Notes under the pieces: generated by a model | The model's database searches: none | Told to the model about the DNA's origin: nothing | What the model saw: the letters and a program-made list of their open reading frames with translations, nothing else | Program-made: the position numbers and the translations under genes | Shown: piece after piece, positions 1-64,000 of the stretch | Position numbering within the stretch: the stretch's first letter is position 1 | Layout of the letters: every line of letters begins with the position of its first letter | NCBI GenBank assembly: GCA_945869195.1 | Contig: CAMBNV010000005.1 | Span: 62,001-126,000 of the forward strand | Direction: 5' to 3' | From: Gemmatimonas phototrophica | Lineage (GTDB): Bacteria > Gemmatimonadota > Gemmatimonadetes > Gemmatimonadales > Gemmatimonadaceae | DNA: 64,000 bases

Positions 1-63
1 CCGGCGGTGGGGCTCTGCTTGGAGGAGGTCACCTATCCCGCCGACCTGTACCTGACGCCCTGA
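1..63 (+). CDS. truA: tRNA pseudouridine synthase A, C-terminal end (partial)
   Basis: Only the last 20 codons are in the window. They read through GLCLEEVTYPADLYLTP to a TGA at 61-63. The GL-L-EV-YP pattern is the usual C-terminal strand of TruA, which makes pseudouridine at positions 38-40 of tRNA anticodon arms. The stop codon overlaps the next start (TGATG), so the two genes are probably co-transcribed. The call rests on a short stretch and is moderately sure. Confidence 0.6.
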   Translation, partial: PAVGLCLEEVTYPADLYLTP

Positions 64-728
64 TGCGCATTTACCTCGCCACCGTCGCCGCGAACGAGAT
101 CCGCTGGGCCTCTGCCGCCGGGCTGATCGACGGCGTCGTCGCGACACCGTCGATCCTCGCCACGGAGTTACCCCACGCGGACCCACGCGAGGTGCTCGCC
201 GAGCTCGCCGAGCGTACGTCGCTTCCGATTTTCGCGAGCGTGCCCTCCGTGGACGCCACCGATATCGCACGCCTGGGCAAGACACTTTCGCGGGTTGCCG
301 AACAGGTCATCGTGGCCGTCCCTTGCGTGGAGGACGCACTCCCGGCGATCCGGCGCCTCTCCAGCGACGGCGTACGCGTCGCCGCGACCCTTGTGCACTC
401 GGTGGCGCAGGGCCTGCTGGCTGCCAAGGCCGGCGCGGCGCACGTCGTCGTACCCGTAGACGCGCTCGAGGCCGTTGGTCATGCGGCCGACGCGGTCATC
501 CGCGGACTCCGCGACCTGCTCGACCGATCTGCGTACGAGTGCGACGTGGTCGCGGCAGGAGCGCCGAGCGCGGCTCGGTTCGCTGAACTCGCGGCCGCGG
601 GCGCCGACGCCGCAGTCGTCACCCCTGCGGCCTTGCGCGCCTTCCTGCAGCATCCGCTCACTGATCGAGGACTCGACCGATTCCTCGGCGACATCACTCG
701 GCGCGCGAAACCGCGCCGCACCAAGTGA
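63..728 (+). CDS. Transaldolase/fructose-6-phosphate aldolase-like protein, active site lost
   Basis: The 221-residue protein aligns without gaps over about 136 residues with small transaldolases of the FSA/TalC family (about 220 aa): YLAT near residue 4, the LIDGVVATPS turn near 21, VIVAVP near 82 and the QGLLAAKAGA helix near 116. The residues that carry the chemistry are changed. The family Asp6 is Ala6, Asn28 is Thr28, the Schiff-base Lys85 is Ala85 and the phosphate-binding Arg134 is Ala134. The fold therefore looks retained, but aldolase or transaldolase activity is unlikely. The ATG overlaps the truA stop; purB follows after 118 nt. The actual role is unknown. Confidence 0.75.
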   Translation: MRIYLATVAANEIRWASAAGLIDGVVATPSILATELPHADPREVLAELAERTSLPIFASVPSVDATDIARLGKTLSRVAEQVIVAVPCVEDALPAIRRLSSDGVRVAATLVHSVAQGLLAAKAGAAHVVVPVDALEAVGHAADAVIRGLRDLLDRSAYECDVVAAGAPSAARFAELAAAGADAAVVTPAALRAFLQHPLTDRGLDRFLGDITRRAKPRRTK

Positions 729-846
729 AGACTCACCGAGCGCGCTCGCGTCGTCGGGTTGCCGTCGCGCACGACAGCGACCGCAGTCCCCACCGACTGT
801 TTATCGAGCGGACTCGCACCGTCTCTTTCACTGAGCTCCGCCTCTC

Positions 847-2280
847 ATGACGCACGCCCAGTATCGCTCCCCGCTCGCCGAACGCTACGCCTCAGCGGCG
901 ATGCTCGAGCTGTTCAGTCCACAGACCCGTCACGGTCTCTGGCGCCGACTCTGGCTCGCACTCGCCGAGGGGGAACAAGCCTTAGGCGTCGCGATACCGG
1001 AACAGGCGCTCGTTGAGATGCGGGCGCACCTCGACGATATCGACTTCAGCAAGGTCGCCGAGTACGAGAAGCGCTTCCGGCACGACGTGATGGCACATGT
1101 GCATGCCTTCGGCGAGGTCGCACCCGCGGCGAAGGGCGTGATCCATCTCGGGGCGACGAGCTGCTTCGTCACCGACAACGGCGACCTGATCCAGATGCGC
1201 CGCGGCCTCGAACTACTGCGCGGACGTGTGATCGCCCTACTCAGGACGCTTGCCACCTTTGCGCGCACGTGGCGCGACCAACCGACGCTCGGGTACACGC
1301 ACCTGCAGGCGGCGCAACTCACGACCGTAGGCAAGCGCGCCACCCTGTGGATGCAAGACCTGGTCCTCGACCTCGCCGACCTCGATCACCGCCTAGCGAC
1401 TCTCCCGCTTCGGGGCGTGAAGGGAACGACCGGAACGCAAGCGAGTTTTCTTGAGCTCTTTGGCGGCGATCACGACAAGGTCCGCGCACTCGACTCGCAG
1501 GTGTGTCACGCCATGGGATTTGCACAGGCAATCCCGGTGAGTGGCCAGACGTACTCCCGCAAACTTGACGCCCACGTGCTCGACGTCGTGGCCGGGATCG
1601 CGACGAGCGCGGCAAAGTTCGCGAGCGACATGAGGATGTTGCAGTCGTTCGGCGAGATCGAGGAACCGTTCGAGACGGACCAGATTGGCTCGTCGGCGAT
1701 GGCGTACAAGCGCAATCCGATGCGCTCGGAGCGGATCAACTCGCTCGCGCGGTTTGTCCAGCAGGTGGCCGGCACCGCCAATCAGACGCATGCTGTGCAG
1801 TATTTCGAGCGAACCCTCGATGACTCGGCCATCCGACGGATTGTAATTCCCGAGGCGTTCCTCGCGACGGATGCGATTCTCATTCTCATGGAGAATATTG
1901 CCATCGGACTCGAGGTGCACCCCGCACGAATCCGCCAGCGCATCAACGAAGAGTTGCCGTTCATGGCGACCGAATCGCTCATCGTGCGCGCCGTGCAGGC
2001 CGGAGGAGACCGGCAGGAGGCGCACGAGGTGATCCGCCGCCACTCGATCGCCACGGCGCGGGCCATGAAGGACGAGGGAAAGCCGAACGACCTACTCGAG
2101 CGCCTCGCCGCCGACCCGCTCTTCCCGGTCGCAAGCGACGTCTTGCGCCGCGTGACCGACGCGTCGGAGTTCATCGGCCGCTCTGCGCACCAGGTCGACG
2201 ACTTTCTCGCCGAGGTGATCGGACCGATCCTCGTCGCAGCGGGTGAGGGCGGACCCGCGCGCGAGGAAGTGCGCGTATGA
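847..2280 (+). CDS. purB: Adenylosuccinate lyase
   Basis: This 477-residue enzyme removes fumarate from SAICAR and from adenylosuccinate, acting twice in purine synthesis. The N-terminus (SPLAERYAS), the [12 protein letters not shown] and CFVTDNGD blocks and the flexible fumarase-superfamily loop [11 protein letters not shown] at residues 281-291 are all present; Ser282/Ser283 lie where the catalytic serine sits. It resembles the longer form of the enzyme that includes the human one. It is the first recognisable gene of the purine operon. Its last four bases (ATGA) are shared with the purC start. No clear sigma70 promoter is visible in the 118 nt upstream. Confidence 0.95.
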
Positions 2281-3209
2281 GCCCGCTGCTCGTGGGCGAG
2301 ACGCGCCTCCCGTTGCCGCTGCTCCGTCGCGGCAAGGTGCGCGATGTCTACGAGGTGGACGACGCACGACTGCTGCTCGTCGCGAGCGACCGTGTGAGCG
2401 CATTCGATGTCGTGATGCGTGAGCTCGTCCCGCACAAGGGCGCGGTACTCACACAGATGACCGCGTGGTGGCTGCGCCGCTTTGAGTCCGACGTCGGGCA
2501 CCACATGCTCTCGTGCGACGTCAGTGAGATCGTCCGCGCGGTGCCGGCGATCGCGATGCATCGCGACGAGTTGTCGGGGCGCGCGATGCTCTGCCGTCGC
2601 ACGGAGGTGTTCCCCGTCGAATGCGTCGTGCGCGGATACCTCTCGGGGTCGGCGTGGAAAGAGTACGCCGCGGCGGGTACCCTGGCGGGTGATCGCCTGC
2701 CGAACGGGCTCCGCGAGAGCGACCGGCTTGACCCGCCGCTCTTCAGTCCCGCGACCAAAGCGGTGACAGGGCACGACGAGAACATCACGCTGGCGCAGAT
2801 GGTCCTGCTGGTCGGTGCCGAGCCGGCGATCACGCTGGAGCGCCTCGCTCGCCTCATTTACGAACGGGGCCGTGAGATCGCGGGAGCGCGCGGCATCATG
2901 ATCGCCGACACCAAGTTCGAGTTCGGACGCGCAGCGGACGGTCAGATCCTGCTGATCGACGAATGCCTAACGCCCGACAGCTCACGATTCTGGCCGGTGG
3001 ACCGCTATGAGGCTGGCCACGGTCAACCAAGCTTCGACAAGCAACCTTTGCGTGACTGGCTCGACGCCGAACGTCGGGCCGGACGGTGGAAGGGCAACGC
3101 CCCACCTCCCACGCTGCCGGACGAGGTCATCGCCGCGACGAGCGCGCGCTACCTTGAGGCCTTCGAACGCCTCACCGGTTCCCCCCTCGACCTGACTCTC
3201 CTCCCGTGA
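2277..3209 (+). CDS. purC: Phosphoribosylaminoimidazole-succinocarboxamide synthase
   Basis: SAICAR synthetase joins CAIR and aspartate using ATP. The 310-residue length and the opening [20 protein letters not shown], the SAFD motif, the [16 protein letters not shown] block and the [13 protein letters not shown] block mark the longer, yeast ADE1-like branch. It starts with ATG inside the purB stop (ATGA) and ends inside the GTG start of psd, so translation is probably coupled on both sides. Its product is the substrate of the purB enzyme encoded just upstream. Confidence 0.95.
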
Positions 3210-3856
3210 ACTTCGCCCGCGAAGGGATCCCGTTCATTCTGATCGCCTTGGCGATCGCCGCCGCCGGCTACATCGCCGCACTCGCCCGCCGCTCGTGGCC
3301 CCTCTGGCTGCTCGCGTTCGTGCTCACGCTCCTCGTGCTCTGGGTGGCGTACTTCTTCCGCGACCCAGAGCGCGCTGGCCCTCGCGGTGAGTCGCTCGTG
3401 ATATCGCCGGCCGACGGCCGAGTGATCGAGATCAAGGAGGTGGACGAGCCTGCTTTCCTTCACGGGCGCGCGATCCGCATCTCGGTCTTCATGAACGTCT
3501 TTAACGTCCATGTGAATCGGTATCCTGTCGCGGGCACCGTCGCTTATGTGCACTACAACCCAGGCAAGTTCCTCAATGCCGCTGCCGAAAAAGCCTCGCT
3601 TGAGAACGAACAGAGCTCGGTGGGAGTGCAGACGACACGGCACCGTGTGCTCTTTCGGCAGATCGCCGGCCTCATCGCCCGTCGCATCGTCACGTACAGC
3701 CGCGTTGGGGATGAGGCCGAACAGGGCGAACGCATGGGACTGATCCGATTTGGATCGCGCGTGGATGTGTTCGTGCCGGTGGGCAGCATCATCAAAGTCC
3801 AGCTCGGCGAACGGCCGGTCGCTGGGACGACCGTGTTGGCGGAACTCCCGCAATGA
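3206..3856 (+). CDS. psd: Phosphatidylserine decarboxylase proenzyme (short type)
   Basis: The enzyme converts phosphatidylserine to phosphatidylethanolamine at the inner membrane. It matches the short Psd family at 216 aa: two hydrophobic segments near residues 7-25 and 30-48, the FRDP block, SPADGRV, and the [10 protein letters not shown] block. Autocleavage is predicted between Gly183 and Ser184 in RFGSRVD, turning Ser184 into the pyruvoyl cofactor. The start is GTG, overlapping the purC stop (GTGA). It is followed by pssA, which makes its substrate, also with a 4-nt overlap. Both sit inside the purine operon. Confidence 0.93.
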
Positions 3857-4662
3857 GGCGTCCTCGCTTTCCCCGCCCTTCGCTCGTGATGCTGCCGAAC
3901 GGGTTCACGCTCGCGAACCTCTTTTTCGGAATTTTCGCGATCGTCTCGGCGTCGCGCGGCCAGCATGTCCAAGCCGGCTGGTACATCGTGCTCGGCGCGT
4001 TTTGCGACGCGATCGACGGGCGGATTGCGCGCGCGATGAATTCAGGGAGCGCGTTCGGTGAGGAACTCGACTCGTTGGTCGACGCGATCTCCTTCGGACT
4101 CGCGCCGGCGCTCATGATGTACTTCGCCGTGCTGCGCGACACCGGCTGGGACTGGCTCTTCGTCTTCATTTTTTGCGCTGCCGCCGTGATGCGTCTGGCG
4201 CGATTCAACGTGGAAGAGGCCGGCGCGACGAAGAAGTCGTCTTATTTCAAGGGATTACCGAGCCCGGCCGCGGGCGGCACCCTTGCGACCTATTACTGGT
4301 TCAGTCAGACGCCGCTCTACAATCATTTCTTCATCGATTGGCCCTGGGAGACCATCATGCGATATCTGATGCTCGCACTGGCCGGTCTGATGATCAGCGA
4401 CGTCCCCTACCCTGCCTGGCCGAAGTTCAGCTTCCGCACGCTCCATGGCATACTCGGGATCACCGTGCTCTTCTCGGCGGTTTTCGCGCTCTTCTTCCTG
4501 CCACGGGAGTTCTTCTTCCCGGTCGGCGTGATCTACGTGGTTACGGGCATCGTGCTCGCGATCCTCCGCAATGTGTTCGAACTCCCTCCCCCATTCGCCG
4601 ATACGCCTGAGAGCGTGGGCGATGACGAGGACGACCTCTCTCCCCAGGGTACCCGCCAGTGA
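3853..4662 (+). CDS. pssA: CDP-diacylglycerol--serine O-phosphatidyltransferase
   Basis: This integral membrane enzyme makes phosphatidylserine from CDP-diacylglycerol and serine, the step before Psd. The CDP-alcohol phosphotransferase motif is complete: Asp52, Asp55-Gly56, Ala59-Arg60, then Gly69, Asp73 and Asp77 with canonical spacing. Several hydrophobic segments flank it. The 269-residue length suits type II PssA. The ATG overlaps the psd stop by four bases and the gene's own stop overlaps the GTG of purS. The serine preference is supported by the psd partner. Confidence 0.92.
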   Translation: MRRPRFPRPSLVMLPNGFTLANLFFGIFAIVSASRGQHVQAGWYIVLGAFCDAIDGRIARAMNSGSAFGEELDSLVDAISFGLAPALMMYFAVLRDTGWDWLFVFIFCAAAVMRLARFNVEEAGATKKSSYFKGLPSPAAGGTLATYYWFSQTPLYNHFFIDWPWETIMRYLMLALAGLMISDVPYPAWPKFSFRTLHGILGITVLFSAVFALFFLPREFFFPVGVIYVVTGIVLAILRNVFELPPPFADTPESVGDDEDDLSPQGTRQ

Positions 4663-4916
4663 CGCGGTTCCGTGTCTCCGTGCATATCGTCCCGCGCAAG
4701 GGACTACTCGATCCGCAAGGCAAAGCCGTTGCTGACGCCCTCCACACGCTGGGGTTTCCGACGGTCACTGATGTGCACGTCGGCCGCCACCTCGTAATCG
4801 AGACGAGTGCGAGCGATGCGCGCCAGGCGGAGGAGTCCGTGCGAGACATGTGCTCGCGCCTGCTCGCCAACCCGGTGACTGAGGACTTTGAGATCGCCGC
4901 GGTGGTCGCCGCATGA
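4659..4916 (+). CDS. purS: Phosphoribosylformylglycinamidine synthase subunit PurS
   Basis: PurS is the small bridging subunit of the three-part FGAM synthase (PurS-PurQ-PurL). The 85-residue product has the typical PRKGLLDPQGKAV opening and the VTDVHVGRH strand. It starts at GTG in the pssA stop (GTGA). Its presence fits the small PurL encoded downstream, which needs separate PurQ and PurS subunits. purQ follows after 7 nt. Confidence 0.93.
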   Translation: MTRFRVSVHIVPRKGLLDPQGKAVADALHTLGFPTVTDVHVGRHLVIETSASDARQAEESVRDMCSRLLANPVTEDFEIAAVVAA

Positions 4917-4923
4917 GGGTCGC

Positions 4924-5616
4924 ATGAAGGTCGGCGTCATTTCCTTTCCGGGGTCCAACTGCGACGAGGACGCGCTCCTCGCCGTAGTCGAGCAACTCGA
5001 CGAGGAGGCCGTTCTCCTCTGGCACAAGGATCATGACCTACAGGGAGCGGATGTCGTCATCCTTCCAGGTGGTTTCAGCTACGGTGACTATTTGCGCTCC
5101 GGAGCGATCGCGCGCTTCTCGCCGATCATGCACGAAGTCGTTGCACACGCCAAACGCGGCGGTCCGGTGATTGGCATCTGTAACGGCTTCCAGATCGCCT
5201 GCGAAGCGGGGCTGTTGCCGGGAGCGCTTCTCCGCAATCAGAGCCTCCAGTTCCGTTCCATGTCGGTAACGATCCGCGTCGAGAGCACCGCGACCGCCTT
5301 CACTCGTGCAGCGGTCAACGGCCGCCTCCTTACTATGCCGATCGCACACGGAGACGGCCGCTACACAGCAGACGCTACGACACTCGATCAGCTCGAAGGC
5401 GAAGGCCGCGTCGTTTTTCGATACGTCGATGCAGACGGGAATCCGACGGCGGCCGCCAATCCGAACGGAGCCATGCGCAACATCGCCGGAATCGCCAACG
5501 AGACGGGCACGATCGTCGGGCTCATGCCGCATCCGGAGCGGGCGATGGAAACGTTGCTCGGCTCGACCGATGGATTGGTGCTGTTCCAGTCGCTGTTGGC
5601 GGGGATGCCTGTGTGA
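4924..5616 (+). CDS. purQ: Phosphoribosylformylglycinamidine synthase glutaminase subunit
   Basis: PurQ is a class I glutamine amidotransferase that releases ammonia from glutamine for PurL. The start chosen is the ATG at 4924 (MKVGVISFPGSNCDED), preceded by GAGGG; an upstream in-frame ATG at 4888 would run into purS and adds residues foreign to the family. From 4924 the protein is 230 aa. The nucleophile is Cys86 in GICNGFQIA, and the other triad members are His203 and Glu205 in LMPHPERAM. The reading frame ends 252 nt before purL, the only sizeable break in this operon. Confidence 0.94.
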   Translation: MKVGVISFPGSNCDEDALLAVVEQLDEEAVLLWHKDHDLQGADVVILPGGFSYGDYLRSGAIARFSPIMHEVVAHAKRGGPVIGICNGFQIACEAGLLPGALLRNQSLQFRSMSVTIRVESTATAFTRAAVNGRLLTMPIAHGDGRYTADATTLDQLEGEGRVVFRYVDADGNPTAAANPNGAMRNIAGIANETGTIVGLMPHPERAMETLLGSTDGLVLFQSLLAGMPV

Positions 5617-5716
5617 ACGGCCGGTGGTAGATAGTCGGCAGGTCGCCTCGCTCTGACGCTACGCGCTGGCCGCCACCCTCTCCGTTCGATCCTCTCCTTT
5701 CTTCCATCTACTTTCC

Positions 5717-5884
5717 ATGCCCTCACAATACGCAGACGAGTACACGCTCCTACGAGATGCCGGGCTGTTCACGGCCGAGCCTGCACATCGCGACGCCGGC
5801 GAGATGACGAGGTCCGCGCACGCGCACGGCCGCACGGGGATCGCCCTCCTGTCAGAACATTGCAACGGATGGCGTCTCCGGTGA
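5717..5884 (+). other. Small ORF in the purQ-purL gap, possible remnant
   Basis: A 55-codon frame starts at ATG 5717 and overlaps the purL start in another frame. Its first 17 residues ([17 protein letters not shown], then F) resemble the N-terminus of GcvT/YgfZ-type folate-binding proteins, which commonly start with EY-LR--AGLF. After that the similarity stops. It could be the stub of a deleted ygfZ-like gene or a chance frame. The 100 nt before it (5617-5716) hold nothing I recognise. No Shine-Dalgarno sequence is evident. Confidence 0.25.
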
Positions 5885-8196
5885 CCACAGGAGCCACTCC
5901 CCGCCCCGGTGATCCAACGATCACGCCGGCGTTGGTCGCTGAGCATGGACTCACGAACGACGAGTACGACCGCCTCGTGACTATGCTCGACCGAACACCA
6001 ACATTCACGGAACTCGGCATCATCAGCGCACTCTGGAGCGAACACTGCTCCTACAAACACTCGCGGCCGGTGCTCAGAACGCTCCCGACGAAGGCACCAT
6101 GGGTGCTACAAGGACCGGGGGAGAACGCCGGAGTCATCAGCATCGGTGACGGATTGGCGGTCGCGTTCAAGATCGAGTCGCACAACCACCCCTCGGCAGT
6201 CGAGCCCTACCAGGGCGCTGCGACTGGCGTCGGGGGAATCTTGCGCGACGTCTTTACCATGGGGGCGCGCCCAATCGCGATGCTGAACTCGCTGCGTTTC
6301 GGTTCACTCGATACTCCTCGGGTGCGCTATCTCGTTGCCGGGGTCGTCAAAGGCATCGGCGACTACGGCAACTGTGTCGGGATTCCGACGGTTGCTGGCG
6401 ACGTGATGTTCGACCCCGCCTACGAAGGGAATCCCCTCGTGAACGCGATGTGCGTTGGCGTGCTGAAGGAAGAGGAGCTCATCCGCGCGAAAGCCGAAGG
6501 CGTTGGCAATCCGGTGATCGCCGTCGGCGCGCGCACGGGACGGGACGGCATCCATGGCGCCTCATTCGCCTCGGAAGATCTCTCTGAGGAGAGCGAGGCC
6601 AAACGGCCACGCGTGCAGGTAGGCGACCCGTTTACTGAGAAGCTGCTGCTCGAGGCATCGCTCGAGTTGATCAGATCGGGCCACATTGTCGCGATTCAGG
6701 ATATGGGTGCGGCGGGCCTCACGTCGAGCAGCGCTGAGATGGCCGAGCGCGGCGACGTGGGCGTCACGATCGACACCAAGAAGGTGCCGGTGCGCGAGAC
6801 GGGCATGACCCCGTACGAAATCCTCCTCAGCGAATCGCAGGAGCGGATGCTCGTGGTTGCCAAGCAGGGCCACGAGGAGGAGGTACGAACGATCCTCTTC
6901 AAGTGGGACCTCACCGCCGAGGTGATCGGCGAGGTCATTGCTGAACCCGTGTATCGGGTGACCGAAGGCGACCAGGTGGTCGCTGAGTTCCCTGGCACGC
7001 GACTCGTGACCGACTGTCCCCAGTACCATCCCGAGGCCAGGGAGAGTCCGGAGGCGGTCGCACGACGTGCGCGCGATGTGCATGCGATCGCACCGCTCCC
7101 GAGCGAGGCTGATCCCGCATGGACGCTCGAACGTCTCCTCATGGCTCCGACGATCGCGAGCAAGCACTGGATTCATCGGCAGTACGACTCCACCGTGCGG
7201 ACCAACACGGTCATCGGCCCGGGCCAGGCCGATGCAGCCGTGATCCGTATTCGCGGCACCAAGAAGGCGCTCGCGCTCAAGACTGACTGCAATGGGCGCT
7301 ATGTCTTTCTCGATCCGCGCGTCGGCGGACGGATCGCGGTCGCCGAAGCGGCACGCAATGTCGCGTGTACGGGTGCGACTCCCCGCGCGATCACCAACTG
7401 CCTCAACTTCGGGAATCCCAAGAAACCCGAAGTCTTCTTCCAGTTCCGCGAGGCGGTCTACGGCATGGGTGACGCCTGCCGTGCGCTGGAGACGCCAGTC
7501 ACCGGCGGCAATGTCTCGCTCTATAATGAAAATCCCCACGGCGCGATCTACCCGACGCCCGTGATTGGCATGGTCGGTGTCCTCGAGGACGTGGCGCACG
7601 CCACCCGCCTGAACTTCACCACCGCTGGCGATGCAATCGTCCTGTTCGGTGAGAACACCGACGAACTCGGCGGCTCGGAGTACCTTGCCTGGATCCACGG
7701 CGTCGTTGCCGGAGCACCGCCAGCCTGCGACCTCGAGCGAGAGAAGAGACTGATCGACGCGTTACTCGAGTCGATTCGCAGCGGCCTCGTTCGGTCCGCG
7801 CACGACTGTTCGGAGGGCGGCATCGCGGTCGCCATAGCCGAGAGCTGCATGGCCGATCGCGCGAAGGCCACCGGCGCCTCAATCGATCTCGGTGCCTGGA
7901 ACGCACTCCCCGCCCGCGCCCTACTCTTTGGCGAGGCGCAGGGCCGCGTGGTAATCTCTACGCCTGAAGCCGATCAGGTGCTCGCGATCGCGAAGCAGCA
8001 TGGCATCCCGGCTCGAGTGATCGGCGCCGTGACCGCCGCGAGTGACGGACTACGAATCACCACGGGCGCCACGACGCTCACCATGGCAACGGCGCGCATG
8101 GCGGAGGCCTACCACGAGGCGCTGCCGCGAGCGATGCAACAGGGGGCGGCCGAACCCGTCGCCCACGATCCAGCTCATATCGGAGTATCGGCCTAA
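5869..8196 (+). CDS. purL: Phosphoribosylformylglycinamidine synthase subunit PurL (small form)
   Basis: PurL is the ATP-dependent synthetase subunit making FGAM from FGAR. At 775 aa it is the small type that works with PurS and PurQ. The conserved blocks [34 protein letters not shown] and the duplicated AIR-synthase-like halves (second half with [12 protein letters not shown] and [10 protein letters not shown]) are present. The ATG at 5869 is chosen because the family starts shortly before the LTNDEY helix; TTG 5860 and GTG 5881 are possible alternatives, and no Shine-Dalgarno sequence decides between them. The stop overlaps the purF ATG (TAATG). Confidence 0.94.
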
Positions 8197-9572
8197 TGTG
8201 TGGGATTTTTGGAATCAGCGGTCATCCCGAGGCAGCGGCGATCACGCACCTCGGCCTCTACTCGTTACAGCACCGTGGCCAGGAGTCCGCCGGCATCGTC
8301 TCGACCAACGATGCCGGGGAGGTCCACGGCATTCGCGCCATGGGACTCGTGTCGGAACAGTTCTCCCCTGAGCGAATGCTGGAACTCGCTGGGCCCGTGG
8401 CACTCGGACATACCCGGTACTCCACGGCCGGGTCGAGCACGATCGAGAACGCCCAACCCGCGATGGTACGGTTCAAGGGTGGTCACATCGTCCTCGCGCA
8501 CAACGGCAACCTGACCAACGCGCCAGAAATCCGCAGCCAACTCGAGAACGAGGGCTCGATTTTCAGTTCGACCATGGACAGCGAGGTGATCGTCCATCGG
8601 CTCGCGAAGTCCAAAGCGGCGAGACCAGAGGAGAAGCTCGCCGAAGCGCTCGAAGGAGTTGAGGGCGCATACTCCTTGCTCGTGATGATCGGCACGACGC
8701 TCGTCGCGGCCCGTGATCCGTTTGGCTGGCGACCGCTCGTGATGGGGACCGTCAATGGAGCGGTCGTCTTCGCCTCCGAGACCTGTGCACTCGACATCAC
8801 GGGTGCCACCGTCGTGCGCGAGATTCAGCCGGGCGAGATCGTGGCCGTCGAGACCGATGGCACGAGTCGGACCTTGCAGCGCCAGGCGGCATCGCAGTTG
8901 CACCGCTGTGTTTTCGAGTACGTGTACTTCGCGCGCCCCGATTCGAAGGTGTTTGGCGGCTCGGTCGACCGAGCCCGCCGCGCACTCGGCCGACGACTCG
9001 CGCAGGAGCATCCCGCCCCCGGAGCGGACTTCGTCTTCTCCGTGCCGGATTCATCGAACTCCGCCGCCCTCGGTTTTGCTGAAGGGAGCGGAATCCCACT
9101 CGAGCTCGCGCTCATCCGGAACCACTACGTCGGACGCACCTTCATTCAACCTACGCAGAGTGGACGCGATGCGAAGGTCAAGGTGAAGTACAACGCCGTC
9201 CGCGAGATTCTCGAGGGAAAGTCGGTCGTGATGGTCGATGATTCCATCGTCCGCGGCACGACCACCAAGGGCCTTGTCGCACTCGTGCGGGCCGCCGGCG
9301 CGCGTGAGGTCCACATGCGCGTCTCCTCCCCGCCGATCACTGGTCCCTGCTACTATGGCATCGACACGCCCGATAAGGAGCAGTTGATCGCGGCCAACAA
9401 CAGTGTAGACGAGATCGCACGCAAGATCGGCGTCGACACCCTCGGATACATCTCGCTCGACGGCATGCTGCAGTCGGTCCCCAATGGGCCTGACGGCTTT
9501 TGCCATGCCTGCTTTAGCGGGCAGTACCCAACCAAGGCGCCGACCGTACCAGAGAAGCTCCGCCTCGGCTAG
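8196..9572 (+). CDS. purF: Amidophosphoribosyltransferase, predicted [4Fe-4S] type
   Basis: PurF makes 5-phosphoribosylamine from PRPP and glutamine, the first committed purine step. It starts directly MCGIFGI, so Cys2 becomes the N-terminal nucleophile after Met removal, with no propeptide. The PRPP-binding loop VVMVDDSIVRGTT is intact. Cys238, Cys385, Cys436 and Cys439 fall where the Bacillus subtilis enzyme binds its [4Fe-4S] cluster (C236, C382, C437, C440 of the mature protein), so a cluster is likely. Length is 458 aa. It is the last purine gene here and overlaps purL by 1 nt. Confidence 0.95.
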   Translation: MCGIFGISGHPEAAAITHLGLYSLQHRGQESAGIVSTNDAGEVHGIRAMGLVSEQFSPERMLELAGPVALGHTRYSTAGSSTIENAQPAMVRFKGGHIVLAHNGNLTNAPEIRSQLENEGSIFSSTMDSEVIVHRLAKSKAARPEEKLAEALEGVEGAYSLLVMIGTTLVAARDPFGWRPLVMGTVNGAVVFASETCALDITGATVVREIQPGEIVAVETDGTSRTLQRQAASQLHRCVFEYVYFARPDSKVFGGSVDRARRALGRRLAQEHPAPGADFVFSVPDSSNSAALGFAEGSGIPLELALIRNHYVGRTFIQPTQSGRDAKVKVKYNAVREILEGKSVVMVDDSIVRGTTTKGLVALVRAAGAREVHMRVSSPPITGPCYYGIDTPDKEQLIAANNSVDEIARKIGVDTLGYISLDGMLQSVPNGPDGFCHACFSGQYPTKAPTVPEKLRLG

Positions 9573-9660
9573 TCACTCCTCACCACCGTGGACGGTTCGG
9601 GGTGACGGCCTGATGTCGTCGTCCGGAACGGTCGGACCCGATTCCTCCCATATTTCCCAG

Positions 9661-10542
9661 ATGACCGTCGTCCACGATTTCATGGCGCTGCTCGACCTCG
9701 AGCCGCTCGAACACAACATCTACCGTGGCAACAACCGCGACGTCGGCACCGGCCGCGTGTTCGGTGGCCAGGTCTTCGCGCAGGCACTCGTCGCGGCGCG
9801 ACGCACTGTCCCAGCTGAACGCAATGCGCACTCCGTCCACGGGTATTTTCTCCGCGAAGGCGACTTTCGCGCACCGATCGTCTACTTCGTCGACCGGCCG
9901 CGCGATGGCAAGAGCTTCACAAGTCGGCGCGTCACCGCCATCCAGCACGGAGAGGCGATCTTCCACCTCTCAGCATCGTTCCACCTGGAGGAGCCTGGGT
10001 TCGACCATCAGGCGGCGATGCCAGACGTTCCGCATCCCGACTCTCTCCCCTCCGAGCTTTCGCTAGTTCGTGCGCGCGCCGACCTGATTCCTGAGCCACT
10101 CCGCAGCATCGTCATCCAGGAGCGGCCGATCGACATCCGCCCAATCACGCCCGCCGACCCGTACGCGAAACCGGAGAAGCCCGGGCCGGTGACGGCGCAG
10201 CGGCAGCTCTGGTTCCGGCTCGTAGAACGCATCGCCGACACGCCGATGCTGCATCAGGCCGTCCTCGCGTACGCCTCCGACTACGGTTTTCTCCCGACCG
10301 CGCTGCTGCCCCACGGGATCGCGCATCGCGATCCGAACCTCTTCATCGCGTCGCTCGACCACACGATCTGGTTCCACCGTACGTTTCGCGCTGACGAGTG
10401 GCTCCTCTACGTGAGCGACAGCCCCTCGGCGTCGGGCGCGCGCGGATTCGTGCGCGGACAGGTGTTCCGCCAGGATGGTACGATGGTCGCGTCGATGGCA
10501 CAGGAAGGTCTCCTCCGCCTCCGAGAGCCACGCGACGGATGA
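9661..10542 (+). CDS. tesB: Acyl-CoA thioesterase II
   Basis: TesB hydrolyses acyl-CoA to free fatty acid and CoA in the cytoplasm. The product has two hot-dog domains, with GRVFGGQVFAQAL near residue 31 and IASLDHTIWFHR near 229. By alignment with E. coli TesB the triad is Asp207, Ser231 (Thr in E. coli, hydroxyl kept) and Gln281. From ATG 9661 it is 293 aa and matches E. coli TesB end to end. An upstream ATG at 9613 has a better ribosome site (GGGGTGA, 7 nt spacing) and would add 16 residues, so the start is open. purF ends 88 nt before. Confidence 0.9.
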   Translation: MTVVHDFMALLDLEPLEHNIYRGNNRDVGTGRVFGGQVFAQALVAARRTVPAERNAHSVHGYFLREGDFRAPIVYFVDRPRDGKSFTSRRVTAIQHGEAIFHLSASFHLEEPGFDHQAAMPDVPHPDSLPSELSLVRARADLIPEPLRSIVIQERPIDIRPITPADPYAKPEKPGPVTAQRQLWFRLVERIADTPMLHQAVLAYASDYGFLPTALLPHGIAHRDPNLFIASLDHTIWFHRTFRADEWLLYVSDSPSASGARGFVRGQVFRQDGTMVASMAQEGLLRLREPRDG

Positions 10543-10784
10543 GCATGCGGCGCGGCGCCAAGATTGCAGGAGCGGTGTTCCTTTTCACCTGGGTGCCGCT
10601 CTCGCTGTGGCGCGGCATCGCATTCGGCCGGACCTTTCGCATCGGTCGCGTTGACGACCATTCGTCGGGTCCGCTCATCGAGGGAGTGATTCAGGTCGCC
10701 GCCGTGATGATCGCACCGGCTCTCCTTGTGGCACTCGCCGTGTTCGTCCTCTGGGCTTGGCGCGAGGAACACCGCGCGTCGTAG
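10539..10784 (+). CDS. Small two-span membrane protein, function unknown
   Basis: The 81-residue product has two hydrophobic stretches, about residues 8-22 (AGAVFLFTWVPLSLW) and 52-75 (VAAVMIAPALLVALAVFVLW), with a short soluble loop between them. The ATG overlaps the tesB stop (ATGA), which argues that it is a real coupled gene. I do not recognise a family. The 225 nt that follow (10785-11009) separate it from the convergent exchanger gene and hold a repeat copy but no gene. Confidence 0.6.
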   Translation: MSMRRGAKIAGAVFLFTWVPLSLWRGIAFGRTFRIGRVDDHSSGPLIEGVIQVAAVMIAPALLVALAVFVLWAWREEHRAS

Positions 10785-10914
10785 CGACCCAGTTTCTCTT
10801 ACACCGGAGTGGCACGGTCCCTTCCGGCCCGCGAGCCGCGCCACCGGGGCGGCGGGCACGCCGCGACCAGTTCGTCCGTGCGCGCGCGGTCGGCGATCGG
10901 GCGGTATACGCGAC

Positions 10915-10939
10915 CGACCCCGATTGAAATTCCTATCCC
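10915..10939 (+). repeat. 25-bp direct repeat, copy 1
   Basis: This 25-bp segment, beginning CGACCCCGATTGAAAT, recurs at 14314-14338 with only two differences. Weaker similarity continues on the 5' side (GTCGGCG-TCG-GGG in both copies). The copy lies in the non-coding gap between the small membrane gene and the exchanger gene. Confidence 0.6.
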
Positions 10940-11009
10940 GCGAGCGTAGTACGAACTGGGGTGCCGAAGAGGTGTTCATACCGCGCCCTGCTCTGAACAG
11001 CCCCCACAT

Positions 11010-12686
11010 CTACGACGGCGCGGTGAACAGGAAGTAGAGCAACAGCAGGTAGATCCCGGTCATCGCCGCCGCGTCGAGGTCCGAGAGATTCTGTTCGAGT
11101 TCGACGAACTGGTGCAACGCGTAGAAGAGCGGGAAGAGCAGGAGGACGAGCAGGAGCGTGGCAGAACTGATCGGCAACACAAACGCGGCGCCGCCGGTCG
11201 TTATCCCGAGGATCCCGATCACCAGCAGCGTGAATGGGAAGAGCAGGAACATCACCTGCGACATCCCGCCGAAAACATTACTGAGCGCGATCCCCAGTTC
11301 GCCGCGGCGATGCGACTTCCAAACGATGATGTATTCGCTGCTGCCGGCAAAGAACGCGAGCGCGGCGGCGGTCGGGATCGTCGGGAGCCCCATCCGGCCG
11401 AGTGCAGTCTCGGCGAAGCCGCCGATCGACTCGCCGCCGGCGTACGCCCCGATGAGACCGAGGGCGAACATCGAGCCGATCGCCGACCAACTGGTATCGT
11501 GGCCGAGCTTCGACGGCTCCAGTGGATGCGATTCGGCCTCGTCCCGTCCCTCGGCATAGTACTTGAGGAGCGAGTGCACGTAGTAGCCGTAGATAGCGAA
11601 CATCACGATGGCGATCGCGATCAGGTCGACGCCGACGAGCGCCGGCTTTCCATCGCCGACCTTGTGGACGATCATGACGACGCCGACGGTGAGCGCGATC
11701 GCCGCGCCGGCGATCATGATCTCGCCACCGGCGACGGTGAGCGACCGCGGCATCGCGTAGACGCCTTTGCGGTCCTTCGGCAAGAAGAATCCGTAGATCG
11801 AGAAGGCGAGCGCGTTGTTGAAGATCGTCACGATCGCGGTGACCACAGCGGCGAGCGGGTCCACGCGGACGAGGAAGGCGATCACGACGAACTCCGGCAG
11901 CGTACTGAGCAGCGACCCGACCGTGCCGGAGATGAACCCCTCCCAGTGGAGACGCGCCCCCAGCCGCTCGACGCCGGTGATGAACGCCTCGCATGCTCCC
12001 TGCAGGATCAACAGCCCGGCGATCAACTCGACGGCGGCGACGTAGGATCCCAGCCGAGTGAGCCATGCGGCGTCCGTCGCGTGGCCCGACGAGACAGTCA
12101 CCCAGAGCAGCAACCCGACACCCATCCAGATCTGCCACCCGTGCAGCGCCTTGCGCGCGTCGAGCGCGCGGATCGCGGTCGCCGCCCAGAACGACGCGCT
12201 CGGCAGCGCCGTCTTGACGCCGGACTTCCGCTCCCGGACGAGCCGCTCGAGCGCCGAGCGCAGGTTGGGCGACTCCGCCACCAGCTTGTCGAACGCCGCC
12301 TTGTCCACCCGCCAGAGGGAGATCTCGGTCTGCGCCGTGACCGTCGCCGAGCGGGTCTCGCCGGTCAGCAATGCCGTTTCCCCGACCAGGCTGCCGGCTC
12401 CAACGTCCCAGCTCTGCGTCTGCCCGTCGCGCGTGACGCGGGCGATCCCGCTCTCGATGAAGTACATCGCGTCGCCGCCGGCGCCTTGCTCGATGATCCG
12501 CGCTCCGGCGTCGTGCGATTCGTGATGGACCCAGGGGGCGATGGCCTGCACTTCCTCGGGCGGCAAGGCCCGCAGGAGATCGATCTGGCTGAGACGCCGG
12601 AGGATGGCGGCGAGTTTGCGGGTGCCTTCGGCCTCGGGAGCTGCCTCCGAGCCGATTTCCACTTCGACCTGCGACGCTGGTGCCAT
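11010..12686 (-). CDS. Cyclic-nucleotide-binding domain fused to CaCA-type cation exchanger
   Basis: The 558-residue protein has an N-terminal CAP-family cyclic-nucleotide-binding domain (about residues 28-150, with a phosphate-cassette-like GETALLTGETRSATV) followed by roughly ten membrane spans (about 185-555). The membrane part carries two inverted alpha-type repeats as in Na+/Ca2+ exchangers: GTVGSLLSTLPEFVV in the first and FFAGSSEYIIVWK in the second, which lacks the usual proline. The ATG at 12686 has AGGAG 11 nt upstream; a longer upstream frame runs through the divergent gene and is rejected. Cyclic-nucleotide control of cation/calcium exchange is inferred. The ion and ligand are not known. 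Confidence 0.8.
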   Translation of the reverse strand: MAPASQVEVEIGSEAAPEAEGTRKLAAILRRLSQIDLLRALPPEEVQAIAPWVHHESHDAGARIIEQGAGGDAMYFIESGIARVTRDGQTQSWDVGAGSLVGETALLTGETRSATVTAQTEISLWRVDKAAFDKLVAESPNLRSALERLVRERKSGVKTALPSASFWAATAIRALDARKALHGWQIWMGVGLLLWVTVSSGHATDAAWLTRLGSYVAAVELIAGLLILQGACEAFITGVERLGARLHWEGFISGTVGSLLSTLPEFVVIAFLVRVDPLAAVVTAIVTIFNNALAFSIYGFFLPKDRKGVYAMPRSLTVAGGEIMIAGAAIALTVGVVMIVHKVGDGKPALVGVDLIAIAIVMFAIYGYYVHSLLKYYAEGRDEAESHPLEPSKLGHDTSWSAIGSMFALGLIGAYAGGESIGGFAETALGRMGLPTIPTAAALAFFAGSSEYIIVWKSHRRGELGIALSNVFGGMSQVMFLLFPFTLLVIGILGITTGGAAFVLPISSATLLLVLLLFPLFYALHQFVELEQNLSDLDAAAMTGIYLLLLYFLFTAPS

Positions 12687-12773
12687 GGTTCGTTGAGCTC
12701 CTGGTGGGATGAACACCCGGTAAGATGCGGCGGCCGGGGCATTCGGGCCATAGTGTTCCGGCGCCGACCCCCG

Positions 12774-12779
12774 TATGAT
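12774..12779 (+). promoter_or_regulatory. -10 box (TATGAT) of the K+ channel gene, leaderless arrangement
   Basis: TATGAT ends exactly 6 nt before the ATG at 12786, and no purine-rich ribosome site lies between. This spacing puts the transcription start at or next to the start codon. A -35 element is poor. The divergent exchanger start lies 100 bp away, so this short region must serve both genes. Confidence 0.45.
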
Positions 12780-12785
12780 TTCGGC

Positions 12786-13859
12786 ATGCCGTCCGATACC
12801 AGCAAGCTGCAGAGCCGCCTCCTCGGCGCCGCCGCCATCATCGCCGGGACCTTCGCGGTCGGGGTCCTCGGCTATCGCGTGATCGGCGACGACCGACACA
12901 CGTGGATGGACGCCATCTATATGACGGCGAACGTGCTCACGACGGTGGGCTTTCGCGAGGCGATCACCATCGAAGGCGATACGGGCGCGCAGCTCTTCAC
13001 CATCGCATTGCTCTTCTTCGGAGCGGGCGCACTCGTCTACGCCACCTCGATCACTACCGCGTTCATCGTTGAAGGGGACCTCACGCAGAGATTCAGGAGC
13101 CGTCGCATGCAGCGTGCCATTGGGGAGATGAAGAACCACTACATCGTGTGCGGAACAGGAGCGACGGGCTACGCCGTGCTCCGCGAGCTCCTCCACACCG
13201 AGCGACCCGTCGTGGCGATCGAGCTGCACGAAGAGCGTGTGCAGCGGCTCCAGGTGGAGTTTCCGAACGTGCCGCTGCTCAAAGGGGACTTCACCGACAA
13301 TGAGGTCCTGGTGAGCGCCGGGATCGCGGTTGCCGCGGGCATCGTGATCTGCACGACGATCGAGAAGGATTCGCTCGTCACGACGGTCACCGCGCGTCTA
13401 CTGAACCCGCGGCTGCGGATCATCGCGCGGGCGGCCACCGAGCGCTCGATGGAACGTCTGCGGCACGCCGGAGCCGACAGTGTGGTCTCGCCGGCGCTCA
13501 TCGGTGGCATGCGGATGGCGAGCGAGCTCATCCGTCCGGCCGTGGTCGGATTCCTCGACATGATGCTCAAGGACCGGGATCGCAATCTGCGTGTCGACGA
13601 GGTCCCCGTCCCGGACGACTCACCCTTTCTCGGATCGGCGTTGAGCGAACTGCAGGCCCACGCGCGGACCAACTGCCTTGTGGTGGCGACCCGGAGCACC
13701 GGCGGCGCGTATTTCTACAATCCCTCGGAGCAGACCGTGCTTGAGCGGGGGAACGTACTCATCGTGATGGGCGACCCGGCGGGAGTCCGGGCCCTCACGA
13801 GGTTGTGCGCGACCGGAAGCGCGGCAGCTGAGCCGACTGCGAGTCCCGCGCGGCCCTGA
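12786..13859 (+). CDS. Two-span potassium channel with RCK (TrkA-N/TrkA-C) domains
   Basis: The 357-residue protein has two membrane helices (about 12-31 and 68-90) around a pore loop, then a Rossmann RCK domain (IVCGTGATGYAVLREL near 120, GDFTDNEVL near 165) and a C-terminal TrkA-C-like domain. This is the MthK-type layout for ligand-gated K+ flux. The selectivity filter reads TTVGFRE (Thr53-Val54-Gly55-Phe56-Arg57) where TVGYGD is usual. The ATG at 12786 is used; the open frame extending upstream is antisense to the exchanger gene. The two genes are divergent and are probably a functional ion-homeostasis pair. Confidence 0.85.
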   Translation: MPSDTSKLQSRLLGAAAIIAGTFAVGVLGYRVIGDDRHTWMDAIYMTANVLTTVGFREAITIEGDTGAQLFTIALLFFGAGALVYATSITTAFIVEGDLTQRFRSRRMQRAIGEMKNHYIVCGTGATGYAVLRELLHTERPVVAIELHEERVQRLQVEFPNVPLLKGDFTDNEVLVSAGIAVAAGIVICTTIEKDSLVTTVTARLLNPRLRIIARAATERSMERLRHAGADSVVSPALIGGMRMASELIRPAVVGFLDMMLKDRDRNLRVDEVPVPDDSPFLGSALSELQAHARTNCLVVATRSTGGAYFYNPSEQTVLERGNVLIVMGDPAGVRALTRLCATGSAAAEPTASPARP

Positions 13860-14442
13860 CACACCACACGCGAATCGTTATCATCCAGGTCGCCGCGCGT
13901 GGTATGCTCTGAATCGTACTCGCCTCGCTGATACGGACTCCGGTCGGCACCAACTGTCGTTATGCGGCGCCTCTGCGCCGCGAGCTGCCTAGACTACCTG
14001 CCAAGACCGTGCGCCGCGCTCCTTCGATAGTCTTCGCGGCGTCAAGGGTATCGGTGTAGGTGGAGAGGTCAAGATCCATGTACGCGAGCACAACTGAAAC
14101 GCTTCTGAAGCGCCCGCGACGGGCGTATCCCCGGCGCTCCCGTCCCTCCGAGCGCCGATGGCCCGATGGTGCGTCCGATCGGTCCCCGCTGGCATCGTCC
14201 CCCGACTGGAACCACCGGTCGCACGGCCCACGAGGCGCGCGATCGAGTGAGTCAGCACGCCGCCGACCGTCTGTCGGCGCTCGCGGGGATGGCAATCGCG
14301 CCGAATACTCAAACGACCCCGATCGAAATGCCTATCCCAAATGAATTGTGTGCAGAATCAGGAGACCGTCGCCGACAATACATTGATAAAGAACAAAGTG
14401 GCGGGGTTTCTCATTACCGGAGGCTAGGATAATATTCAGGCG
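13860..14442. other. Non-coding stretch at the edge of the accessory patch
   Basis: No convincing gene is seen in these roughly 580 nt; the short frames on both strands are arginine- and proline-rich shadows. It contains a tight hairpin (GCGGCGC-CTCT-GCGCCGC, about 13963-13980), the second copy of the 25-bp repeat and, from about 14340 on, a clear drop in GC that continues into the next gene. A TAATAT box at 14430-14435 could be a -10 element. Confidence 0.5.
14314..14338 (+). repeat. 25-bp direct repeat, copy 2
   Basis: This copy differs from the one at 10915-10939 at two positions (T/C and T/G). Just upstream it has an inverted repeat (TCGGCGC ... GCGCCGA), and the first copy has a related GGTCGG ... 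CCGACC pair. Together the copies bracket the exchanger and channel genes in direct orientation. Confidence 0.6.
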
Positions 14443-14676
14443 GTGGCCGGGCAGATGATGACTTTTTTCACTGCGATCGGGTTTGTATTTCCACCACATT
14501 CTTTCGTGGCCTACAGCCGTGGATGGGCCGCTGAAGATATGGAACATAATGTCAAAAAAGCGCTGGGATGCGAAGACCTGAGAAAGGATGTTCGAGAGTT
14601 GGTAGAGCGTTGTGTCGAAACTGTGAAGCCATTAGTTAAGAATTTAGAAACGTTCGTTACCAGAGGAGTGAATACG

Positions 14677-14910
14677 ATGAGCCCGAAACAAAACGCCCCC
14701 TATGTGAAAGAAGAGACACCTGGACGCAAGGCCTGGTGCTCCTGCGGAGAGTCCGCCAATCAGCCTTACTGCGACGGAAGCCACAAATCAAAGAACACCG
14801 GAAAATCGCCGGTCATCGTGGAAATCACCGAAGCAAAAAAAGTGGCCTGGTGCGGTTGCAAGCAGTCTAAGAACGGCGCTTTCTGTGACGGAACACATTC
14901 GAAGCTCTAG
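14677..14910 (+). CDS. Tandem CDGSH-type iron-sulfur protein
   Basis: The 77-residue protein carries two CDGSH modules. The first has ligands Cys21, Cys23, Cys32 and His36; the second has Cys59, Cys61, Cys70 and His74. Each should bind a 2Fe-2S cluster as in mitoNEET-like proteins, giving a redox or cluster-transfer role in the cytoplasm. The ATG at 14677 has a strong GAGGAG 8 nt upstream; an in-frame ATG at 14539 would add 46 residues of helical sequence. AT-rich codons (AAA, GAA, AAC) set it apart from the neighbourhood and suggest acquisition by transfer. Confidence 0.85.
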   Translation: MSPKQNAPYVKEETPGRKAWCSCGESANQPYCDGSHKSKNTGKSPVIVEITEAKKVAWCGCKQSKNGAFCDGTHSKL

Positions 14911-14919
14911 ATAGAAATA

Positions 14920-15279
14920 ATGGAAACGGCGCCCGTGCAAGGACAGGCTCTCGTGAGCAATCAGGTGAGCATCCCGAACACCCGTCCCCTTGAGCGTCGC
15001 CCGATTCATCCGGGTGAGATCCTTCGCGAGGAGTTTCTCCCGGAGTACGGGCTGTCGGTGACGGCACTCGCTGAGGCGGCCGGCGTCTCGCGGCAGTCCA
15101 TGAACGAGTTGCTCCGCGAGCGCCGGGCGCTGACCCCAGAGATGGCCCTCCGACTTGGGAAGCTCTTCGGCACGTCGCCGGAGTTCTGGCTGAACCTGCA
15201 GCGGAATGTGGATCTGTGGGATACCGCCCGTGGTCTGAAGCGCGAGATTTCGCACATCCATCCGCTTCAGGTCGCATAA
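14920..15279 (+). CDS. higA: HigA/VapI-family antitoxin-like HTH protein, without a toxin partner
   Basis: The 119-residue product has the HigA signature: PIHPGEILREEFLPEYGLS, then an XRE-type helix-turn-helix (ALAEAAGVSRQSMNELLRE, about residues 50-68) and RLGKLFGTSPEFWLNLQ. HigA normally neutralises the HigB mRNA-cleaving toxin and represses the higBA operon, with higB immediately upstream. Here the upstream gene is the CDGSH protein 9 nt away and no HigB-like frame is seen on either side. It may be an orphan antitoxin or a stand-alone regulator. Confidence 0.75.
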   Translation: METAPVQGQALVSNQVSIPNTRPLERRPIHPGEILREEFLPEYGLSVTALAEAAGVSRQSMNELLRERRALTPEMALRLGKLFGTSPEFWLNLQRNVDLWDTARGLKREISHIHPLQVA

Positions 15280-15356
15280 CGAAGGTTGGTGCAGACGGCC
15301 GCGGACAACCCAACGTTAGGCCGATCCGACGTTGCCCAGCGACGTTGCGACCCTGC

Positions 15357-15385
15357 TTGACATCGCACGTTGCATAGTTTAAGCT
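15357..15385 (+). promoter_or_regulatory. marR promoter (TTGACA-N17-TAAGCT)
   Basis: A perfect -35 box TTGACA (15357-15362), a 17-nt spacer and TAAGCT (15380-15385) precede the marR ATG by 6 nt. No ribosome-binding site is present, so a leaderless transcript is likely. The -10 box lies inside the palindromic operator. Confidence 0.65.
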
Positions 15386-15394
15386 AGAACTATG
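15373..15394. promoter_or_regulatory. MarR-type operator overlapping the marR start codon
   Basis: A 22-bp palindrome reads CATAGTT-N8-AACTATG with AGCT near its centre. It covers the -10 box and the first bases of the marR coding sequence, so bound MarR would block its own transcription. A related sequence lies upstream of the next gene. Confidence 0.7.
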
Positions 15395-15823
15395 TCGAAG
15401 ACACGCGCTGGTTCCAGCACTACTGCCTGGTTCCGTATGGCTCGCACGGTTGAGCGCATTTATCGAGGCATGGGCGCAGTGTTCCGGGCGCACGGTCTTA
15501 CGGCGCCACAGTTCGACGTGCTGGCAACGCTGACACGCCGCGGTGACGTGTCACAGCAGACCTTGGCCTCACAGCTCCTCGTCTCGAAGGGCAACGTCAG
15601 TTTCGTCGTCACACGTATGGAGACCGCGGGTCTCATCGACCGCAAATCGGATGCTGCGGATCCGCGGGCGAATCAGCTGAGCCTCACCCCGCGCGGACGC
15701 GCGCTGTACGAGCGAATCATGCCGGAACACGATGCCGTTCTCGCGACGCATTTCGGGCGTCTCAACGCCACGCAACTCGAGACGCTCGTTTCGATCATCC
15801 GCGTGCTCGACGTCGCTGACTGA
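15392..15823 (+). CDS. MarR-family transcriptional regulator
   Basis: The 143-residue protein has the MarR winged helix: LTAPQFDVLATL at about 35-46, recognition region SQQTLASQLLVSKGNVSFVVTR at about 53-74, and the wing RKSDAADPRANQLSLTPRG at about 84-102. MarR dimers usually release DNA on binding a small ligand or after oxidation. The overlapping palindrome indicates autorepression, and a second half-conserved site before the gene at 15914 suggests that gene is its other target. The inducer is unknown. Confidence 0.9.
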   Translation: MSKTRAGSSTTAWFRMARTVERIYRGMGAVFRAHGLTAPQFDVLATLTRRGDVSQQTLASQLLVSKGNVSFVVTRMETAGLIDRKSDAADPRANQLSLTPRGRALYERIMPEHDAVLATHFGRLNATQLETLVSIIRVLDVAD

Positions 15824-15849
15824 GCGTCGGGGCCTTTTTTTCGCCTCAG

Positions 15850-15868
15850 AGCTCAAGCTTATACTATT
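15850..15868. promoter_or_regulatory. Second MarR-type operator
   Basis: On the minus strand this reads AATAGTATAAGCTTGAGCT. It matches the first operator (ATAGTTTAAGCTAGAACT) at 15 of 18 positions. It overlaps a TATACT box (15860-15865) that is a good -10 element for the gene starting at 15914. Confidence 0.55.
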
Positions 15869-15913
15869 GTTCGTCTCGACCCACCCCACCACTTCCCTTC
15901 TCAGGAGTCACGC

Positions 15914-16345
15914 ATGTCCTCTCTTTCCAGCTCACCTCGGAAGTTCCCGTTCAAGCGCGTCGCGACCGCCGCCCTGCTCGCGGGGGTCGCCGCCGCCGTG
16001 CTGAATCTCATCGTCTTTGCCGTCGCCAGCGCCGCGGACGTGGCGTTCATCGTCCAGATGGACCCGTCATCTCCCGCCGGACCGCTGCCCGCACCGAGCT
16101 TCGCGATCGGGTCCTTCGTGCCCGCTCTGGTGGCGGGCGGCCTCCTGCTCGCGCTCGATGTCTTCACGAAACACCCTGTTCGGATCTTCGTCGGCATCGC
16201 CGCCGCCGTGGCCCTGCTGTCGATGGGCGGTCCCGCGACGGTCGCCGCGGCATCGTTCGGCACCCGCGTCGCACTCGCGGTCATGCACGTCGTCGCCGCC
16301 GCCACGATCACCACGATGCTGCTTCGGCGCGGGCGCGCCGCGTGA
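15914..16345 (+). CDS. Four-span membrane protein, DUF6069-like
   Basis: The 143-residue product has four hydrophobic helices (about 16-40, 60-80, 89-112 and 114-135) and short loops. It looks like the DUF6069 group of small membrane proteins, which have no known activity. The ATG at 15914 has AGGAG 7 nt upstream. A MarR-type operator and a TATACT box precede it, so it is probably controlled by the adjacent MarR regulator. Its stop overlaps the GTG of the next, broken gene. Confidence 0.7.
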   Translation: MSSLSSSPRKFPFKRVATAALLAGVAAAVLNLIVFAVASAADVAFIVQMDPSSPAGPLPAPSFAIGSFVPALVAGGLLLALDVFTKHPVRIFVGIAAAVALLSMGGPATVAAASFGTRVALAVMHVVAAATITTMLLRRGRAA

Positions 16346-16512
16346 CGACAGCAGGTGCCCCACGCTTCATCGCGGCCTTCGCTGGCCTCATCGCGATCAT
16401 CGTTCCCAGCATCGGCGTGGCGCAACCGCACGTGCCTCTGCCCGCGGTGAACCTCGGGGGCTCGAGCTTCCTCGACAGAGCCGGCGGACCAGGCCCTTTT
16501 GTGAGTTCTTAA
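16342..16512 (+). pseudogene. Truncated SphA/phenol-MetA-type outer-membrane protein, 5' stub
   Basis: A GTG start overlaps the previous stop. The 56 codons encode a signal peptide (about 1-28, ending GVAQ) and then the start of a mature protein with LPAVNLGGSSFLDRAGGPG. That motif opens COG4313/SphA and Phenol_MetA_deg proteins, which are about 300-residue beta-barrel-like proteins. Reading stops at 16510 exactly where transposase-like sequence begins, so the gene seems to have lost most of its length to an insertion or deletion. The family call is from memory of the motif. Confidence 0.5.
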
Positions 16513-16839
16513 GGGACGAACGATGAGCGCTTCGCGCGCGAGTACGGCCCGTGGCGCCCCGAAGTCGGGCAGGTCACGGACAAGTTCCTCGCCTGCGGCA
16601 TTCTGGAGCACGGCTTCGCGCGCATCCGCTGCGACGCCTGCGCGCACGAGTACCTGCTTGCGTTCTCGTGCAAATGCCGTTACTTCTGCCCTAGCTGCCG
16701 CGCCAAGCGGCTGGCCATCTGGGCGCAGTGGCTGGACCCGACACTCCTCGCGCCCGTCCCGCACCGGCAGGTCGTCCTCACGATCCCGAAGCGGCTGCGC
16801 GCCTATTCCCTCTATCGCCGCCGCCTGCTCGGCGAGATC
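16513..16839 (+). pseudogene. IS91-family transposase fragment (N-terminal zinc-binding part)
   Basis: The frame open from 16513 encodes about 109 residues with no start codon. It shows RFAREYGPWRPEVGQV, then a cysteine-rich zinc-binding segment (KFLACGILEHGFARIRCDAC, FSCKCRYFCPSCRAKR) and APVPHRQVVLTIPKRLRAY. This is the N-terminal part of IS91-type rolling-circle transposases. The catalytic tyrosine region is missing; similarity ends near 16839, 25 nt before arsM. IS91-like elements move adjacent genes by one-ended transposition, which fits the neighbouring arsM. Confidence 0.85.
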
Positions 16840-16864
16840 GGCCACTCGTCGCAGGAGCACACCG

Positions 16865-17701
16865 ATGACCACGACCCCGTTCGAGATCCACAGCATCGTC
16901 CGCGCGAAGTACGGCGAGGCCGCCACCCGTGCCGCCGAGGGTGACCGCAGTACCTGCTGCGGCTCCTCCTGCTGCAGTGGCGAGGACGAAAAGGACCCCA
17001 TCACTTCCGACCTGTACGAAGCCGCTCAGGTCCAGGGAATTCCTGCCGCGGCGGTACTTGCCTCACTGGGGTGTGGGAATCCAACCGCGCTCGCCTCCCT
17101 CGCTGAGGGCGAGACGGTGCTCGACCTCGGCTCTGGCGGCGGCATTGATGTGTTGCTCTCGGCGCAGCGCGTCGGGCCCAGCGGCCACGTGTACGGTCTC
17201 GACATGACCGACGAGATGCTCGCGCTCGCACGGCGCAACGCCGAGGCGGCAGGGGCGACCAACGTGACATTCGTCAAGGGGCAGATCGAGCAGATCCCCC
17301 TTCCCGATTCCTCGGTAGACGTCATCATCTCAAACTGCGTGATCAATCTGGCCACGGACAAAATGTCCGTCCTGCGGGAGGCGTTCCGTGTCCTCAAGCC
17401 GGGCGGGCGCTTCGCCGTCAGCGATGTCGTCGTGCGCGGCGAGGTCCCAGCGGAGGTGCGCCGATCGATGGAGCTCTGGGTCGGCTGCATCGCGGGCGCC
17501 CTTGAGGAACAGGAGTTCCTGCGTCTACTTGAAGAATCCGGCTTCGTACGCCCGTCGATTGAGCCGACGCGCATCTACCGGGCTGAGGACGCGAAAGCGT
17601 TTCTGAAGGACGCCGGCCTCGACGCCGACGCCGTCGCGAGCGACATCGACGGGGCGTTTTGCAGTGCATTTGTACGCGCTACCAAGCCGACGACATCCTG
17701 A
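16865..17701 (+). CDS. arsM: Arsenite S-adenosylmethionine methyltransferase
   Basis: ArsM methylates arsenite to volatile or less retained species using SAM. The 278-residue protein has a cysteine-rich start (STCCGSSCC, Cys31-37), the SAM site VLDLGSGGGIDVLLSAQ and the ArsM cysteines Cys70 (SLGCGNP), Cys158 (ISNCVINL) and Cys208 (WVGCIAGAL). The last three align with C72, C174 and C224 of the Cyanidioschyzon enzyme. The ATG has AGGAG 7 nt upstream. It follows the IS91 fragment; no arsR, arsB or arsC gene is nearby, so it looks like a transferred single resistance gene. Confidence 0.93.
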   Translation: MTTTPFEIHSIVRAKYGEAATRAAEGDRSTCCGSSCCSGEDEKDPITSDLYEAAQVQGIPAAAVLASLGCGNPTALASLAEGETVLDLGSGGGIDVLLSAQRVGPSGHVYGLDMTDEMLALARRNAEAAGATNVTFVKGQIEQIPLPDSSVDVIISNCVINLATDKMSVLREAFRVLKPGGRFAVSDVVVRGEVPAEVRRSMELWVGCIAGALEEQEFLRLLEESGFVRPSIEPTRIYRAEDAKAFLKDAGLDADAVASDIDGAFCSAFVRATKPTTS

Positions 17702-17738
17702 CGGAGCCGACCACACCGAGTGAAAGCCCTCCAATCGC

Positions 17739-17775
17739 GCTGCGCCCCACTTCGTCACTCGAAGTGGGGCGCAGC
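17739..17775. terminator. Strong hairpin between convergent arsM and ssrA
   Basis: A perfect 16-bp stem (GCTGCGCCCCACTTCG and its complement) closes a 5-nt loop, and one further C-G pair and a G-T wobble extend it. It lies 38 nt after arsM and 28 nt beyond the tmRNA 3' end, so it can terminate both convergent transcripts. Neither strand has a long T-run, so termination efficiency is uncertain. Confidence 0.55.
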
Positions 17776-17803
17776 GTCGGTCGCGTTGGTGGCTCTCGAG
17801 CAG

Positions 17804-18160
17804 TGGAGGCGGGGAGAGTCGAACTCCCGTCTTGCATACGATCTTCCGCAACGTCTACGCGCGTATCCCACCGATTGGTGTTTCCATACGCTGGCCGGTG
17901 GGCCTCCCACGTACAGATGAGTCCATCTGAATCTCGCCAATCGGCGGAGGACGCACCGACCAGCCAGCCCGAATTTTCGATACCTGAGTGCCGCCTCGGG
18001 CGGGGCTACCTCTCAGGCACTGCTGGGTAAAGCTAAGCTTTACGCAGCGAGAGCGAAGTTGTTATTCGCAGTTGGAAATGTTCCGAGTGTTTTACCAGGG
18101 ACCCGAAGACCTGGGCGCGCAATCACGAGGCCACATACACAATCGAAACCGGTCGCCCCC
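17804..18160 (-). ncRNA. ssrA: Transfer-messenger RNA (tmRNA)
   Basis: The 357-nt RNA rescues stalled ribosomes. Its 5' end GGGGGCG pairs with the 3' CGCCTCC, including a G3-U pair typical of alanyl acceptors, and GGTTTCGA follows. The 3' end has a 5-bp T arm (GGGAG-TTCGACT-CTCCC), seven acceptor bases and discriminator A; CCA is not encoded (CTG follows). The tag frame at 18069-18040 reads GCG AAT AAC AAC TTC GCT CTC GCT GCG TAA, giving ANNNFALAA. A good promoter lies upstream. Plus-strand frames drawn across it are shadows. Confidence 0.93.
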
Positions 18161-18173
18161 GGACTACACGGGA

Positions 18174-18202
18174 ATGATACCTCACTCCCCCGCGTTGTTC
18201 AA
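18174..18202 (-). promoter_or_regulatory. ssrA promoter (TTGAAC-N17-TATCAT)
   Basis: On the minus strand TTGAAC (18202-18197), a 17-nt spacer and TATCAT (18179-18174) stand 13 nt before the mature tmRNA 5' end. That leaves a short precursor that RNase P would trim. Confidence 0.7.
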
Positions 18203-18271
18203 TCGGAGCGACCTGGGTCCGCCTCTGCCATTTTGGGGTCCAGCGAACTGCCGCGGGGATCACCGCTCAGT

Positions 18272-19030
18272 TCACCCACTCCCCGTATCGAGGATTCTCG
18301 CCGCCGCGACCGCGGCGCCAAATCCGTTGTCAATGTTGCAGACCGTCACGCCCGCCGCACAGGAGTTGAGCATCGTGAGTAGCGGGGCCAGCCCACCGAA
18401 GGCCGCGCCGTAGCCGATACTCGTCGGCACCGCGATCACGGGGCACTGCACCAGGCCGCCCACGACCGACGGCAGCGCACCATCCATTCCCGCGACGACG
18501 ATGACGACGGCGGCATCGCGCAACGTCTCGCGGCGGGCCAGAATTCGATGGAGTCCAGCGACGCCGACATCCGTCACGCGATGCACGGGATGTCCGGTAG
18601 CGTCCAGTGTGACCGCCGCCTCCTCCGCCACCGGCAGATCGCTCGTGCCCGCGGTCACGATTGCCACAATCCGTGTACCCCGCGGCCTCGGCTGTTCAGC
18701 GCGCAATAGCACCGTGCGCGCGAGCACGTTCACCTCGGCAGACGGCCAGCGTGCGCCGAGTGCCTCGCGCACAGACTCGTCGGCGCGCGTCACCAGAAAC
18801 CCATCCTCGTGTGCCGCCAGTCGTTCCGCGATTGCCACCACCTGCGCGAGGGACTTCCCCTGCCCGAAGATCACCTCCGGATACCCCTGTCGCAGTGCGC
18901 GATGTTGATCAACGCTCGCAAATCCAAGATCATCGATTGGCGCGTCGTCCAACTGCCCGAGTGCTGATTCGATCGCCAGGCGGCCGGCGGCGACCTCCGC
19001 GAGTAGCAGGCGCACGCGATCGCGCCTCAT
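18272..19030 (-). CDS. larB: Pyridinium-3,5-biscarboxylic acid mononucleotide synthase LarB
   Basis: LarB carboxylates and hydrolyses nicotinic acid adenine dinucleotide in the first step of nickel-pincer (NPN) cofactor synthesis. The 252-residue product has DQHRALRQGYPEVIFGQGKS in its N-terminal part and a C-terminal PurE-like domain with IVTAGTSDLPVAEEAA, VAGMDGALPSVVGGL and PTSIGYGAAFGG. It overlaps dusB by four bases. larC, larE and the lactate racemase larA are not in the window, so the rest of the pathway must lie elsewhere or be absent. Confidence 0.9.
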   Translation of the reverse strand: MRRDRVRLLLAEVAAGRLAIESALGQLDDAPIDDLGFASVDQHRALRQGYPEVIFGQGKSLAQVVAIAERLAAHEDGFLVTRADESVREALGARWPSAEVNVLARTVLLRAEQPRPRGTRIVAIVTAGTSDLPVAEEAAVTLDATGHPVHRVTDVGVAGLHRILARRETLRDAAVVIVVAGMDGALPSVVGGLVQCPVIAVPTSIGYGAAFGGLAPLLTMLNSCAAGVTVCNIDNGFGAAVAAARILDTGSG

Positions 19031-20022
19031 GCGACCTCCGTCTCGTGCATCCAGCCGCTCGCGAGGTAGTCGGCGAAGATTCCTTCCACTTCACCGAACG
19101 AGTTGACGGCGTGGAGCTTGCGACGAAGATCCGCGGAGTTGGGGAGTCCCTTCACGTACCAACCGAGATGCTTGCGGAACTCCAGCGCCGCGCCGAGCGG
19201 GTCGTGCTCGTAGTCTTGGACCATGCGGGCATGCTCGAGCGCGATCGAAAATCGTGCTTCAACAGCAGGCACTGGTGGCTTCGGACGTCCCTCAAGCAGT
19301 GCCCGCGCCTGGGTGAAAATCCATGGCTGGCCAAACGAGCCGCGCGCAATCATCACGGCGTCACAGCCGGTCTCTTCACGCATGCGGAAGGCATCTTCAG
19401 CCGTCTTGATGTCCCCATTCCCGATCACCGGGATCTCGAGCGCAGCCTTCATCGCAGCAATCTCGTCCCAGTGAGCATGACCGCTGTACATCTGCGTGCG
19501 CGTCCGGGGATGCAGCGCGATCGCTTTCACGCCGGCATCCTGACACCGCAGTCCAATCGTCACCGGATCACGCATCTCCTCATTCCAGCCGCTGCGGACC
19601 TTGCAGGTCACCGGGAGATGCGTACCACTGATGACGGCACGAATAATCTGTTGCACCAGGTCGAGATCGCGAAGGCAGCCAGATCCGCCGTTGCGGCGGA
19701 CCACCTTCTTCACCGGGCAACCGAAGTTGATGTCAATGAACTCGGGCTGAAAGAGATCGGTCACGAGGGCAGCCGCCTCGCGCATCGCATCGGGATCGGA
19801 ACCGAAAATCTGTACTCCGATCGGTCGCTCATCGGCACCAAATCTGAGTTTCGCGATCGTCGCCTCGTTCTCGCGCCGAATGCCTTCGGCCGAGAGGAAC
19901 TCGGTCACGACAACATCCGCGCCCCAGGCGCGACAGAGTCGGCGGAATGGGGACTCCGACACTCCCGCCATGGGCGCGAGAAAGAGCGGGATCGAATGAT
20001 CGGTCGGATAGGGAAAAGGCAT
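19027..20022 (-). CDS. dusB: tRNA-dihydrouridine synthase B
   Basis: This FMN enzyme reduces specific uridines in tRNA. The TIM barrel opens with LFLAPMAGVSESPFRR, and catalytic Cys102 sits in INFGCPVKKV; the FMN-phosphate loop region NGDI and ARGSFGQPWIF follow. The start chosen is the ATG at 20022 (MPFPYPTDHSIPLFLAPMAG), giving 331 aa; the open frame extends 26 codons upstream into the divergent promoter region and is not needed. It is transcribed away from ptsN and is coupled to larB. Confidence 0.92.
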   Translation of the reverse strand: MPFPYPTDHSIPLFLAPMAGVSESPFRRLCRAWGADVVVTEFLSAEGIRRENEATIAKLRFGADERPIGVQIFGSDPDAMREAAALVTDLFQPEFIDINFGCPVKKVVRRNGGSGCLRDLDLVQQIIRAVISGTHLPVTCKVRSGWNEEMRDPVTIGLRCQDAGVKAIALHPRTRTQMYSGHAHWDEIAAMKAALEIPVIGNGDIKTAEDAFRMREETGCDAVMIARGSFGQPWIFTQARALLEGRPKPPVPAVEARFSIALEHARMVQDYEHDPLGAALEFRKHLGWYVKGLPNSADLRRKLHAVNSFGEVEGIFADYLASGWMHETEVA

Positions 20023-20067
20023 TATTTGAAAGGTAGAAGAGGCCTCAAACGCTTGCAACAGCGTGGT

Positions 20068-20096
20068 TTGACACACCTTGAGCGCTCGGCTAGCTT
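20068..20096 (+). promoter_or_regulatory. ptsN promoter (TTGACA-N17-TAGCTT)
   Basis: A consensus -35 box TTGACA at 20068-20073 and TAGCTT at 20091-20096 are 17 nt apart. The -10 box ends 6 nt before the ptsN ATG and there is no Shine-Dalgarno sequence, so the message is probably leaderless. Confidence 0.65.
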
Positions 20097-20102
20097 CCAC
20101 CT

Positions 20103-20555
20103 ATGGAACTGCGCGAATTCTTCTCGATCGATGCGGTCGCACTCGACCTCGTCGGCGGCACCAAAGATGAGATTCTCAAAGAGATGATTGCCCTGTTCCA
20201 GCTGGACGAAAAGGACGAGGGAACGCTCTTCAAGATGCTCAAACGGCGCGAAAACATCGGGTCCACCGGCATCGGCCGTGGTATCGCGATTCCCCACTGC
20301 CGCTCGCTCGTCGCCGGCAAGCTGCGCGTGGCCTTTGGCCGGAAGGCCGCGGGCATCGATTTCCATGCGATTGACGACAAGCCGGTCCAGTTTTTCTTCC
20401 TGATCGTTGCCCCACCGCTCGAGGTGAGCAATCAGTACCTTCCGGTACTCGGCAAGATCGCACAGTTCTCCAAGGAAGCCGACCTCCCGGAACGACTGCT
20501 CGCCCTCTCGGACTCGGCGCAGTTCATGGCGTTACTCGAGGAGAAGGGCGTCTAG
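20103..20555 (+). CDS. ptsN: PTS IIA-like nitrogen-regulatory protein
   Basis: The 150-residue protein is a fructose/mannitol-type EIIA domain of the PtsN group, which takes phosphate from a PTS phosphocarrier and regulates rather than transports. The phosphorylated histidine is His65 in GRGIAIPHCR. No PTS transporter gene is adjacent. It starts at ATG 20103 right after the promoter and ends 1 nt before the convergent MATE gene. Confidence 0.88.
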   Translation: MELREFFSIDAVALDLVGGTKDEILKEMIALFQLDEKDEGTLFKMLKRRENIGSTGIGRGIAIPHCRSLVAGKLRVAFGRKAAGIDFHAIDDKPVQFFFLIVAPPLEVSNQYLPVLGKIAQFSKEADLPERLLALSDSAQFMALLEEKGV

Positions 20556-20556
20556 G

Positions 20557-21921
20557 TCAGCCGTCGATCGCGACCCGCCCGACCGCACCGCCAAGCTTGA
20601 CTCGGACGCGCGCCAACTGTAGCACCGCCGCTGCCGCGAGCCCCGCCGTTAATCCCCACCAGAGTCCTGGTGCGCCGGCATTGAGCCCAAACGCGATTAC
20701 GGCCCCGAGCGGAATCCCCACCGCCCAGAAACTCAGCGTGTGTAGGATCATCGGCACCCGCGTATCTCCCGCGCCTCGGAGGATCGCCGCCGAGATCACC
20801 TGAGCACCGTCGAAGACCTGAAACACTCCGGCAATAGGGATCAGAGTCGTCGCCATCAACCGGGTCGCCGGATCGGTCGTGAAGGCGGCGGCCAGCGTTC
20901 CTGGGAGTACCCAGAACACCAGGGCCATCGCCGCCATAAAGCCGACCCCCACCGCAAGCGCCGCCACTGCATCTCGGCGCGACGCGGCAACGTCTCCCGC
21001 GCCGATAGCATGCCCCACCATCACCGCCGCCGCCGCCGCGACGCCCATCGGCACCATAAAGGTGAGCGCCGCGAGGGTCAACGCGATCTCGTGGCCGGCC
21101 AGCGTTGTAATGCCCATCCACCCGGCCATCACCGTGACAATCCCAAAGGCGCCTGCCTCGGCGAATAGCTGGGTGGCGATCGGTGCGCCCAACAGGAACA
21201 TCCGCCAGAGCGGCGCCACCTGCAGACTCTCCCGTCGCCAAGGAATGAGTCGTGGGCGAAGGACCGGCCAGCAGCTGTACAGCAGCACGCCGAACATGAT
21301 CCAGCGTGCGATCGCGGTCCCCTGCGACGAACCCGTCACGCCCCCGGGTACAAAGCCGAGGTGGCCGAAAACCAGGACCCAGTTGAGCGCCACATTCGCG
21401 AGATTGCCGACGACGACCGCGATGAGGATCGGGCGCACGCGCGTGAGCGCCTGGAGGACCTGCCGCAGGGCATTAAATGCGAAGAACGGCAGCAACCCCG
21501 GAATGCACCAGCGGACATAACTGGCCGCGAGCGGCGTCACCTCAACGGGCTGGCCGAGCAACGCGAGCACGGCACTGGCTGGAATGAACGCGAGTGCGAT
21601 CACGGCAGTCACGCCGAGCGAAAGCAAGAGGCCGCGCTGTACGCCGCGGGCGACCGCCGCCTCATCGCGTGCACCGACCGCCTGCGCAACGACGGGGTCG
21701 AGCACCATCAGCATGCCGATGCCGATGATCGACGTGACGAAGAAGTAGAAGTTACCCAGTGCGGCCGCGGCGAGATCGACCGCCGAGACGCGCCCGAGCA
21801 TCAACACGTCGACGAACCCCATCGCTTGGAGGCCGACATTCACGAGTGCGATCGGTGCAGCGAGCCGCGCCATCTCGCGCAGCTCGGCCACGGTCGGGCG
21901 AAGCCGCGCGATGTCGGTCAC
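20557..21921 (-). CDS. MATE-family multidrug/cation efflux transporter
   Basis: The 454-residue protein has about twelve membrane spans in two homologous halves, each opening with the MATE pattern (APIALVNVGLQAMGFVDVLM near residue 20 and GAPIATQLFAEAGAFGIVTV near 240). These antiporters expel cationic drugs or metabolites using Na+ or H+. It is the last gene of the long minus-strand run, 10 nt after guaA. Its substrate cannot be told from the sequence. Confidence 0.88.
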   Translation of the reverse strand: MTDIARLRPTVAELREMARLAAPIALVNVGLQAMGFVDVLMLGRVSAVDLAAAALGNFYFFVTSIIGIGMLMVLDPVVAQAVGARDEAAVARGVQRGLLLSLGVTAVIALAFIPASAVLALLGQPVEVTPLAASYVRWCIPGLLPFFAFNALRQVLQALTRVRPILIAVVVGNLANVALNWVLVFGHLGFVPGGVTGSSQGTAIARWIMFGVLLYSCWPVLRPRLIPWRRESLQVAPLWRMFLLGAPIATQLFAEAGAFGIVTVMAGWMGITTLAGHEIALTLAALTFMVPMGVAAAAAVMVGHAIGAGDVAASRRDAVAALAVGVGFMAAMALVFWVLPGTLAAAFTTDPATRLMATTLIPIAGVFQVFDGAQVISAAILRGAGDTRVPMILHTLSFWAVGIPLGAVIAFGLNAGAPGLWWGLTAGLAAAAVLQLARVRVKLGGAVGRVAIDG

Positions 21922-21931
21922 GCGGCCGGCC

Positions 21932-23485
21932 CTATTCCCACTCGATCGTCGCCGGCGGCTTGGAGCTTACGTCGTACACGACGCGGTTGATCCCCTTCAC
22001 CTCGTTGATGATGCGGTTGCTGATCCGCGCCAGCACCTCGGTCGGGAACGCATACCAGTCCGCGGTCATGCCATCCGTACTCGTCACCGCCCGCAGGGCG
22101 ATCACATGCTCGTACGTCCGACCGTCACCCATGACCCCAACGGAGCGCACGGGGAGGAATACCGCAAACGCCTGCCAGATGTCGTTGTAGAGTCCGGCAG
22201 CGCGGATTTCCTCGAGGTAGATAGCGTCAGCGCGCCGCAACGTCTCAACAGTCTCCGGATCGATCGCACCGAGGACACGGATTGCGAGCCCAGGTCCCGG
22301 GAACGGATGCCGGCCGACCATCTCCTCCGGAAGGCCGAGCTCGCGACCCACGTTGCGCACCTCGTCCTTGAACAACTCGCGCAGCGGTTCGATCAACTTG
22401 AACTTCATGTCCGGCTTGAGACCACCAACGTTGTGATGCGTCTTGATCGTCGCGCTTTTGCCACCCGTGGCGCTCACCGATTCGATGACGTCCGGATACA
22501 GCGTTCCCTGCACCAGGAACTTCGCATTCTTCCCCGCCTCGGCCGACGCGTCCTCGAAGACGTCGATGAACGCGTGTCCGATTGCCCGGCGCTTCTGCTC
22601 GGGATCGTTTACCCCGCGCAGCGCACTGAGAAACCGCTCTTCGGCGCGCACCGTGATCAGGCGGATGCCGAGATGCTGCCCCATGGTGCGCTCGACCTGC
22701 TCGCGCTCGTGCAGCCGGAGCAGTCCCGTATCCACGAAAATGCAGGTGAGCTGATCACCAATCGCTCTGTGCACCAGCGCGGCGGCAACCGAAGAGTCCA
22801 CTCCGCCCGAGAGACCGCAAATGACCTGGGCGTCACCAACCCGCTCTCGGATGGCCGCAATCTGCTGCTCGACGAAATGCCCTGGGGTCCAGTCCGGCGT
22901 GCAGTCGGCGACGCCGAACAGGAAGTTCTGGATGATCTCCGCTCCGCGCACCGTATGCGCAACCTCGGCGTGGAACTGGATCGCGTGAATGGGCTTGGTC
23001 GCGTGCCGGAACCCGACGACGGGGTTGCCCTCACTCGACGCGGTGAGGAGATAGCCCGGCGGGACCGCCTCGACATGGTCGCCGTGGCTCATCCAGACCT
23101 GGGTGCGCTCGCTCGCATCGAATCCCGCGAAAAGCCCCGTCGCGTCGACGACGACCATCTCGGCCCGACCGTATTCTCGCCGGCCACCGCCGGTCACCCG
23201 CCCCCCCACCGTATGCGCGATCCACTGCATCCCATAGCAGACGCCAAGCACCGGAGCGAGGTCGAGGATGGCGGGATCGAAGGTCGGCGCACCGGCATCG
23301 GACACCGAACTCGGCCCACCCGACAGAATGATCGCCGTCGGCTTCCAGTCGCGGATCCACTCGAGGGATCGGTCAGCCGGGTGGATCTCGGAAAAGACCC
23401 GTGCCTCGCGGACGCGGCGCGCAATGAGCTGCGTAAACTGCGATCCGCAATCGAGGATCAAAACTCGGGAAGCACCCTGCGTCAC
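21932..23485 (-). CDS. guaA: GMP synthase (glutamine-hydrolysing)
   Basis: GuaA aminates XMP to GMP. The 517-residue protein has an N-terminal class I amidotransferase domain with nucleophile Cys83 in [11 protein letters not shown] and QFHAEV further on, then a PP-loop ATPase ([12 protein letters not shown]) and the C-terminal dimerisation domain. The start is the GTG at 23485 ([16 protein letters not shown]), which shares GTGA with the stop of the upstream phosphodiesterase; the longer open frame overlaps that gene and is rejected. Confidence 0.95.
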
Positions 23486-23991
23486 TTCGTCCACTCCGCC
23501 GCGTCGAGCTTGATGAACTCGACCTGTTTGGTGTCGAGATCGAGGATGGCGGCGCTCGGAGCCCCATAGAGCCATCCGCAGGCTTCACCGGCGTTCACGA
23601 TGAGCGTATCGCCCCGAGTCTTCATTTCCTGGCGGTGTGTCTGCCCGTGGATTACGATCGAGTGCGCGAGCACGGAGCGCTCCGTCACATCGCCGATATC
23701 GTGCACGATGAGCACCTTGTGGTCGCCCAACTTGATGCTGTGCGGCGATTCAAAGAGCTCCTGCCCCAGGCCCTGTGCTGCGAACGATCGAATCCCTTCG
23801 CGGTCACCGTCGTTGCGACCAAAGACGCCGGCCATTGCCACGCTGTGATCCTGGAATGGCTTCAACGAGAATGGCGCGCAGTAGTCGCCGGCATGCAGCA
23901 CGAAATTCACATCGCGCGCCAGCATCTCCTTCAGCAGGGCGTCAATCGCCGGTACGCGATCGTGCGCGTCCGACAGGAGTCCGACTCGCAT
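23482..23991 (-). CDS. YfcE/MJ0936-family metallophosphodiesterase
   Basis: The 169-residue protein shows the compact calcineurin-like phosphoesterase motifs: SDAHDR (Asp8, His10), [16 protein letters not shown] and VIHGQTH with VNAGE. Such enzymes bind two metal ions; their natural substrates are mostly unknown. The start at ATG 23991 overlaps the lysA stop by one base (TGATG) and places the SDAH motif at the usual position. It is coupled to guaA downstream. Confidence 0.88.
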
Positions 23992-25259
23992 CAGGCCTCT
24001 CTCCATTGGGGAACCGGGATCTCGTGTCGCACGAGGTCCTCGTATGTCTCGCGCGCCGTCACAACGGCCCAGCGCGTACCATCCACCAGCACCTCGGCCA
24101 CACGCGGCCGCGCATTGTACTGGGAACTCATCACGTAACCATAGGCACCCGCGGTATGCACCGCGAGCAGGTCACCCGGTTCCACACCGGGGAGCTCGCG
24201 ATCGAGGGCAAGGAAGTCCCCGCTCTCGCAGACCGGGCCGACCACGTCCACCGTGACTGCCCCCGCCCCTGCACGGGGCGACACCGCTTCGATGCGGTGA
24301 AACGCATCGTAATGCGAAGGACGAAGCAGCTCGGTCATGCCGGCATCGCAGATGACGTAGGCCTTGGCGCCACTCTCCTTGCAATAGAGCACGCGCGTGA
24401 GGAGGACCCCCGAAGCCGCAACAAAAAACCGACCGGGCTCGACGAGGAGCTCCACGCCCAGAGTATTGGCCGCCGCCGTCACGATGGCGCCATACGCCGC
24501 GAGGTCCGGCTCCTCCTCGGCGTCATACGGGACCGGCAGGCCGCCACCCGCGTCGAGATAGCGAATGTCGGCACCCGCCGCACGCAGCTCCATTGAAAGT
24601 TCGACCAGCCGTGCCGTGCCCTCGCGGAAGGCGTCGAACGAACTCAGTTGCGAACCCACGTGCATATCGAGCGCCTGGAGCGACACATTCGGCAGCGCGA
24701 TCGCGAGACGGCCCGCCGACGCGGCGTCTCCAATCGGAATGCCAAACTTATGTCCCCGCTCGCCTGTCGCGATGTACTGGTGCCCGGACTTCACGTCGAC
24801 TTCGGGATTCACGCGCAGGCCGACGTTCGCCACCGCGCCCAAGTCGGCGGCGAGACGAGACACGAGCCTCAACTCGGCCTCCGACTCGACATTGATCAGC
24901 TTGACACCAGCCGCGATCGCCTCACGCAGCTCTCCCTCGGTCTTCCCGACGCCCCCGAAGAGGATCTCGTCAGGGGTGAATCCGGCGCGAAGCGCCTTGT
25001 AAAGCTCACCACCCGACACAACGTCCACCGCGCACCCAGCGGCGCGGAGGAGCTCGAGGATGCCCCGACTTCCGTTGGCCTTGAGCGAGTAGTGGATTCG
25101 GTGCGGCGCGGCAGCGAGCGCCGCATCGAGTCGCGCGAATCGGTCCCGGATCAGGCCAGCCGAGTAGACGTACGCGGGGGTAGCGGCCGCGTGCGCGATC
25201 AGCGCGAGCGGCACCGCCTCACAGTGCAGCGCACCGTCGCGTACGGCAAATCCGCCCAT
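23991..25259 (-). CDS. lysA: Diaminopimelate decarboxylase
   Basis: LysA makes lysine from meso-diaminopimelate. The 422-residue protein is a fold-type III PLP enzyme; the PLP lysine is Lys60 in IHYSLKANG, followed by the EVDVKSGHQ and HVGSQLSSFDAF motifs, and DAGGGLPVPY binds the cofactor phosphate. The ATG at 25259 overlaps the proS stop (TGATG). The remaining lysine genes are in the second cluster at 59-64 kb. Confidence 0.94.
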   Translation of the reverse strand: MGGFAVRDGALHCEAVPLALIAHAAATPAYVYSAGLIRDRFARLDAALAAAPHRIHYSLKANGSRGILELLRAAGCAVDVVSGGELYKALRAGFTPDEILFGGVGKTEGELREAIAAGVKLINVESEAELRLVSRLAADLGAVANVGLRVNPEVDVKSGHQYIATGERGHKFGIPIGDAASAGRLAIALPNVSLQALDMHVGSQLSSFDAFREGTARLVELSMELRAAGADIRYLDAGGGLPVPYDAEEEPDLAAYGAIVTAAANTLGVELLVEPGRFFVAASGVLLTRVLYCKESGAKAYVICDAGMTELLRPSHYDAFHRIEAVSPRAGAGAVTVDVVGPVCESGDFLALDRELPGVEPGDLLAVHTAGAYGYVMSSQYNARPRVAEVLVDGTRWAVVTARETYEDLVRHEIPVPQWREA

Positions 25260-26731
25260 CAGTACGCCTTGGCCCAGATGACCTCGTGTTTGGCCGGCTG
25301 CCCCGTGACCAAGCAGGTCGCGGGCGCGGTGGCGGACCGGAACTCGGGGTCGGGGATGCAACGGATCGTCGCCTTGGTCTCTTCCTTCACCCTCGCCTCG
25401 ACGGCGGGATCGCCGTTCCAGCCAGCGTACACGAATCCACCGGGCCCCTCGATAATCTCCTTGAACTGCGCGTAGGACGTCACGTTGCGGTGCGAGTTCA
25501 CCTCGCGACGCGCCTTCGCCGCGGCGAGCAGGTCGCCCTGAATGGTCTCGAGCAGCGCCGCCACGGTCGCCGGCAGCCGATCCATGGGGAGCGCCGCCTT
25601 CGCGCGCGTGTCGCGACGCGCCGAGAATACCGAGCCCTTTTCAAGGTCTTTGGGCCCAATCTCAAGGCGTAACGGGACACCGCGTAGTTCCCACTCGTAG
25701 TACTTCGCGCCCGGCTTGATGCCGTCCCGGTCGTCCACGCGGACGCGCAGGCGATCGGTAGCGCCACGGCCGATCCAGGCCGAGAGTTCCGCCTTGACCT
25801 TGTGCGCGGCCTCGACGATGCGCGCGCGCTCATCGTCGGTCTTGTAGATCGGGATGATCACCACTTCGATCGGCGCCAATTTTGGCGGGCAGACGAGCCC
25901 ATTGTCGTCGGAATGCGTCATCACCAGACCCCCTACCATTCGCGTCGAGACCCCCCACGACGTGTTCCACGCGAAGGCCGTCTCACCCTTCTCATCCTGG
26001 AACTTGAGGTCGAATGCTTTGGCGAAGTTCTGGCCGAGGTTGTGCGAGGTGCCGGCCTGGAGCGCCTTGTTGTCCTGCATCATCGCTTCGCACGAATAGG
26101 TGCGCACCGCGCCGGCGAACTTCTCGCTCTCGCTCTTCAGCCCCGTGATCACCGGCATCGCGATCCACCCTTCCATGAACTCGCGGTATACGCCAAGCAT
26201 CCGGCGCGCCTCTTCCTCGGCTTCGTCGTGCGTCGCATGCGCCGTGTGTCCCTCCTGCCACAGGAACTCGAGCGTGCGCAAAAAGAGACGGGTGCGCATC
26301 TCCCAGCGGACCACATTCGCCCACTGGTTCATGAGGATCGGCAGATCGCGGTAGCTCTGCGTCCACTTCGCGAACATATGATAGATGATCGTCTCCGACG
26401 TTGGCCGGACGATCAGCGGCTCCTCAAGCAGTTTCCCGCCTCCGTGCGTGACGACCGCCACTTCGGGCGCGAATCCCTCAACGTGGCTTGCCTCCTTCTG
26501 CAGGAAGCTCTGGGGGATGAAGAGCGGGAAATAGGCGTTCTCGTGTCCCGTCGCCTTGAACATATCGTCGAGCGCACGCTGCATTCGCTCCCAGATGCCG
26601 TAGCCGTTGGGGCGGATGACCATCGAGCCCTTCACCGGCGAGTAGTCGGCGAGCTCAGAGCGCAGCACGAGTTCGTTGTACCAGGCGCTGAAATCCTCAG
26701 CGCGCGTCGTCAGCTTCTTGTCGTCAGCCAT
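25259..26731 (-). CDS. proS: Prolyl-tRNA synthetase, archaeal/eukaryotic type
   Basis: The 490-residue enzyme charges tRNA-Pro. It is the shorter type without the editing insertion found in most bacterial ProRS: motif 1 region [19 protein letters not shown], class II motif 2 near [20 protein letters not shown] and the archaeal-like [20 protein letters not shown] block. It ends with a C-terminal extension bearing the ProRS-C type sequence. It lies between hisS (2 nt away) and lysA (1-nt overlap). Confidence 0.94.
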
Positions 26732-26733
26732 TT

Positions 26734-28101
26734 TTAGTGTCGGGCGGTGTCACGCTGCTGCTGCAGCCAATCACGAAGTCCCATCATCACTCCCGCCTCG
26801 CCGGCAAGGGCGGCGGCGGCATCCATCGTGTGGGTCAGCGCACCATTCATCTTGCCGAGCAGACTTATCGCCTCGGCCGTCCCATCCTCTCGGTAGTAGA
26901 TCGCCGCGCTCACGCCGGCCTTCTTGGCGGCATCCACCTGATTGCGCGTTGCCTGCCCCAAGTAGCGCTCGGCGTTGAGCCCATGCGCCACACTAAAGCC
27001 GGCACGACGCAGCGTCGTCACGAGGCCGAGCGCCTCGGCGTAGCTGTGCTGCCCGGCCCCATTGCCTGCGACAAGTTGAAAGTCGATCGCGTCGTCACCG
27101 GCGGGAGGAAAGAGCCCGCGATCGTTGAGCAGTTCGCCGAGCACGACATCGCCCATGCCAAATCCGAGCGCCGGCAGGTCAACACCGCCCAGCGAGTGGA
27201 GCAGCGTGTCGTACCGCCCGCCGCCGCAGATCGCGCGCAGTTCTCCCTTGGCGTCGAAGAGCTCGAAGACGATGCCGGTGTAGTACGCGAGGCCGCGCAC
27301 GATGGAGAGATCGAGCACCACCCACTCGCCCACACCCAGAGCGTCGAGGTGCGCGAGATAGCGTGCAAAACGCGCCACATGCTCCGCGGCCGCCGGTGCC
27401 TCGCCAAACTCCGCGCGCACCGCCTCGAACGTGATGCCGCTGGCGATCGCGAGGATGCGCTCCACCAGCTCCGGTGCGATCCCCGCCTTGGCCAGCTTCT
27501 CAGCCGAGAGCTCACGCGGCTGGCGCGCGCACTTGTCGACGACGCCGTACACGGCGGGGACCTGCGCGTCGCTCACGCCCAGCGTGAGCAGTATCCCATT
27601 GAGCAGTCGCCGGTCTGAGACGCGCGCGCGTACATCCTGCGCGGTGAGCCCCAACTCTCGCATCACGTCGAGCGCCACCGCGAGCAGCTCGGCATCCGCC
27701 ACCTCGCTCGCTTCGCCGACGATGTCGACATTGAGCTGGTAGTGCTCGCGGAGCCGGCCGCGTTGGGCGCGCTCATAGCGGAACAGCTGCGGGATGGAAA
27801 ACCAACGCACCGGTTTACGCAACGCGCTCGCCCGCGCCCCCACCATCCGCGCGAAGGTCGGCGTCATCTCGGGACGCAACGCGACCTCGCGGGCGCCCTT
27901 GTCCACGAAGTTGTACAACTGACCGACGATCTCGTCGCCGCTTTTCTTGGTGTAGAGGTCCAGGGGCTCGAGCGGCGGCCCGTCATACTCGACAAAGGCG
28001 TAGCGGCGCGCTACAGCCCGCCAGGCACGGAAGATGTGCGCCCGCCGGGCCAGCTCATCGGGATAAAAATCACGGAATCCGGGAAGTGCGCTACTACTCA
28101 T
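26734..28101 (-). CDS. hisS: Histidyl-tRNA synthetase
   Basis: The 455-residue class II enzyme opens with [15 protein letters not shown], then motif 2 ([14 protein letters not shown] ... [16 protein letters not shown]), the histidine-binding [12 protein letters not shown] and [10 protein letters not shown], and a C-terminal anticodon domain. The ATG at 28101 gives the expected N-terminus. It follows folC after 7 nt in the same transcript. Confidence 0.94.
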
Positions 28102-28108
28102 CCCCCAA

Positions 28109-29422
28109 TTAACCGTCCGTCGGAGACACCTGCAACCGCGACATCGCGTCGCCGACGGTATGAAACGACCCCGTCACTAGCACGGTGGCCCCGCGAGACG
28201 GCGCGAGCCGTAGCGCCTCGTCGAAGTCCGGGACGAGTTCGGCGGCCCACCCCTCGCCCGTGGCGTACGCGAGCGCCTCGCTCGCCACCCAAGCCCGGCT
28301 CGCCGGTGCCGTCGGAGCATTGGTGAGCATGAACCGGTCGACGGCACCGCTCAGCGCGCGCAAAATGCCCCGCCAATCCTTGTCGCCGAGCACGCTCACC
28401 AACGCGACCACCGGCCCCGACGGCCGGAGGGCCTTGAGCGTCTCGGCAGAGACCGCCGCACCGTCGGGATTGTGTGCCACGTCGAAGATCCAGTCTCCGT
28501 GGCGGGAGAAGCGTCCGGGGAGCTGCACCGTCGCCAACGCCGGAATCGCCTCCTCAGGGGTAACTCGGAACGGTCCGGGGATCGCGTCCAGCATCGTGAG
28601 CGCCACTAAAGCGTTGGTCGCCTGATGTCGCCCTGGGAGGCCCGTGGTCACCTCGTGGGGGCGGCAGAGCGGGGATGCGCCAGGGACCGGATCCCAGAGG
28701 AAGCTCGTCCCCTGCGCCGTCACCCGGAGCTGCGTCACCCGCCCCTCCTCGGCCGCCACCCGGACCGGCGTCGCCCCACGGCGGCGCGCCTCCGACGCCA
28801 ATAGGGCGCGAATCGCCCCGTCCTGCTCCCCCACCACTGCCGGCACTCCCGCCTTGAAGATTCCGGCCTTTTCCGGGGCAATAGCCTCGCGGGTCGCCCC
28901 GAGCCATTCCGTGTGATCGATCGCGATCCCGGTGACTCCCGCGACCAACGGCCTAATCACGTTGGTGGCGTCGAGGCGACCGCCCAGCCCCGTCTCAATC
29001 ACCGCGACATCGACCCCCGCCTCGGCGAACAGGTCGAAGGCCATCGCGGTGGTCGCCTCGAAGAAGGTCGCGCCGAGTCGCTCGACCGTCGGGGTCCATC
29101 GGTCCAGAAAGGCCACAATCGCCTCCTCTGGGACGGCCCGACCGTCAATCACGAAGCGCTCGCGGAAGTCGACGAGGTGCGGCGAGGTGTACTTGCCGAC
29201 TTTCAGCCCCCGGGCACGCAAGACCGTCTCAAGGGAGGCGCAGACGCTGCCTTTCCCGTTGGTCCCCGCCACGTGGAGCGTGTGCAATCGACGATGGGGG
29301 TCGCCAATCTCGCCGAGAAAGGCCTCGACGCGCTCTAATCCCAGCTTCCACTGTCCCGTCGTCCGCGCGAACAGGAAATCGAGCGCCTGCCTGTAGCTGC
29401 GCGGGGTCAGAAGGACGCCCAC
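28109..29422 (-). CDS. folC: Folylpolyglutamate synthase / dihydrofolate synthase
   Basis: FolC adds glutamate to folates and, in its bifunctional form, to dihydropteroate. The 437-residue Mur-ligase-family protein has the P-loop VAGTNGKGSVCASLE, the TSPHLVDFRER motif and FDVAHNPDGA in the C-terminal domain. It begins within the end of accD (16-nt overlap), the pairing also seen in E. coli where accD and folC are neighbours. Confidence 0.94.
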   Translation of the reverse strand: MGVLLTPRSYRQALDFLFARTTGQWKLGLERVEAFLGEIGDPHRRLHTLHVAGTNGKGSVCASLETVLRARGLKVGKYTSPHLVDFRERFVIDGRAVPEEAIVAFLDRWTPTVERLGATFFEATTAMAFDLFAEAGVDVAVIETGLGGRLDATNVIRPLVAGVTGIAIDHTEWLGATREAIAPEKAGIFKAGVPAVVGEQDGAIRALLASEARRRGATPVRVAAEEGRVTQLRVTAQGTSFLWDPVPGASPLCRPHEVTTGLPGRHQATNALVALTMLDAIPGPFRVTPEEAIPALATVQLPGRFSRHGDWIFDVAHNPDGAAVSAETLKALRPSGPVVALVSVLGDKDWRGILRALSGAVDRFMLTNAPTAPASRAWVASEALAYATGEGWAAELVPDFDEALRLAPSRGATVLVTGSFHTVGDAMSRLQVSPTDG

Positions 29423-30270
29423 CCCGTAGCCGCTGGCTTCCCGCTCATGTGACGCAGGAGTTGCCCGACCATTCGCTTGAGATGGTGGCGATGCACGACC
29501 TGATCGACGATCCCGTGACTGAGCAGGAACTCGGCGGTCTGGAAACCCTCAGGGAGATCCTGGCCAAGCGTCTGCTTGATCACGCGCGGGCCGGCAAACC
29601 CGATCACCGCACCCGGTTCGGCCAGGATCGCGTCACCGAGCATCGCAAAACTGGCACTCACGCCGCCCGTCGTCGGATTCGTGAGGATCGAGACGAAGGG
29701 TATGCGCCGCTCAGCAAGCTGCGAGAGCATCGCCGCGGTCTTGGCCATCTGCATGAGAGAGAGCACGCCCTCCTGCATGCGCGCGCCTCCGGAGCAGGAG
29801 AGCACGATCAGCGGCCACTTTTTCTCGAGGGATCGCTGGCCGAGGCGCGCGATTTTCTCCCCCACGACCGAACCCATCGACCCACCCATGAACGCAAAGT
29901 CCATGACGCCGAGGTTTACTGGCATCTGGTGCATGAGCCCCGAGAGCGTAAGGATCGCATCATGATCCCCCGCGTTCTTGAGTGCCTTCTTCAGCCGATT
30001 CGGATATTCCGGGAACTCGAGCGGATCAACCGATGCGAGATCGACGTCTTTCTCCTCGAGGGAGTGCTCGTCGAGAAGCAGTGCGGCGTACTCGTGGGCC
30101 CGAAAGCGACGATGATAGTCGCACGCCGGACAGACATTGGAGTTCCGCACGAAATTCTCGCGGATATCCGTATGAGCACACGCCTCACATTTCTCCCAGG
30201 CGTCGGTGGGAATTTCGAGACGTTCGGCCCGGGGTTGCCGGGGCTTTTTATCTTTTCGGAACCAAGCCAT
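29407..30270 (-). CDS. accD: Acetyl-CoA carboxylase carboxyltransferase beta subunit
   Basis: AccD forms the carboxyltransferase with AccA, making malonyl-CoA. The 287-residue protein has the N-terminal zinc ribbon (Cys28, Cys31, Cys47, Cys50) and the crotonase-fold core with SCSGGARMQEGVLSLMQMAK and TTGGVSASFAMLGD. The start is the ATG at 30270 (MAWFRKDKKP); the open frame extends far upstream into the rodA gap and beyond and is not used. accA is not in the window. Confidence 0.95.
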   Translation of the reverse strand: MAWFRKDKKPRQPRAERLEIPTDAWEKCEACAHTDIRENFVRNSNVCPACDYHRRFRAHEYAALLLDEHSLEEKDVDLASVDPLEFPEYPNRLKKALKNAGDHDAILTLSGLMHQMPVNLGVMDFAFMGGSMGSVVGEKIARLGQRSLEKKWPLIVLSCSGGARMQEGVLSLMQMAKTAAMLSQLAERRIPFVSILTNPTTGGVSASFAMLGDAILAEPGAVIGFAGPRVIKQTLGQDLPEGFQTAEFLLSHGIVDQVVHRHHLKRMVGQLLRHMSGKPAATGWASF

Positions 30271-30320
30271 TAAGGAAAGCTGACGTGGCCGCTGAAGCAC
30301 GGCAAGCACTTGCCCTACAT

Positions 30321-31571
30321 CTAGATCACGAGTCCGTCGGCCTTCCCACGCCCCTCGGCGCTGACGAGCACGAGGATTCCGACGGCGATCCAGCAGGCGA
30401 GCATGAACGAGCCACCGTAGCTGAAGAACGGAAGGGGAATGCCGGTGATTGGCATCAGCCCGACCGTCATCCCCACGTTCACCATGACATGGGTAAACCA
30501 GGCCGCGGTAAGCCCAAAGGCGACGAGCGATGCGAACGGGGACGACGACCGTGACGCGATACGCACGGTGCGCAGCAGGAGCATTCCGAACAGTCCGAGC
30601 GAAAGTATCACGCCAAGAAATCCAAGCTCCTCCCCTACCACCGCCATGATGAAGTCGGTGTACTGCTCGGGGACAAACGCGAGCCGCTTCTGCGACCCGT
30701 CGGTGAATCCCTTGCCGAAAAACCCACCCGAGCCAATCGCCACCTGCGACTGGATCAGGTGATAGCCAGAGGCGCGCGGGTCGGCCGAGGGATCGAGAAA
30801 GACCAGCAACCGCCGCTGTTGGTATGGATTCAGCTGGCCCCAGAGCAGCGGCGCGACCACGCCACTCGCCACATTGGTTCCGACGAGCACCGACGTTTCG
30901 AGCCAGGCCGGTCTCACCCACCAGAGCAGCCCGAGCAGCAGGAAAAACCAGGCACCCCAGACGCCGGGGCCGAACGCGAGGATCAGGCTAATCGCAGGGC
31001 TCGCGGCCAGCACTAGGAGCGGCCAGGAGACGCCGCTCCAGAAGAGCATCGCGAAGAAGATCCCGAGAAAGACGATACCTGTGCCAAGATCGGGCTGGGC
31101 CATGATCAGCAGCCAGGGAACAAGCACGATCGCCGCCGGTCGCCAGAGGCCGAAGAGCGAGGTCGGTGCCACGCGCTGTGCGCTCAACACGCGCGCGAGC
31201 ATCAGCACGACCGCGATTTTCGCGAGTTCAGACGGCTGTCCGAGCCGCACGCCACCGATCGCGAGCCAGCTCTTAGTACTCGCGGCGGTCCCGGCGCCCT
31301 GGCCGATAAAGAGCAGCAGGAGCAACAGGGCGCACGCCCCAAGATATACCCAGACAGATCCCCACTCGAGGAGTCTGACCGAGGTGCGCGAAATTCCGTA
31401 GGCCACCGAAACGCCGAGGAGGAACCAGACCAGCTGAATCCGCCAGATTCCCTCGATGAACGACGGCATCTCGGTCTGCCCCGCCGAGTACACCATGGCA
31501 ATGCCGAACGCCGAGAGCACGAACGCGAGTGCCGGAAGCGGCCAATCGGTGGGGATTCGTGGCGACTTCAT
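30321..31571 (-). CDS. rodA: Rod-shape SEDS peptidoglycan polymerase
   Basis: RodA polymerises lipid II for side-wall growth together with its PBP2 partner. The 416-residue membrane protein has about ten spans and the SEDS blocks SWLAIGGVRLGQPSELAKIA, AQPDLGTGIVFL and PITGIPLPFFSYGGS. The ATG overlaps the mrdA stop (ATGA), which fits the coupled function. A 50-nt gap separates it from accD downstream. Confidence 0.95.
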   Translation of the reverse strand: MKSPRIPTDWPLPALAFVLSAFGIAMVYSAGQTEMPSFIEGIWRIQLVWFLLGVSVAYGISRTSVRLLEWGSVWVYLGACALLLLLLFIGQGAGTAASTKSWLAIGGVRLGQPSELAKIAVVLMLARVLSAQRVAPTSLFGLWRPAAIVLVPWLLIMAQPDLGTGIVFLGIFFAMLFWSGVSWPLLVLAASPAISLILAFGPGVWGAWFFLLLGLLWWVRPAWLETSVLVGTNVASGVVAPLLWGQLNPYQQRRLLVFLDPSADPRASGYHLIQSQVAIGSGGFFGKGFTDGSQKRLAFVPEQYTDFIMAVVGEELGFLGVILSLGLFGMLLLRTVRIASRSSSPFASLVAFGLTAAWFTHVMVNVGMTVGLMPITGIPLPFFSYGGSFMLACWIAVGILVLVSAEGRGKADGLVI

Positions 31572-33343
31572 TCGCCCTCGACCACCGGCATCGCCACGAC
31601 GCGCGCCTTCAGGTACTTCTCCATGATCTTGGTCGCAATCCGCGCCGCACGAGAGCCATGGAGGCCGAACTCGAGCATGACGGCCACGACGATCTTTGCC
31701 TCGCCAGCGGGTGCGTAGCCTACGAACCAGGCGTGATCGGCGAAGGCGTCCTGCGCGTTCTGGGCGGTCCCCGTCTTGCCCGCGACCGCGATCCCCTGGA
31801 GGCGCGACCCCGCGGCGGTGCCCCGACCAACGACGTTAGTGAGTGCGTCCTGAATCCCTTTCAACTGGGCGTCGCTGAGCGAGAAGAGCCGCGTACGCTC
31901 CGCCTGCCCCCGGACGATCTCGGGACGCGCCGCGAAACCATCGGTCGCGAGCGCGGTGTACAGTCGCGCCATATTCACGACGGTCTGCGAGTTCTCGCCC
32001 TGTCCGATCGAGAGGTTGAGCGTCACGGCATTGCTCCAGCCACGTGGCCCGAAGCGCGCGTCGTAATACTTCTTCGGGGGGTCCGTCGGATACAGCGAGC
32101 GCACCTCCGACGGCAAGTCTATTCCACTCCGCGCGCGCGCCCCCAAGCGGATCCCACCGGCGATGAGCCGCTGCAATCCGATTTTCAGGCCCAATTGATA
32201 GAAGTACACGTCGCACGAGTGCTCGATCGCTTCAGCGAGCGTGACGTTGCCATGTCCCTTCTTATCCCAGCAACGAAAGTAGCGGTTACCATACTGGTAG
32301 CCCCCCGTACACGGCACGGGCATCTGATCATCGATGTCGACGAGACCGTTCTCCATGGCCGCGATCGCCGTGGCCAGCTTGAAAATCGAACCCGGCGGAT
32401 ACGTGCCTTTGATCGCCTTGTTGTAGAGCGGCCGTCGCGGGTCCCGCTGCAGCTCGTCCCAGTAACTCTGCGGAATCCCACCGACGAATCGGTTGGGGTC
32501 GAAGGTCGGCGCCGAGTGGAGCGCCAGCACCTCGCCCGACCTCGGCTCCATGGCCACGACCGCGCCGATCAACGAGTCGCCAAAGATTTCGGCGACATAG
32601 CGCTGAAGATCAAGATCGATGTTCGTGTAGAGTGGGGCGGGCCCGTCTGGCGGAATGTCCTCCCGCGCATTTTCCCGTACCACGCGTCCGCGGGCATCGA
32701 CTTCGACGAACCGCACGCCCTCACGTCCGCGCAATCTCGACTCGTACTGCCGCTCGACGCCATCCTTCCCTACCTGTTGCCCCGCTTTGTAGTCGGCAAA
32801 CGGTTCCTGACTCAGCTCAGCGTCGCTAATCTCCCCTGTGTACCCGACGAGCGCTGAGACCGCCGGACCGTCTGGATAATGACGTTTGGGTGCCGACTGG
32901 ATAATCAGCCCTGGGAACTCCACCCGCCGTTCCTCGAGGAGGGAGACGAGTTCGAACGAAGCGTCCCCAAAGAGCACCGTCGGCCGAGAGCGGTCCCGCC
33001 GGTAGCGGCGCACCGCCGACCCAATCTGCTCGGGCGTGACGGGCACGACAGCGCCTATCCGATCCATCGTGGTGCGCAGCGTGTCTTCGTTCCGCGCGAG
33101 CAATGAAATCGAATACCCAGGCAGATTCTCGGCGATCACCTGGCTGTTGCGGTCATAGATAATCCCCCGGGGCGCCGGCAACGGGATCTCGCGCAACCGG
33201 TTCTCCTCCGACGCGAGCACATAGCGCGCGTTCTGCAGCACCATCGTCCGAAAGAAGGTGCCGAGGAGGAGCACAAAGCCCGCGAGGATCAATGCCGATG
33301 CGACCCGCGCGCGCTCCTGAACCGCGTTCGGATGGAAGCTCAT
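31568..33343 (-). CDS. mrdA: Penicillin-binding protein 2 (class B transpeptidase)
   Basis: PBP2 cross-links peptidoglycan in the elongasome. The 591-residue protein has one N-terminal membrane helix (about 14-32), a dimerisation domain (APRGIIYDRNSQVIAENL), and the transpeptidase domain with Ser319-x-x-Lys322 in PPGSIFKLAT, the SCD version of the SxN motif and KTGTAQN. The ATG at 33343 overlaps the mreD stop; the longer open frame antisense to nothing but overlapping mreD is rejected. Confidence 0.95.
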   Translation of the reverse strand: MSFHPNAVQERARVASALILAGFVLLLGTFFRTMVLQNARYVLASEENRLREIPLPAPRGIIYDRNSQVIAENLPGYSISLLARNEDTLRTTMDRIGAVVPVTPEQIGSAVRRYRRDRSRPTVLFGDASFELVSLLEERRVEFPGLIIQSAPKRHYPDGPAVSALVGYTGEISDAELSQEPFADYKAGQQVGKDGVERQYESRLRGREGVRFVEVDARGRVVRENAREDIPPDGPAPLYTNIDLDLQRYVAEIFGDSLIGAVVAMEPRSGEVLALHSAPTFDPNRFVGGIPQSYWDELQRDPRRPLYNKAIKGTYPPGSIFKLATAIAAMENGLVDIDDQMPVPCTGGYQYGNRYFRCWDKKGHGNVTLAEAIEHSCDVYFYQLGLKIGLQRLIAGGIRLGARARSGIDLPSEVRSLYPTDPPKKYYDARFGPRGWSNAVTLNLSIGQGENSQTVVNMARLYTALATDGFAARPEIVRGQAERTRLFSLSDAQLKGIQDALTNVVGRGTAAGSRLQGIAVAGKTGTAQNAQDAFADHAWFVGYAPAGEAKIVVAVMLEFGLHGSRAARIATKIMEKYLKARVVAMPVVEGE

Positions 33344-33825
33344 GCCCGACGACGATCGCGACTCGGGCGTACGACGGACATCACGAATATGCCCACGCAC
33401 GCGGTGGACAGTGCCGCCAACGGGGTCCATGCCAGCAGCTGCACCGCAAGTGCAGCACCGCCAATGCGACGCTCGGCCAACACCACGATCAAGTCGAACG
33501 CGACCTTGCCGACGAAGACGAAGACGGCATGAAGCATCACGTTGTCCGCGAAGAATGCTCCCTTCAGGCGCGACGCTGCGAAACCCACGACGGTCATCCC
33601 GAGTGCGCCCGCTCCGAAAGCCTCTGGTGTGAGCGCGTCGGCCACCAGGCCAAACGCAAACCCCGCAACGGCGGCGACCCCTGGGCGCGACCGCACGGCG
33701 ACGACGAGGACGGCGATCAAGAGAAAGTCGATCCCCGCGCGCCATTCGAGGATCGGGCGTAGGGAGAAGTGCAGAGCGATCAGGATCGCCACGACGGATG
33801 CGACCCAAAGCGTACGTGACGTCAT
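33340..33825 (-). CDS. mreD: Rod shape-determining protein MreD
   Basis: MreD is a small polytopic membrane protein of the elongasome. The 161-residue product has five or six hydrophobic segments and the EWRAGIDFLLIAVLVVAVRS region typical of the family. The ATG at 33825 (MTSRTLW) overlaps the mreC stop (ATGA). Identification leans on position between mreC and mrdA as well as on hydropathy. Confidence 0.88.
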   Translation of the reverse strand: MTSRTLWVASVVAILIALHFSLRPILEWRAGIDFLLIAVLVVAVRSRPGVAAVAGFAFGLVADALTPEAFGAGALGMTVVGFAASRLKGAFFADNVMLHAVFVFVGKVAFDLIVVLAERRIGGAALAVQLLAWTPLAALSTACVGIFVMSVVRPSRDRRRA

Positions 33826-34676
33826 CGAGGCCTCGTCGCGTGTGCTGAATCGAGCCACACCTGCTCCATCCCCGCCACGTTCCCCGGCCGCAGAATCAGG
33901 ACCGAGATGATGTCTGGCGGTCGCACCGCGGGACGCAGCAGGTAACTCCGCTCCCAGCCCGCGGTCCCGCGCAACTCCTCAAGCACGGTCCCGATCGGGA
34001 TCCCCCGCGGGAACACACCGCCCAGCCCGGAACTCACTACCACCGAACCAATCGCAAGCTTCGATCGGAACGAGACACCACGCAGCTCGAGGAGGTATCG
34101 CTCGACGCCACTCCCCTGGTGGGCACTAACGATCCCGAATGCCGTACCATCGGCGCTGGTCGCACTCACGCGCAGCTCCGGATTCGGCCAGATGATCGCG
34201 ATACTACGGGTCGCGTCCACCTGTTGCACCATCCCGACGAGCCCGTCCGCCGCGACCACCGCACTGAGTCGCTGGACGCCAGCGCGTGCACCCGCCGAAA
34301 GCACCACGGTCAGATCGCTCCCCATGCCCCGCCCCACGAGCGCTTCCGCAGGCACGAAGTCCCACGCGATCGCCTCACCCAGCTGGAGGAGTTCCCGCAG
34401 GCGCGCATTCTCCGCCGCGATCTCGTCGAGGCGCTGTGAACGCCGCAGTACGCTGTCGGCGATCAGCACGAGGCTGTCATGCGACATGAACGCCCGCTGC
34501 GCCAATGAAGCTCGCTCCTGGATCGTCACCAACGGCGCCACCACTGTGCTCCGGATGGCCCCCGCCACGGAGGCACGCGGACCCTCCGGCAGGAACAACA
34601 AGATCAGGGCGGCGAAAGCACAGACCACGGCGAGCACCGTGTCCGCTCGCGAATCTGTTCGGGAGGCGTGCGCCAC
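33822..34676 (-). CDS. mreC: Rod shape-determining protein MreC
   Basis: MreC is a membrane-anchored periplasmic scaffold that activates PBP2-RodA. The 284-residue protein has one N-terminal helix (about 13-30), a short coiled coil (SQRLDEIAAENARLRELLQL, about 79-98) and the beta-barrel domain with LVGRGMGSDLTVVLSAGARAG and GLGGVFPRGIPIGTV. It starts 13 nt after mreB. Confidence 0.93.
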   Translation of the reverse strand: MAHASRTDSRADTVLAVVCAFAALILLFLPEGPRASVAGAIRSTVVAPLVTIQERASLAQRAFMSHDSLVLIADSVLRRSQRLDEIAAENARLRELLQLGEAIAWDFVPAEALVGRGMGSDLTVVLSAGARAGVQRLSAVVAADGLVGMVQQVDATRSIAIIWPNPELRVSATSADGTAFGIVSAHQGSGVERYLLELRGVSFRSKLAIGSVVVSSGLGGVFPRGIPIGTVLEELRGTAGWERSYLLRPAVRPPDIISVLILRPGNVAGMEQVWLDSAHATRPR

Positions 34677-34689
34677 GGGTCTGTACTGC

Positions 34690-35727
34690 TCAGGTAGTCA
34701 GCACCGACCAGTACTTCTCCTCGTCGTCAAGGATGCGTCCCGTCCCGCGCACGACGCAGGTCAACGGGTCCTCGTCCACGTGGATCGGGAGTCCGGTCTC
34801 CTGCATGAGCAGGATGTCTAGCCCGCGGATCAACGCCCCGCCGCCGGTCATCACAATCCCGCGATCGACGATATCCGACGCGAGCTCGGGGGGGGTGATC
34901 TCGAGCGCGCGACGGACGGCGTTGACGATCTGTTGAATCGGCTCCTGGATCGCCTCGCGGATCTCCGCGGAGTGAACGCGGACCGTCTTCGGGATGCCCG
35001 AGACGAGATCGCGGCCCTTCACCTCCATTTCACGCTCCTCGGCGAGCGGCGCGGCCGAGCCAATCTGGATCTTGATGAGTTCGGCCGTCGGCTCACCGAT
35101 CAACAGATTGTAGCTCTTACGCATGAACTGCACGATTGCCGCGTCGATTTCATCGCCGCCAATACGGATCGAGCTGTCGGAGACGATACCGGAGAGCGCA
35201 ATGACCGCGATCTCCGTCGTGCCGCCGCCGATGTCAATCACCATGTTGCCGGTCGGGGTCTCAACCGGAAGTCCCACGCCAATCGCGGCCGCCATCGGCT
35301 CAGCGACCATGAAGACATCCTTCGCCCCAGCGCCGAGCGCCGAATCACGCACCGCGCGCTTCTCCACTTCAGTGATCCCCGACGGCACGCAGACGATGAC
35401 GCGCGGTTTCATCGGGAAGAATCCCTTTCGGATCACGAGGTCGAGAAAGCGACGCAACATCTTTTCTGTCACGTCGAAGTCCGCGATCACGCCGTCCTTC
35501 ATCGGGCGCACCGCAATCACCCCTTCGGGTGTGCGACCGAGCATGCGCTTCGCTTCGAGTCCCACGCCCTTGATCTGTCGTGTCTCCCGGTCGAGCGCGA
35601 CGACCGACGGCTCGTTGAGGACGATCCCTTCGCCCTTGACGTAGATCAGCGTGTTGGCCGTGCCAAGGTCCACAGCGATCGCGCTCGCCGGGAGGAACCC
35701 ACCATTCTTAAAAAACGGCCAACGCAT
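34690..35727 (-). CDS. mreB: Rod shape-determining protein MreB (bacterial actin)
   Basis: MreB filaments position the elongasome under the membrane. The 345-residue protein has the actin-family ATP sites [14 protein letters not shown] (phosphate 1), [13 protein letters not shown] (phosphate 2) and [12 protein letters not shown] (adenosine). An N-terminal WPFF segment may act as a membrane-targeting tail. It is the first gene of the minus-strand run; a bulged hairpin sits in its leader, and no strong promoter consensus was found upstream. Confidence 0.96.
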
Positions 35728-36084
35728 GGTGTTTGGGGGCTCGCTCGTCCGGGAACTACAGACGGCTGACGACGCTGAGATGTACTGGGGGAAGGAGGGA
35801 ACTTACTCCCCCTTCACCATACAGGACAAGCTGGTCTCAGACTTGGCATTTGCGCGCGTCCGCACCGGAGTCTGGCGCGCCTGCCGTCCGTCGTCACAGA
35901 ACCGCATCCCCTTGGCGAGCCCAGAGGAGGGGTGTTCGCTCCAGGATTCCCTCCTGCTTCATTGCCCCCCTCCGTACCGCACTGGCCTGCCTCCTAATCC
36001 AGGTTACGGTGGGCGATTGGTGCAGCCAGGGAAGTTCGGGTTGATCCCCTCACTTTCCGGTACGGGTAGATTCACGTCACGCCC
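35728..36084. other. Non-coding leader region of mreB with a hairpin
   Basis: About 360 nt with no convincing gene; the plus-strand frame through it lacks family features. A hairpin with one bulged A (GAAGG-A-GGGA, loop ACTTAC, TCCC-CCTTC) lies at 35791-35815, about 64 nt upstream of the mreB ATG, and could influence mreB expression. I looked for RNase P, SRP and riboswitch cores and saw none. Confidence 0.4.
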
Positions 36085-36270
36085 CTACGCCGGTCCCTCG
36101 TAGTGGGTTCCTGGCGGAAAGGTATTCGCGACGGTACGGCCGGCCCTGATGACGACCGTTCCCGTGCCGCCTTGGACGGCAAGCTGAATCGGCGTGCCCG
36201 CAACGAATACAGCGATGAGCGCGCCCCAGAGGGCCGCTCGGGTAGAACTCCTGCGGATCTCGTGCTCCAT
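36085..36270 (-). CDS. Small membrane-anchored hypothetical protein
   Basis: A 61-codon frame begins MEHEIRRSSTRAALWGALIA and continues with a single hydrophobic stretch (about 14-33), followed by a glycine-rich segment (GGTGTVVIRAGRTV). The charged N-terminus and one helix look like a real small protein, but no ribosome-binding site is visible and I know no relatives. It lies on the mreB strand, downstream of the ald terminator. Confidence 0.35.
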   Translation of the reverse strand: MEHEIRRSSTRAALWGALIAVFVAGTPIQLAVQGGTGTVVIRAGRTVANTFPPGTHYEGPA

Positions 36271-36364
36271 CAATGCGGGTTGGACGGAGGCTCTATCCGG
36301 CGTGCAACGCACTCGGCGCGTCAGAGGTAAAAATTGGGACAGCGGCGAATCAAGGTCATGTAAC

Positions 36365-36405
36365 AAAAAAACAAGGGGCGTACCGCAACCGCGGGACGCC
36401 CTTTG
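36365..36405 (-). terminator. Rho-independent terminator downstream of ald
   Basis: On the minus strand AAGGGCGT ... ACGCCCCTT forms a stem with an inner GC-rich loop, followed directly by GTTTTTTT. This is the clearest intrinsic terminator in the window, starting 23 nt after the ald stop. Confidence 0.8.
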
Positions 36406-36427
36406 CATTTTCTCAGGATCAGACAGA

Positions 36428-37543
36428 CTACTTCAAGAACTGCTCCGGCGCGTGGTATTCCATCCCAAACGCCTCCGCTACGCCCTGATACGTCACCTTG
36501 CCGTCGACAACATTGAGCCCCTTCACCAACGCCGGATCATCCCGCATCGCCTGCTTCCAGCCCTTGTTCGCAAGACGGAAGGCGTAGGGGAAGGTCGCAT
36601 TGGTGAGCGCGAGCGTGGACGTCCGGGGCACGCCACCCGGCATATTGGCCACGCCATAGTGGATGATCCCGTCGACCGTGTAGACCGGGTTTTCGTGCGT
36701 GGTCGCCTTGATCGTCTCCACGCAACCGCCCTGATCGATCGCCACGTCCACGATCACCGCGCCCGGGCGCATCGTCTTGAGGTCCTCCCGGCGGATGAGC
36801 TTCGGTGCTTTCGCACCGGGGAGCAGCACCCCGCCGATCACGAGGTCGGCAGTGGCGATCTGTTCGAGGATATTGGCGCGATTGGAGTAGATCAGCTGCA
36901 CGTTGGCCGGCATCACGTCGCTCAGATACCGGAGCCGCGGGAGCGAGGTGTCCAGGATGGTCACCTTGGCGCCCAGACCCGCCGCCATCTTCGCTGCGTT
37001 CACGCCAACGATGCCGCCGCCAAGGATCACGACCTTTCCCGGCGGGACTCCCGGAACGCCGCCGAGCAGTACGCCGCGACCTCCGTAGAGCTTCTCGAGG
37101 TACTTCGCGCCCTCCTGCACCGCCATCCGGCCCGCGACCTCGGACATCGGAATCAGGAGCGGCAGATCACGATTGGACAGCTCAACCGTCTCGTACGCGA
37201 TGCAGGTCGCGCCCGACTCCATATGCGCCTTGGTGAGCTTTTCGTCAGCGGCAAAGTGGAAGTAGGTGAAGATCGTCTGCCCCATTTTCATCCGCGGCCA
37301 CTCGACGGCGATCGGCTCCTTCACTTTGATGATCAGCTCGGCCTCCTTCCAGACGGCGTCCGCCGTCGGCAGCAGCTTGGCGCCGACCGCCGCGTACTGC
37401 TCGTCCGCAAAACCAGAGCCCTCTCCGGCGCTCTGCTCGACGTACACCAAGTGACCGGCGGCGACGAGCGCCTCAGCACCAGCGGGGACCAGTGAGACGC
37501 GATTCTCGTTGGTCTTGATCTCCTTCGGGATTCCAATTTTCAT
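36428..37543 (-). CDS. ald: Alanine dehydrogenase
   Basis: Ald interconverts L-alanine and pyruvate plus ammonia with NAD. The 371-residue protein shows [20 protein letters not shown], the substrate-binding KVKEP and YFHFAADE region, and the NAD-binding [18 protein letters not shown]. It is monocistronic: an intrinsic terminator follows it, and the upstream leader contains a 7-bp tandem repeat. Confidence 0.95.
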
Positions 37544-37555
37544 GGGAAATTCAGC

Positions 37556-37582
37556 TGGTAGATGGTAGATGGTAGATGGTAG
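37556..37582 (+). repeat. 7-bp tandem repeat (TGGTAGA x 3.9) in the ald leader
   Basis: Three full copies of TGGTAGA and a partial fourth lie 13 nt upstream of the ald start codon (as CCATCTA units on its coding strand). Copy number could vary by slippage and alter the ald leader, though it is not in the coding frame. Confidence 0.7.
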
Positions 37583-37651
37583 CTGCTACATGGGACTTGG
37601 TCGATCGGAAATGCTAGACGGACGATACTCGATGGGATACTCCTCTGGACG

Positions 37652-38929
37652 TCAACCGCCCACGGGTCCCAACTGTACCACCGTCTGCTCTTCCACTCCA
37701 AAGAAGTCTCGACACACCGCAGCCACCTCATCCGCCGTGACCGCATCAACGCGTGCCAGTACTTCGTCCAACGGGCGGTAGGGCTCATGGAAGAGGTCCA
37801 CCGCCGCCGCACGGTACATCCGCGATGAGACGCTCTCCATCGAGAGCGTGATCTGTCCCTTCAGTTGCTGCTTCCCCATCGCAAGCTCATCGTCGGGGAT
37901 CCCAGTCGTCACGAGTGACTCAAGCTCTGCCCGGACGGCCGCGATGACCTCCTCCACCCGCTCCGGCGCGCAGCCCACGTAGATCCCCTGCGTGCCCGCC
38001 GTCACGTGGAAGCTCTGGAACGCATGGACTGAGTACGCCAAACCCAGCTCCTCGCGAACACGCTGGAAGAGCCGTGAGCTCATCCCGCCGCCAAAGAGCG
38101 TGCTGACCAGCATCAGCGCGTGCCGCCGAGGATCGCTATGTGGCACGATGACGTTCCCGTAGACCAGATGCACCTGCTGCGAGTCCCGTGCGATCGCCTG
38201 ACTGCTCGGTGCCGCGGGTCGCGCCGGCGGCAGTGGAGTCGACACGGTGGCGCCCCCCGGCAGGGCATCCCAACCGGACAACTTGAGCACGTCGAGCAGC
38301 TGTTCATGCCGGACGTTGCCCGAGGCCGCCACGATGACGTTTGTGGCCCGATACGCCCGCGTATGGAGTGCTCGCAGCTCTGACACCCCGAGCGCGCCAA
38401 CGGTGGCCGGTGTTCCGAGGATCGAGTACCCGAACGGGTGATCGCCCCAGAGCGCGGCATTGTGCAGCTCGAAGACGACGTCGTCCGGCGTGTCGTCAAC
38501 CATCGCGATCTCCTCGAGCACGACGCCGCGCTCAAGATCGAGATCCGCCTGGCGCAGGGCCGGACGGAACATGAGATCGAACAGCACGTCGGCCGCCTGA
38601 GGCAGGTGCTCGTCGAGCACGCGCGCCTGGAACGAGGTGTGCTCCCGACCCGTGTACGCGTCGAGCGACCCGCCGAGTGCTTCGAGTGAGAGCGCGATTT
38701 CGCGCGCCGACCGCCGCTCGGAGCCCTTGAATACCATGTGCTCAAGTAGGTGCGAGACTCCCATCTGCTCGCGCGTCTCGTGCAACGAAGCGGCACGCAC
38801 CCACGCCCCCAACGCAACGGACCGTACTCCCGGCATGTATTCCGAGAGCACGGTCAGTCCGTTCGGCAGGACGGTCCGTTGCACGCCGCGCTCCGAGAGC
38901 GCGGCGGCGGAAACGGACGCTTCGATCAC
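37652..38929 (-). CDS. M16-family zinc peptidase
   Basis: The 425-residue protein has the inverted zinc motif HLLEH (MGVSHLLEHMVFKGSERR) with the distal glutamate in VVLEEIAMVDD, and the R-Y type region LFQRVREELGLAYSV in the second half, as in processing-peptidase-like enzymes. It follows pnp, the usual place for bacterial YmxG-type M16 peptidases. The GTG at 38929 lies 4 nt after the pnp stop and gives a normal N-terminus before VLPNGLTVL; the longer frame overlaps pnp. It could be cytoplasmic, as no signal peptide is seen. Confidence 0.88.
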   Translation of the reverse strand: MIEASVSAAALSERGVQRTVLPNGLTVLSEYMPGVRSVALGAWVRAASLHETREQMGVSHLLEHMVFKGSERRSAREIALSLEALGGSLDAYTGREHTSFQARVLDEHLPQAADVLFDLMFRPALRQADLDLERGVVLEEIAMVDDTPDDVVFELHNAALWGDHPFGYSILGTPATVGALGVSELRALHTRAYRATNVIVAASGNVRHEQLLDVLKLSGWDALPGGATVSTPLPPARPAAPSSQAIARDSQQVHLVYGNVIVPHSDPRRHALMLVSTLFGGGMSSRLFQRVREELGLAYSVHAFQSFHVTAGTQGIYVGCAPERVEEVIAAVRAELESLVTTGIPDDELAMGKQQLKGQITLSMESVSSRMYRAAAVDLFHEPYRPLDEVLARVDAVTADEVAAVCRDFFGVEEQTVVQLGPVGG

Positions 38930-38933
38930 TCCC

Positions 38934-41153
38934 TTACCGGCTCCCGCGGCCGCCACGGCGATCGCCGCCGCTGCTGCGCGGACGATCGCTACGCGGGCGC
39001 TCTTCGCTCGAGCTCTCGTCGGAGGGTGCAGTCGCGTCACCAGCGGGCGCCGCCTCAGGCGTGCCCTCAGGCTTCGGGAGCAGCGCTTTCATGGAGAGAC
39101 GGAGACGGCCACGCTCATCCCGATCGATGAGCTTCACCGACACCTGCTCGCCCTTCTTGACCACGTCCTCAGGCTTCTCGACGCGCGTGTGGCGCATTTC
39201 GGAGACGTGGAGGAGGGCCTCGGTACCAGGCATGATCTCGACGAAGGCACCAAACGCCGTCACCGACTTCACCGTGCCCAGGTAGGTCTCACCCACCACC
39301 GGTTCGGCCGTGATTGCCTGTACCATCTGACGCGCACGCTCCATCGCCTCGCCACCGACCGCGGCAATCGTGACCAGACCCGAATCGTCGACCGTGAGTT
39401 CGGCACCCGTCTCGTCCTGAATCCCGCGGATCGTCTTGCCCTTCGGCCCGATGAGGTCGCCGATCTTCTCGGGATTGATCATCATCGTCACGATGCGCGG
39501 CGCCCACTGCGAGAGCTCCGGACGCACCGTCGGCAACGCCTTGTCCATTTCCCCGAGGATGTGCAGGCGGCCTTCCTTGGCCTGCGCCAACGCTTCGGTC
39601 ATAATCTTGAGGTCGAGCCCCTGGATCTTGATGTCCATCTGGATCGACGTGATGCCGTCTTTCGACCCGGCGACCTTGAAGTCCATGTCGCCGAGATGAT
39701 CTTCGGTGCCGAGGATGTCGGTGAGAATCGCGTACTTCTTCCCTTCCTTGATCAGACCCATCGCCACCCCGGCCACCGGAGCCTTGAGCGGGATCCCCGC
39801 GTCGAAGCAGGCGAGCGAACCGCCACAGACCGACGCCATCGACGACGAACCGTTGGACTCGAGGACCTCGGAGACGATGCGGATGGTGTACGGGAACTCC
39901 TCGAACGGCGGGAGCACGCCCTGGATCGCGCGCTCGGCCAGCATGCCGTGACCGATCTCGCGACGACCGGTGCCGCGCATCGGTTTGGCCTCGCCGGTGC
40001 AGAACGGCGGGAAGTTGTAGTGGAGCATGAAGGACTTGGTCGTCTCCTTCGCGCTGTCGATCGAATCCACGCGCTGTGAATCGCTAGCGGTGCCGAGCGT
40101 CGCGACCACGAGGGCCTGCGTCTGTCCGCGCGTGAAGAGCGCCGAGCCGTGCGCACGGGGGAGCAGCGAGGTGTCGACCGAGATGTCGCGCACCACGTTC
40201 GGCTTGCGGCCGTCAACGCGCAGGCCGGTCTCGAGCACCTGCGCGCGGAGCGAGGTGTACTCGATGTCGCCGACGATGCTCCCCACCAGGGGGAGATGCT
40301 CTGGCGCAAGGACGCTCGCCATCTCGTCCTTGACCTCGCTCTTCACCTTCTCGACAGCGTGGATGCGCGTCGCCTTGTCCTTCTGGTTAATCGCGGCGTC
40401 GATGCGCTTCTGCGCGGCCTTCGTTACCGTCTTGCGAACGGCGTCCGGAATCTCAACGCCCGACCACGACATCTTCTCGACCTTGAGCTTCTTGAGCAGC
40501 TCTTCCTGCATCGCGACGAGATCCTTGAGGCCACGTTGGGCGATCGTGAGCCCCTCGACGACGTCCTCTTCGGACACCTCGAGCGCGCCCCCTTCGACCA
40601 TCATGATCGAATCGGCCGTGCCGGCGACGATCATGTCGATGTCACTGAACTCGAGCGCCTGGAACGTCGGATTGAGGAGCCACTTGGATTCCACGCGTCC
40701 GACGCGCACGCCGGCAATCGGCCCCGCGAACGGGATCTTGCTAGCGCTCAACGCAAACGAGGCGGCGATGAGTCCGAGCACGTCGGCGTCGTTCTCTTGG
40801 TCAGCCGAGAGCACGTACAGAACGACCTGCACCTCATTCTGAAAACCTTCCGGGAAGAGCGGGCGGATCGAGCGGTCGATAATCCGGCACGACAAGATCT
40901 CCTCATCGCGCGGACGTCCCTCGCGCTTGATGAAGCCGCCCGCGATTTTGCCCGCGGCATACGTCTTTTCCTTGTATTCGACAGTCAGCGGGAAGAAGGG
41001 CAGCGGACTCTTCTTGTCGCTGACGGTCACCGCGGCGAGGATCATGGTCTCACCGTAGGTCACAAGGGCTGAGCCCGCGGCCTGCTTCGCCATGCGCCCA
41101 GTCTCGATGGAGAGGGTGCGGCCAGCAAAGGTCCGCTCGATACGATGCATCAT
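38934..41153 (-). CDS. pnp: Polyribonucleotide nucleotidyltransferase (PNPase)
   Basis: PNPase degrades RNA phosphorolytically from the 3' end. The 739-residue protein has two RNase PH domains with an alpha-helical linker (GKIAGGFIKREGRP; RGQTQALVVATLG; MGLIKEGKKYAILTDILG), then a KH domain (KIGDLIGPKGKTIRGIQ) and an S1 domain (YLGTVKSVTAFGAFVEIMPG). The C-terminal tail is rich in Glu, Arg and Gly. A large intercistronic hairpin separates it from rpsO upstream. Confidence 0.96.
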   Translation of the reverse strand: MMHRIERTFAGRTLSIETGRMAKQAAGSALVTYGETMILAAVTVSDKKSPLPFFPLTVEYKEKTYAAGKIAGGFIKREGRPRDEEILSCRIIDRSIRPLFPEGFQNEVQVVLYVLSADQENDADVLGLIAASFALSASKIPFAGPIAGVRVGRVESKWLLNPTFQALEFSDIDMIVAGTADSIMMVEGGALEVSEEDVVEGLTIAQRGLKDLVAMQEELLKKLKVEKMSWSGVEIPDAVRKTVTKAAQKRIDAAINQKDKATRIHAVEKVKSEVKDEMASVLAPEHLPLVGSIVGDIEYTSLRAQVLETGLRVDGRKPNVVRDISVDTSLLPRAHGSALFTRGQTQALVVATLGTASDSQRVDSIDSAKETTKSFMLHYNFPPFCTGEAKPMRGTGRREIGHGMLAERAIQGVLPPFEEFPYTIRIVSEVLESNGSSSMASVCGGSLACFDAGIPLKAPVAGVAMGLIKEGKKYAILTDILGTEDHLGDMDFKVAGSKDGITSIQMDIKIQGLDLKIMTEALAQAKEGRLHILGEMDKALPTVRPELSQWAPRIVTMMINPEKIGDLIGPKGKTIRGIQDETGAELTVDDSGLVTIAAVGGEAMERARQMVQAITAEPVVGETYLGTVKSVTAFGAFVEIMPGTEALLHVSEMRHTRVEKPEDVVKKGEQVSVKLIDRDERGRLRLSMKALLPKPEGTPEAAPAGDATAPSDESSSEERPRSDRPRSSGGDRRGGRGSR

Positions 41154-41175
41154 TTTTGGTTTGTCTCAGATCGGT

Positions 41176-41219
41176 ACACGAAGCGCGCGATCCGCTTCAT
41201 TGCGGTCGCGCGCTCGTGT
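41176..41219 (-). other. Long hairpin in the rpsO-pnp intercistronic region
   Basis: Stems ACACGA/TCGTGT, GCGCGCGA/TCGCGCGC and CCGC/GCGG stack with single-base bulges to give 18 base pairs around a 6-nt loop. It lies 22 nt upstream of the pnp start. E. coli has an RNase III-cleaved hairpin at the same place through which PNPase controls its own synthesis, so a similar role is plausible. There is no T-run, so it is not a normal terminator. Confidence 0.6.
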
Positions 41220-41230
41220 GGGTGGGGCGC

Positions 41231-41491
41231 TTAGTAGCGCAGGCCGAGATCGGCGATGAGCTTGCGGTAGGCGGCGACTTCTGTTCGCTTCAGGTAGTCG
41301 AGGTGTCGTCGGCGCTGGCCGACCATGCGGAGAAGACCACGACGTCCGTGGTGGTCCTTCTTGTGGGCCCGAAAGTGCTCAGTGAGGTAGTTGATCCGCT
41401 CCGTGAGCACCGCGACCTGCACCTGTGACGAGCCCGTGTCGGTCTCGTGCTTGCGATGCGTGTCGATCGCTGCCGTCTGTACGAACGCCAT
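41231..41491 (-). CDS. rpsO: 30S ribosomal protein S15
   Basis: S15 binds 16S rRNA early in assembly. The 86-residue product contains [20 protein letters not shown] and [19 protein letters not shown], both standard for the family, and ends LGLRY. The ATG at 41491 has AAGGA about 9 nt upstream; an upstream in-frame ATG is inside the promoter region. rpsO precedes pnp, a widely kept pairing. Confidence 0.95.
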
Positions 41492-41552
41492 CCCTGAAAT
41501 CCTTGCCTGCGAGCGCAGTGCGATTGAAATGCCGATTCCGTTGTAGCACAGA

Positions 41553-41581
41553 AGATTAGCGTCGACCAGCAATCCTGTAAA
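41553..41581 (-). promoter_or_regulatory. rpsO promoter (TTTACA-N17-TAATCT)
   Basis: On the minus strand TTTACA (41581-41576), a 17-nt spacer and TAATCT (41558-41553) stand about 60 nt before the rpsO ATG. The rseP gene ends about 50 nt further upstream. Confidence 0.6.
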
Positions 41582-41633
41582 GGCCCGCCCCTGCTTGAGA
41601 TAACCCTCCCTCGCACGGGCCCCCGGCAGTCCC

Positions 41634-42791
41634 TTAGGCGGCGAACCACCCCATGATGAGCCGCTTCAGATCGTTAAACGTCACCGTCAGGAAGAGTGCC
41701 CCGATCGCGACGAGACCAATCCGCGCATACCATTCCCGCACCCTGGGATGGAACGGCCTGCGCCAGACGCCTTCTGCGACCTGTAGCAGGATCTGCCCAC
41801 CGTCGAGCAGCGGGATCGGCAGTAGGTTGAGCACCGCGAGGTTGACGCTCAGAAAGGCGATGAGCAGCCAAAGACTCTCGCCGCCCGACTGGGCCGCCGC
41901 GACGCTCGACCGCGCGATCTCCACGGGCCCGCCGAGCTGCGAGACGGAGACCTCTCCGCTGAACAGGTTCCCGAGCACATTCACGACGTTGTCCGCCATC
42001 GACCAGGTGAGCACCCCACCGGCCCGAACAGCCTCCCCAAAACTGACTGGCTCGCGACTGATATTCTGCCGCACCGCGGCACCGATGCGGCCCACCAGCT
42101 GTCGGTCGCCAGAGGTGGCCGTGATCTCCACCGCCTCAGGCGTCACCACAATCGTCTCGCGACCCGCACCCCGTGCGACTACGAACGTGACCGGCGTTCC
42201 CGGCGCGCCCGACACCGCGGCGAGCACTTCATCCCAGCGCGCGATCGATGTGCCATCGATCGTCGTCACGCTGTCCCCGGGCTGCAGCCCCGCAAGGGCG
42301 GCCGGTTTCCCCACCACCACCGAGTCGACGACCGCCGTCAGATACCCCTTTCCGTACCATCCAGCGACTCCCGTCGTGACCACCAACGCGAGCACGACGT
42401 TCATAAAGACGCCCGCAAAGAGGATCACCAGGCGCGGCAGAAGTCGCTTGGACTCAAACCACCGATCGGGCGGGATCGGTTTGGGGCCGTGGGGGATCAT
42501 CGAGTCAGCATCCCAGTGCTTGGACTTCTCGGACTCGGGTGCTTCGGTGCCGCCCTCGAGGACAGCGGCCGTCTCGTCCTCTTTGCTCGCCATGCGCACG
42601 TAGCCGCCGATCGGCAACCAGGAGAGGGCATACTCCGTCTCACCGCGACGGACGCTGATGAGGGGCGAGCCCCATCCCAGCGAGAACCGCGGGGCGTACA
42701 CACCCGCCCACTTGGCGGCGAGGAAATGTCCGAGCTCGTGCACGAAGATCACGAGTCCCAGCACCAGCAACGGCGCGAGCCAGCTCAGCAT
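41634..42791 (-). CDS. rseP: Site-2 intramembrane metalloprotease (RseP)
   Basis: RseP cuts anti-sigma factors within the membrane during envelope stress. The 385-residue protein has HELGH (His18, Glu19, His22) in the first membrane helix, a PDZ domain ([18 protein letters not shown], about 165-182) and the C-terminal [11 protein letters not shown] motif that supplies the third ligand. It ends the uppS-cdsA-dxr-rseP run and shares one base (TGATG) with dxr. A sigmaE-type system is not in the window. Confidence 0.93.
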
Positions 42792-43951
42792 CAGCGATAC
42801 TCCTGCACGAGGACGCGCGCGGCGGCATCAGCCGCCAGCAGCGCGGGAAGGTCTTCACCGGAATGGTGCCCCAGGCGACTCAGTGCCAGCTCGATGGCGC
42901 CGGGGATCGTACTAAACGCCATGGTGCCCGCCAGGACGCGGGCGACGGCCGCCTCGTTGGCGGCATTGAACACGGCCGGCGCTGCCCCCCCCGTCACGCC
43001 CGCGGCGATCCCCAGCCCCAGGGTCGGAAAGAGGTCGTGCCGCACCGGCTCAAACGTGAGCGGACTCGACGCGACCGGATCGAAACGGGGTACCCCGTCG
43101 TCGGTGATTCGATCCGGGTATCCGAGAGCGTACAGCACGGGGAGTTCCATCGAAGGCACGCCCAACTGAGCGACGACACTCCCGTCCTCAAATTCGACCA
43201 TCGAGTGCACGATGCTCTGTGGGTGTACCACGACTTCAATTCGCTCATAGGGCACGCCGAAGAGCAGGTGCGCCTCGATCACCTCAAGCGCCTTGTTCGC
43301 AAGGGAGGCGCTGTCGACGGAAATCTTGCGGCCCATCGCCCACGTCGGATGTTTCAGGACGTCGGCAAGCGTCGCCTGGTGAATTCGTTTGGCGTCCCAC
43401 TCGCGGAAGGGGCCGCCGGAGGCCGTAATGATGAAGCGACGCACACCGGCGACCGGGAGTAATCCTGGCCCCCTGCCACCCACACGGCCTGCGAGGCACT
43501 GCAGCAGCGCCGAGTGTTCGGAGTCGACCGGCACGACGGTGCCTCCGCCCGAGCACATCGCGCGCTGGACCAACGCCCCGCCCATGACCAGTGACTCTTT
43601 GTTCGCGAGCGCCACGCGCTTCCCTGCAGATACCGCAGCGAGGGTAGCCTCGAGGCCCACGGCGCCCACGACCGCGTTCAGCACGATCGCCACGTCGTCA
43701 TGCGTCGCGGCCTCCACCAGGCACTCCCGCCCGTGGCTCCAGCGCTCGGGCAGCGGCTCGTTCCCAGGGTTCACCAGACCGACGACGGCGGGCCGCCACC
43801 GCGCGTCGGCCGCCGCGAGCGCTGCCCGATCGCTATGCGCCGTCATCGCGACGAATCGGAACCGCGCTGGGTGACGAGCCACCACCCGTTGCGCGGTCGC
43901 GCCGATCGAGCCGGTCGCGCCGAGGAGCGCGATGCCAGTGGGAGGACTCAC
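42791..43951 (-). CDS. dxr: 1-deoxy-D-xylulose 5-phosphate reductoisomerase
   Basis: Dxr makes MEP in the non-mevalonate isoprenoid pathway. The 386-residue protein opens with an NADPH site (IALLGATGSIGATAQ) and has ALANKESLVMGG, DSEHSALLQCL, ITASGGPFRE and the metal/substrate block ISVDSASLANKALEVIEAH. The GTG start at 43951 shares GTGA with the cdsA stop. Confidence 0.95.
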   Translation of the reverse strand: MSPPTGIALLGATGSIGATAQRVVARHPARFRFVAMTAHSDRAALAAADARWRPAVVGLVNPGNEPLPERWSHGRECLVEAATHDDVAIVLNAVVGAVGLEATLAAVSAGKRVALANKESLVMGGALVQRAMCSGGGTVVPVDSEHSALLQCLAGRVGGRGPGLLPVAGVRRFIITASGGPFREWDAKRIHQATLADVLKHPTWAMGRKISVDSASLANKALEVIEAHLLFGVPYERIEVVVHPQSIVHSMVEFEDGSVVAQLGVPSMELPVLYALGYPDRITDDGVPRFDPVASSPLTFEPVRHDLFPTLGLGIAAGVTGGAAPAVFNAANEAAVARVLAGTMAFSTIPGAIELALSRLGHHSGEDLPALLAADAAARVLVQEYR

Positions 43952-44805
43952 GCGCCTACCTTCAGCAGCAGGTCGAGCAACGCGTACGCGACGGGAATCG
44001 TGAAGAGCAACGAGTCGACCCGGTCCAGCACGCCCCCATGCCCGGGAATCAGGGTCGAACTATCCTTCACACCGGCCTGTCGCTTGAGCATCGACTCGAC
44101 GAGGTCCCCGACCTGGGCCGCCGCGCTCATCGCGACCCCGAAGACCAGCACCCCGGTGATCGACAGCCCGAGATTCGCGTACGGTTGGAGGAGGAAGGTG
44201 AAGTAGCCCCAGGTCGCGACAACGCAGGTCCCCACCGCGCCGACCGCGCCAGCGATGGTTTTCCCGGGACTGACGGAGGGCATCAACTTGCGTCTCCCGA
44301 ACTTCTTGCCGAAGAAGAATGCCGCGCTGTCGTTAAGCCAGGTCAGCGCGAGCGGCAGCATAAGCAGAAGCGCGCCCGCCGTGGCACCGATTGCAAAGCG
44401 GTGATAGCGGAGCGCATAGGCAAAGGCGAGCATGCCGCCGGTGTACCAGGCACCGAAGAGTGTCGTGGCGACCGACTCGAGCGGTCGTCCCGTCGCCCCA
44501 CGCGTCCAGAGCGCGACGGTGAGCAAAAGCGGCGCGACAAACGCGACGAGGCCGAGGGGCGGCACGTACAGTCCGAGATGGACCGCATGGGCCCCAAGGG
44601 GAATCAGCGCCGCGAGTACGATCGTCCACACGGTCATGGGGCGTGCGCCCGCCGCCGCCGCCGCGAGTCGAGAGTACTCCCAGGCGCCGAGCGCCGAGGC
44701 GAACGAGAGCAGGACGGCCAGGGCCGCCCCGCCGAACCAGACCGCCGCGGTGACCAGCGGGATCGCGGCGACCGCGAAGAGAACGCGTTTGGTCAGCTCA
44801 CTCAT
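43948..44805 (-). CDS. cdsA: Phosphatidate cytidylyltransferase
   Basis: CdsA makes CDP-diacylglycerol, the precursor used by the PssA encoded at 3.9 kb. The 285-residue protein has several membrane spans and the full signature near its C-terminus, SMLKRQAGVKDSSTLIPGHG followed by GVLDRVDSL. The ATG overlaps the uppS stop (ATGA). Confidence 0.94.
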   Translation of the reverse strand: MSELTKRVLFAVAAIPLVTAAVWFGGAALAVLLSFASALGAWEYSRLAAAAAGARPMTVWTIVLAALIPLGAHAVHLGLYVPPLGLVAFVAPLLLTVALWTRGATGRPLESVATTLFGAWYTGGMLAFAYALRYHRFAIGATAGALLLMLPLALTWLNDSAAFFFGKKFGRRKLMPSVSPGKTIAGAVGAVGTCVVATWGYFTFLLQPYANLGLSITGVLVFGVAMSAAAQVGDLVESMLKRQAGVKDSSTLIPGHGGVLDRVDSLLFTIPVAYALLDLLLKVGA

Positions 44806-45563
44806 GCGGGCGGCGGTGCGGCGGCAGGGACGCGGCCGAAGCGGCGGTCGCGGTTCTGGTATTCACGAATCGCGGCGTAGAGGTTCGCACGACCGAAGTC
44901 GGGCCAGAGGACCGGCGAGATCACTATCTCGGCATAGGCCAGCTGCCAGAGCAGAAAGTTGCTGATGCGCTGCTCACCCGAGGTACGAATGAGTAGGTCC
45001 GGATCGGGACAATCCGCCGTATAGAGCCGAGCCGCGAAGGCCGCCTCGTCCACCTGCTCCGGCCGCAGCGATCCCGCCTGTACCTCGTCGGCAATCCGGC
45101 GCGCCGCCCGCACCATTTCGGCGCGCGATCCGTACGAGATGAAGAGGTTGAGCGTGAGCTTCGTGTTGTCCGCCGTCTGGGCCGTCACGCGCGCCACGGC
45201 GGCCTTCGCCGGGGGCGTGAGTCGCTCGATGTCGCCGAGGACGCGCACGCGCACGCCCTCTCCCTCGAGCTCGTCGGCCTCGCGCTGGATGTACTCCTCG
45301 AGCAGCGACATCAGCGCGCTGATCTCGAGCGGCGGTCGTTGCCAGTTCTCCTGCGAGAACGCGAAGAGCGAGAGAAACTCCACTCCCGCCTCGAGTGCAC
45401 TCTCGACAATCTCGCGGACCGCCTTCATCCCGCTCCGATGGCCGAGCGGCCGCGGCAACATCCGCTCGCTCGCCCAGCGCCCGTTGCCATCCATGATGAT
45501 GGCGACGTGGCGCGGAATAGTGCCGTTCAGCCGGAGCTGGTCGAGCAGGTCGAGCGCGGTCAT
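44802..45563 (-). CDS. uppS: Isoprenyl transferase (undecaprenyl diphosphate synthase)
   Basis: UppS builds the C55 carrier lipid for wall synthesis. The 253-residue protein has AIIMDGNGRWASER with catalytic Asp25, GHRSGMKAVREIV, and the C-terminal RTSGEQRISNFLLWQLAYAE block typical of cis-prenyltransferases. It sits 28 nt after frr and is coupled to cdsA. Confidence 0.95.
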   Translation of the reverse strand: MTALDLLDQLRLNGTIPRHVAIIMDGNGRWASERMLPRPLGHRSGMKAVREIVESALEAGVEFLSLFAFSQENWQRPPLEISALMSLLEEYIQREADELEGEGVRVRVLGDIERLTPPAKAAVARVTAQTADNTKLTLNLFISYGSRAEMVRAARRIADEVQAGSLRPEQVDEAAFAARLYTADCPDPDLLIRTSGEQRISNFLLWQLAYAEIVISPVLWPDFGRANLYAAIREYQNRDRRFGRVPAAAPPPA

Positions 45564-45591
45564 CAGAGGGGGTCGTCGCGGCGGGGGCCGA

Positions 45592-46140
45592 TCAGACCTC
45601 CATCAACTCCGCTTCCTTCGCCTTCATCAGGGCGTCGATTTTCGCGACCTCGTCGTCGTGCGCCTTCTGGAGTTCCTTCTCGGCATGCTTGACCTCGTCC
45701 TCTGAGACGCCGTCGAGCTTCTTGAGAAGGTCGCGGCCATGCGTGCGGGCGTGACGCACCGCGATCCGGCCGTCCTCGGCGTACTTATGGACCATCTTCG
45801 CGAGTTCCTTCCGGCGCTCCTCGTTCATCGACGGGAGCGGCACGCGAATGATCGCCCCCTGCACCGAGGGGTCGAGCCCCATATTCGACTCGCGGATCGC
45901 CTTCTCGACCGCCTTGATCTGGCTCTTGTCGAACGGGGTTACCACCAGCAGACGCGCCTCAGGCGCCGACACGTTGGCGCACTGATTCATTGCCATCAAC
46001 TGGCCGTACATGTCGACCTTCACCGTGTCGAGCATGGCGGGAGAGGCCTTGCCGGAGCGCACCGAAGCGAACTCGCGCTTGGATGCTTCGACGCCCTTCT
46101 CCATCGCCGTGCGGCTGTCCTTCAAGATCTGCTTGGTCAT
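45592..46140 (-). CDS. frr: Ribosome recycling factor
   Basis: RRF splits post-termination ribosomes with EF-G. The 182-residue product has the three-helix-bundle sequence [20 protein letters not shown] at its start, [20 protein letters not shown] in the middle and a charged C-terminal helix. The ATG shares four bases with pyrH. Confidence 0.95.
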
Positions 46141-46850
46141 GTGACGAGTGTCCCCACGGGTTCGCCGCGCAGCGCCTGTTGGACGATGCCGGCAGTGTGG
46201 ATGTTGAGCACGATCAACGGGAGGTTGTTTTCCTTACAGAGCGTGATGGCAGTCTGATCCATCACCCCAAGTTCGCCAGCCATCACATCGCGATAGGAGA
46301 TGCGATCATACAGCTTGGCGGTCTTGTCAATCTTGGGGTCTGCCGAGTAGATGCCATCGACGCTCGTGGCTTTGATGATGACGTTTGCCTTCATCTGAAT
46401 GCCGCGCAAGACCGCGGCCGTGTCGGTCGAGAAGTACGGGTTTCCGGTGCCAGCAGCGAGGACGACGCACCGCCCCTTCTCGAGGTGCCGGATCGCGCGG
46501 CGCCGGATGAAAGGTTCGGCAATCTCTTCCATGCGGATCGCCGTCATCACGCGGGTGTCGAGCCCCTCACGTTCGAGGACATCTTGGAAGGCGAGCGCGT
46601 TGATGACCGTCCCGAGCATTCCCATATAATCAGCCGAGACGCGATCCATCCCCAACTTCGAGATTTGCGATCCTCGGACGATGTTGCCGCCGCCGATCAC
46701 CAACGCCACCTGCGCGCCGATTGCCGTGATCTCCTTCACCTGACGGGCGAAGCCGCGGATGCTGTCAAAGTCGAAACCGAACCCCTTATCTCCGGCGAGA
46801 GCCTCGCCGGAGAGCTTGAGCAGGACGCGGGGATACTTGAGAGGGAGCAT
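46137..46850 (-). CDS. pyrH: UMP kinase
   Basis: PyrH phosphorylates UMP to UDP. The 237-residue amino-acid-kinase-fold protein has [43 protein letters not shown] and the [16 protein letters not shown] segment. It lies between tsf (14 nt) and frr (4-nt overlap), the common bacterial order. Confidence 0.95.
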
Positions 46851-46864
46851 CGGCGGATTGGGTG

Positions 46865-47761
46865 TTAGGATTCGCCCATCTTGAACCGTACAAAGCGCTT
46901 CACGCTGAGTGGCTGGCCGGCGTCCTTCGCCGTCGCCGTCACCAACGCACCAATCGTCTGATTGTCGTCGCGAACCCAGGGCTGACCCAGCAACGTAATT
47001 TCCGCGAGGAGCTTGGCGATGCGGCCGTCGACCATCTTCTGTGCGATCGCCTCGGGCTTCCCGCTTTCGATCGACTGCGCGATGAAGATCTCGCGCTCCT
47101 TCGCGATAAACTCCGCGCTGACGCCGCTCTGGTCGACGGCGACGGCGACCGCCGGCACACCCGCCGCCACATGCTCGGAGACGTGCTTTCCGAGCTGCGT
47201 GGCCTGGGCACCCTGCCCGCCAACGATCTCCGTGATCACACCGGCCTTGCCGTTGAAGTGCAGGTACGAGCCGACCGTGCCGTCGGTCGCGAACCGAGCA
47301 ATACGACGGAGTTCGACTTTCTCGCCGGTCTTCGCTGAGGCAGCCTTCACAAACTCACCGACCGTCTGCGTCGCGTCAGCGTACCAGGGCATCCCGAGAT
47401 ACGCGCCGTCTCCGCCGACCGGCACGAGGCCGTCGACCGTCGCGTCCTGTGCCACCTGCGCTACGACCTGCTTCGCGAGCGCGACAAAATCGTCATTCCG
47501 CCCGACAAAGTCCGTCTCGCAGTTCAGTTCGATCATCGCGGCCACGGTACCGTCCCGGTTGGACCAGGTGACGATTTGGCCCTCGGACGCGGCACGATCG
47601 GCGCGCTTGTCGGCCTTCGCAATGCCCTTCTTGCGGAGCAGGTCCGCGGCGAGATCCATCTCCCCGGCAGACTCTTCGAGGGCTTTCTTGCAATCCATCA
47701 TTCCGGCGCCCGTACGCGCCCGGAGCTCAGCGACCATCTTGGCGGTGATCGGCGTGGCCAT
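46865..47761 (-). CDS. tsf: Elongation factor Ts
   Basis: EF-Ts recycles EF-Tu by nucleotide exchange. The 298-residue protein has the family N-terminal [17 protein letters not shown] and the second signature [18 protein letters not shown], with two core subdomains of normal length. rpsB precedes it by 118 nt that contain two hairpins. Confidence 0.95.
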
Positions 47762-47799
47762 CAGTATCTCTCAATGCAGAATTGTGTGCTACCTGTGAG

Positions 47800-47865
47800 A
47801 TCGCCGCCGGGGAGCTGTGAGACTCATCCGACGGCGATGGAAACTTACTCAGGGGGTCTCCCCTG
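47800..47865 (-). other. Pair of hairpins between rpsB and tsf
   Basis: The first is ATCGCCG-C-CGG paired with CCG-A-CGGCGAT (47800-47810 with 47828-47838, one internal mismatch). The second is CAGGGG-GTCT-CCCCTG (47850-47865). They could stabilise or partly terminate the rpsB message and set the ratio of S2 to EF-Ts. No T-run follows. Confidence 0.45.
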
Positions 47866-47879
47866 CACTACCATCACCT

Positions 47880-48779
47880 TTACTCGGCCGCGTCGTCCGT
47901 CGACGCCTCGCCGGCATCGGCACCCTCACTCCCCTCGCCTCCCTTCAGGCGTGCCGCGATGGCGTCGGGATTCGCGCGACGGCGGCGCGGACGACGCTTG
48001 CGACCACCCTCTTCTTCGCGCTCCTTTTCGGTCCCGCGCTCAGACGACCAGGTGGTTGCCTCGCCCGGCTCCTCGGCCTCGGCCCGAGTCGGTGCCTCAC
48101 GACGGGCTTCGAGAATCGCCTCGCCAAAGGCGGCCGTGATCAACTCGACCGAGCGGATCGCGTCGTCGTTGGCCGCGATCGGTACGGTGATGAGATCCGG
48201 GTCGGAGTTCGTGTCGCAGATGGCGACAATCGGGATACCGAGCTTGATGGCCTCGTCGACCGCGATCCGCTCCTTCTTGGCGTCCACAATGAAGAGCAGC
48301 CCGGGAAGGCGACCCATCGACTTGATGCCCGAGAGGTTCTTGAGGAGCTTGTCGCGGAGCCGCGACATCATCAGCTGCTCCTTCTTCGTGTAGTTCTCGA
48401 AGTTGCCGCCCGACTCGGAGCCGGTCTCGAGGTCCTTGAGCTTCTTGATCTGCTTCTTGACAGTGGCGAAGTTCGTCAGGAGGCCGCCGAGCCAGCGCTC
48501 CGTCACATGCATCGCGCCAACGCGATCAGCCTCGGCCGAGACGATCTGCGCGAGCTGACGCTTGGTGCAGACGAACAGAACGCTCTCACCGCGGAGGACG
48601 ACCTCACGCACGAGCTTCTGCGCGAGCTCAATCTGCTTAAGCGTCTTCTGGAGATCGATGATGTGGATCCCGTTGCGCTCCGCGAAGATGAAGCGGCGCA
48701 TCTTGGGGTTCCAGCGACGGGTCTGGTGTCCGAAATGGACACCGGCCTTGAGGAGCTCTTCGAGCGTGGGCTGCGGCAT
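47880..48779 (-). CDS. rpsB: 30S ribosomal protein S2 with a charged C-terminal extension
   Basis: The first 228 or so residues are a normal S2: LLKAGVHFGHQTRRWNPKMR, FVCTKRQLAQIVSAEA, RWLGGLLTNF and ICDTNSDPDLITVPIAANDD. A further 70 residues are low-complexity and highly charged (EKEREEEGGRKRRPRRRR, then an acidic end). Similar tails occur on S2 in several phyla, with no fixed role. It heads the rpsB-tsf-pyrH-frr group. Confidence 0.95.
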   Translation of the reverse strand: MPQPTLEELLKAGVHFGHQTRRWNPKMRRFIFAERNGIHIIDLQKTLKQIELAQKLVREVVLRGESVLFVCTKRQLAQIVSAEADRVGAMHVTERWLGGLLTNFATVKKQIKKLKDLETGSESGGNFENYTKKEQLMMSRLRDKLLKNLSGIKSMGRLPGLLFIVDAKKERIAVDEAIKLGIPIVAICDTNSDPDLITVPIAANDDAIRSVELITAAFGEAILEARREAPTRAEAEEPGEATTWSSERGTEKEREEEGGRKRRPRRRRANPDAIAARLKGGEGSEGADAGEASTDDAAE

Positions 48780-48905
48780 GTTAAAAAACCTGAATAGTGG
48801 TTGACGACGTCGTCTCGCTTCATTGCCACCCCCACCACGCCGGTTGACGTGGCACCGAGGGAAGGCTCCGCGAGACTGTGAGATGCAGAGGAGAGCGAGG
48901 GAGGG

Positions 48906-48947
48906 GGGAGAGGTGAGGCCCTGCGATTCCAGCGCCTCACCTCTCCC
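48906..48947 (-). terminator. Hairpin downstream of rpsI
   Basis: A perfect 14-bp stem (GGGAGAGGTGAGGC and complement) encloses a 14-nt loop, 28 nt after the rpsI stop. A pyrimidine-rich stretch, not a T-run, follows on the minus strand. It probably ends or attenuates the rplM-rpsI message before rpsB. The rest of the 195-nt gap (48780-48974) shows no gene or clear promoter. Confidence 0.5.
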
Positions 48948-48974
48948 ATCCCCCCGCTCACCGCTGTCGTGCGA

Positions 48975-49370
48975 CTAGCGCTTGCTGAACTGGAACTTCT
49001 TGCGTGCCTTCGGACGGCCTGGCTTCTTGCGCTCGACCGAGCGAGCATCGCGCGTGAGGAGTCCGAGGTCGCGGAGCTTCCGGCGGTTGCCTTCGTCAAT
49101 CTTGACGAGCGCACGGGCAATCGCGAGACGGAGGGCACCGGCCTGACCGGTCTGCCCGCCACCCGTGAGGTTCGCCTGCACGTCATAGCTACCGAGCGTG
49201 TCGGTCGCAGAGAACGGCTGCTGGATCGCCGTGATCAGCGCCGGGCGCGGGAAGTAGTCCCCGAGGGTACGGCCGTTGAGCACCCACTTGCCCGACCCTG
49301 GAGTCAGGAAGACGCGGCAGACAGCTTCCTTGCGGCGGCCGACAGTATGAATCATCGCGGTATCCGCCAT
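48975..49370 (-). CDS. rpsI: 30S ribosomal protein S9
   Basis: S9 has its C-terminal tail at the ribosomal P site. The 131-residue product shows GRRKEAVCRVFL, the GGGQTGQAGALRLAIARAL signature and a basic end RKKFQFSKR. It begins directly after the rplM stop with no spacer. Confidence 0.95.
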   Translation of the reverse strand: MADTAMIHTVGRRKEAVCRVFLTPGSGKWVLNGRTLGDYFPRPALITAIQQPFSATDTLGSYDVQANLTGGGQTGQAGALRLAIARALVKIDEGNRRKLRDLGLLTRDARSVERKKPGRPKARKKFQFSKR

Positions 49371-49823
49371 TTACTTGGCCTCGGCCTTCGGGAAGGTGAG
49401 CGACTCTGGCTGCTGCGCGCCATGGGGATGCGTGGCACCCGCGTACACGCGGAGCTTGAGCCGGAGCTTCTGGCGCCCAAGAGCGGTCTTCGGCAACATC
49501 CCGTGAACCGCCTTCTCGATCACCCGCTCGGGGTGCTTGGCCAGCATCGAGGCGAACGGGGTGTACATCTCATGCCCCATGTAGCCGGTGTGTCGGAAGT
49601 AGTTCTTCTGCTCCGCTTTGCGACCAGTCACGCGGACCTTGCTCGCATTGATCACGATGACATTGTCGCCCGTGTCCATGTGGGGCGTGAACATCGCTTT
49701 GTGCTTGCCGCGGATGATGCGGGCGATCTCGGTGGCGAGTCGGCCCAGAACCATCCCTTCGGCATCAACCACGAACCACTTGTGTTCGATGTCGGCGGGA
49801 GTCGCCGTGTACGTCGTACGCAT
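49371..49823 (-). CDS. rplM: 50S ribosomal protein L13
   Basis: L13 is an early assembly protein of the large subunit. The 150-residue product contains KWFVVDAEGMVLGRLATEIA, VIVINASKVRVTG, and MYTPFASMLAKHPERVIEKA with GMLPKTALGRQ. A strong promoter lies about 100 nt upstream of its ATG and leaves a leader of roughly 90 nt. Confidence 0.95.
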   Translation of the reverse strand: MRTTYTATPADIEHKWFVVDAEGMVLGRLATEIARIIRGKHKAMFTPHMDTGDNVIVINASKVRVTGRKAEQKNYFRHTGYMGHEMYTPFASMLAKHPERVIEKAVHGMLPKTALGRQKLRLKLRVYAGATHPHGAQQPESLTFPKAEAK

Positions 49824-49919
49824 TCGGGAACCATCTTGAACGAGAGGTGCAACGCCTCACCGGTGCGGAATGCAACCCGGGTCTCGGCCGCCGTTTTGGG
49901 CGTTTTTGGACAGACACGA

Positions 49920-49948
49920 AGGATAGACGGCCCACGGGCGTGGGTCAA
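49920..49948 (-). promoter_or_regulatory. rplM-rpsI promoter (TTGACC-N17-TATCCT)
   Basis: On the minus strand TTGACC (49948-49943), 17 nt and TATCCT (49925-49920) make one of the best sigma70-type promoters in the window. Transcription would start near 49913. Confidence 0.75.
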
Positions 49949-49972
49949 CCCTCGACGGGCCCTCGGCGAGCC

Positions 49973-50482
49973 TTAGGCCTCGAGTTCGAACTCGATGAGG
50001 CGGGTGCCCTTCTCGACGGCGGTCCCCACGACAGCGTTCACCACCCGTACGATGCCGGCGGCCTGGGCTCGGAGCTCGTTCTCCATCTTCATCGCCTCCA
50101 TCACCACGACTCCCTGTCCCGCCGCCACGCGATCACCGACCGCGACGTCGACGCGCACGATCAGCCCGGGCATGGGCGCGACAACTGGCGCGGGGCCAGC
50201 GGGGCCCTGAAGGGCGGCGGAGAGTTCACGAATCGCGCGCGCGCGCTCGTCGAGCGCCTCGACGTCGAAACGCCAGCCGTCCACCCAGAGTGCATACGTG
50301 CCGCGCGTGCCGCGCCCGCGTGCCACCACGCGATGCTGAACACCGCCGATTGTGACGAGACGCACCGGCGTTCCCTCCACGTCCGTAAGCTGCGCCAGCT
50401 CACGCGCCCCGTTGACGGTCACGCCGTCGGTGTCGAGGACCACGTCCACGCGCACGCCATTCACGTCGACCAGGTACTTCAT
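49973..50482 (-). CDS. Biotin carboxyl carrier subunit of acyl-CoA carboxylase
   Basis: The 169-residue protein ends in a biotinyl domain with the biotin lysine Lys132 in VVMEAMKMENEL and PMPGLIVRVDVAVGDRVAAG before it. The N-terminal half (about 1-95) looks like the linker region of propionyl/methylcrotonyl carboxylase alpha chains, here separated from the biotin carboxylase domain. It is the last gene of the carboxylase operon and overlaps the methyltransferase stop (ATGA). Confidence 0.9.
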   Translation of the reverse strand: MKYLVDVNGVRVDVVLDTDGVTVNGARELAQLTDVEGTPVRLVTIGGVQHRVVARGRGTRGTYALWVDGWRFDVEALDERARAIRELSAALQGPAGPAPVVAPMPGLIVRVDVAVGDRVAAGQGVVVMEAMKMENELRAQAAGIVRVVNAVVGTAVEKGTRLIEFELEA

Positions 50483-51702
50483 GGCGTCTCCGGCACAAGG
50501 ACACAGACGCTCTCGACGTGTGCCGTCTGCGGGAACATGTCATAACAGGTCAGCGCGTGGACCCGCCACCGCGTAAGTCGCCCCACGTCCCGGGCGAGCG
50601 TCGCGGGGTCGCAACTGACGTAGACGATGGCACGCGGTGGTTGCGCCACCAGCGCGACCGTTACGCGTGCGTGGACCCCTGCCCGAGGCGGATTGAGGAG
50701 CACCACGTCACTCGGCAGCAGGCGCGGCAAAACGTCCTCGACCCGCGCCGCGATCGCACGCGAGGGCGCGGTGAGCCGCTGTGCCGCCCAGGCCGTCGCC
50801 TCCTCATCGAGTTCGACCGCGGTCACGCGCACCCCCTCTGCCGCGAGTGCCACCGCGGTGTCACCACTCCCACTGTAACAGTCCACGACGGTCGTCGGTG
50901 TGAACGCGAGGACCGCGGCGACGACGTCGGCCTGGAGGCGCTGCGCCACTGCGGCATTCACCTGCACGAATGACGCGCCCGGCACCTCAGCCGGCCGCCG
51001 ATCGGCCACAATCCGTCGCCGGCGACCGTCGGCCTGCCACCAGACCGCGGCGAGCGAGGGAACGGCATCCAAAAAGGCGCCCAGCGCCGGCCAGGCGGTT
51101 CCGCCTTCGAGCACAAAGAGCGGTCGCTCGTCGAGCCACCGCACCGTGCCGCGCAGACGCGGCTCCGCCGGCAGGTGCGCGGCGGCGGCGAGGATTGAGC
51201 GCCAGGCGCTGACCACGCGCTCGTCGGTGATCAGGCAGTCATCCAACGCGAACACCGTTTCAGGATCATCGAAGGCGCGAAGCCCGGCCCAGGTGCGAGC
51301 CCCCTCTCGACGAATCGCGAGCGAAAGGGCGCGACGGTACCGCCAGGCCTCTCCACCGTAGATCTCGGGTAACGGGACCGGCCGCTTGGCAATCCGCCCG
51401 AACGCGTCGGCGACCATCTGCTGTTTGGCCGCACGTTGGGTATCAAGCGAGACGTGTTGCAACTGGCAACCGCCGCACCGATCAGTCGCGGCGTAGTGCA
51501 CGCAGACGCTCTCCACGCGACCGGGGCCGGGCCGCACGACCCGCAAGAGGGTGCCACGACCGACACGTCCATCAACGCGCACCCCGGCCTCCACCAGATC
51601 CCCGGGAGCGGTGCGCGGAGTGAATACCACGAGTCCCTCTTGCCGAGCGACGCCGTCCCCGCCACTGGCGAGGCTGACGATTTCTAACGACGCCACGCTC
51701 AC
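50479..51702 (-). CDS. TrmA/RlmD-family RNA uracil-C5 methyltransferase
   Basis: The 407-residue protein has an N-terminal TRAM domain (about 1-60), four iron-sulfur cysteines (Cys67, Cys76, Cys79, Cys156) as in RlmD, the SAM region VVDCYSGSGDTAVALA, and the C-terminal YVSCDPATLARDV with the catalytic cysteine. The target could be 23S rRNA or tRNA. It starts at GTG within the biotin carboxylase stop (GTGA) and ends in the carrier gene start, so it is translationally locked into the carboxylase operon. Confidence 0.9.
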   Translation of the reverse strand: MSVASLEIVSLASGGDGVARQEGLVVFTPRTAPGDLVEAGVRVDGRVGRGTLLRVVRPGPGRVESVCVHYAATDRCGGCQLQHVSLDTQRAAKQQMVADAFGRIAKRPVPLPEIYGGEAWRYRRALSLAIRREGARTWAGLRAFDDPETVFALDDCLITDERVVSAWRSILAAAAHLPAEPRLRGTVRWLDERPLFVLEGGTAWPALGAFLDAVPSLAAVWWQADGRRRRIVADRRPAEVPGASFVQVNAAVAQRLQADVVAAVLAFTPTTVVDCYSGSGDTAVALAAEGVRVTAVELDEEATAWAAQRLTAPSRAIAARVEDVLPRLLPSDVVLLNPPRAGVHARVTVALVAQPPRAIVYVSCDPATLARDVGRLTRWRVHALTCYDMFPQTAHVESVCVLVPETP

Positions 51703-53282
51703 AGGCCGCGCCGGGCATCGAGCCTGGCGGTACGGGCCCAGTCCGACTCAGTTGACCGCGCATCACGCGCGCCCGACGCCACCCTGGCCGCGACCCCTGT
51801 CGCGGCGGGCGAACGGCGCTCCCGATCGGCGATGAGCGCGGCCGCGATGGCTGCCACGTGCACGGTCTCCGCCGGCGGTGCCGTCGCCAGTAATGCGGGC
51901 AGTCGCGACTCGAGCCATTGGATGTCGATCTCGCCGCGCCGGAACTCGGCGTCGGCGAGGACTCTGAGATGGAACTCACGCGAGGTCTCGACGCCGTCGA
52001 TCACCAGCTCCTGCAGCGCGCGCTCCATCCGTGCGATCGCCGCATCGCGGGTGGGCGCGAAGACAATCAGCTTCGCCAGCAAGGGGTCATACGACAGGCC
52101 GACGACGCTGCCAACCTCAATACCACCATCCCACCGCACACCCGGCCCGCTCGGGATGTGCAGGTACGCGATGCGTCCAGTGGATGGCAGAAACCCGTTG
52201 GCGGGATCCTCGCTCGTGATCCGGCACTCGATCGCCCAGCCGCGCGGCGCGGGAGCCTCGGTGAACGGAAGCGCTTCCCCGGCGGCGATACGCAACTGCC
52301 ACTGCACCAGGTCGACGCCCATCACGAGCTCGGTGACCGGGTGCTCAACCTGGATGCGCGTGTTCATCTCCAAAAAGTAGAACTCCCCGTTCTTCGCGAG
52401 CAGGAACTCGCAGGTCCCCGCGTTGACATAGCCCGCCGCTCGCGCCGCAGCGACGGCGGCATCTCCCATCCGCTTGCGCAGGTCGGGCGAAACGGCCACG
52501 CTCGGCGCTTCCTCGATCATCTTTTGATGGCGACGCTGGATCGAACACTCGCGTTCGCCCAAGGCAATGCAGTTGCCGTACTGGTCGGCTAGGATTTGGA
52601 TCTCGACGTGCCGCGGCCCTTCGATGTACTTCTCCACATAGACCGCGTCGTCACCGAATGCATTCTTGGCTTCGCGCTGCGCGGAGGCGAGCGCAGCCGC
52701 GATTTCGCCTGGCTCGCGAACCACCCGCATCCCCTTGCCACCGCCACCCGCCGCAGCCTTGAGCAACACCGGGTAGCCGAAGCGGGCAGCAACCGCCGTG
52801 GCGTCGGCGGCATCGCGCAGCGCCTCGGTCGTCCCGGGCACGACCGGCGTGCCGGCGGCAATCGCGAGCGTACGGGCGGCGGTCTTTGAGCCCATCGCGG
52901 CGATCGCCTCGGCGGGCGGACCAATCCAGATGAGACCGGCATCGCGTACCGCGCGCGCGAACCACTCGCGCTCGGAGAGGAATCCGTAGCCCGGATGAAT
53001 CGCGTCGGCGCCGACGGCTCTGGCCACCTCGATCAGGTGATCACCCTTGAGGTAGCTCTCGCTCGCCGCCGCGGGCCCAATCCACACCGCCTCGTCGGCC
53101 TCGCGCACGTGCGGCGCCTGCGCGTCCGCATCGGAGTAGACCGCGACCGAGGAAATACCGAGTTCCTGGCAGGCACGGACCACGCGGAGCGCGATCTCGC
53201 CGCGATTGGCGATCAGGACTTTTCGGATCGGTCGCACGGTCGGCGGCGGCACGGCAACGGACCCACCCTGGTGGCGGGCCAT
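51699..53282 (-). CDS. Biotin carboxylase subunit of acyl-CoA carboxylase
   Basis: This subunit carboxylates biotin using ATP and bicarbonate. The 527-residue protein has KVLIANRGEIALRVVRA, HPGYGFLSE, the ATP-grasp loop KAAAGGGGKGMRVV, EKYIEGPRHVEIQIL and EMNTRIQVEHPVTE. It is about 70 residues longer than a free AccC, with an Ala/Arg-rich tail. One base overlaps pccB upstream. The pccB partner suggests it serves propionyl-CoA carboxylase. Confidence 0.92.
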   Translation of the reverse strand: MARHQGGSVAVPPPTVRPIRKVLIANRGEIALRVVRACQELGISSVAVYSDADAQAPHVREADEAVWIGPAAASESYLKGDHLIEVARAVGADAIHPGYGFLSEREWFARAVRDAGLIWIGPPAEAIAAMGSKTAARTLAIAAGTPVVPGTTEALRDAADATAVAARFGYPVLLKAAAGGGGKGMRVVREPGEIAAALASAQREAKNAFGDDAVYVEKYIEGPRHVEIQILADQYGNCIALGERECSIQRRHQKMIEEAPSVAVSPDLRKRMGDAAVAAARAAGYVNAGTCEFLLAKNGEFYFLEMNTRIQVEHPVTELVMGVDLVQWQLRIAAGEALPFTEAPAPRGWAIECRITSEDPANGFLPSTGRIAYLHIPSGPGVRWDGGIEVGSVVGLSYDPLLAKLIVFAPTRDAAIARMERALQELVIDGVETSREFHLRVLADAEFRRGEIDIQWLESRLPALLATAPPAETVHVAAIAAALIADRERRSPAATGVAARVASGARDARSTESDWARTARLDARRGL

Positions 53283-54832
53283 CAGAGCGGAATGCAGCCG
53301 TGCTTCTTGGCCGGATTCTTCGTGCGCTTTCCCTTGAGCATCTCGAGCGCATCGATAAGACGAGGGCGCGTGTCACGTGGGTCGATGATGTCGTCGACAT
53401 ACCCACGGCCTGCCGCGACGTATGGGTTGGCGAACTTCTCGACGTACTCGGCGACGCGCGCATCGATGGCCGCCTGCGGCTCCGCCGCCTCCGCGATTTC
53501 CTTGCGAAAGAGAATCTCTACCGCCCCCTTGGGACCCATGACCGCGATCTCAGCGGTCGGCCAGGCGAGGTTGATGTCGCCGCGGATGTGCTTAGAACTC
53601 ATCACGTCATACGCGCCGCCATACGCCTTGCGCGTAATAACCGTGATCTTGGGGACGGTCGCCTCGCAATACGCATAGAGCAGTTTCGCGCCATGCTTGA
53701 TGATGCCGCCGTGCTCCTGGGCGACACCGGGAAGGAAGCCCGGGACATCCTCGAACGTCACAACCGGGATGTTAAACGCGTCGCAGAAGCGAATGAAGCG
53801 CGCCGCCTTCACGCTGGCATTGATGTCGAGGACCCCCGCGAGCACGGCGGGCTGGTTCGCCACGATGCCAACGGATCGTCCGCCGAGATGGGCAAAGCCG
53901 CAGATCATGTTCTGCGCAAACTCGCGCTGGACTTCGAGCAGCGCGCCATCGTCGACCACACGCGACAGCACCTCGTGCATGTCGTACGGCTTGTTCGCGT
54001 GGTCGGGCACCACGTCGAGCAGCGACTCCTCGCGGCGCGACGCCGGATCGGTCGCGCGACCGCGCGGCGCTTCGTCGATGTTGTTCGACGGGATGAATCG
54101 GAGCAGCTGCCGGATCCCGTCCAGGCATTCGAGTTCGGACCGCATGGTGAAATGCGAAACGCCCGACACCTCGCCGTGCGTACTGGCGCCACCAAGCCGC
54201 TCCATGGTGACGTCTTCATGCGTGACCGTCTTCACCACATTCGGGCCGGTCACGAACATGTACGACGTGTCCTGCACCATGTAGACGAAGTCAGTGATCG
54301 CCGGCGAGTAGACCGCGCCACCGGCGCAGGGACCGAGGATCGCCGAGATCTGCGGCACCACCCCCGACGCGAGTGTGTTGCGCAAAAAAATGTCCGCATA
54401 GCCACCCAGGGAGACGACCCCCTCCTGGATCCGCGCGCCGCCGGAGTCATTGAGCCCGATCATGGGCGCCCCGTTCTGGACGGCAAGGTCCATCACTTTG
54501 CAGATCTTCGAAGCGTGCGCCTCGGCGAGCGACCCCCCGAACACCGTAAAGTCCTGCGAGAAGACGAAGACGAGTTTCCCCTCGATGCGACCGTAGCCGG
54601 TGACGACACCGTCCCCGAACGGGCGGTTCTGATCCAGTCCGAAATCGGTCGAGCGGTGCGTCACGAACCGGTCGAGCTCGACAAAGCTGCCCTCGTCGAG
54701 CAGAACGTCGAGGCGTTCGCGCGCCGAGAGTTTCCCCTTGGCATGCTGCTGCTTGAGCTTTTCGGCGCCGCCGCCGAGTTCAGACTCGGCGCGGCGGCGG
54801 TTAAGGAGGTCGAGTTTTTCGCGCATGGACAT
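53282..54832 (-). CDS. pccB: Acyl-CoA (propionyl-CoA type) carboxylase beta subunit
   Basis: The 516-residue carboxyltransferase passes carboxybiotin CO2 to acyl-CoA. It shows [49 protein letters not shown] and EDVPGFLPG. Asp409 in [11 protein letters not shown] occupies the position that gives propionyl-CoA preference (Asp422 in Streptomyces PccB; Ile in AccB-type). It heads the operon. The leader before its ATG (MSMREKL) has AAGGAGG about 20 nt inside the coding start region on the opposite side, so the ribosome site itself is unclear. Confidence 0.92.
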
Positions 54833-54901
54833 GGCGAGAAAGTTAGCCCCACCCGGAGGCGGCTGACAGCGGTTGCGCCACGCCGTTCATGGTCGAGATG
54901 C

Positions 54902-54940
54902 GAACGGCCCCGGCCGCGCAGCGCGCGACCGGGGCCGTTC
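54902..54940 (-). terminator. Terminator-like hairpin after rpsA
   Basis: A 12-bp GC-rich stem (GAACGGCCCCGG with CCGGGGCCGTTC) starts 23 nt after the rpsA stop and precedes pccB. No T-run follows on the minus strand. It probably separates the two transcripts. Confidence 0.5.
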
Positions 54941-54962
54941 ACCTGCAGAGCGCTGACGTAAC

Positions 54963-56771
54963 TCAGCCGTCCATATCCGGATCAAGATCGGCCGGAATCT
55001 CAGGGACCTCATCCTCGGTGTGGACCTTTGACGGTTCCGCCGGGCGCTCCTGGCCCGCGGGGACGTCGACCACGCCGAGCACGATGCGACGGTGGATCGG
55101 ATCGATCTCGAGGATGCGGACATTCATCTGCATCCCTTCCCACGCCACGTCGGCCGGGCTGTCGACCTGCGCCCCGGTCGTGCTGAGGTGCGAGATCGGC
55201 ACGAAGCCCTCGATGTCGTTACCGACATCGACCACCAGACCCTTGTCCATCAGGCGGGCGACCTTCCCCGGCAGTTCGGTGCCGACCGGATAGGTCTCGC
55301 CGATGCGAAGCCAAGGATCCTCGGACGCCTGCTTCAAGCCGAGCGAGATGCGCTTGTTGTCGGAATCGATGTTGAGGATCACGACGTCGACGCTGTCGCC
55401 CTTTTTCACGACTTCCGACGGGTGCTGGACGCGCTTGGTCCACGACATGTCGGAGATGTGGATAAGGCCGTCGATGCCCGGCTCGATCTCGACGAAGGCG
55501 CCGAACGAGGTCAGGTTGCGGACCTTGCCGTTGAGGCGGGTGCCGACCGGGTACTTGAGCGGCAACACCATCCACGGATCCTGCTCGGTCTGCTTCATGC
55601 CGAGGGAGATCTTCTCCTCGGACGGGTCGACCTTGAGCACCACCGCCTCGATCGCCTCGCCGATGCTGACGAGCTTCGAGGGATGGCGGACGTTGCGCGT
55701 CCAGCTCATCTCAGAGATATGGACGAGACCTTCGATGCCCGGCTGCAGCTCGATGAACGCGCCGTAGTTGGTGATCGAGACGACCTTGCCCGAGACGCGC
55801 GTCCCAACGGGGAACTTGTCGGCCACATCCTTCCACGGGTATGCCTGAAGCTGCTTGAGGCCGAGCGAGATGCGCTCGCGCTCCCAATCGATGTCCAGGA
55901 CCTTGACCTCGAGTTCGCCGCCGATCTGGACCATCTCGCTCGGATGCGCGATGCGGCCCCACGACATATCGGTGATATGAAGCAGTCCGTCCACGCCACC
56001 GAGATCGATAAACGCGCCGAAGTCGGTGATGTTCTTGACGACACCCTTCCGCACCTGGTCCTTCGAGAGCTCCTTCATGAGCTTCTCGCGCTTGCCGGCG
56101 CGCTCGGTCTCGAGGATCACGCGGCGCGAGATGACGATGTTGCGGCGACGCTTGTTGAGCTTGATGATCCTGAACTCGTACTTCTGGCCGAGCAGCTCGT
56201 CGATATTCGGCACGCGACGGAGTGCGATCTGCGAGCCAGGGAGGAATGCGTCGACGCCCATGAGGTCAACGACCACACCACCCTTGATCTTCTTGACCAG
56301 CACACCTTCGACCGGCTGATCCGACTCATAGGCCACGCGGATCCGCTCCCACACGCGCATGAAGTCGGCTTTCTTCTTCGAGAGGACGACCGATCCCTCG
56401 CTATCCTCGAGATGCTCGAGGAGGACCTCGACCTGGTCCCCGACCTTGAGGTCGGGCATGTCCTTGAACTCTTCGAGCGGGATCGTCCCTTCGGACTTGA
56501 ACCCGATGTCGAGGACCACGAGGTTCTCGCGGATCTCGAGGACGGTTGCCTTCACGATCTCGCCCTCTTCGATCGAGGCGAGCGTGCCGTTGTACATATC
56601 CATCATCGCGTCGAACTCGTCCGACGACAGCTCGTCTTCGTCGTAGAGCTCGGGGCGGCGGTTGGCGAGGGGGCGCAACTGCGCCTTCTGGGCGTCGCGC
56701 TTCTTCCGCGCGATCATCTCGGGAGACATCGCCTCTGGCGACAGCGTCTCGTCGGTCTCGGTTTCAATCAT
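54963..56771 (-). CDS. rpsA: 30S ribosomal protein S1
   Basis: S1 helps ribosomes bind mRNA, especially with weak ribosome sites. The 602-residue protein has an acidic N-terminus and six S1 repeats (for example GFKSEGTIPLEEF, LMGVDAFLPGSQIAL, DFGAFIDLGGVDGLLHITDM and four GAFVE/GAFIE-type repeats). The ATG at 56771 (MIETETDETLSPEAM) is chosen; the longer frame runs into the promoter region. cmk lies upstream in the same direction. Confidence 0.95.
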   Translation of the reverse strand: MIETETDETLSPEAMSPEMIARKKRDAQKAQLRPLANRRPELYDEDELSSDEFDAMMDMYNGTLASIEEGEIVKATVLEIRENLVVLDIGFKSEGTIPLEEFKDMPDLKVGDQVEVLLEHLEDSEGSVVLSKKKADFMRVWERIRVAYESDQPVEGVLVKKIKGGVVVDLMGVDAFLPGSQIALRRVPNIDELLGQKYEFRIIKLNKRRRNIVISRRVILETERAGKREKLMKELSKDQVRKGVVKNITDFGAFIDLGGVDGLLHITDMSWGRIAHPSEMVQIGGELEVKVLDIDWERERISLGLKQLQAYPWKDVADKFPVGTRVSGKVVSITNYGAFIELQPGIEGLVHISEMSWTRNVRHPSKLVSIGEAIEAVVLKVDPSEEKISLGMKQTEQDPWMVLPLKYPVGTRLNGKVRNLTSFGAFVEIEPGIDGLIHISDMSWTKRVQHPSEVVKKGDSVDVVILNIDSDNKRISLGLKQASEDPWLRIGETYPVGTELPGKVARLMDKGLVVDVGNDIEGFVPISHLSTTGAQVDSPADVAWEGMQMNVRILEIDPIHRRIVLGVVDVPAGQERPAEPSKVHTEDEVPEIPADLDPDMDG

Positions 56772-56878
56772 GTGTGGTGCTCCAGTCCGCGGAGTGTTCG
56801 GCTCGCCGCATCGAGGCGTGGGGTGGGTGGTACGGGTACGGGTCCCGCGCCGGCGAATCCGGACCACGAGAGCCTTGA

Positions 56879-56907
56879 AACATACGCGCGAATCAGGAGA
56901 GGGTCAA
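56879..56907 (-). promoter_or_regulatory. rpsA promoter (TTGACC-N17-TATGTT)
   Basis: On the minus strand TTGACC (56907-56902), 17 nt and TATGTT (56884-56879) precede rpsA by about 108 nt. The gap between cmk and rpsA (56772-56969) shows nothing else. Confidence 0.75.
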
Positions 56908-56969
56908 CGGCGCCACGCCCCGGAACCTCAGGGGGTGGACGGACGCCCTTCTGGGTCCAGTCCCTGCCC

Positions 56970-57686
56970 TCAGCCGGCGTCGACCCCAGGCGATCGCCCG
57001 ACCTGCCGTGCCAGCGCCACGATCCGCTGCACCTGCTCCTCCTGCGTGAGATACGTCGTGTCGATGAGCACCGCGTCGACCGCCTGCTGCGTCTGGGACT
57101 CATCCTTGGCGTCCCGGTGCACTAGCGCAGTGGTCTCCGCCGCAACTTCCGTCTCGCTGGGCTGGCGCTCCAGCCGCTGGATCAGTCGTCGCTTGGCTCG
57201 CTCCCTCGCGTCCGCCACCAGGAAGATTTTGAGGCGCGCCTGCGGGAACACGACCGTCCCAATGTCGCGCCCGTCCACGACCACCGCGTACCCCTCTGCT
57301 GCCTGCTGCACCAGCGCACTCACCCAGGCGCGGACCCTCGGCATTTTCGCCACGAGAAAGACCCGCGAGGTGACGTCGCTCCCCCTCAGTTCCGCCTCGA
57401 TACTGGCGCCGGCGAGTCTCGCATGAAAGGTCGTGTCGCCGGGGACGAGCGTCACATCGGCGGCAGCGGAGAGCACGAAATCCTCCGTCCAGAGAGCGCT
57501 CTCAGACTCCCGACGGAGGGCGCTGGCCGTTGCCGCTCGATAAAGGGCGCCCGAATCGACATGCCGAACGCCAAGTTCGGAGGCGACCCACTGGGCGGTC
57601 GACGACTTCCCAGAGGCGGCAGGGCCGTCGATGGCCACGACGAGGTGGCGGCCACGTTCAGCGGCGTCGGACACGGGCGAGATCAT
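56970..57686 (-). CDS. cmk: Cytidylate kinase
   Basis: Cmk phosphorylates CMP and dCMP. The 238-residue protein has the P-loop AIDGPAASGKSSTAQWVA, VDSGALYRA, the NMP-binding insert and VVVDGRDIGTVVFPQA. The ATG at 57686 lies 29 nt inside aroA; a GTG at 57674 would also work. aroA-cmk-rpsA is a familiar bacterial order. Confidence 0.93.
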   Translation of the reverse strand: MISPVSDAAERGRHLVVAIDGPAASGKSSTAQWVASELGVRHVDSGALYRAATASALRRESESALWTEDFVLSAAADVTLVPGDTTFHARLAGASIEAELRGSDVTSRVFLVAKMPRVRAWVSALVQQAAEGYAVVVDGRDIGTVVFPQARLKIFLVADARERAKRRLIQRLERQPSETEVAAETTALVHRDAKDESQTQQAVDAVLIDTTYLTQEEQVQRIVALARQVGRSPGVDAG

Positions 57687-58926
57687 CCCAGAAGGTAGGG
57701 TAAGAGACCGCGACGCACGACGGGTCGTCGAAAACAATCGAGTTTCGGGAGAGCACCCCGAGCACGCCAAAGGCCATGGCAATGCGGTGATCCCCATGGG
57801 TCGTCACGGTCCCGGCAAGGGGTCGATCACTGCCACGCACGACGAAGCCGTCGGGTAACTCCTCCGCGTCGGCACCAATGGCACGCAGATTGGATACGAT
57901 GGCGCTGATCCGGTCGCTCTCCTTCACGCGGAGCTCGGCCGCTCCGGTCACTCGCGTCTCACCCTCGGCGCAGGCGGCCACGCAGGCGAGGAGGGGAAGT
58001 TCGTCAATGAGCGACGGCACCTCATCCGGCGAAATGATCGCCGAGCGCAGCGTCCCCGCGGTCGCGATGAGCGTCGCCACCGGCTCGCCGCCCTGCACCA
58101 GCTCGTCGGCATACCGCAGTCGGACTCCCATCCGGCGAAGCACGTGGAAGGCGCCGGTGCGTCCAGGGTTCACACCCACGTTCGCGAGGGCGATCTCTGG
58201 AGCACCGCCGATCGCAACGAGGCCGACAAAGAAGGCCGCACTCGACGGATCGCCGGGCACCTCGATGTCCCCTGCATCCAGCGTAGCGCGCGGCACGATC
58301 GTGACGACGAGCCCCTCCGTTCGGACGTCCACACCTCGCGCCTGGAGCATCCGTTCCGTATGGTCGCGAGTCATCGCGGGTTCGTGCACCTCGACCGGCA
58401 CATCACCGACGAGACCGGCGAGCAGAATCGCGCTCTTAAGTTGGGCGCTCGCGATGTCGGAGCGCCACGTGATCCCCTGGAGGCTCTCGCCGCACACCGT
58501 CATCGGCAGCCCGCCATGCGCGGACAACTCCACCCGTGCCCCCATCGCCTCGAGCGGTGCCGATACCCGCCGCATCGGGCGAGCGCTGAGACTCGCGTCG
58601 CCCACGAACCGGGCGGTGATTCCCGCGCCAGCGACCACGCCGGCCATCAGGCGCGCGGTCGTGCCGCTGTTGCCGCAATCGAGCGGGCGCGCGGCCCCAC
58701 GAAGTCCGCGCAGGCCAACGCCTTCGATCTCGATCGTCTCTTCGGCGAGGTCGGGGATGGTCGCGCCGAGTGCTCGCAGTACCTCGGCGGTCGACTCGAT
58801 ATCCGCCGACCGCAACAGCCCGCGGATGCGCGAACGGCCGCGACCGAGTACCGCGAGGATGAGCGCGCGATGCGAGATCGACTTGTCTCCTGGAACGCGG
58901 AGCGGCCCCATCAGGGGCGTACGCAC
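57658..58926 (-). CDS. aroA: 3-phosphoshikimate 1-carboxyvinyltransferase (EPSP synthase)
   Basis: AroA transfers enolpyruvate from PEP in chorismate synthesis. The 422-residue protein has VPGDKSISHRALIL, the LDCGNSGTTARLMAGVVAG loop and RVKESDRISAI in the second domain. The start is GTG at 58926; an ATG five codons later (MGPLRVPGDKS) is possible. dapD lies 16 nt upstream. Confidence 0.94.
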   Translation of the reverse strand: MRTPLMGPLRVPGDKSISHRALILAVLGRGRSRIRGLLRSADIESTAEVLRALGATIPDLAEETIEIEGVGLRGLRGAARPLDCGNSGTTARLMAGVVAGAGITARFVGDASLSARPMRRVSAPLEAMGARVELSAHGGLPMTVCGESLQGITWRSDIASAQLKSAILLAGLVGDVPVEVHEPAMTRDHTERMLQARGVDVRTEGLVVTIVPRATLDAGDIEVPGDPSSAAFFVGLVAIGGAPEIALANVGVNPGRTGAFHVLRRMGVRLRYADELVQGGEPVATLIATAGTLRSAIISPDEVPSLIDELPLLACVAACAEGETRVTGAAELRVKESDRISAIVSNLRAIGADAEELPDGFVVRGSDRPLAGTVTTHGDHRIAMAFGVLGVLSRNSIVFDDPSCVAVSYPTFWDDLARVRRR

Positions 58927-58942
58927 GGCGGGGTGATGTCAA

Positions 58943-59797
58943 TCACCGCAACCACCCTTCCAGTGCGGTCGCAAGATCCGTGCGATCATCGCGATACTTC
59001 ACGATCAAGGGCGTCTGCAGCGAGAGGCCTTCGGCGGCGGCGAACCCGCCCTTCACGGCACGCCCCCCAGGGACGACCACGGCGCCCCCAGGGATCTCCA
59101 ACGGATGATCGGGCGAGCCGCGATAGACGCACTCGCGGACAAGATCAAAAACGGGAGTGCCCCGCGTGAGGATCACGCCGGCCGCCAGGACGGCCTTCTC
59201 GCGCACCACGGTGCCTTCGTACACGCCGCAGTTGCCGCCGATGGTGACGTCGTCCTCAATCACGACGGGCGATGCGTTGACGGGCTCGAGCACGCCACCG
59301 ATCTGCGCCGCCGCACTCAGATGGACTCGTGCCCCGATCTGTGCGCACGAACCGACCAGCGCATGCGAGTCGATCATGGTTCCTGCCCCGACCCAACTGC
59401 CCACATTTGCGAACATCGGGGGCATGCAGACGACCCCAGGTGCGAGATACGCGCCGCGGCGGATCGTTGAGCCCCCGGGCACGACGCGCACGTTGTCGGC
59501 GAGGGTGAGCGTCCGGGTCGGATAGGTGTGTTTGTCGAAGAAGTGGAACGGCGTACCGTCGACACCGTGCGAGACGATGCGCCCGACGCGAAAGCCAAGC
59601 AGAATGCCGCGCTTTACCCATGGCACGGCATTCCAGTGGCCGGCCGCGTCTTTCTCGGCAGCGCGGAGCGCCCCCGACTCGAGCGCACCGAGCAAGGTGG
59701 CAACGACCTGTTCCGTCTCAGACGGGAGCTCGGCGGCGGCGAGGGGGAAGATCTCCTCGATGAGCGCTTCGAGCGCGTGGTGATCCAACGGGGTCAC
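58943..59797 (-). CDS. dapD: Tetrahydrodipicolinate N-succinyltransferase
   Basis: DapD commits the lysine pathway to the succinylase branch. The 284-residue protein has a left-handed beta-helix with hexapeptide repeats (VGSWVGAGTMIDSHALVGSC, GARVHLSAAAQIGGVLEP) and a C-terminal strand region. It starts at GTG overlapping the dapA stop (GTGA). Confidence 0.93.
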   Translation of the reverse strand: MTPLDHHALEALIEEIFPLAAAELPSETEQVVATLLGALESGALRAAEKDAAGHWNAVPWVKRGILLGFRVGRIVSHGVDGTPFHFFDKHTYPTRTLTLADNVRVVPGGSTIRRGAYLAPGVVCMPPMFANVGSWVGAGTMIDSHALVGSCAQIGARVHLSAAAQIGGVLEPVNASPVVIEDDVTIGGNCGVYEGTVVREKAVLAAGVILTRGTPVFDLVRECVYRGSPDHPLEIPGGAVVVPGGRAVKGGFAAAEGLSLQTPLIVKYRDDRTDLATALEGWLR

Positions 59798-60681
59798 AGC
59801 GACACTCCGGCGGTGGCGAGCGCGGCGCGCAGCGCCGCCTCCAGACGTGAGTCCATCGGCACCAGCGGAAGGCGCAGAACGTTGCGCACGCGACCACTCA
59901 TCGCGAGCGCCGCCTTGATCGGCATCGGATTGGACTCTGCGAAGGCGGCGACGACGAGGGGCGCGAGGCGGCGATGCCAGTCGCGCGAGGTCGCAACGTC
60001 CCCGCGCACTGCGGCGGCGACGAGCGCGACGCAGGCGCGCGGCACGGCATTCGAGATCACCGAAATCACTCCGTCACCTCCGGCGGCCATCACCGCGAGC
60101 GTGAGGCCATCGTCCCCGGAGAGGACCGAGAAATCGGCAGGCCGGCCGCGAATGATCTGATCGATCTGCGCCAGATCGCCCGACGCCTCCTTCACCGCAC
60201 AGATGTTCGGATGCTCGGCGAGGGCGAGCGTTGTCTCGGGATGCACGTTGCTCCCGGTACGCCCGGGGACGTTGTAGACCACGACGGGGACCGGAGCGGC
60301 GTCGGCGATCGCGCGGAAGTGCGCGACGATCCCGCGCTGCGGCGGCTTGTTGTACATCGGCGAGACGTGCAATAGGTGGGTCGCGCCGGCGGCGGCGAGC
60401 GCGTGCGAGTTCTGGATCGCCTCGGCGGTGTCGTTGGAGCCGGCGCCCGCGATCACTGGCACACGTCCCGCCACACGCTCGACGGTCAGGCGCACAACCC
60501 GCTCCCGCTCTCCGAGCGAGAGCGTGACCGCCTCACCGGTGGAGCCCACAGGCACGAGTCCGTTGATTCCCTCAGAGAGCTGCCAGTCGATGAGCGCGAC
60601 GAGCGCCGCATCGTCGACGCGCCCGTCGTCGGTGAACGGCGTCACGAGCGCGGTCATCGCTCCACGTAGCAGTGTCTTCAT
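59794..60681 (-). CDS. dapA: 4-hydroxy-tetrahydrodipicolinate synthase
   Basis: DapA condenses pyruvate with aspartate semialdehyde. The 295-residue TIM-barrel protein has GSTGEAVTL, Tyr136 in VVYNVPGRTGSN and the Schiff-base Lys164 in CAVKEASGDL. The ATG at 60681 (MKTLLRGAMTALVTPF) overlaps the dapB stop; the longer frame overlaps dapB and is rejected. Confidence 0.95.
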   Translation of the reverse strand: MKTLLRGAMTALVTPFTDDGRVDDAALVALIDWQLSEGINGLVPVGSTGEAVTLSLGERERVVRLTVERVAGRVPVIAGAGSNDTAEAIQNSHALAAAGATHLLHVSPMYNKPPQRGIVAHFRAIADAAPVPVVVYNVPGRTGSNVHPETTLALAEHPNICAVKEASGDLAQIDQIIRGRPADFSVLSGDDGLTLAVMAAGGDGVISVISNAVPRACVALVAAAVRGDVATSRDWHRRLAPLVVAAFAESNPMPIKAALAMSGRVRNVLRLPLVPMDSRLEAALRAALATAGVSL

Positions 60682-61373
60682 CGCCCGACCTCCCCGAAGT
60701 AGTCGTCCAGCGTGAAGACCCCACGCCTGCCCATCAGCCACCGCGCGGCCGTGAGGGCCCCCGCGGCGAAGACGCGCCGATCGCGCGCCTCGTGCACCAG
60801 TCGCACCTGCTCGAAGGGCGCGTCAAAAATCATCTCATGCGTGCCCGGTACCTGACCCACGCGCACGCTCGTCACAGGCACAGCACGTCCGAGCGCCTGC
60901 TCCGCGACCTGCGCGAGCGCGCGGGCGGTGCCGCTCGGCGCGTCACGCTTCTCCGTGTGATGGGTTTCGACTAGGTGTGAGTCAAAGCCACCGTCCGCCC
61001 GTGAGAAGCGGCGCGCCGCGTCGGCCACGACCTTCGCGAAGAGATGCGCACCGAGGGCGAAGTTAGGCGCCCAGAGCAGCGCGCCCGTGGTACTCCGCAC
61101 GAACGACTCGACCTGTACGCGCTCCGCATCCCACCCCGTGGTGCCGCTCACCACCGGCACGCCGAGCGCAGCGCAGGCGCGGACCATGCCGAATGCCGCA
61201 CCGGCGATCGTGAACTCGATCGCCACCTCCGCGCCTGCAAGCGCCGCGCGCGTGACGCCGTCGCGCGTCTGCGCGCGGCCAAGAGTCGCGACCACGTCGA
61301 ACCCCATCTCAGGCGCGAGCGCCGAGACAAGGAGACCCATCCTGCCGGTGCCAATTACAGCGAGTCGATTCAT
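60678..61373 (-). CDS. dapB: 4-hydroxy-tetrahydrodipicolinate reductase
   Basis: DapB reduces the DapA product. The 231-residue protein starts with the dinucleotide site VIGTGRMGLLV, has GTTGWD and the substrate motif ETHHTEKRDAPSGTA. It is shorter than E. coli DapB (273 aa), as in several other phyla. Both ends overlap neighbours by four bases. Confidence 0.93.
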   Translation of the reverse strand: MNRLAVIGTGRMGLLVSALAPEMGFDVVATLGRAQTRDGVTRAALAGAEVAIEFTIAGAAFGMVRACAALGVPVVSGTTGWDAERVQVESFVRSTTGALLWAPNFALGAHLFAKVVADAARRFSRADGGFDSHLVETHHTEKRDAPSGTARALAQVAEQALGRAVPVTSVRVGQVPGTHEMIFDAPFEQVRLVHEARDRRVFAAGALTAARWLMGRRGVFTLDDYFGEVGR

Positions 61374-62722
61374 TCGGCCGCCTCCTCGAAGAACGCCGCG
61401 TGCAGTCGGCGGATCGCCTCGGGGACCGCGGCGGCGTCGACGATGAGCGTGAGGTTGATGCCGGACGCGCTCAACGAGACCATGTGGAGCCGAAGGTCGC
61501 CGAGCGCGGTGAGCGCGCGGGCCATCGAGGCCGTACTCTCGCCGAGGCTCGCGCCGACGAGGGCGACGATGCCGCGCCCCCGTTCGACCGAGACGTCGCC
61601 GAACGCCGAGAGCTGCGCGACGATCGCTTCGAGATGCTGCACGTCGTCGACGGTCACCGAGACCGAGACCTCGGAGGTCGCGACGACGTCGACAGAGGTG
61701 CGATTGCGTTCGAATACCTCGAAGATGGCGCGCATCGTGCCGGGTGCGGCGAGCATGCGCGGCGAGCGGACCTTGACCACGACGGTCTTGGTTTTTCCGG
61801 CGATCGCACGCACCGAACGCCGGGGCGCGTCGAAGGTGATGCGCGTCCCGGTCCCGTCGGGACGCCGCGAGTTGAAGACGAAGACGGGGATTCCCTTCCG
61901 CACCGCCGGCGCGATCGTGCTCGGATGCAGCACCTTGGCGCCGAAGCTCGCGAGCTCGGCGGCTTCGTCAAAGCGGATATGCTCGATGAGCCGGGCAGCG
62001 GGCACAATGCGAGGGTCGGCCGTGAGCAGGCCGTCGACGTCGGTCCAGATCTCGATCGCCTCGGCCTCCATCGCCGCCCCGAGGAGTGACGCGGAGTAGT
62101 CGGAGCCGCCGCGGCCCAGCGTCGTGGTCACGCCCTGCGCCGTCGCCCCGATGAAACCGCCAAGAACCGGCACCTTTCCCTCGCGCACGAGCGGAAGGAG
62201 ATGCACGCGGCAGGCGATCGCGATCTCGTCGGGACGCGGCTCGGCCCGTCCAAAATCGTCAGAGGTGGTCATGAGGAGGCGCGCGTCGACGAAGACGGCG
62301 GGCACGCCAATGCGCGCGAGCGCGGCGACGACGATCGGCGCCGATAGGCGCTCGCCGATCGAGGACACCGCATCGAGCGAACGCGGCGTGGCATCGCCAA
62401 GGACCGAGAGCGCCTCGGCGAGGTGGGCGAGTTCGTCAAAGAGCAAGCCGGTGTCGGTGACGAGCGCAACGTCAGCCCCGACCCCGAGGGCGCCGATGGC
62501 AGCGAAGTGACTCGCGCGCAGTTCTTCGACGATTGACAGCGCCACGATGAGCTGTCCTGCCGCTGCTTGGTGGCCGATCTCGAAAAGACGGTTGGTCGTC
62601 CCGGCGAGCGCGGAGACGACGACGACGGGCGCATGCGGCAGACGGGCGCGCACAATCCCCGCCGTGCGCGCGATCGCCTCGGCGTCCCCTACCGACGTGC
62701 CGCCGAACTTCGCGATGATCAC
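61370..62722 (-). CDS. lysC: Aspartate kinase
   Basis: LysC makes aspartyl phosphate for lysine, threonine and methionine. The 450-residue monofunctional protein has IIAKFGGTSVGD, VSALAGTTN, the GRGGSDYSASLLGAA nucleotide loop and two C-terminal ACT domains, which usually mediate feedback inhibition. The start is GTG at 62722, overlapping the asd stop. Confidence 0.94.
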   Translation of the reverse strand: MIIAKFGGTSVGDAEAIARTAGIVRARLPHAPVVVVSALAGTTNRLFEIGHQAAAGQLIVALSIVEELRASHFAAIGALGVGADVALVTDTGLLFDELAHLAEALSVLGDATPRSLDAVSSIGERLSAPIVVAALARIGVPAVFVDARLLMTTSDDFGRAEPRPDEIAIACRVHLLPLVREGKVPVLGGFIGATAQGVTTTLGRGGSDYSASLLGAAMEAEAIEIWTDVDGLLTADPRIVPAARLIEHIRFDEAAELASFGAKVLHPSTIAPAVRKGIPVFVFNSRRPDGTGTRITFDAPRRSVRAIAGKTKTVVVKVRSPRMLAAPGTMRAIFEVFERNRTSVDVVATSEVSVSVTVDDVQHLEAIVAQLSAFGDVSVERGRGIVALVGASLGESTASMARALTALGDLRLHMVSLSASGINLTLIVDAAAVPEAIRRLHAAFFEEAAE

Positions 62723-63786
62723 ACGCGCACCGGCGGCATCCAGGCGAGTCGTCCAGTGGCCGCAAGTAGCTCGGCGTTGAGGATCGATCCGCCGGCGGCG
62801 CCCCGAATGGTGTTATGCCCCATCGCGACGAACTTGAGATCGAACAGACGGTCCTCGCGCAGACGGCCCACCGTGACCGTCATTCCGTTCCCAGTCATCG
62901 CGTCGCGACGCGGCTGCGGGCGATCCAGGGCGTCGGTGACGAACACCGGCTGTTCCGGCGCCGACGGCAGTCCGCGCACCGATGCCGCGCCCCGCCAGGC
63001 CCGAAGTACTTCAAGGGCACCGGCGACGTCGGGGGTGCGCGCGAACCGCGCCGAAATCGCCACCGTGTGCCCGTGCTCGACTGGCACGCGGTTGGCGTGG
63101 GCACTCACGACGAACGGTGCCGGGGTGACCGACGCGCCGGTGCAGACCCCAAGGATCTTCTGGATCTCCTGCTCCAGCTTGGCCTCCTCGTCGGCGATGT
63201 ACGGGATGACGTTCCCGAGAATGTCGAGTGAAGGAACTCCTGGATACCCGGCGCCTGAGACCGCCTGCATCGTTGAGAGGAACAGTTCGGTGAGCCCGAA
63301 CACCGCATGCAATGGCGCCAGGGCCATCGCCGCGACGGTCGCTGCACAGTTCGCGTTGGTGACGACGCCGCCCGTCCAGCCGCGCGCGCGCTGTGCGTCC
63401 AGAAGTGCCAGATGATCCGCATTCACTTCGGGGATCACGAGCGGGACGTCGGGTTCCATCCGAAAGTTCTTCGCGTTGCTGAGCACGAATCGGCCGTCGC
63501 GCGCAAAGGCGGGCTCCATCTCGGCGGCCGCCGCCGCGTCGAGCGCGGAGAAGACGAGCGACGAGCGCACCGTGGCCGGATCGCAGCGCGTGACCGTCAT
63601 CGCGGCGACGCGCTCGGGCATGGTGCCCTCGATCGAGCGTGTCACGCTCCCATAGCGTTGGCCGGCCGACCGTTCCGAGGCCGCGACTTCCGCTACCCGG
63701 AACCACGGATGATCCTCGAGAAGGCGGATGAAGGTCTGGCCCACGGCGCCGGTGGCACCAAGGACAGCGACGGGTAGTCTGGACAC
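62719..63786 (-). CDS. asd: Aspartate-semialdehyde dehydrogenase
   Basis: Asd reduces aspartyl phosphate to the semialdehyde. The 355-residue protein has VAVLGATGAVGQTFIRLL, SNAKNFRMEPDVPLVIPEVN and nucleophile Cys147 in TNANCAATVAAMA; this variant resembles the archaeal/fungal branch more than the E. coli one. It starts at GTG 63786, 70 nt after the dapE-like gene. Confidence 0.93.
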   Translation of the reverse strand: MSRLPVAVLGATGAVGQTFIRLLEDHPWFRVAEVAASERSAGQRYGSVTRSIEGTMPERVAAMTVTRCDPATVRSSLVFSALDAAAAAEMEPAFARDGRFVLSNAKNFRMEPDVPLVIPEVNADHLALLDAQRARGWTGGVVTNANCAATVAAMALAPLHAVFGLTELFLSTMQAVSGAGYPGVPSLDILGNVIPYIADEEAKLEQEIQKILGVCTGASVTPAPFVVSAHANRVPVEHGHTVAISARFARTPDVAGALEVLRAWRGAASVRGLPSAPEQPVFVTDALDRPQPRRDAMTGNGMTVTVGRLREDRLFDLKFVAMGHNTIRGAAGGSILNAELLAATGRLAWMPPVRV

Positions 63787-63856
63787 GAGACGGAGCAGTT
63801 AAGGAAAGTGAGAAGAAAGTGGGGAGCCGCGCAGCCGATCCCTCGTGATGCGCGCC

Positions 63857-64000
63857 CTACGCCAGCAGCGTGCGAACCAGTGTCAGGTAGGCGTCCACGC
63901 TTGCGCGGAGTTCCGCCTCATCGACGAACTCCTCGATCGTATGGGCGACGTGGATCGACCCCGGACCAAAGAGCAACGGTGTTCCCCAGTTTCCGAGGAG
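63857..64000 (-). CDS. M20-family peptidase, C-terminal end (dapE/argE-like, partial)
   Basis: The last 47 codons encode LLGNWGTPLLFGPGSIHVAH, a glutamate-rich helix and a stop at 63857-63859. GPGS-x-x-AH is the C-terminal metal-binding motif of M20 deacylases. Placement just before asd and with dapD in the operon favours succinyl-diaminopimelate desuccinylase (DapE), but acetylornithine deacetylase is not excluded. The gene runs off the window. Confidence 0.7.
   Translation of the reverse strand, partial: LLGNWGTPLLFGPGSIHVAHTIEEFVDEAELRASVDAYLTLVRTLLA

Follow-up and report, generated by a model that had tools for sequence, protein, structure and literature searches.

A rare cyclic-nucleotide-domain CaCA exchanger beside an RCK channel with a non-canonical filter in Gemmatimonas phototrophica

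Two divergent genes and the domains of the exchanger

The window analysed here is a stretch of 64,000 nucleotides from the Gemmatimonas phototrophica genome G000 (2.33 Mb, 15 contigs, 98% complete). Two divergent genes lie at positions 11010-13859, where a sequence-only reading had placed them. The first encodes a diverged CaCA exchanger with a cyclic-nucleotide-binding domain (CNBD), P0001 (11010..12686, minus strand, 558 aa), and was delimited by its ORF, Pfam matches and relatives. The second encodes a 2TM-RCK channel, P0002 (12786..13859, plus strand, 357 aa), and was called from its ORF, Pfam and PDB sequence matches. The gene coordinates leave a gap of 99 bp (12687..12785), which agrees with the shared region of about 100 bp proposed earlier. 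A consensus scan of this gap found no sigma-70-like promoter, so that transcription of both genes from it is presumed. The exchanger likely starts at the ATG at 12686. A longer ORF of 739 aa, opening at the GTG at 13229, overlaps the channel on the opposite strand and is unlikely to be the exchanger gene because the homologues L036 and L040 begin shortly before the CNBD. Matches of the fused exchanger query antisense to channels were discarded as artificial, since the query spanned stop to stop and reached into the channel region.

Pfam matched both halves of P0001, so the proposed fusion of a CNBD to a CaCA exchanger held. The N-terminal CNBD (PF00027, E 2.9e-18) covers residues 57-138 (12273..12518, minus strand) and contains the phosphate-binding cassette GETALLTGETRSATV with E103 and R112. 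PF01699 (E 1.6e-10; 41.6 bits against a cut-off of 24.9) matched in two stretches, the best at residues 406-554. The alpha-1 repeat (residues 248-300; 11787..11945, minus strand), with STLPE265 and N290/N291, was placed by invariance among six relatives and by profile alignment to YrbG-type CaCA proteins, and the alpha-2 repeat (residues 440-486; 11229..11369, minus strand), GSSE451 followed by Q477 and P484, by alignment, profile and the published CAX residues (PMC10227063). E265, N290/N291, E451, N470, Q477 and P484 were invariant in the six-sequence alignment, and E265 and E451 provide the acidic residue per alpha repeat by which CaCA proteins are recognised.

P0001 resembles CAX/ChaA-type proteins (YfkE, VCX1) in its two PF01699 repeats, each with one Glu, and in a Gln 26 residues past the second Glu. 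This spacing, from E451 to Q477, is that of the second-repeat pair E255/Q281 of the CAX protein YfkE (PMC10227063) and of local CAX/ChaA-type proteins, which also agree in the QV...P pattern. Judged by motif spacing, P0001 carries no carboxylate at the position equivalent to D240 of NCX_Mj (PMC8366772). It differs from the CAX type in its alpha-1 STLPE, which is nearer to the NCX-type GTSLPE, in having Tyr452 rather than His after the second Glu, and in the added N-terminal CNBD. The profile of P0001 was closer to YrbG-type CaCA proteins (hhalign E 1.2e-6) than to two CAX-type proteins, for which the match was not significant (probability 0.5%, E 0.11); CAX-like chemistry is therefore a motif-level assignment. 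A profile search against PDB sequences matched no CaCA structure. The AlphaFold model built from six sequences was poor (mean pLDDT 49), so the ten-TM inverted-repeat fold of the CaCA superfamily is predicted for P0001 from its sequence. Going by these motifs, P0001 is most likely a CAX-like Ca2+/H+ antiporter, with its transported ions predicted.

The cassette Glu and Arg were retained in all three fused proteins found (P0001, L036 and L040), and the best PDB sequence matches of the P0001 CNBD were regulatory domains of PKG and PKA. The genome encodes one class III cyclase domain (L104, C1:36972-37490; motifs FSDIRGFT, DKFIGD and GDPVNVSSRL) in a protein that looks like FHA, GAF and cyclase in sequence. 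In this cyclase the sequence shows Asp residues for metal binding as well as the Lys/Asp pair typical of adenylyl cyclases. Four CNBD proteins were found in the genome, namely a CRP-like protein of 226 aa, one of 191 aa, a CNBD-aspartase and P0001. No diadenylate cyclase (DAC) domain was found in G000, and gating of the channel's RCK C-lobe by c-di-AMP was rejected on this ground. Control of the putative Ca2+/H+ exchanger by cAMP is plausible but unproven, given the intact CNBD motif, the single class III cyclase and the lack of a c-di-AMP synthase. The CNBD might instead be a structural or oligomerising domain that binds no ligand, with a constitutive exchanger. In the relatives L037-L039 the core exists without a CNBD, which favours such a role, but the conserved cassette residues and the encoded cyclase speak against it, and we consider it unlikely.

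Distribution of the exchanger and its pairing with the channel

The exchanger was present in 3 of the 201 genomes of the order, G000 itself and two of the 200 other genomes sampled: G179, with 63% identity, and G087, with 75% across an internally shortened copy. In the latter (L004 1069-1944), most of the CNBD and the first repeat are missing through an in-frame gap, which may be a true deletion or a misassembly. A conserved-peptide scan of a collection of 84,980 species genomes, which requires a short-peptide match and can let distant members escape, gave five exchanger loci (L036-L040) from Gemmatimonadetes, two Deltaproteobacteria MAGs, Nitrospinae and Bdellovibrionales. No exchanger match was found in plasmids. 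P0001, L036 and L040 carry the fused CNBD and L037-L039 lack it; in a tree of these six sequences a fully supported branch separates the fused proteins from the others, so that a single gain or a single loss of the CNBD suffices. As the fusion is kept in two other lineages, it is not an assembly artefact; it is real and rare. The rarity of the exchanger and its spread over phyla suggest horizontal transfer. Term searches of the literature returned no paper on CNBD-CaCA fusions. Upstream of two of the CNBD-less exchangers lies a small gene of 164-183 aa (L037 3131-3625, L038 1227-1778) with a weak DUF2383 match below the cut-off, possibly a separate regulator.

The sequence-only reading had staked the idea of a joint module on co-conservation of the two genes, and no exchanger relative was found paired with a channel. 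None adjoined the exchanger at the five collection loci or at the shortened G087 copy, although L036 shows only 191 bp upstream, so that this side is unseen; the exchanger sample is small and drawn from incomplete MAGs, in which a neighbour could be missed. The genomes of the two Gemmatimonadota exchanger relatives, both incomplete, contained no P0002 homologue, and in those of L037, L038 and L039 the channel homologues were on contigs other than the exchanger's. Homologues of the channel, of whatever degree, were found in 118 of the 201 genomes (about 35 full-length at at least 39% identity), and dozens of genomes have the channel family without the exchanger.

In P0002's own family an asparaginase gene typically precedes the channel; leuS lies close by, and often so does a CNBD-aspartase. 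G000 has its CNBD-aspartase together with an asparaginase on a different contig. The exchanger-channel arrangement in the window is thus probably a local rearrangement, since the relatives are unpaired and the family channel usually sits after asparaginase elsewhere. At the aspartase loci (L063-L065, L069, L070, L084, L085 and L087-L092, and L108, where no channel is present), an aspartase/fumarase-type lyase with an N-terminal CNBD is divergent from a Tat-type asparaginase, which precedes the channel. These aspartase neighbours were not counted as antiporter evidence because they appear to have been inherited as a single neighbourhood together with asparaginase and, in many cases, leuS.

A dedicated module, in which both genes are co-regulated from the 99-bp region and place Ca2+/Na+ and K+ under the influence of a nucleotide messenger, would fit the divergent layout at so short a distance, and it would gain from the same logic recurring with another antiporter type, described below. 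Against it stand the exchanger relatives without an adjoining channel, the unequal distribution of the two genes, the usual place of the family channel after asparaginase, and the CNBD-aspartase often found near the channel locus, which shows that CNBD neighbours need not be antiporters. We regard the dedicated module as improbable, and as a conserved pair it is not supported. What stands of the proposed signalling-controlled ion module is the fusion, the intact cassette and the class III cyclase; the conserved pairing does not.

A clade of RCK channels fixed for a filter with one glycine

P0002 has the 2TM pore and the RCK N and C lobes of MthK-like channels, with all three domains above Pfam cut-offs: Ion_trans_2 at residues 21-95, TrkA_N at 119-236 (13140..13493, plus strand), with the nucleotide motif GTGATG at residue 123 and the acidic E146 after it, and TrkA_C at 272-341 (13599..13808, plus strand). 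Its best PDB sequence matches were GsuK and MthK. The K+ signature TVGYG or TVGFG was absent from P0002; the selectivity filter (residues 52-59; 12939..12962, plus strand) reads TTVGFREA, with R57 in place of the second glycine of GYG. P0002 thus departs from MthK and GsuK in having GFR rather than GYG. It has a single RCK bearing GxGxxG, against two RCK stretches in GsuK. The MthK Ca2+ ligands D184, E210 and E212 align with C189, R215 and A217 in P0002, and with these ligands missing, the idea that Ca2+ gates the channel and so ties it to the exchanger was rejected. Of the ligand-gated K+ channel proposed for this gene, the 2TM-RCK architecture was confirmed, and the K+ identity became uncertain with a filter that lacks the second glycine.

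The most interesting part of the locus is the clade to which this filter belongs, a single fully supported branch (100/99) of 25 channels (the window channel, L063-L073 and L080-L092). All 25 have lost the second filter glycine, which is replaced by R in 19, K in four and T in two, and in 21 of them T replaces V before the first glycine. The residue before the lost glycine varies (Y, F, L, T or I), and the pore is otherwise well conserved, with F71, T72, G79, A80, E96, G97 and D98 in 25/25. In the sister group the second glycine was kept in 9 of 11 channels (the canonical filter of L074, for example, reads TTVGYGEI). Outside the clade it was present in 28 of the 32 aligned channels, and R or K took its place in two of the 32; two more distant Gemmatimonadota channels (L100 and L101) also carry R or K. 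Single filter changes therefore recur, and within the sample this clade alone has fixed one. Literature searches with filter strings such as TVGFRE gave two matches, both unrelated.

One explanation of this filter is decay, with P0002 a non-conducting relic, perhaps a sensor only, whose glycine loss reflects lost conduction. The complete loss of the second glycine and the varied residue before it favour this. The conservation of the rest of the pore, the full-length frames across many genera and the R or K in 23 of the 25, which points to constraint, argue the other way, and we give the relic reading a low probability. In KtrB and TrkH, K+ channels of the SKT type, each pore loop likewise carries only one glycine in its filter (PMC5449183). 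They are built of four covalently linked repeats with separate RCK subunits, unlike the 2TM subunit of P0002 with its own RCK, and we take the resemblance as a lead on mechanism without a claim of membership. The clade offers natural variants without a residue to which a central part in the K+ selectivity of tetrameric channels is ascribed, and its close relatives with the glycine retained make the effect testable by a one-residue swap in a native background.

RCK channels beside other CNBD antiporters

In three genomes from other genera of the order (G105, G187 and G153), the gene immediately upstream of a CPA1 Na+/H+ antiporter with its CNBD at the C-terminus encodes a P0002-type channel (about 41% identity), and G197 has a truncated channel at the same place. 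Seven CPA1-CNBD genes were found in the order, of which three adjoin an intact channel and one a truncated channel; none was seen around those of G023, G129 and G191. These loci resemble the window in joining a CNBD antiporter to a P0002-type channel and differ from it in the antiporter fold (PF00999), the C-terminal position of the CNBD and the same-strand layout with the channel upstream. With the window included, two antiporter folds adjoin RCK channels, and the combination of an RCK channel and an adjacent CNBD antiporter may recur with differing partners. The pattern is suggestive only: it came to light post hoc, the numbers are small, and the CPA1 loci may go back to a single ancestor. 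A looser form of the module idea survives because the RCK channel adjoins a different CNBD antiporter too.

Taking these data together, we favour a reading to which we give an even chance. P0001 would be a CAX-like Ca2+/H+ antiporter from a rare, horizontally scattered CaCA subfamily, its rate tuned by the binding of cAMP (or another cNMP) to the cytoplasmic CNBD. P0002 would be an independent tetrameric 2TM-RCK channel with a non-canonical single-glycine filter; its gating ligand would be a nucleotide of the cytosol (ADP/ATP or NAD(H)), not Ca2+ bound at an MthK-type site. Their adjacency would be local to this genome and not an inherited unit. The two proteins may still serve the same ion balance, since related genera place the RCK channel beside CPA1-CNBD antiporters. 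A further, rather unlikely proposal combines two ideas: that the clade with the fixed T-T-[TVA]-G-x-[R/K/T] filter differs in selectivity, its channels being permeable to Na+, weakly selective or SKT-like, and that such RCK channels have repeatedly been paired in this order with non-homologous CNBD antiporters, as interchangeable units of a cAMP-tuned antiporter and a nucleotide-gated channel.

If the favoured reading is true, a bacterial cAMP-regulated CaCA exchanger would parallel the sperm Na+/H+ exchanger SLC9C1, a secondary antiporter with a CNBD whose activity is modulated by cAMP (PMC10620091). SLC9C1 differs from P0001 in its unrelated SLC9 transport domain, in having the CNBD at the C-terminal side and in its voltage sensor.

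At the CPA1 loci (L060, L061, L062 and L128) the channel is followed by the CPA1-CNBD gene, the channel of L128 being truncated, and in three of them a small TM2-domain-like gene lies ahead.
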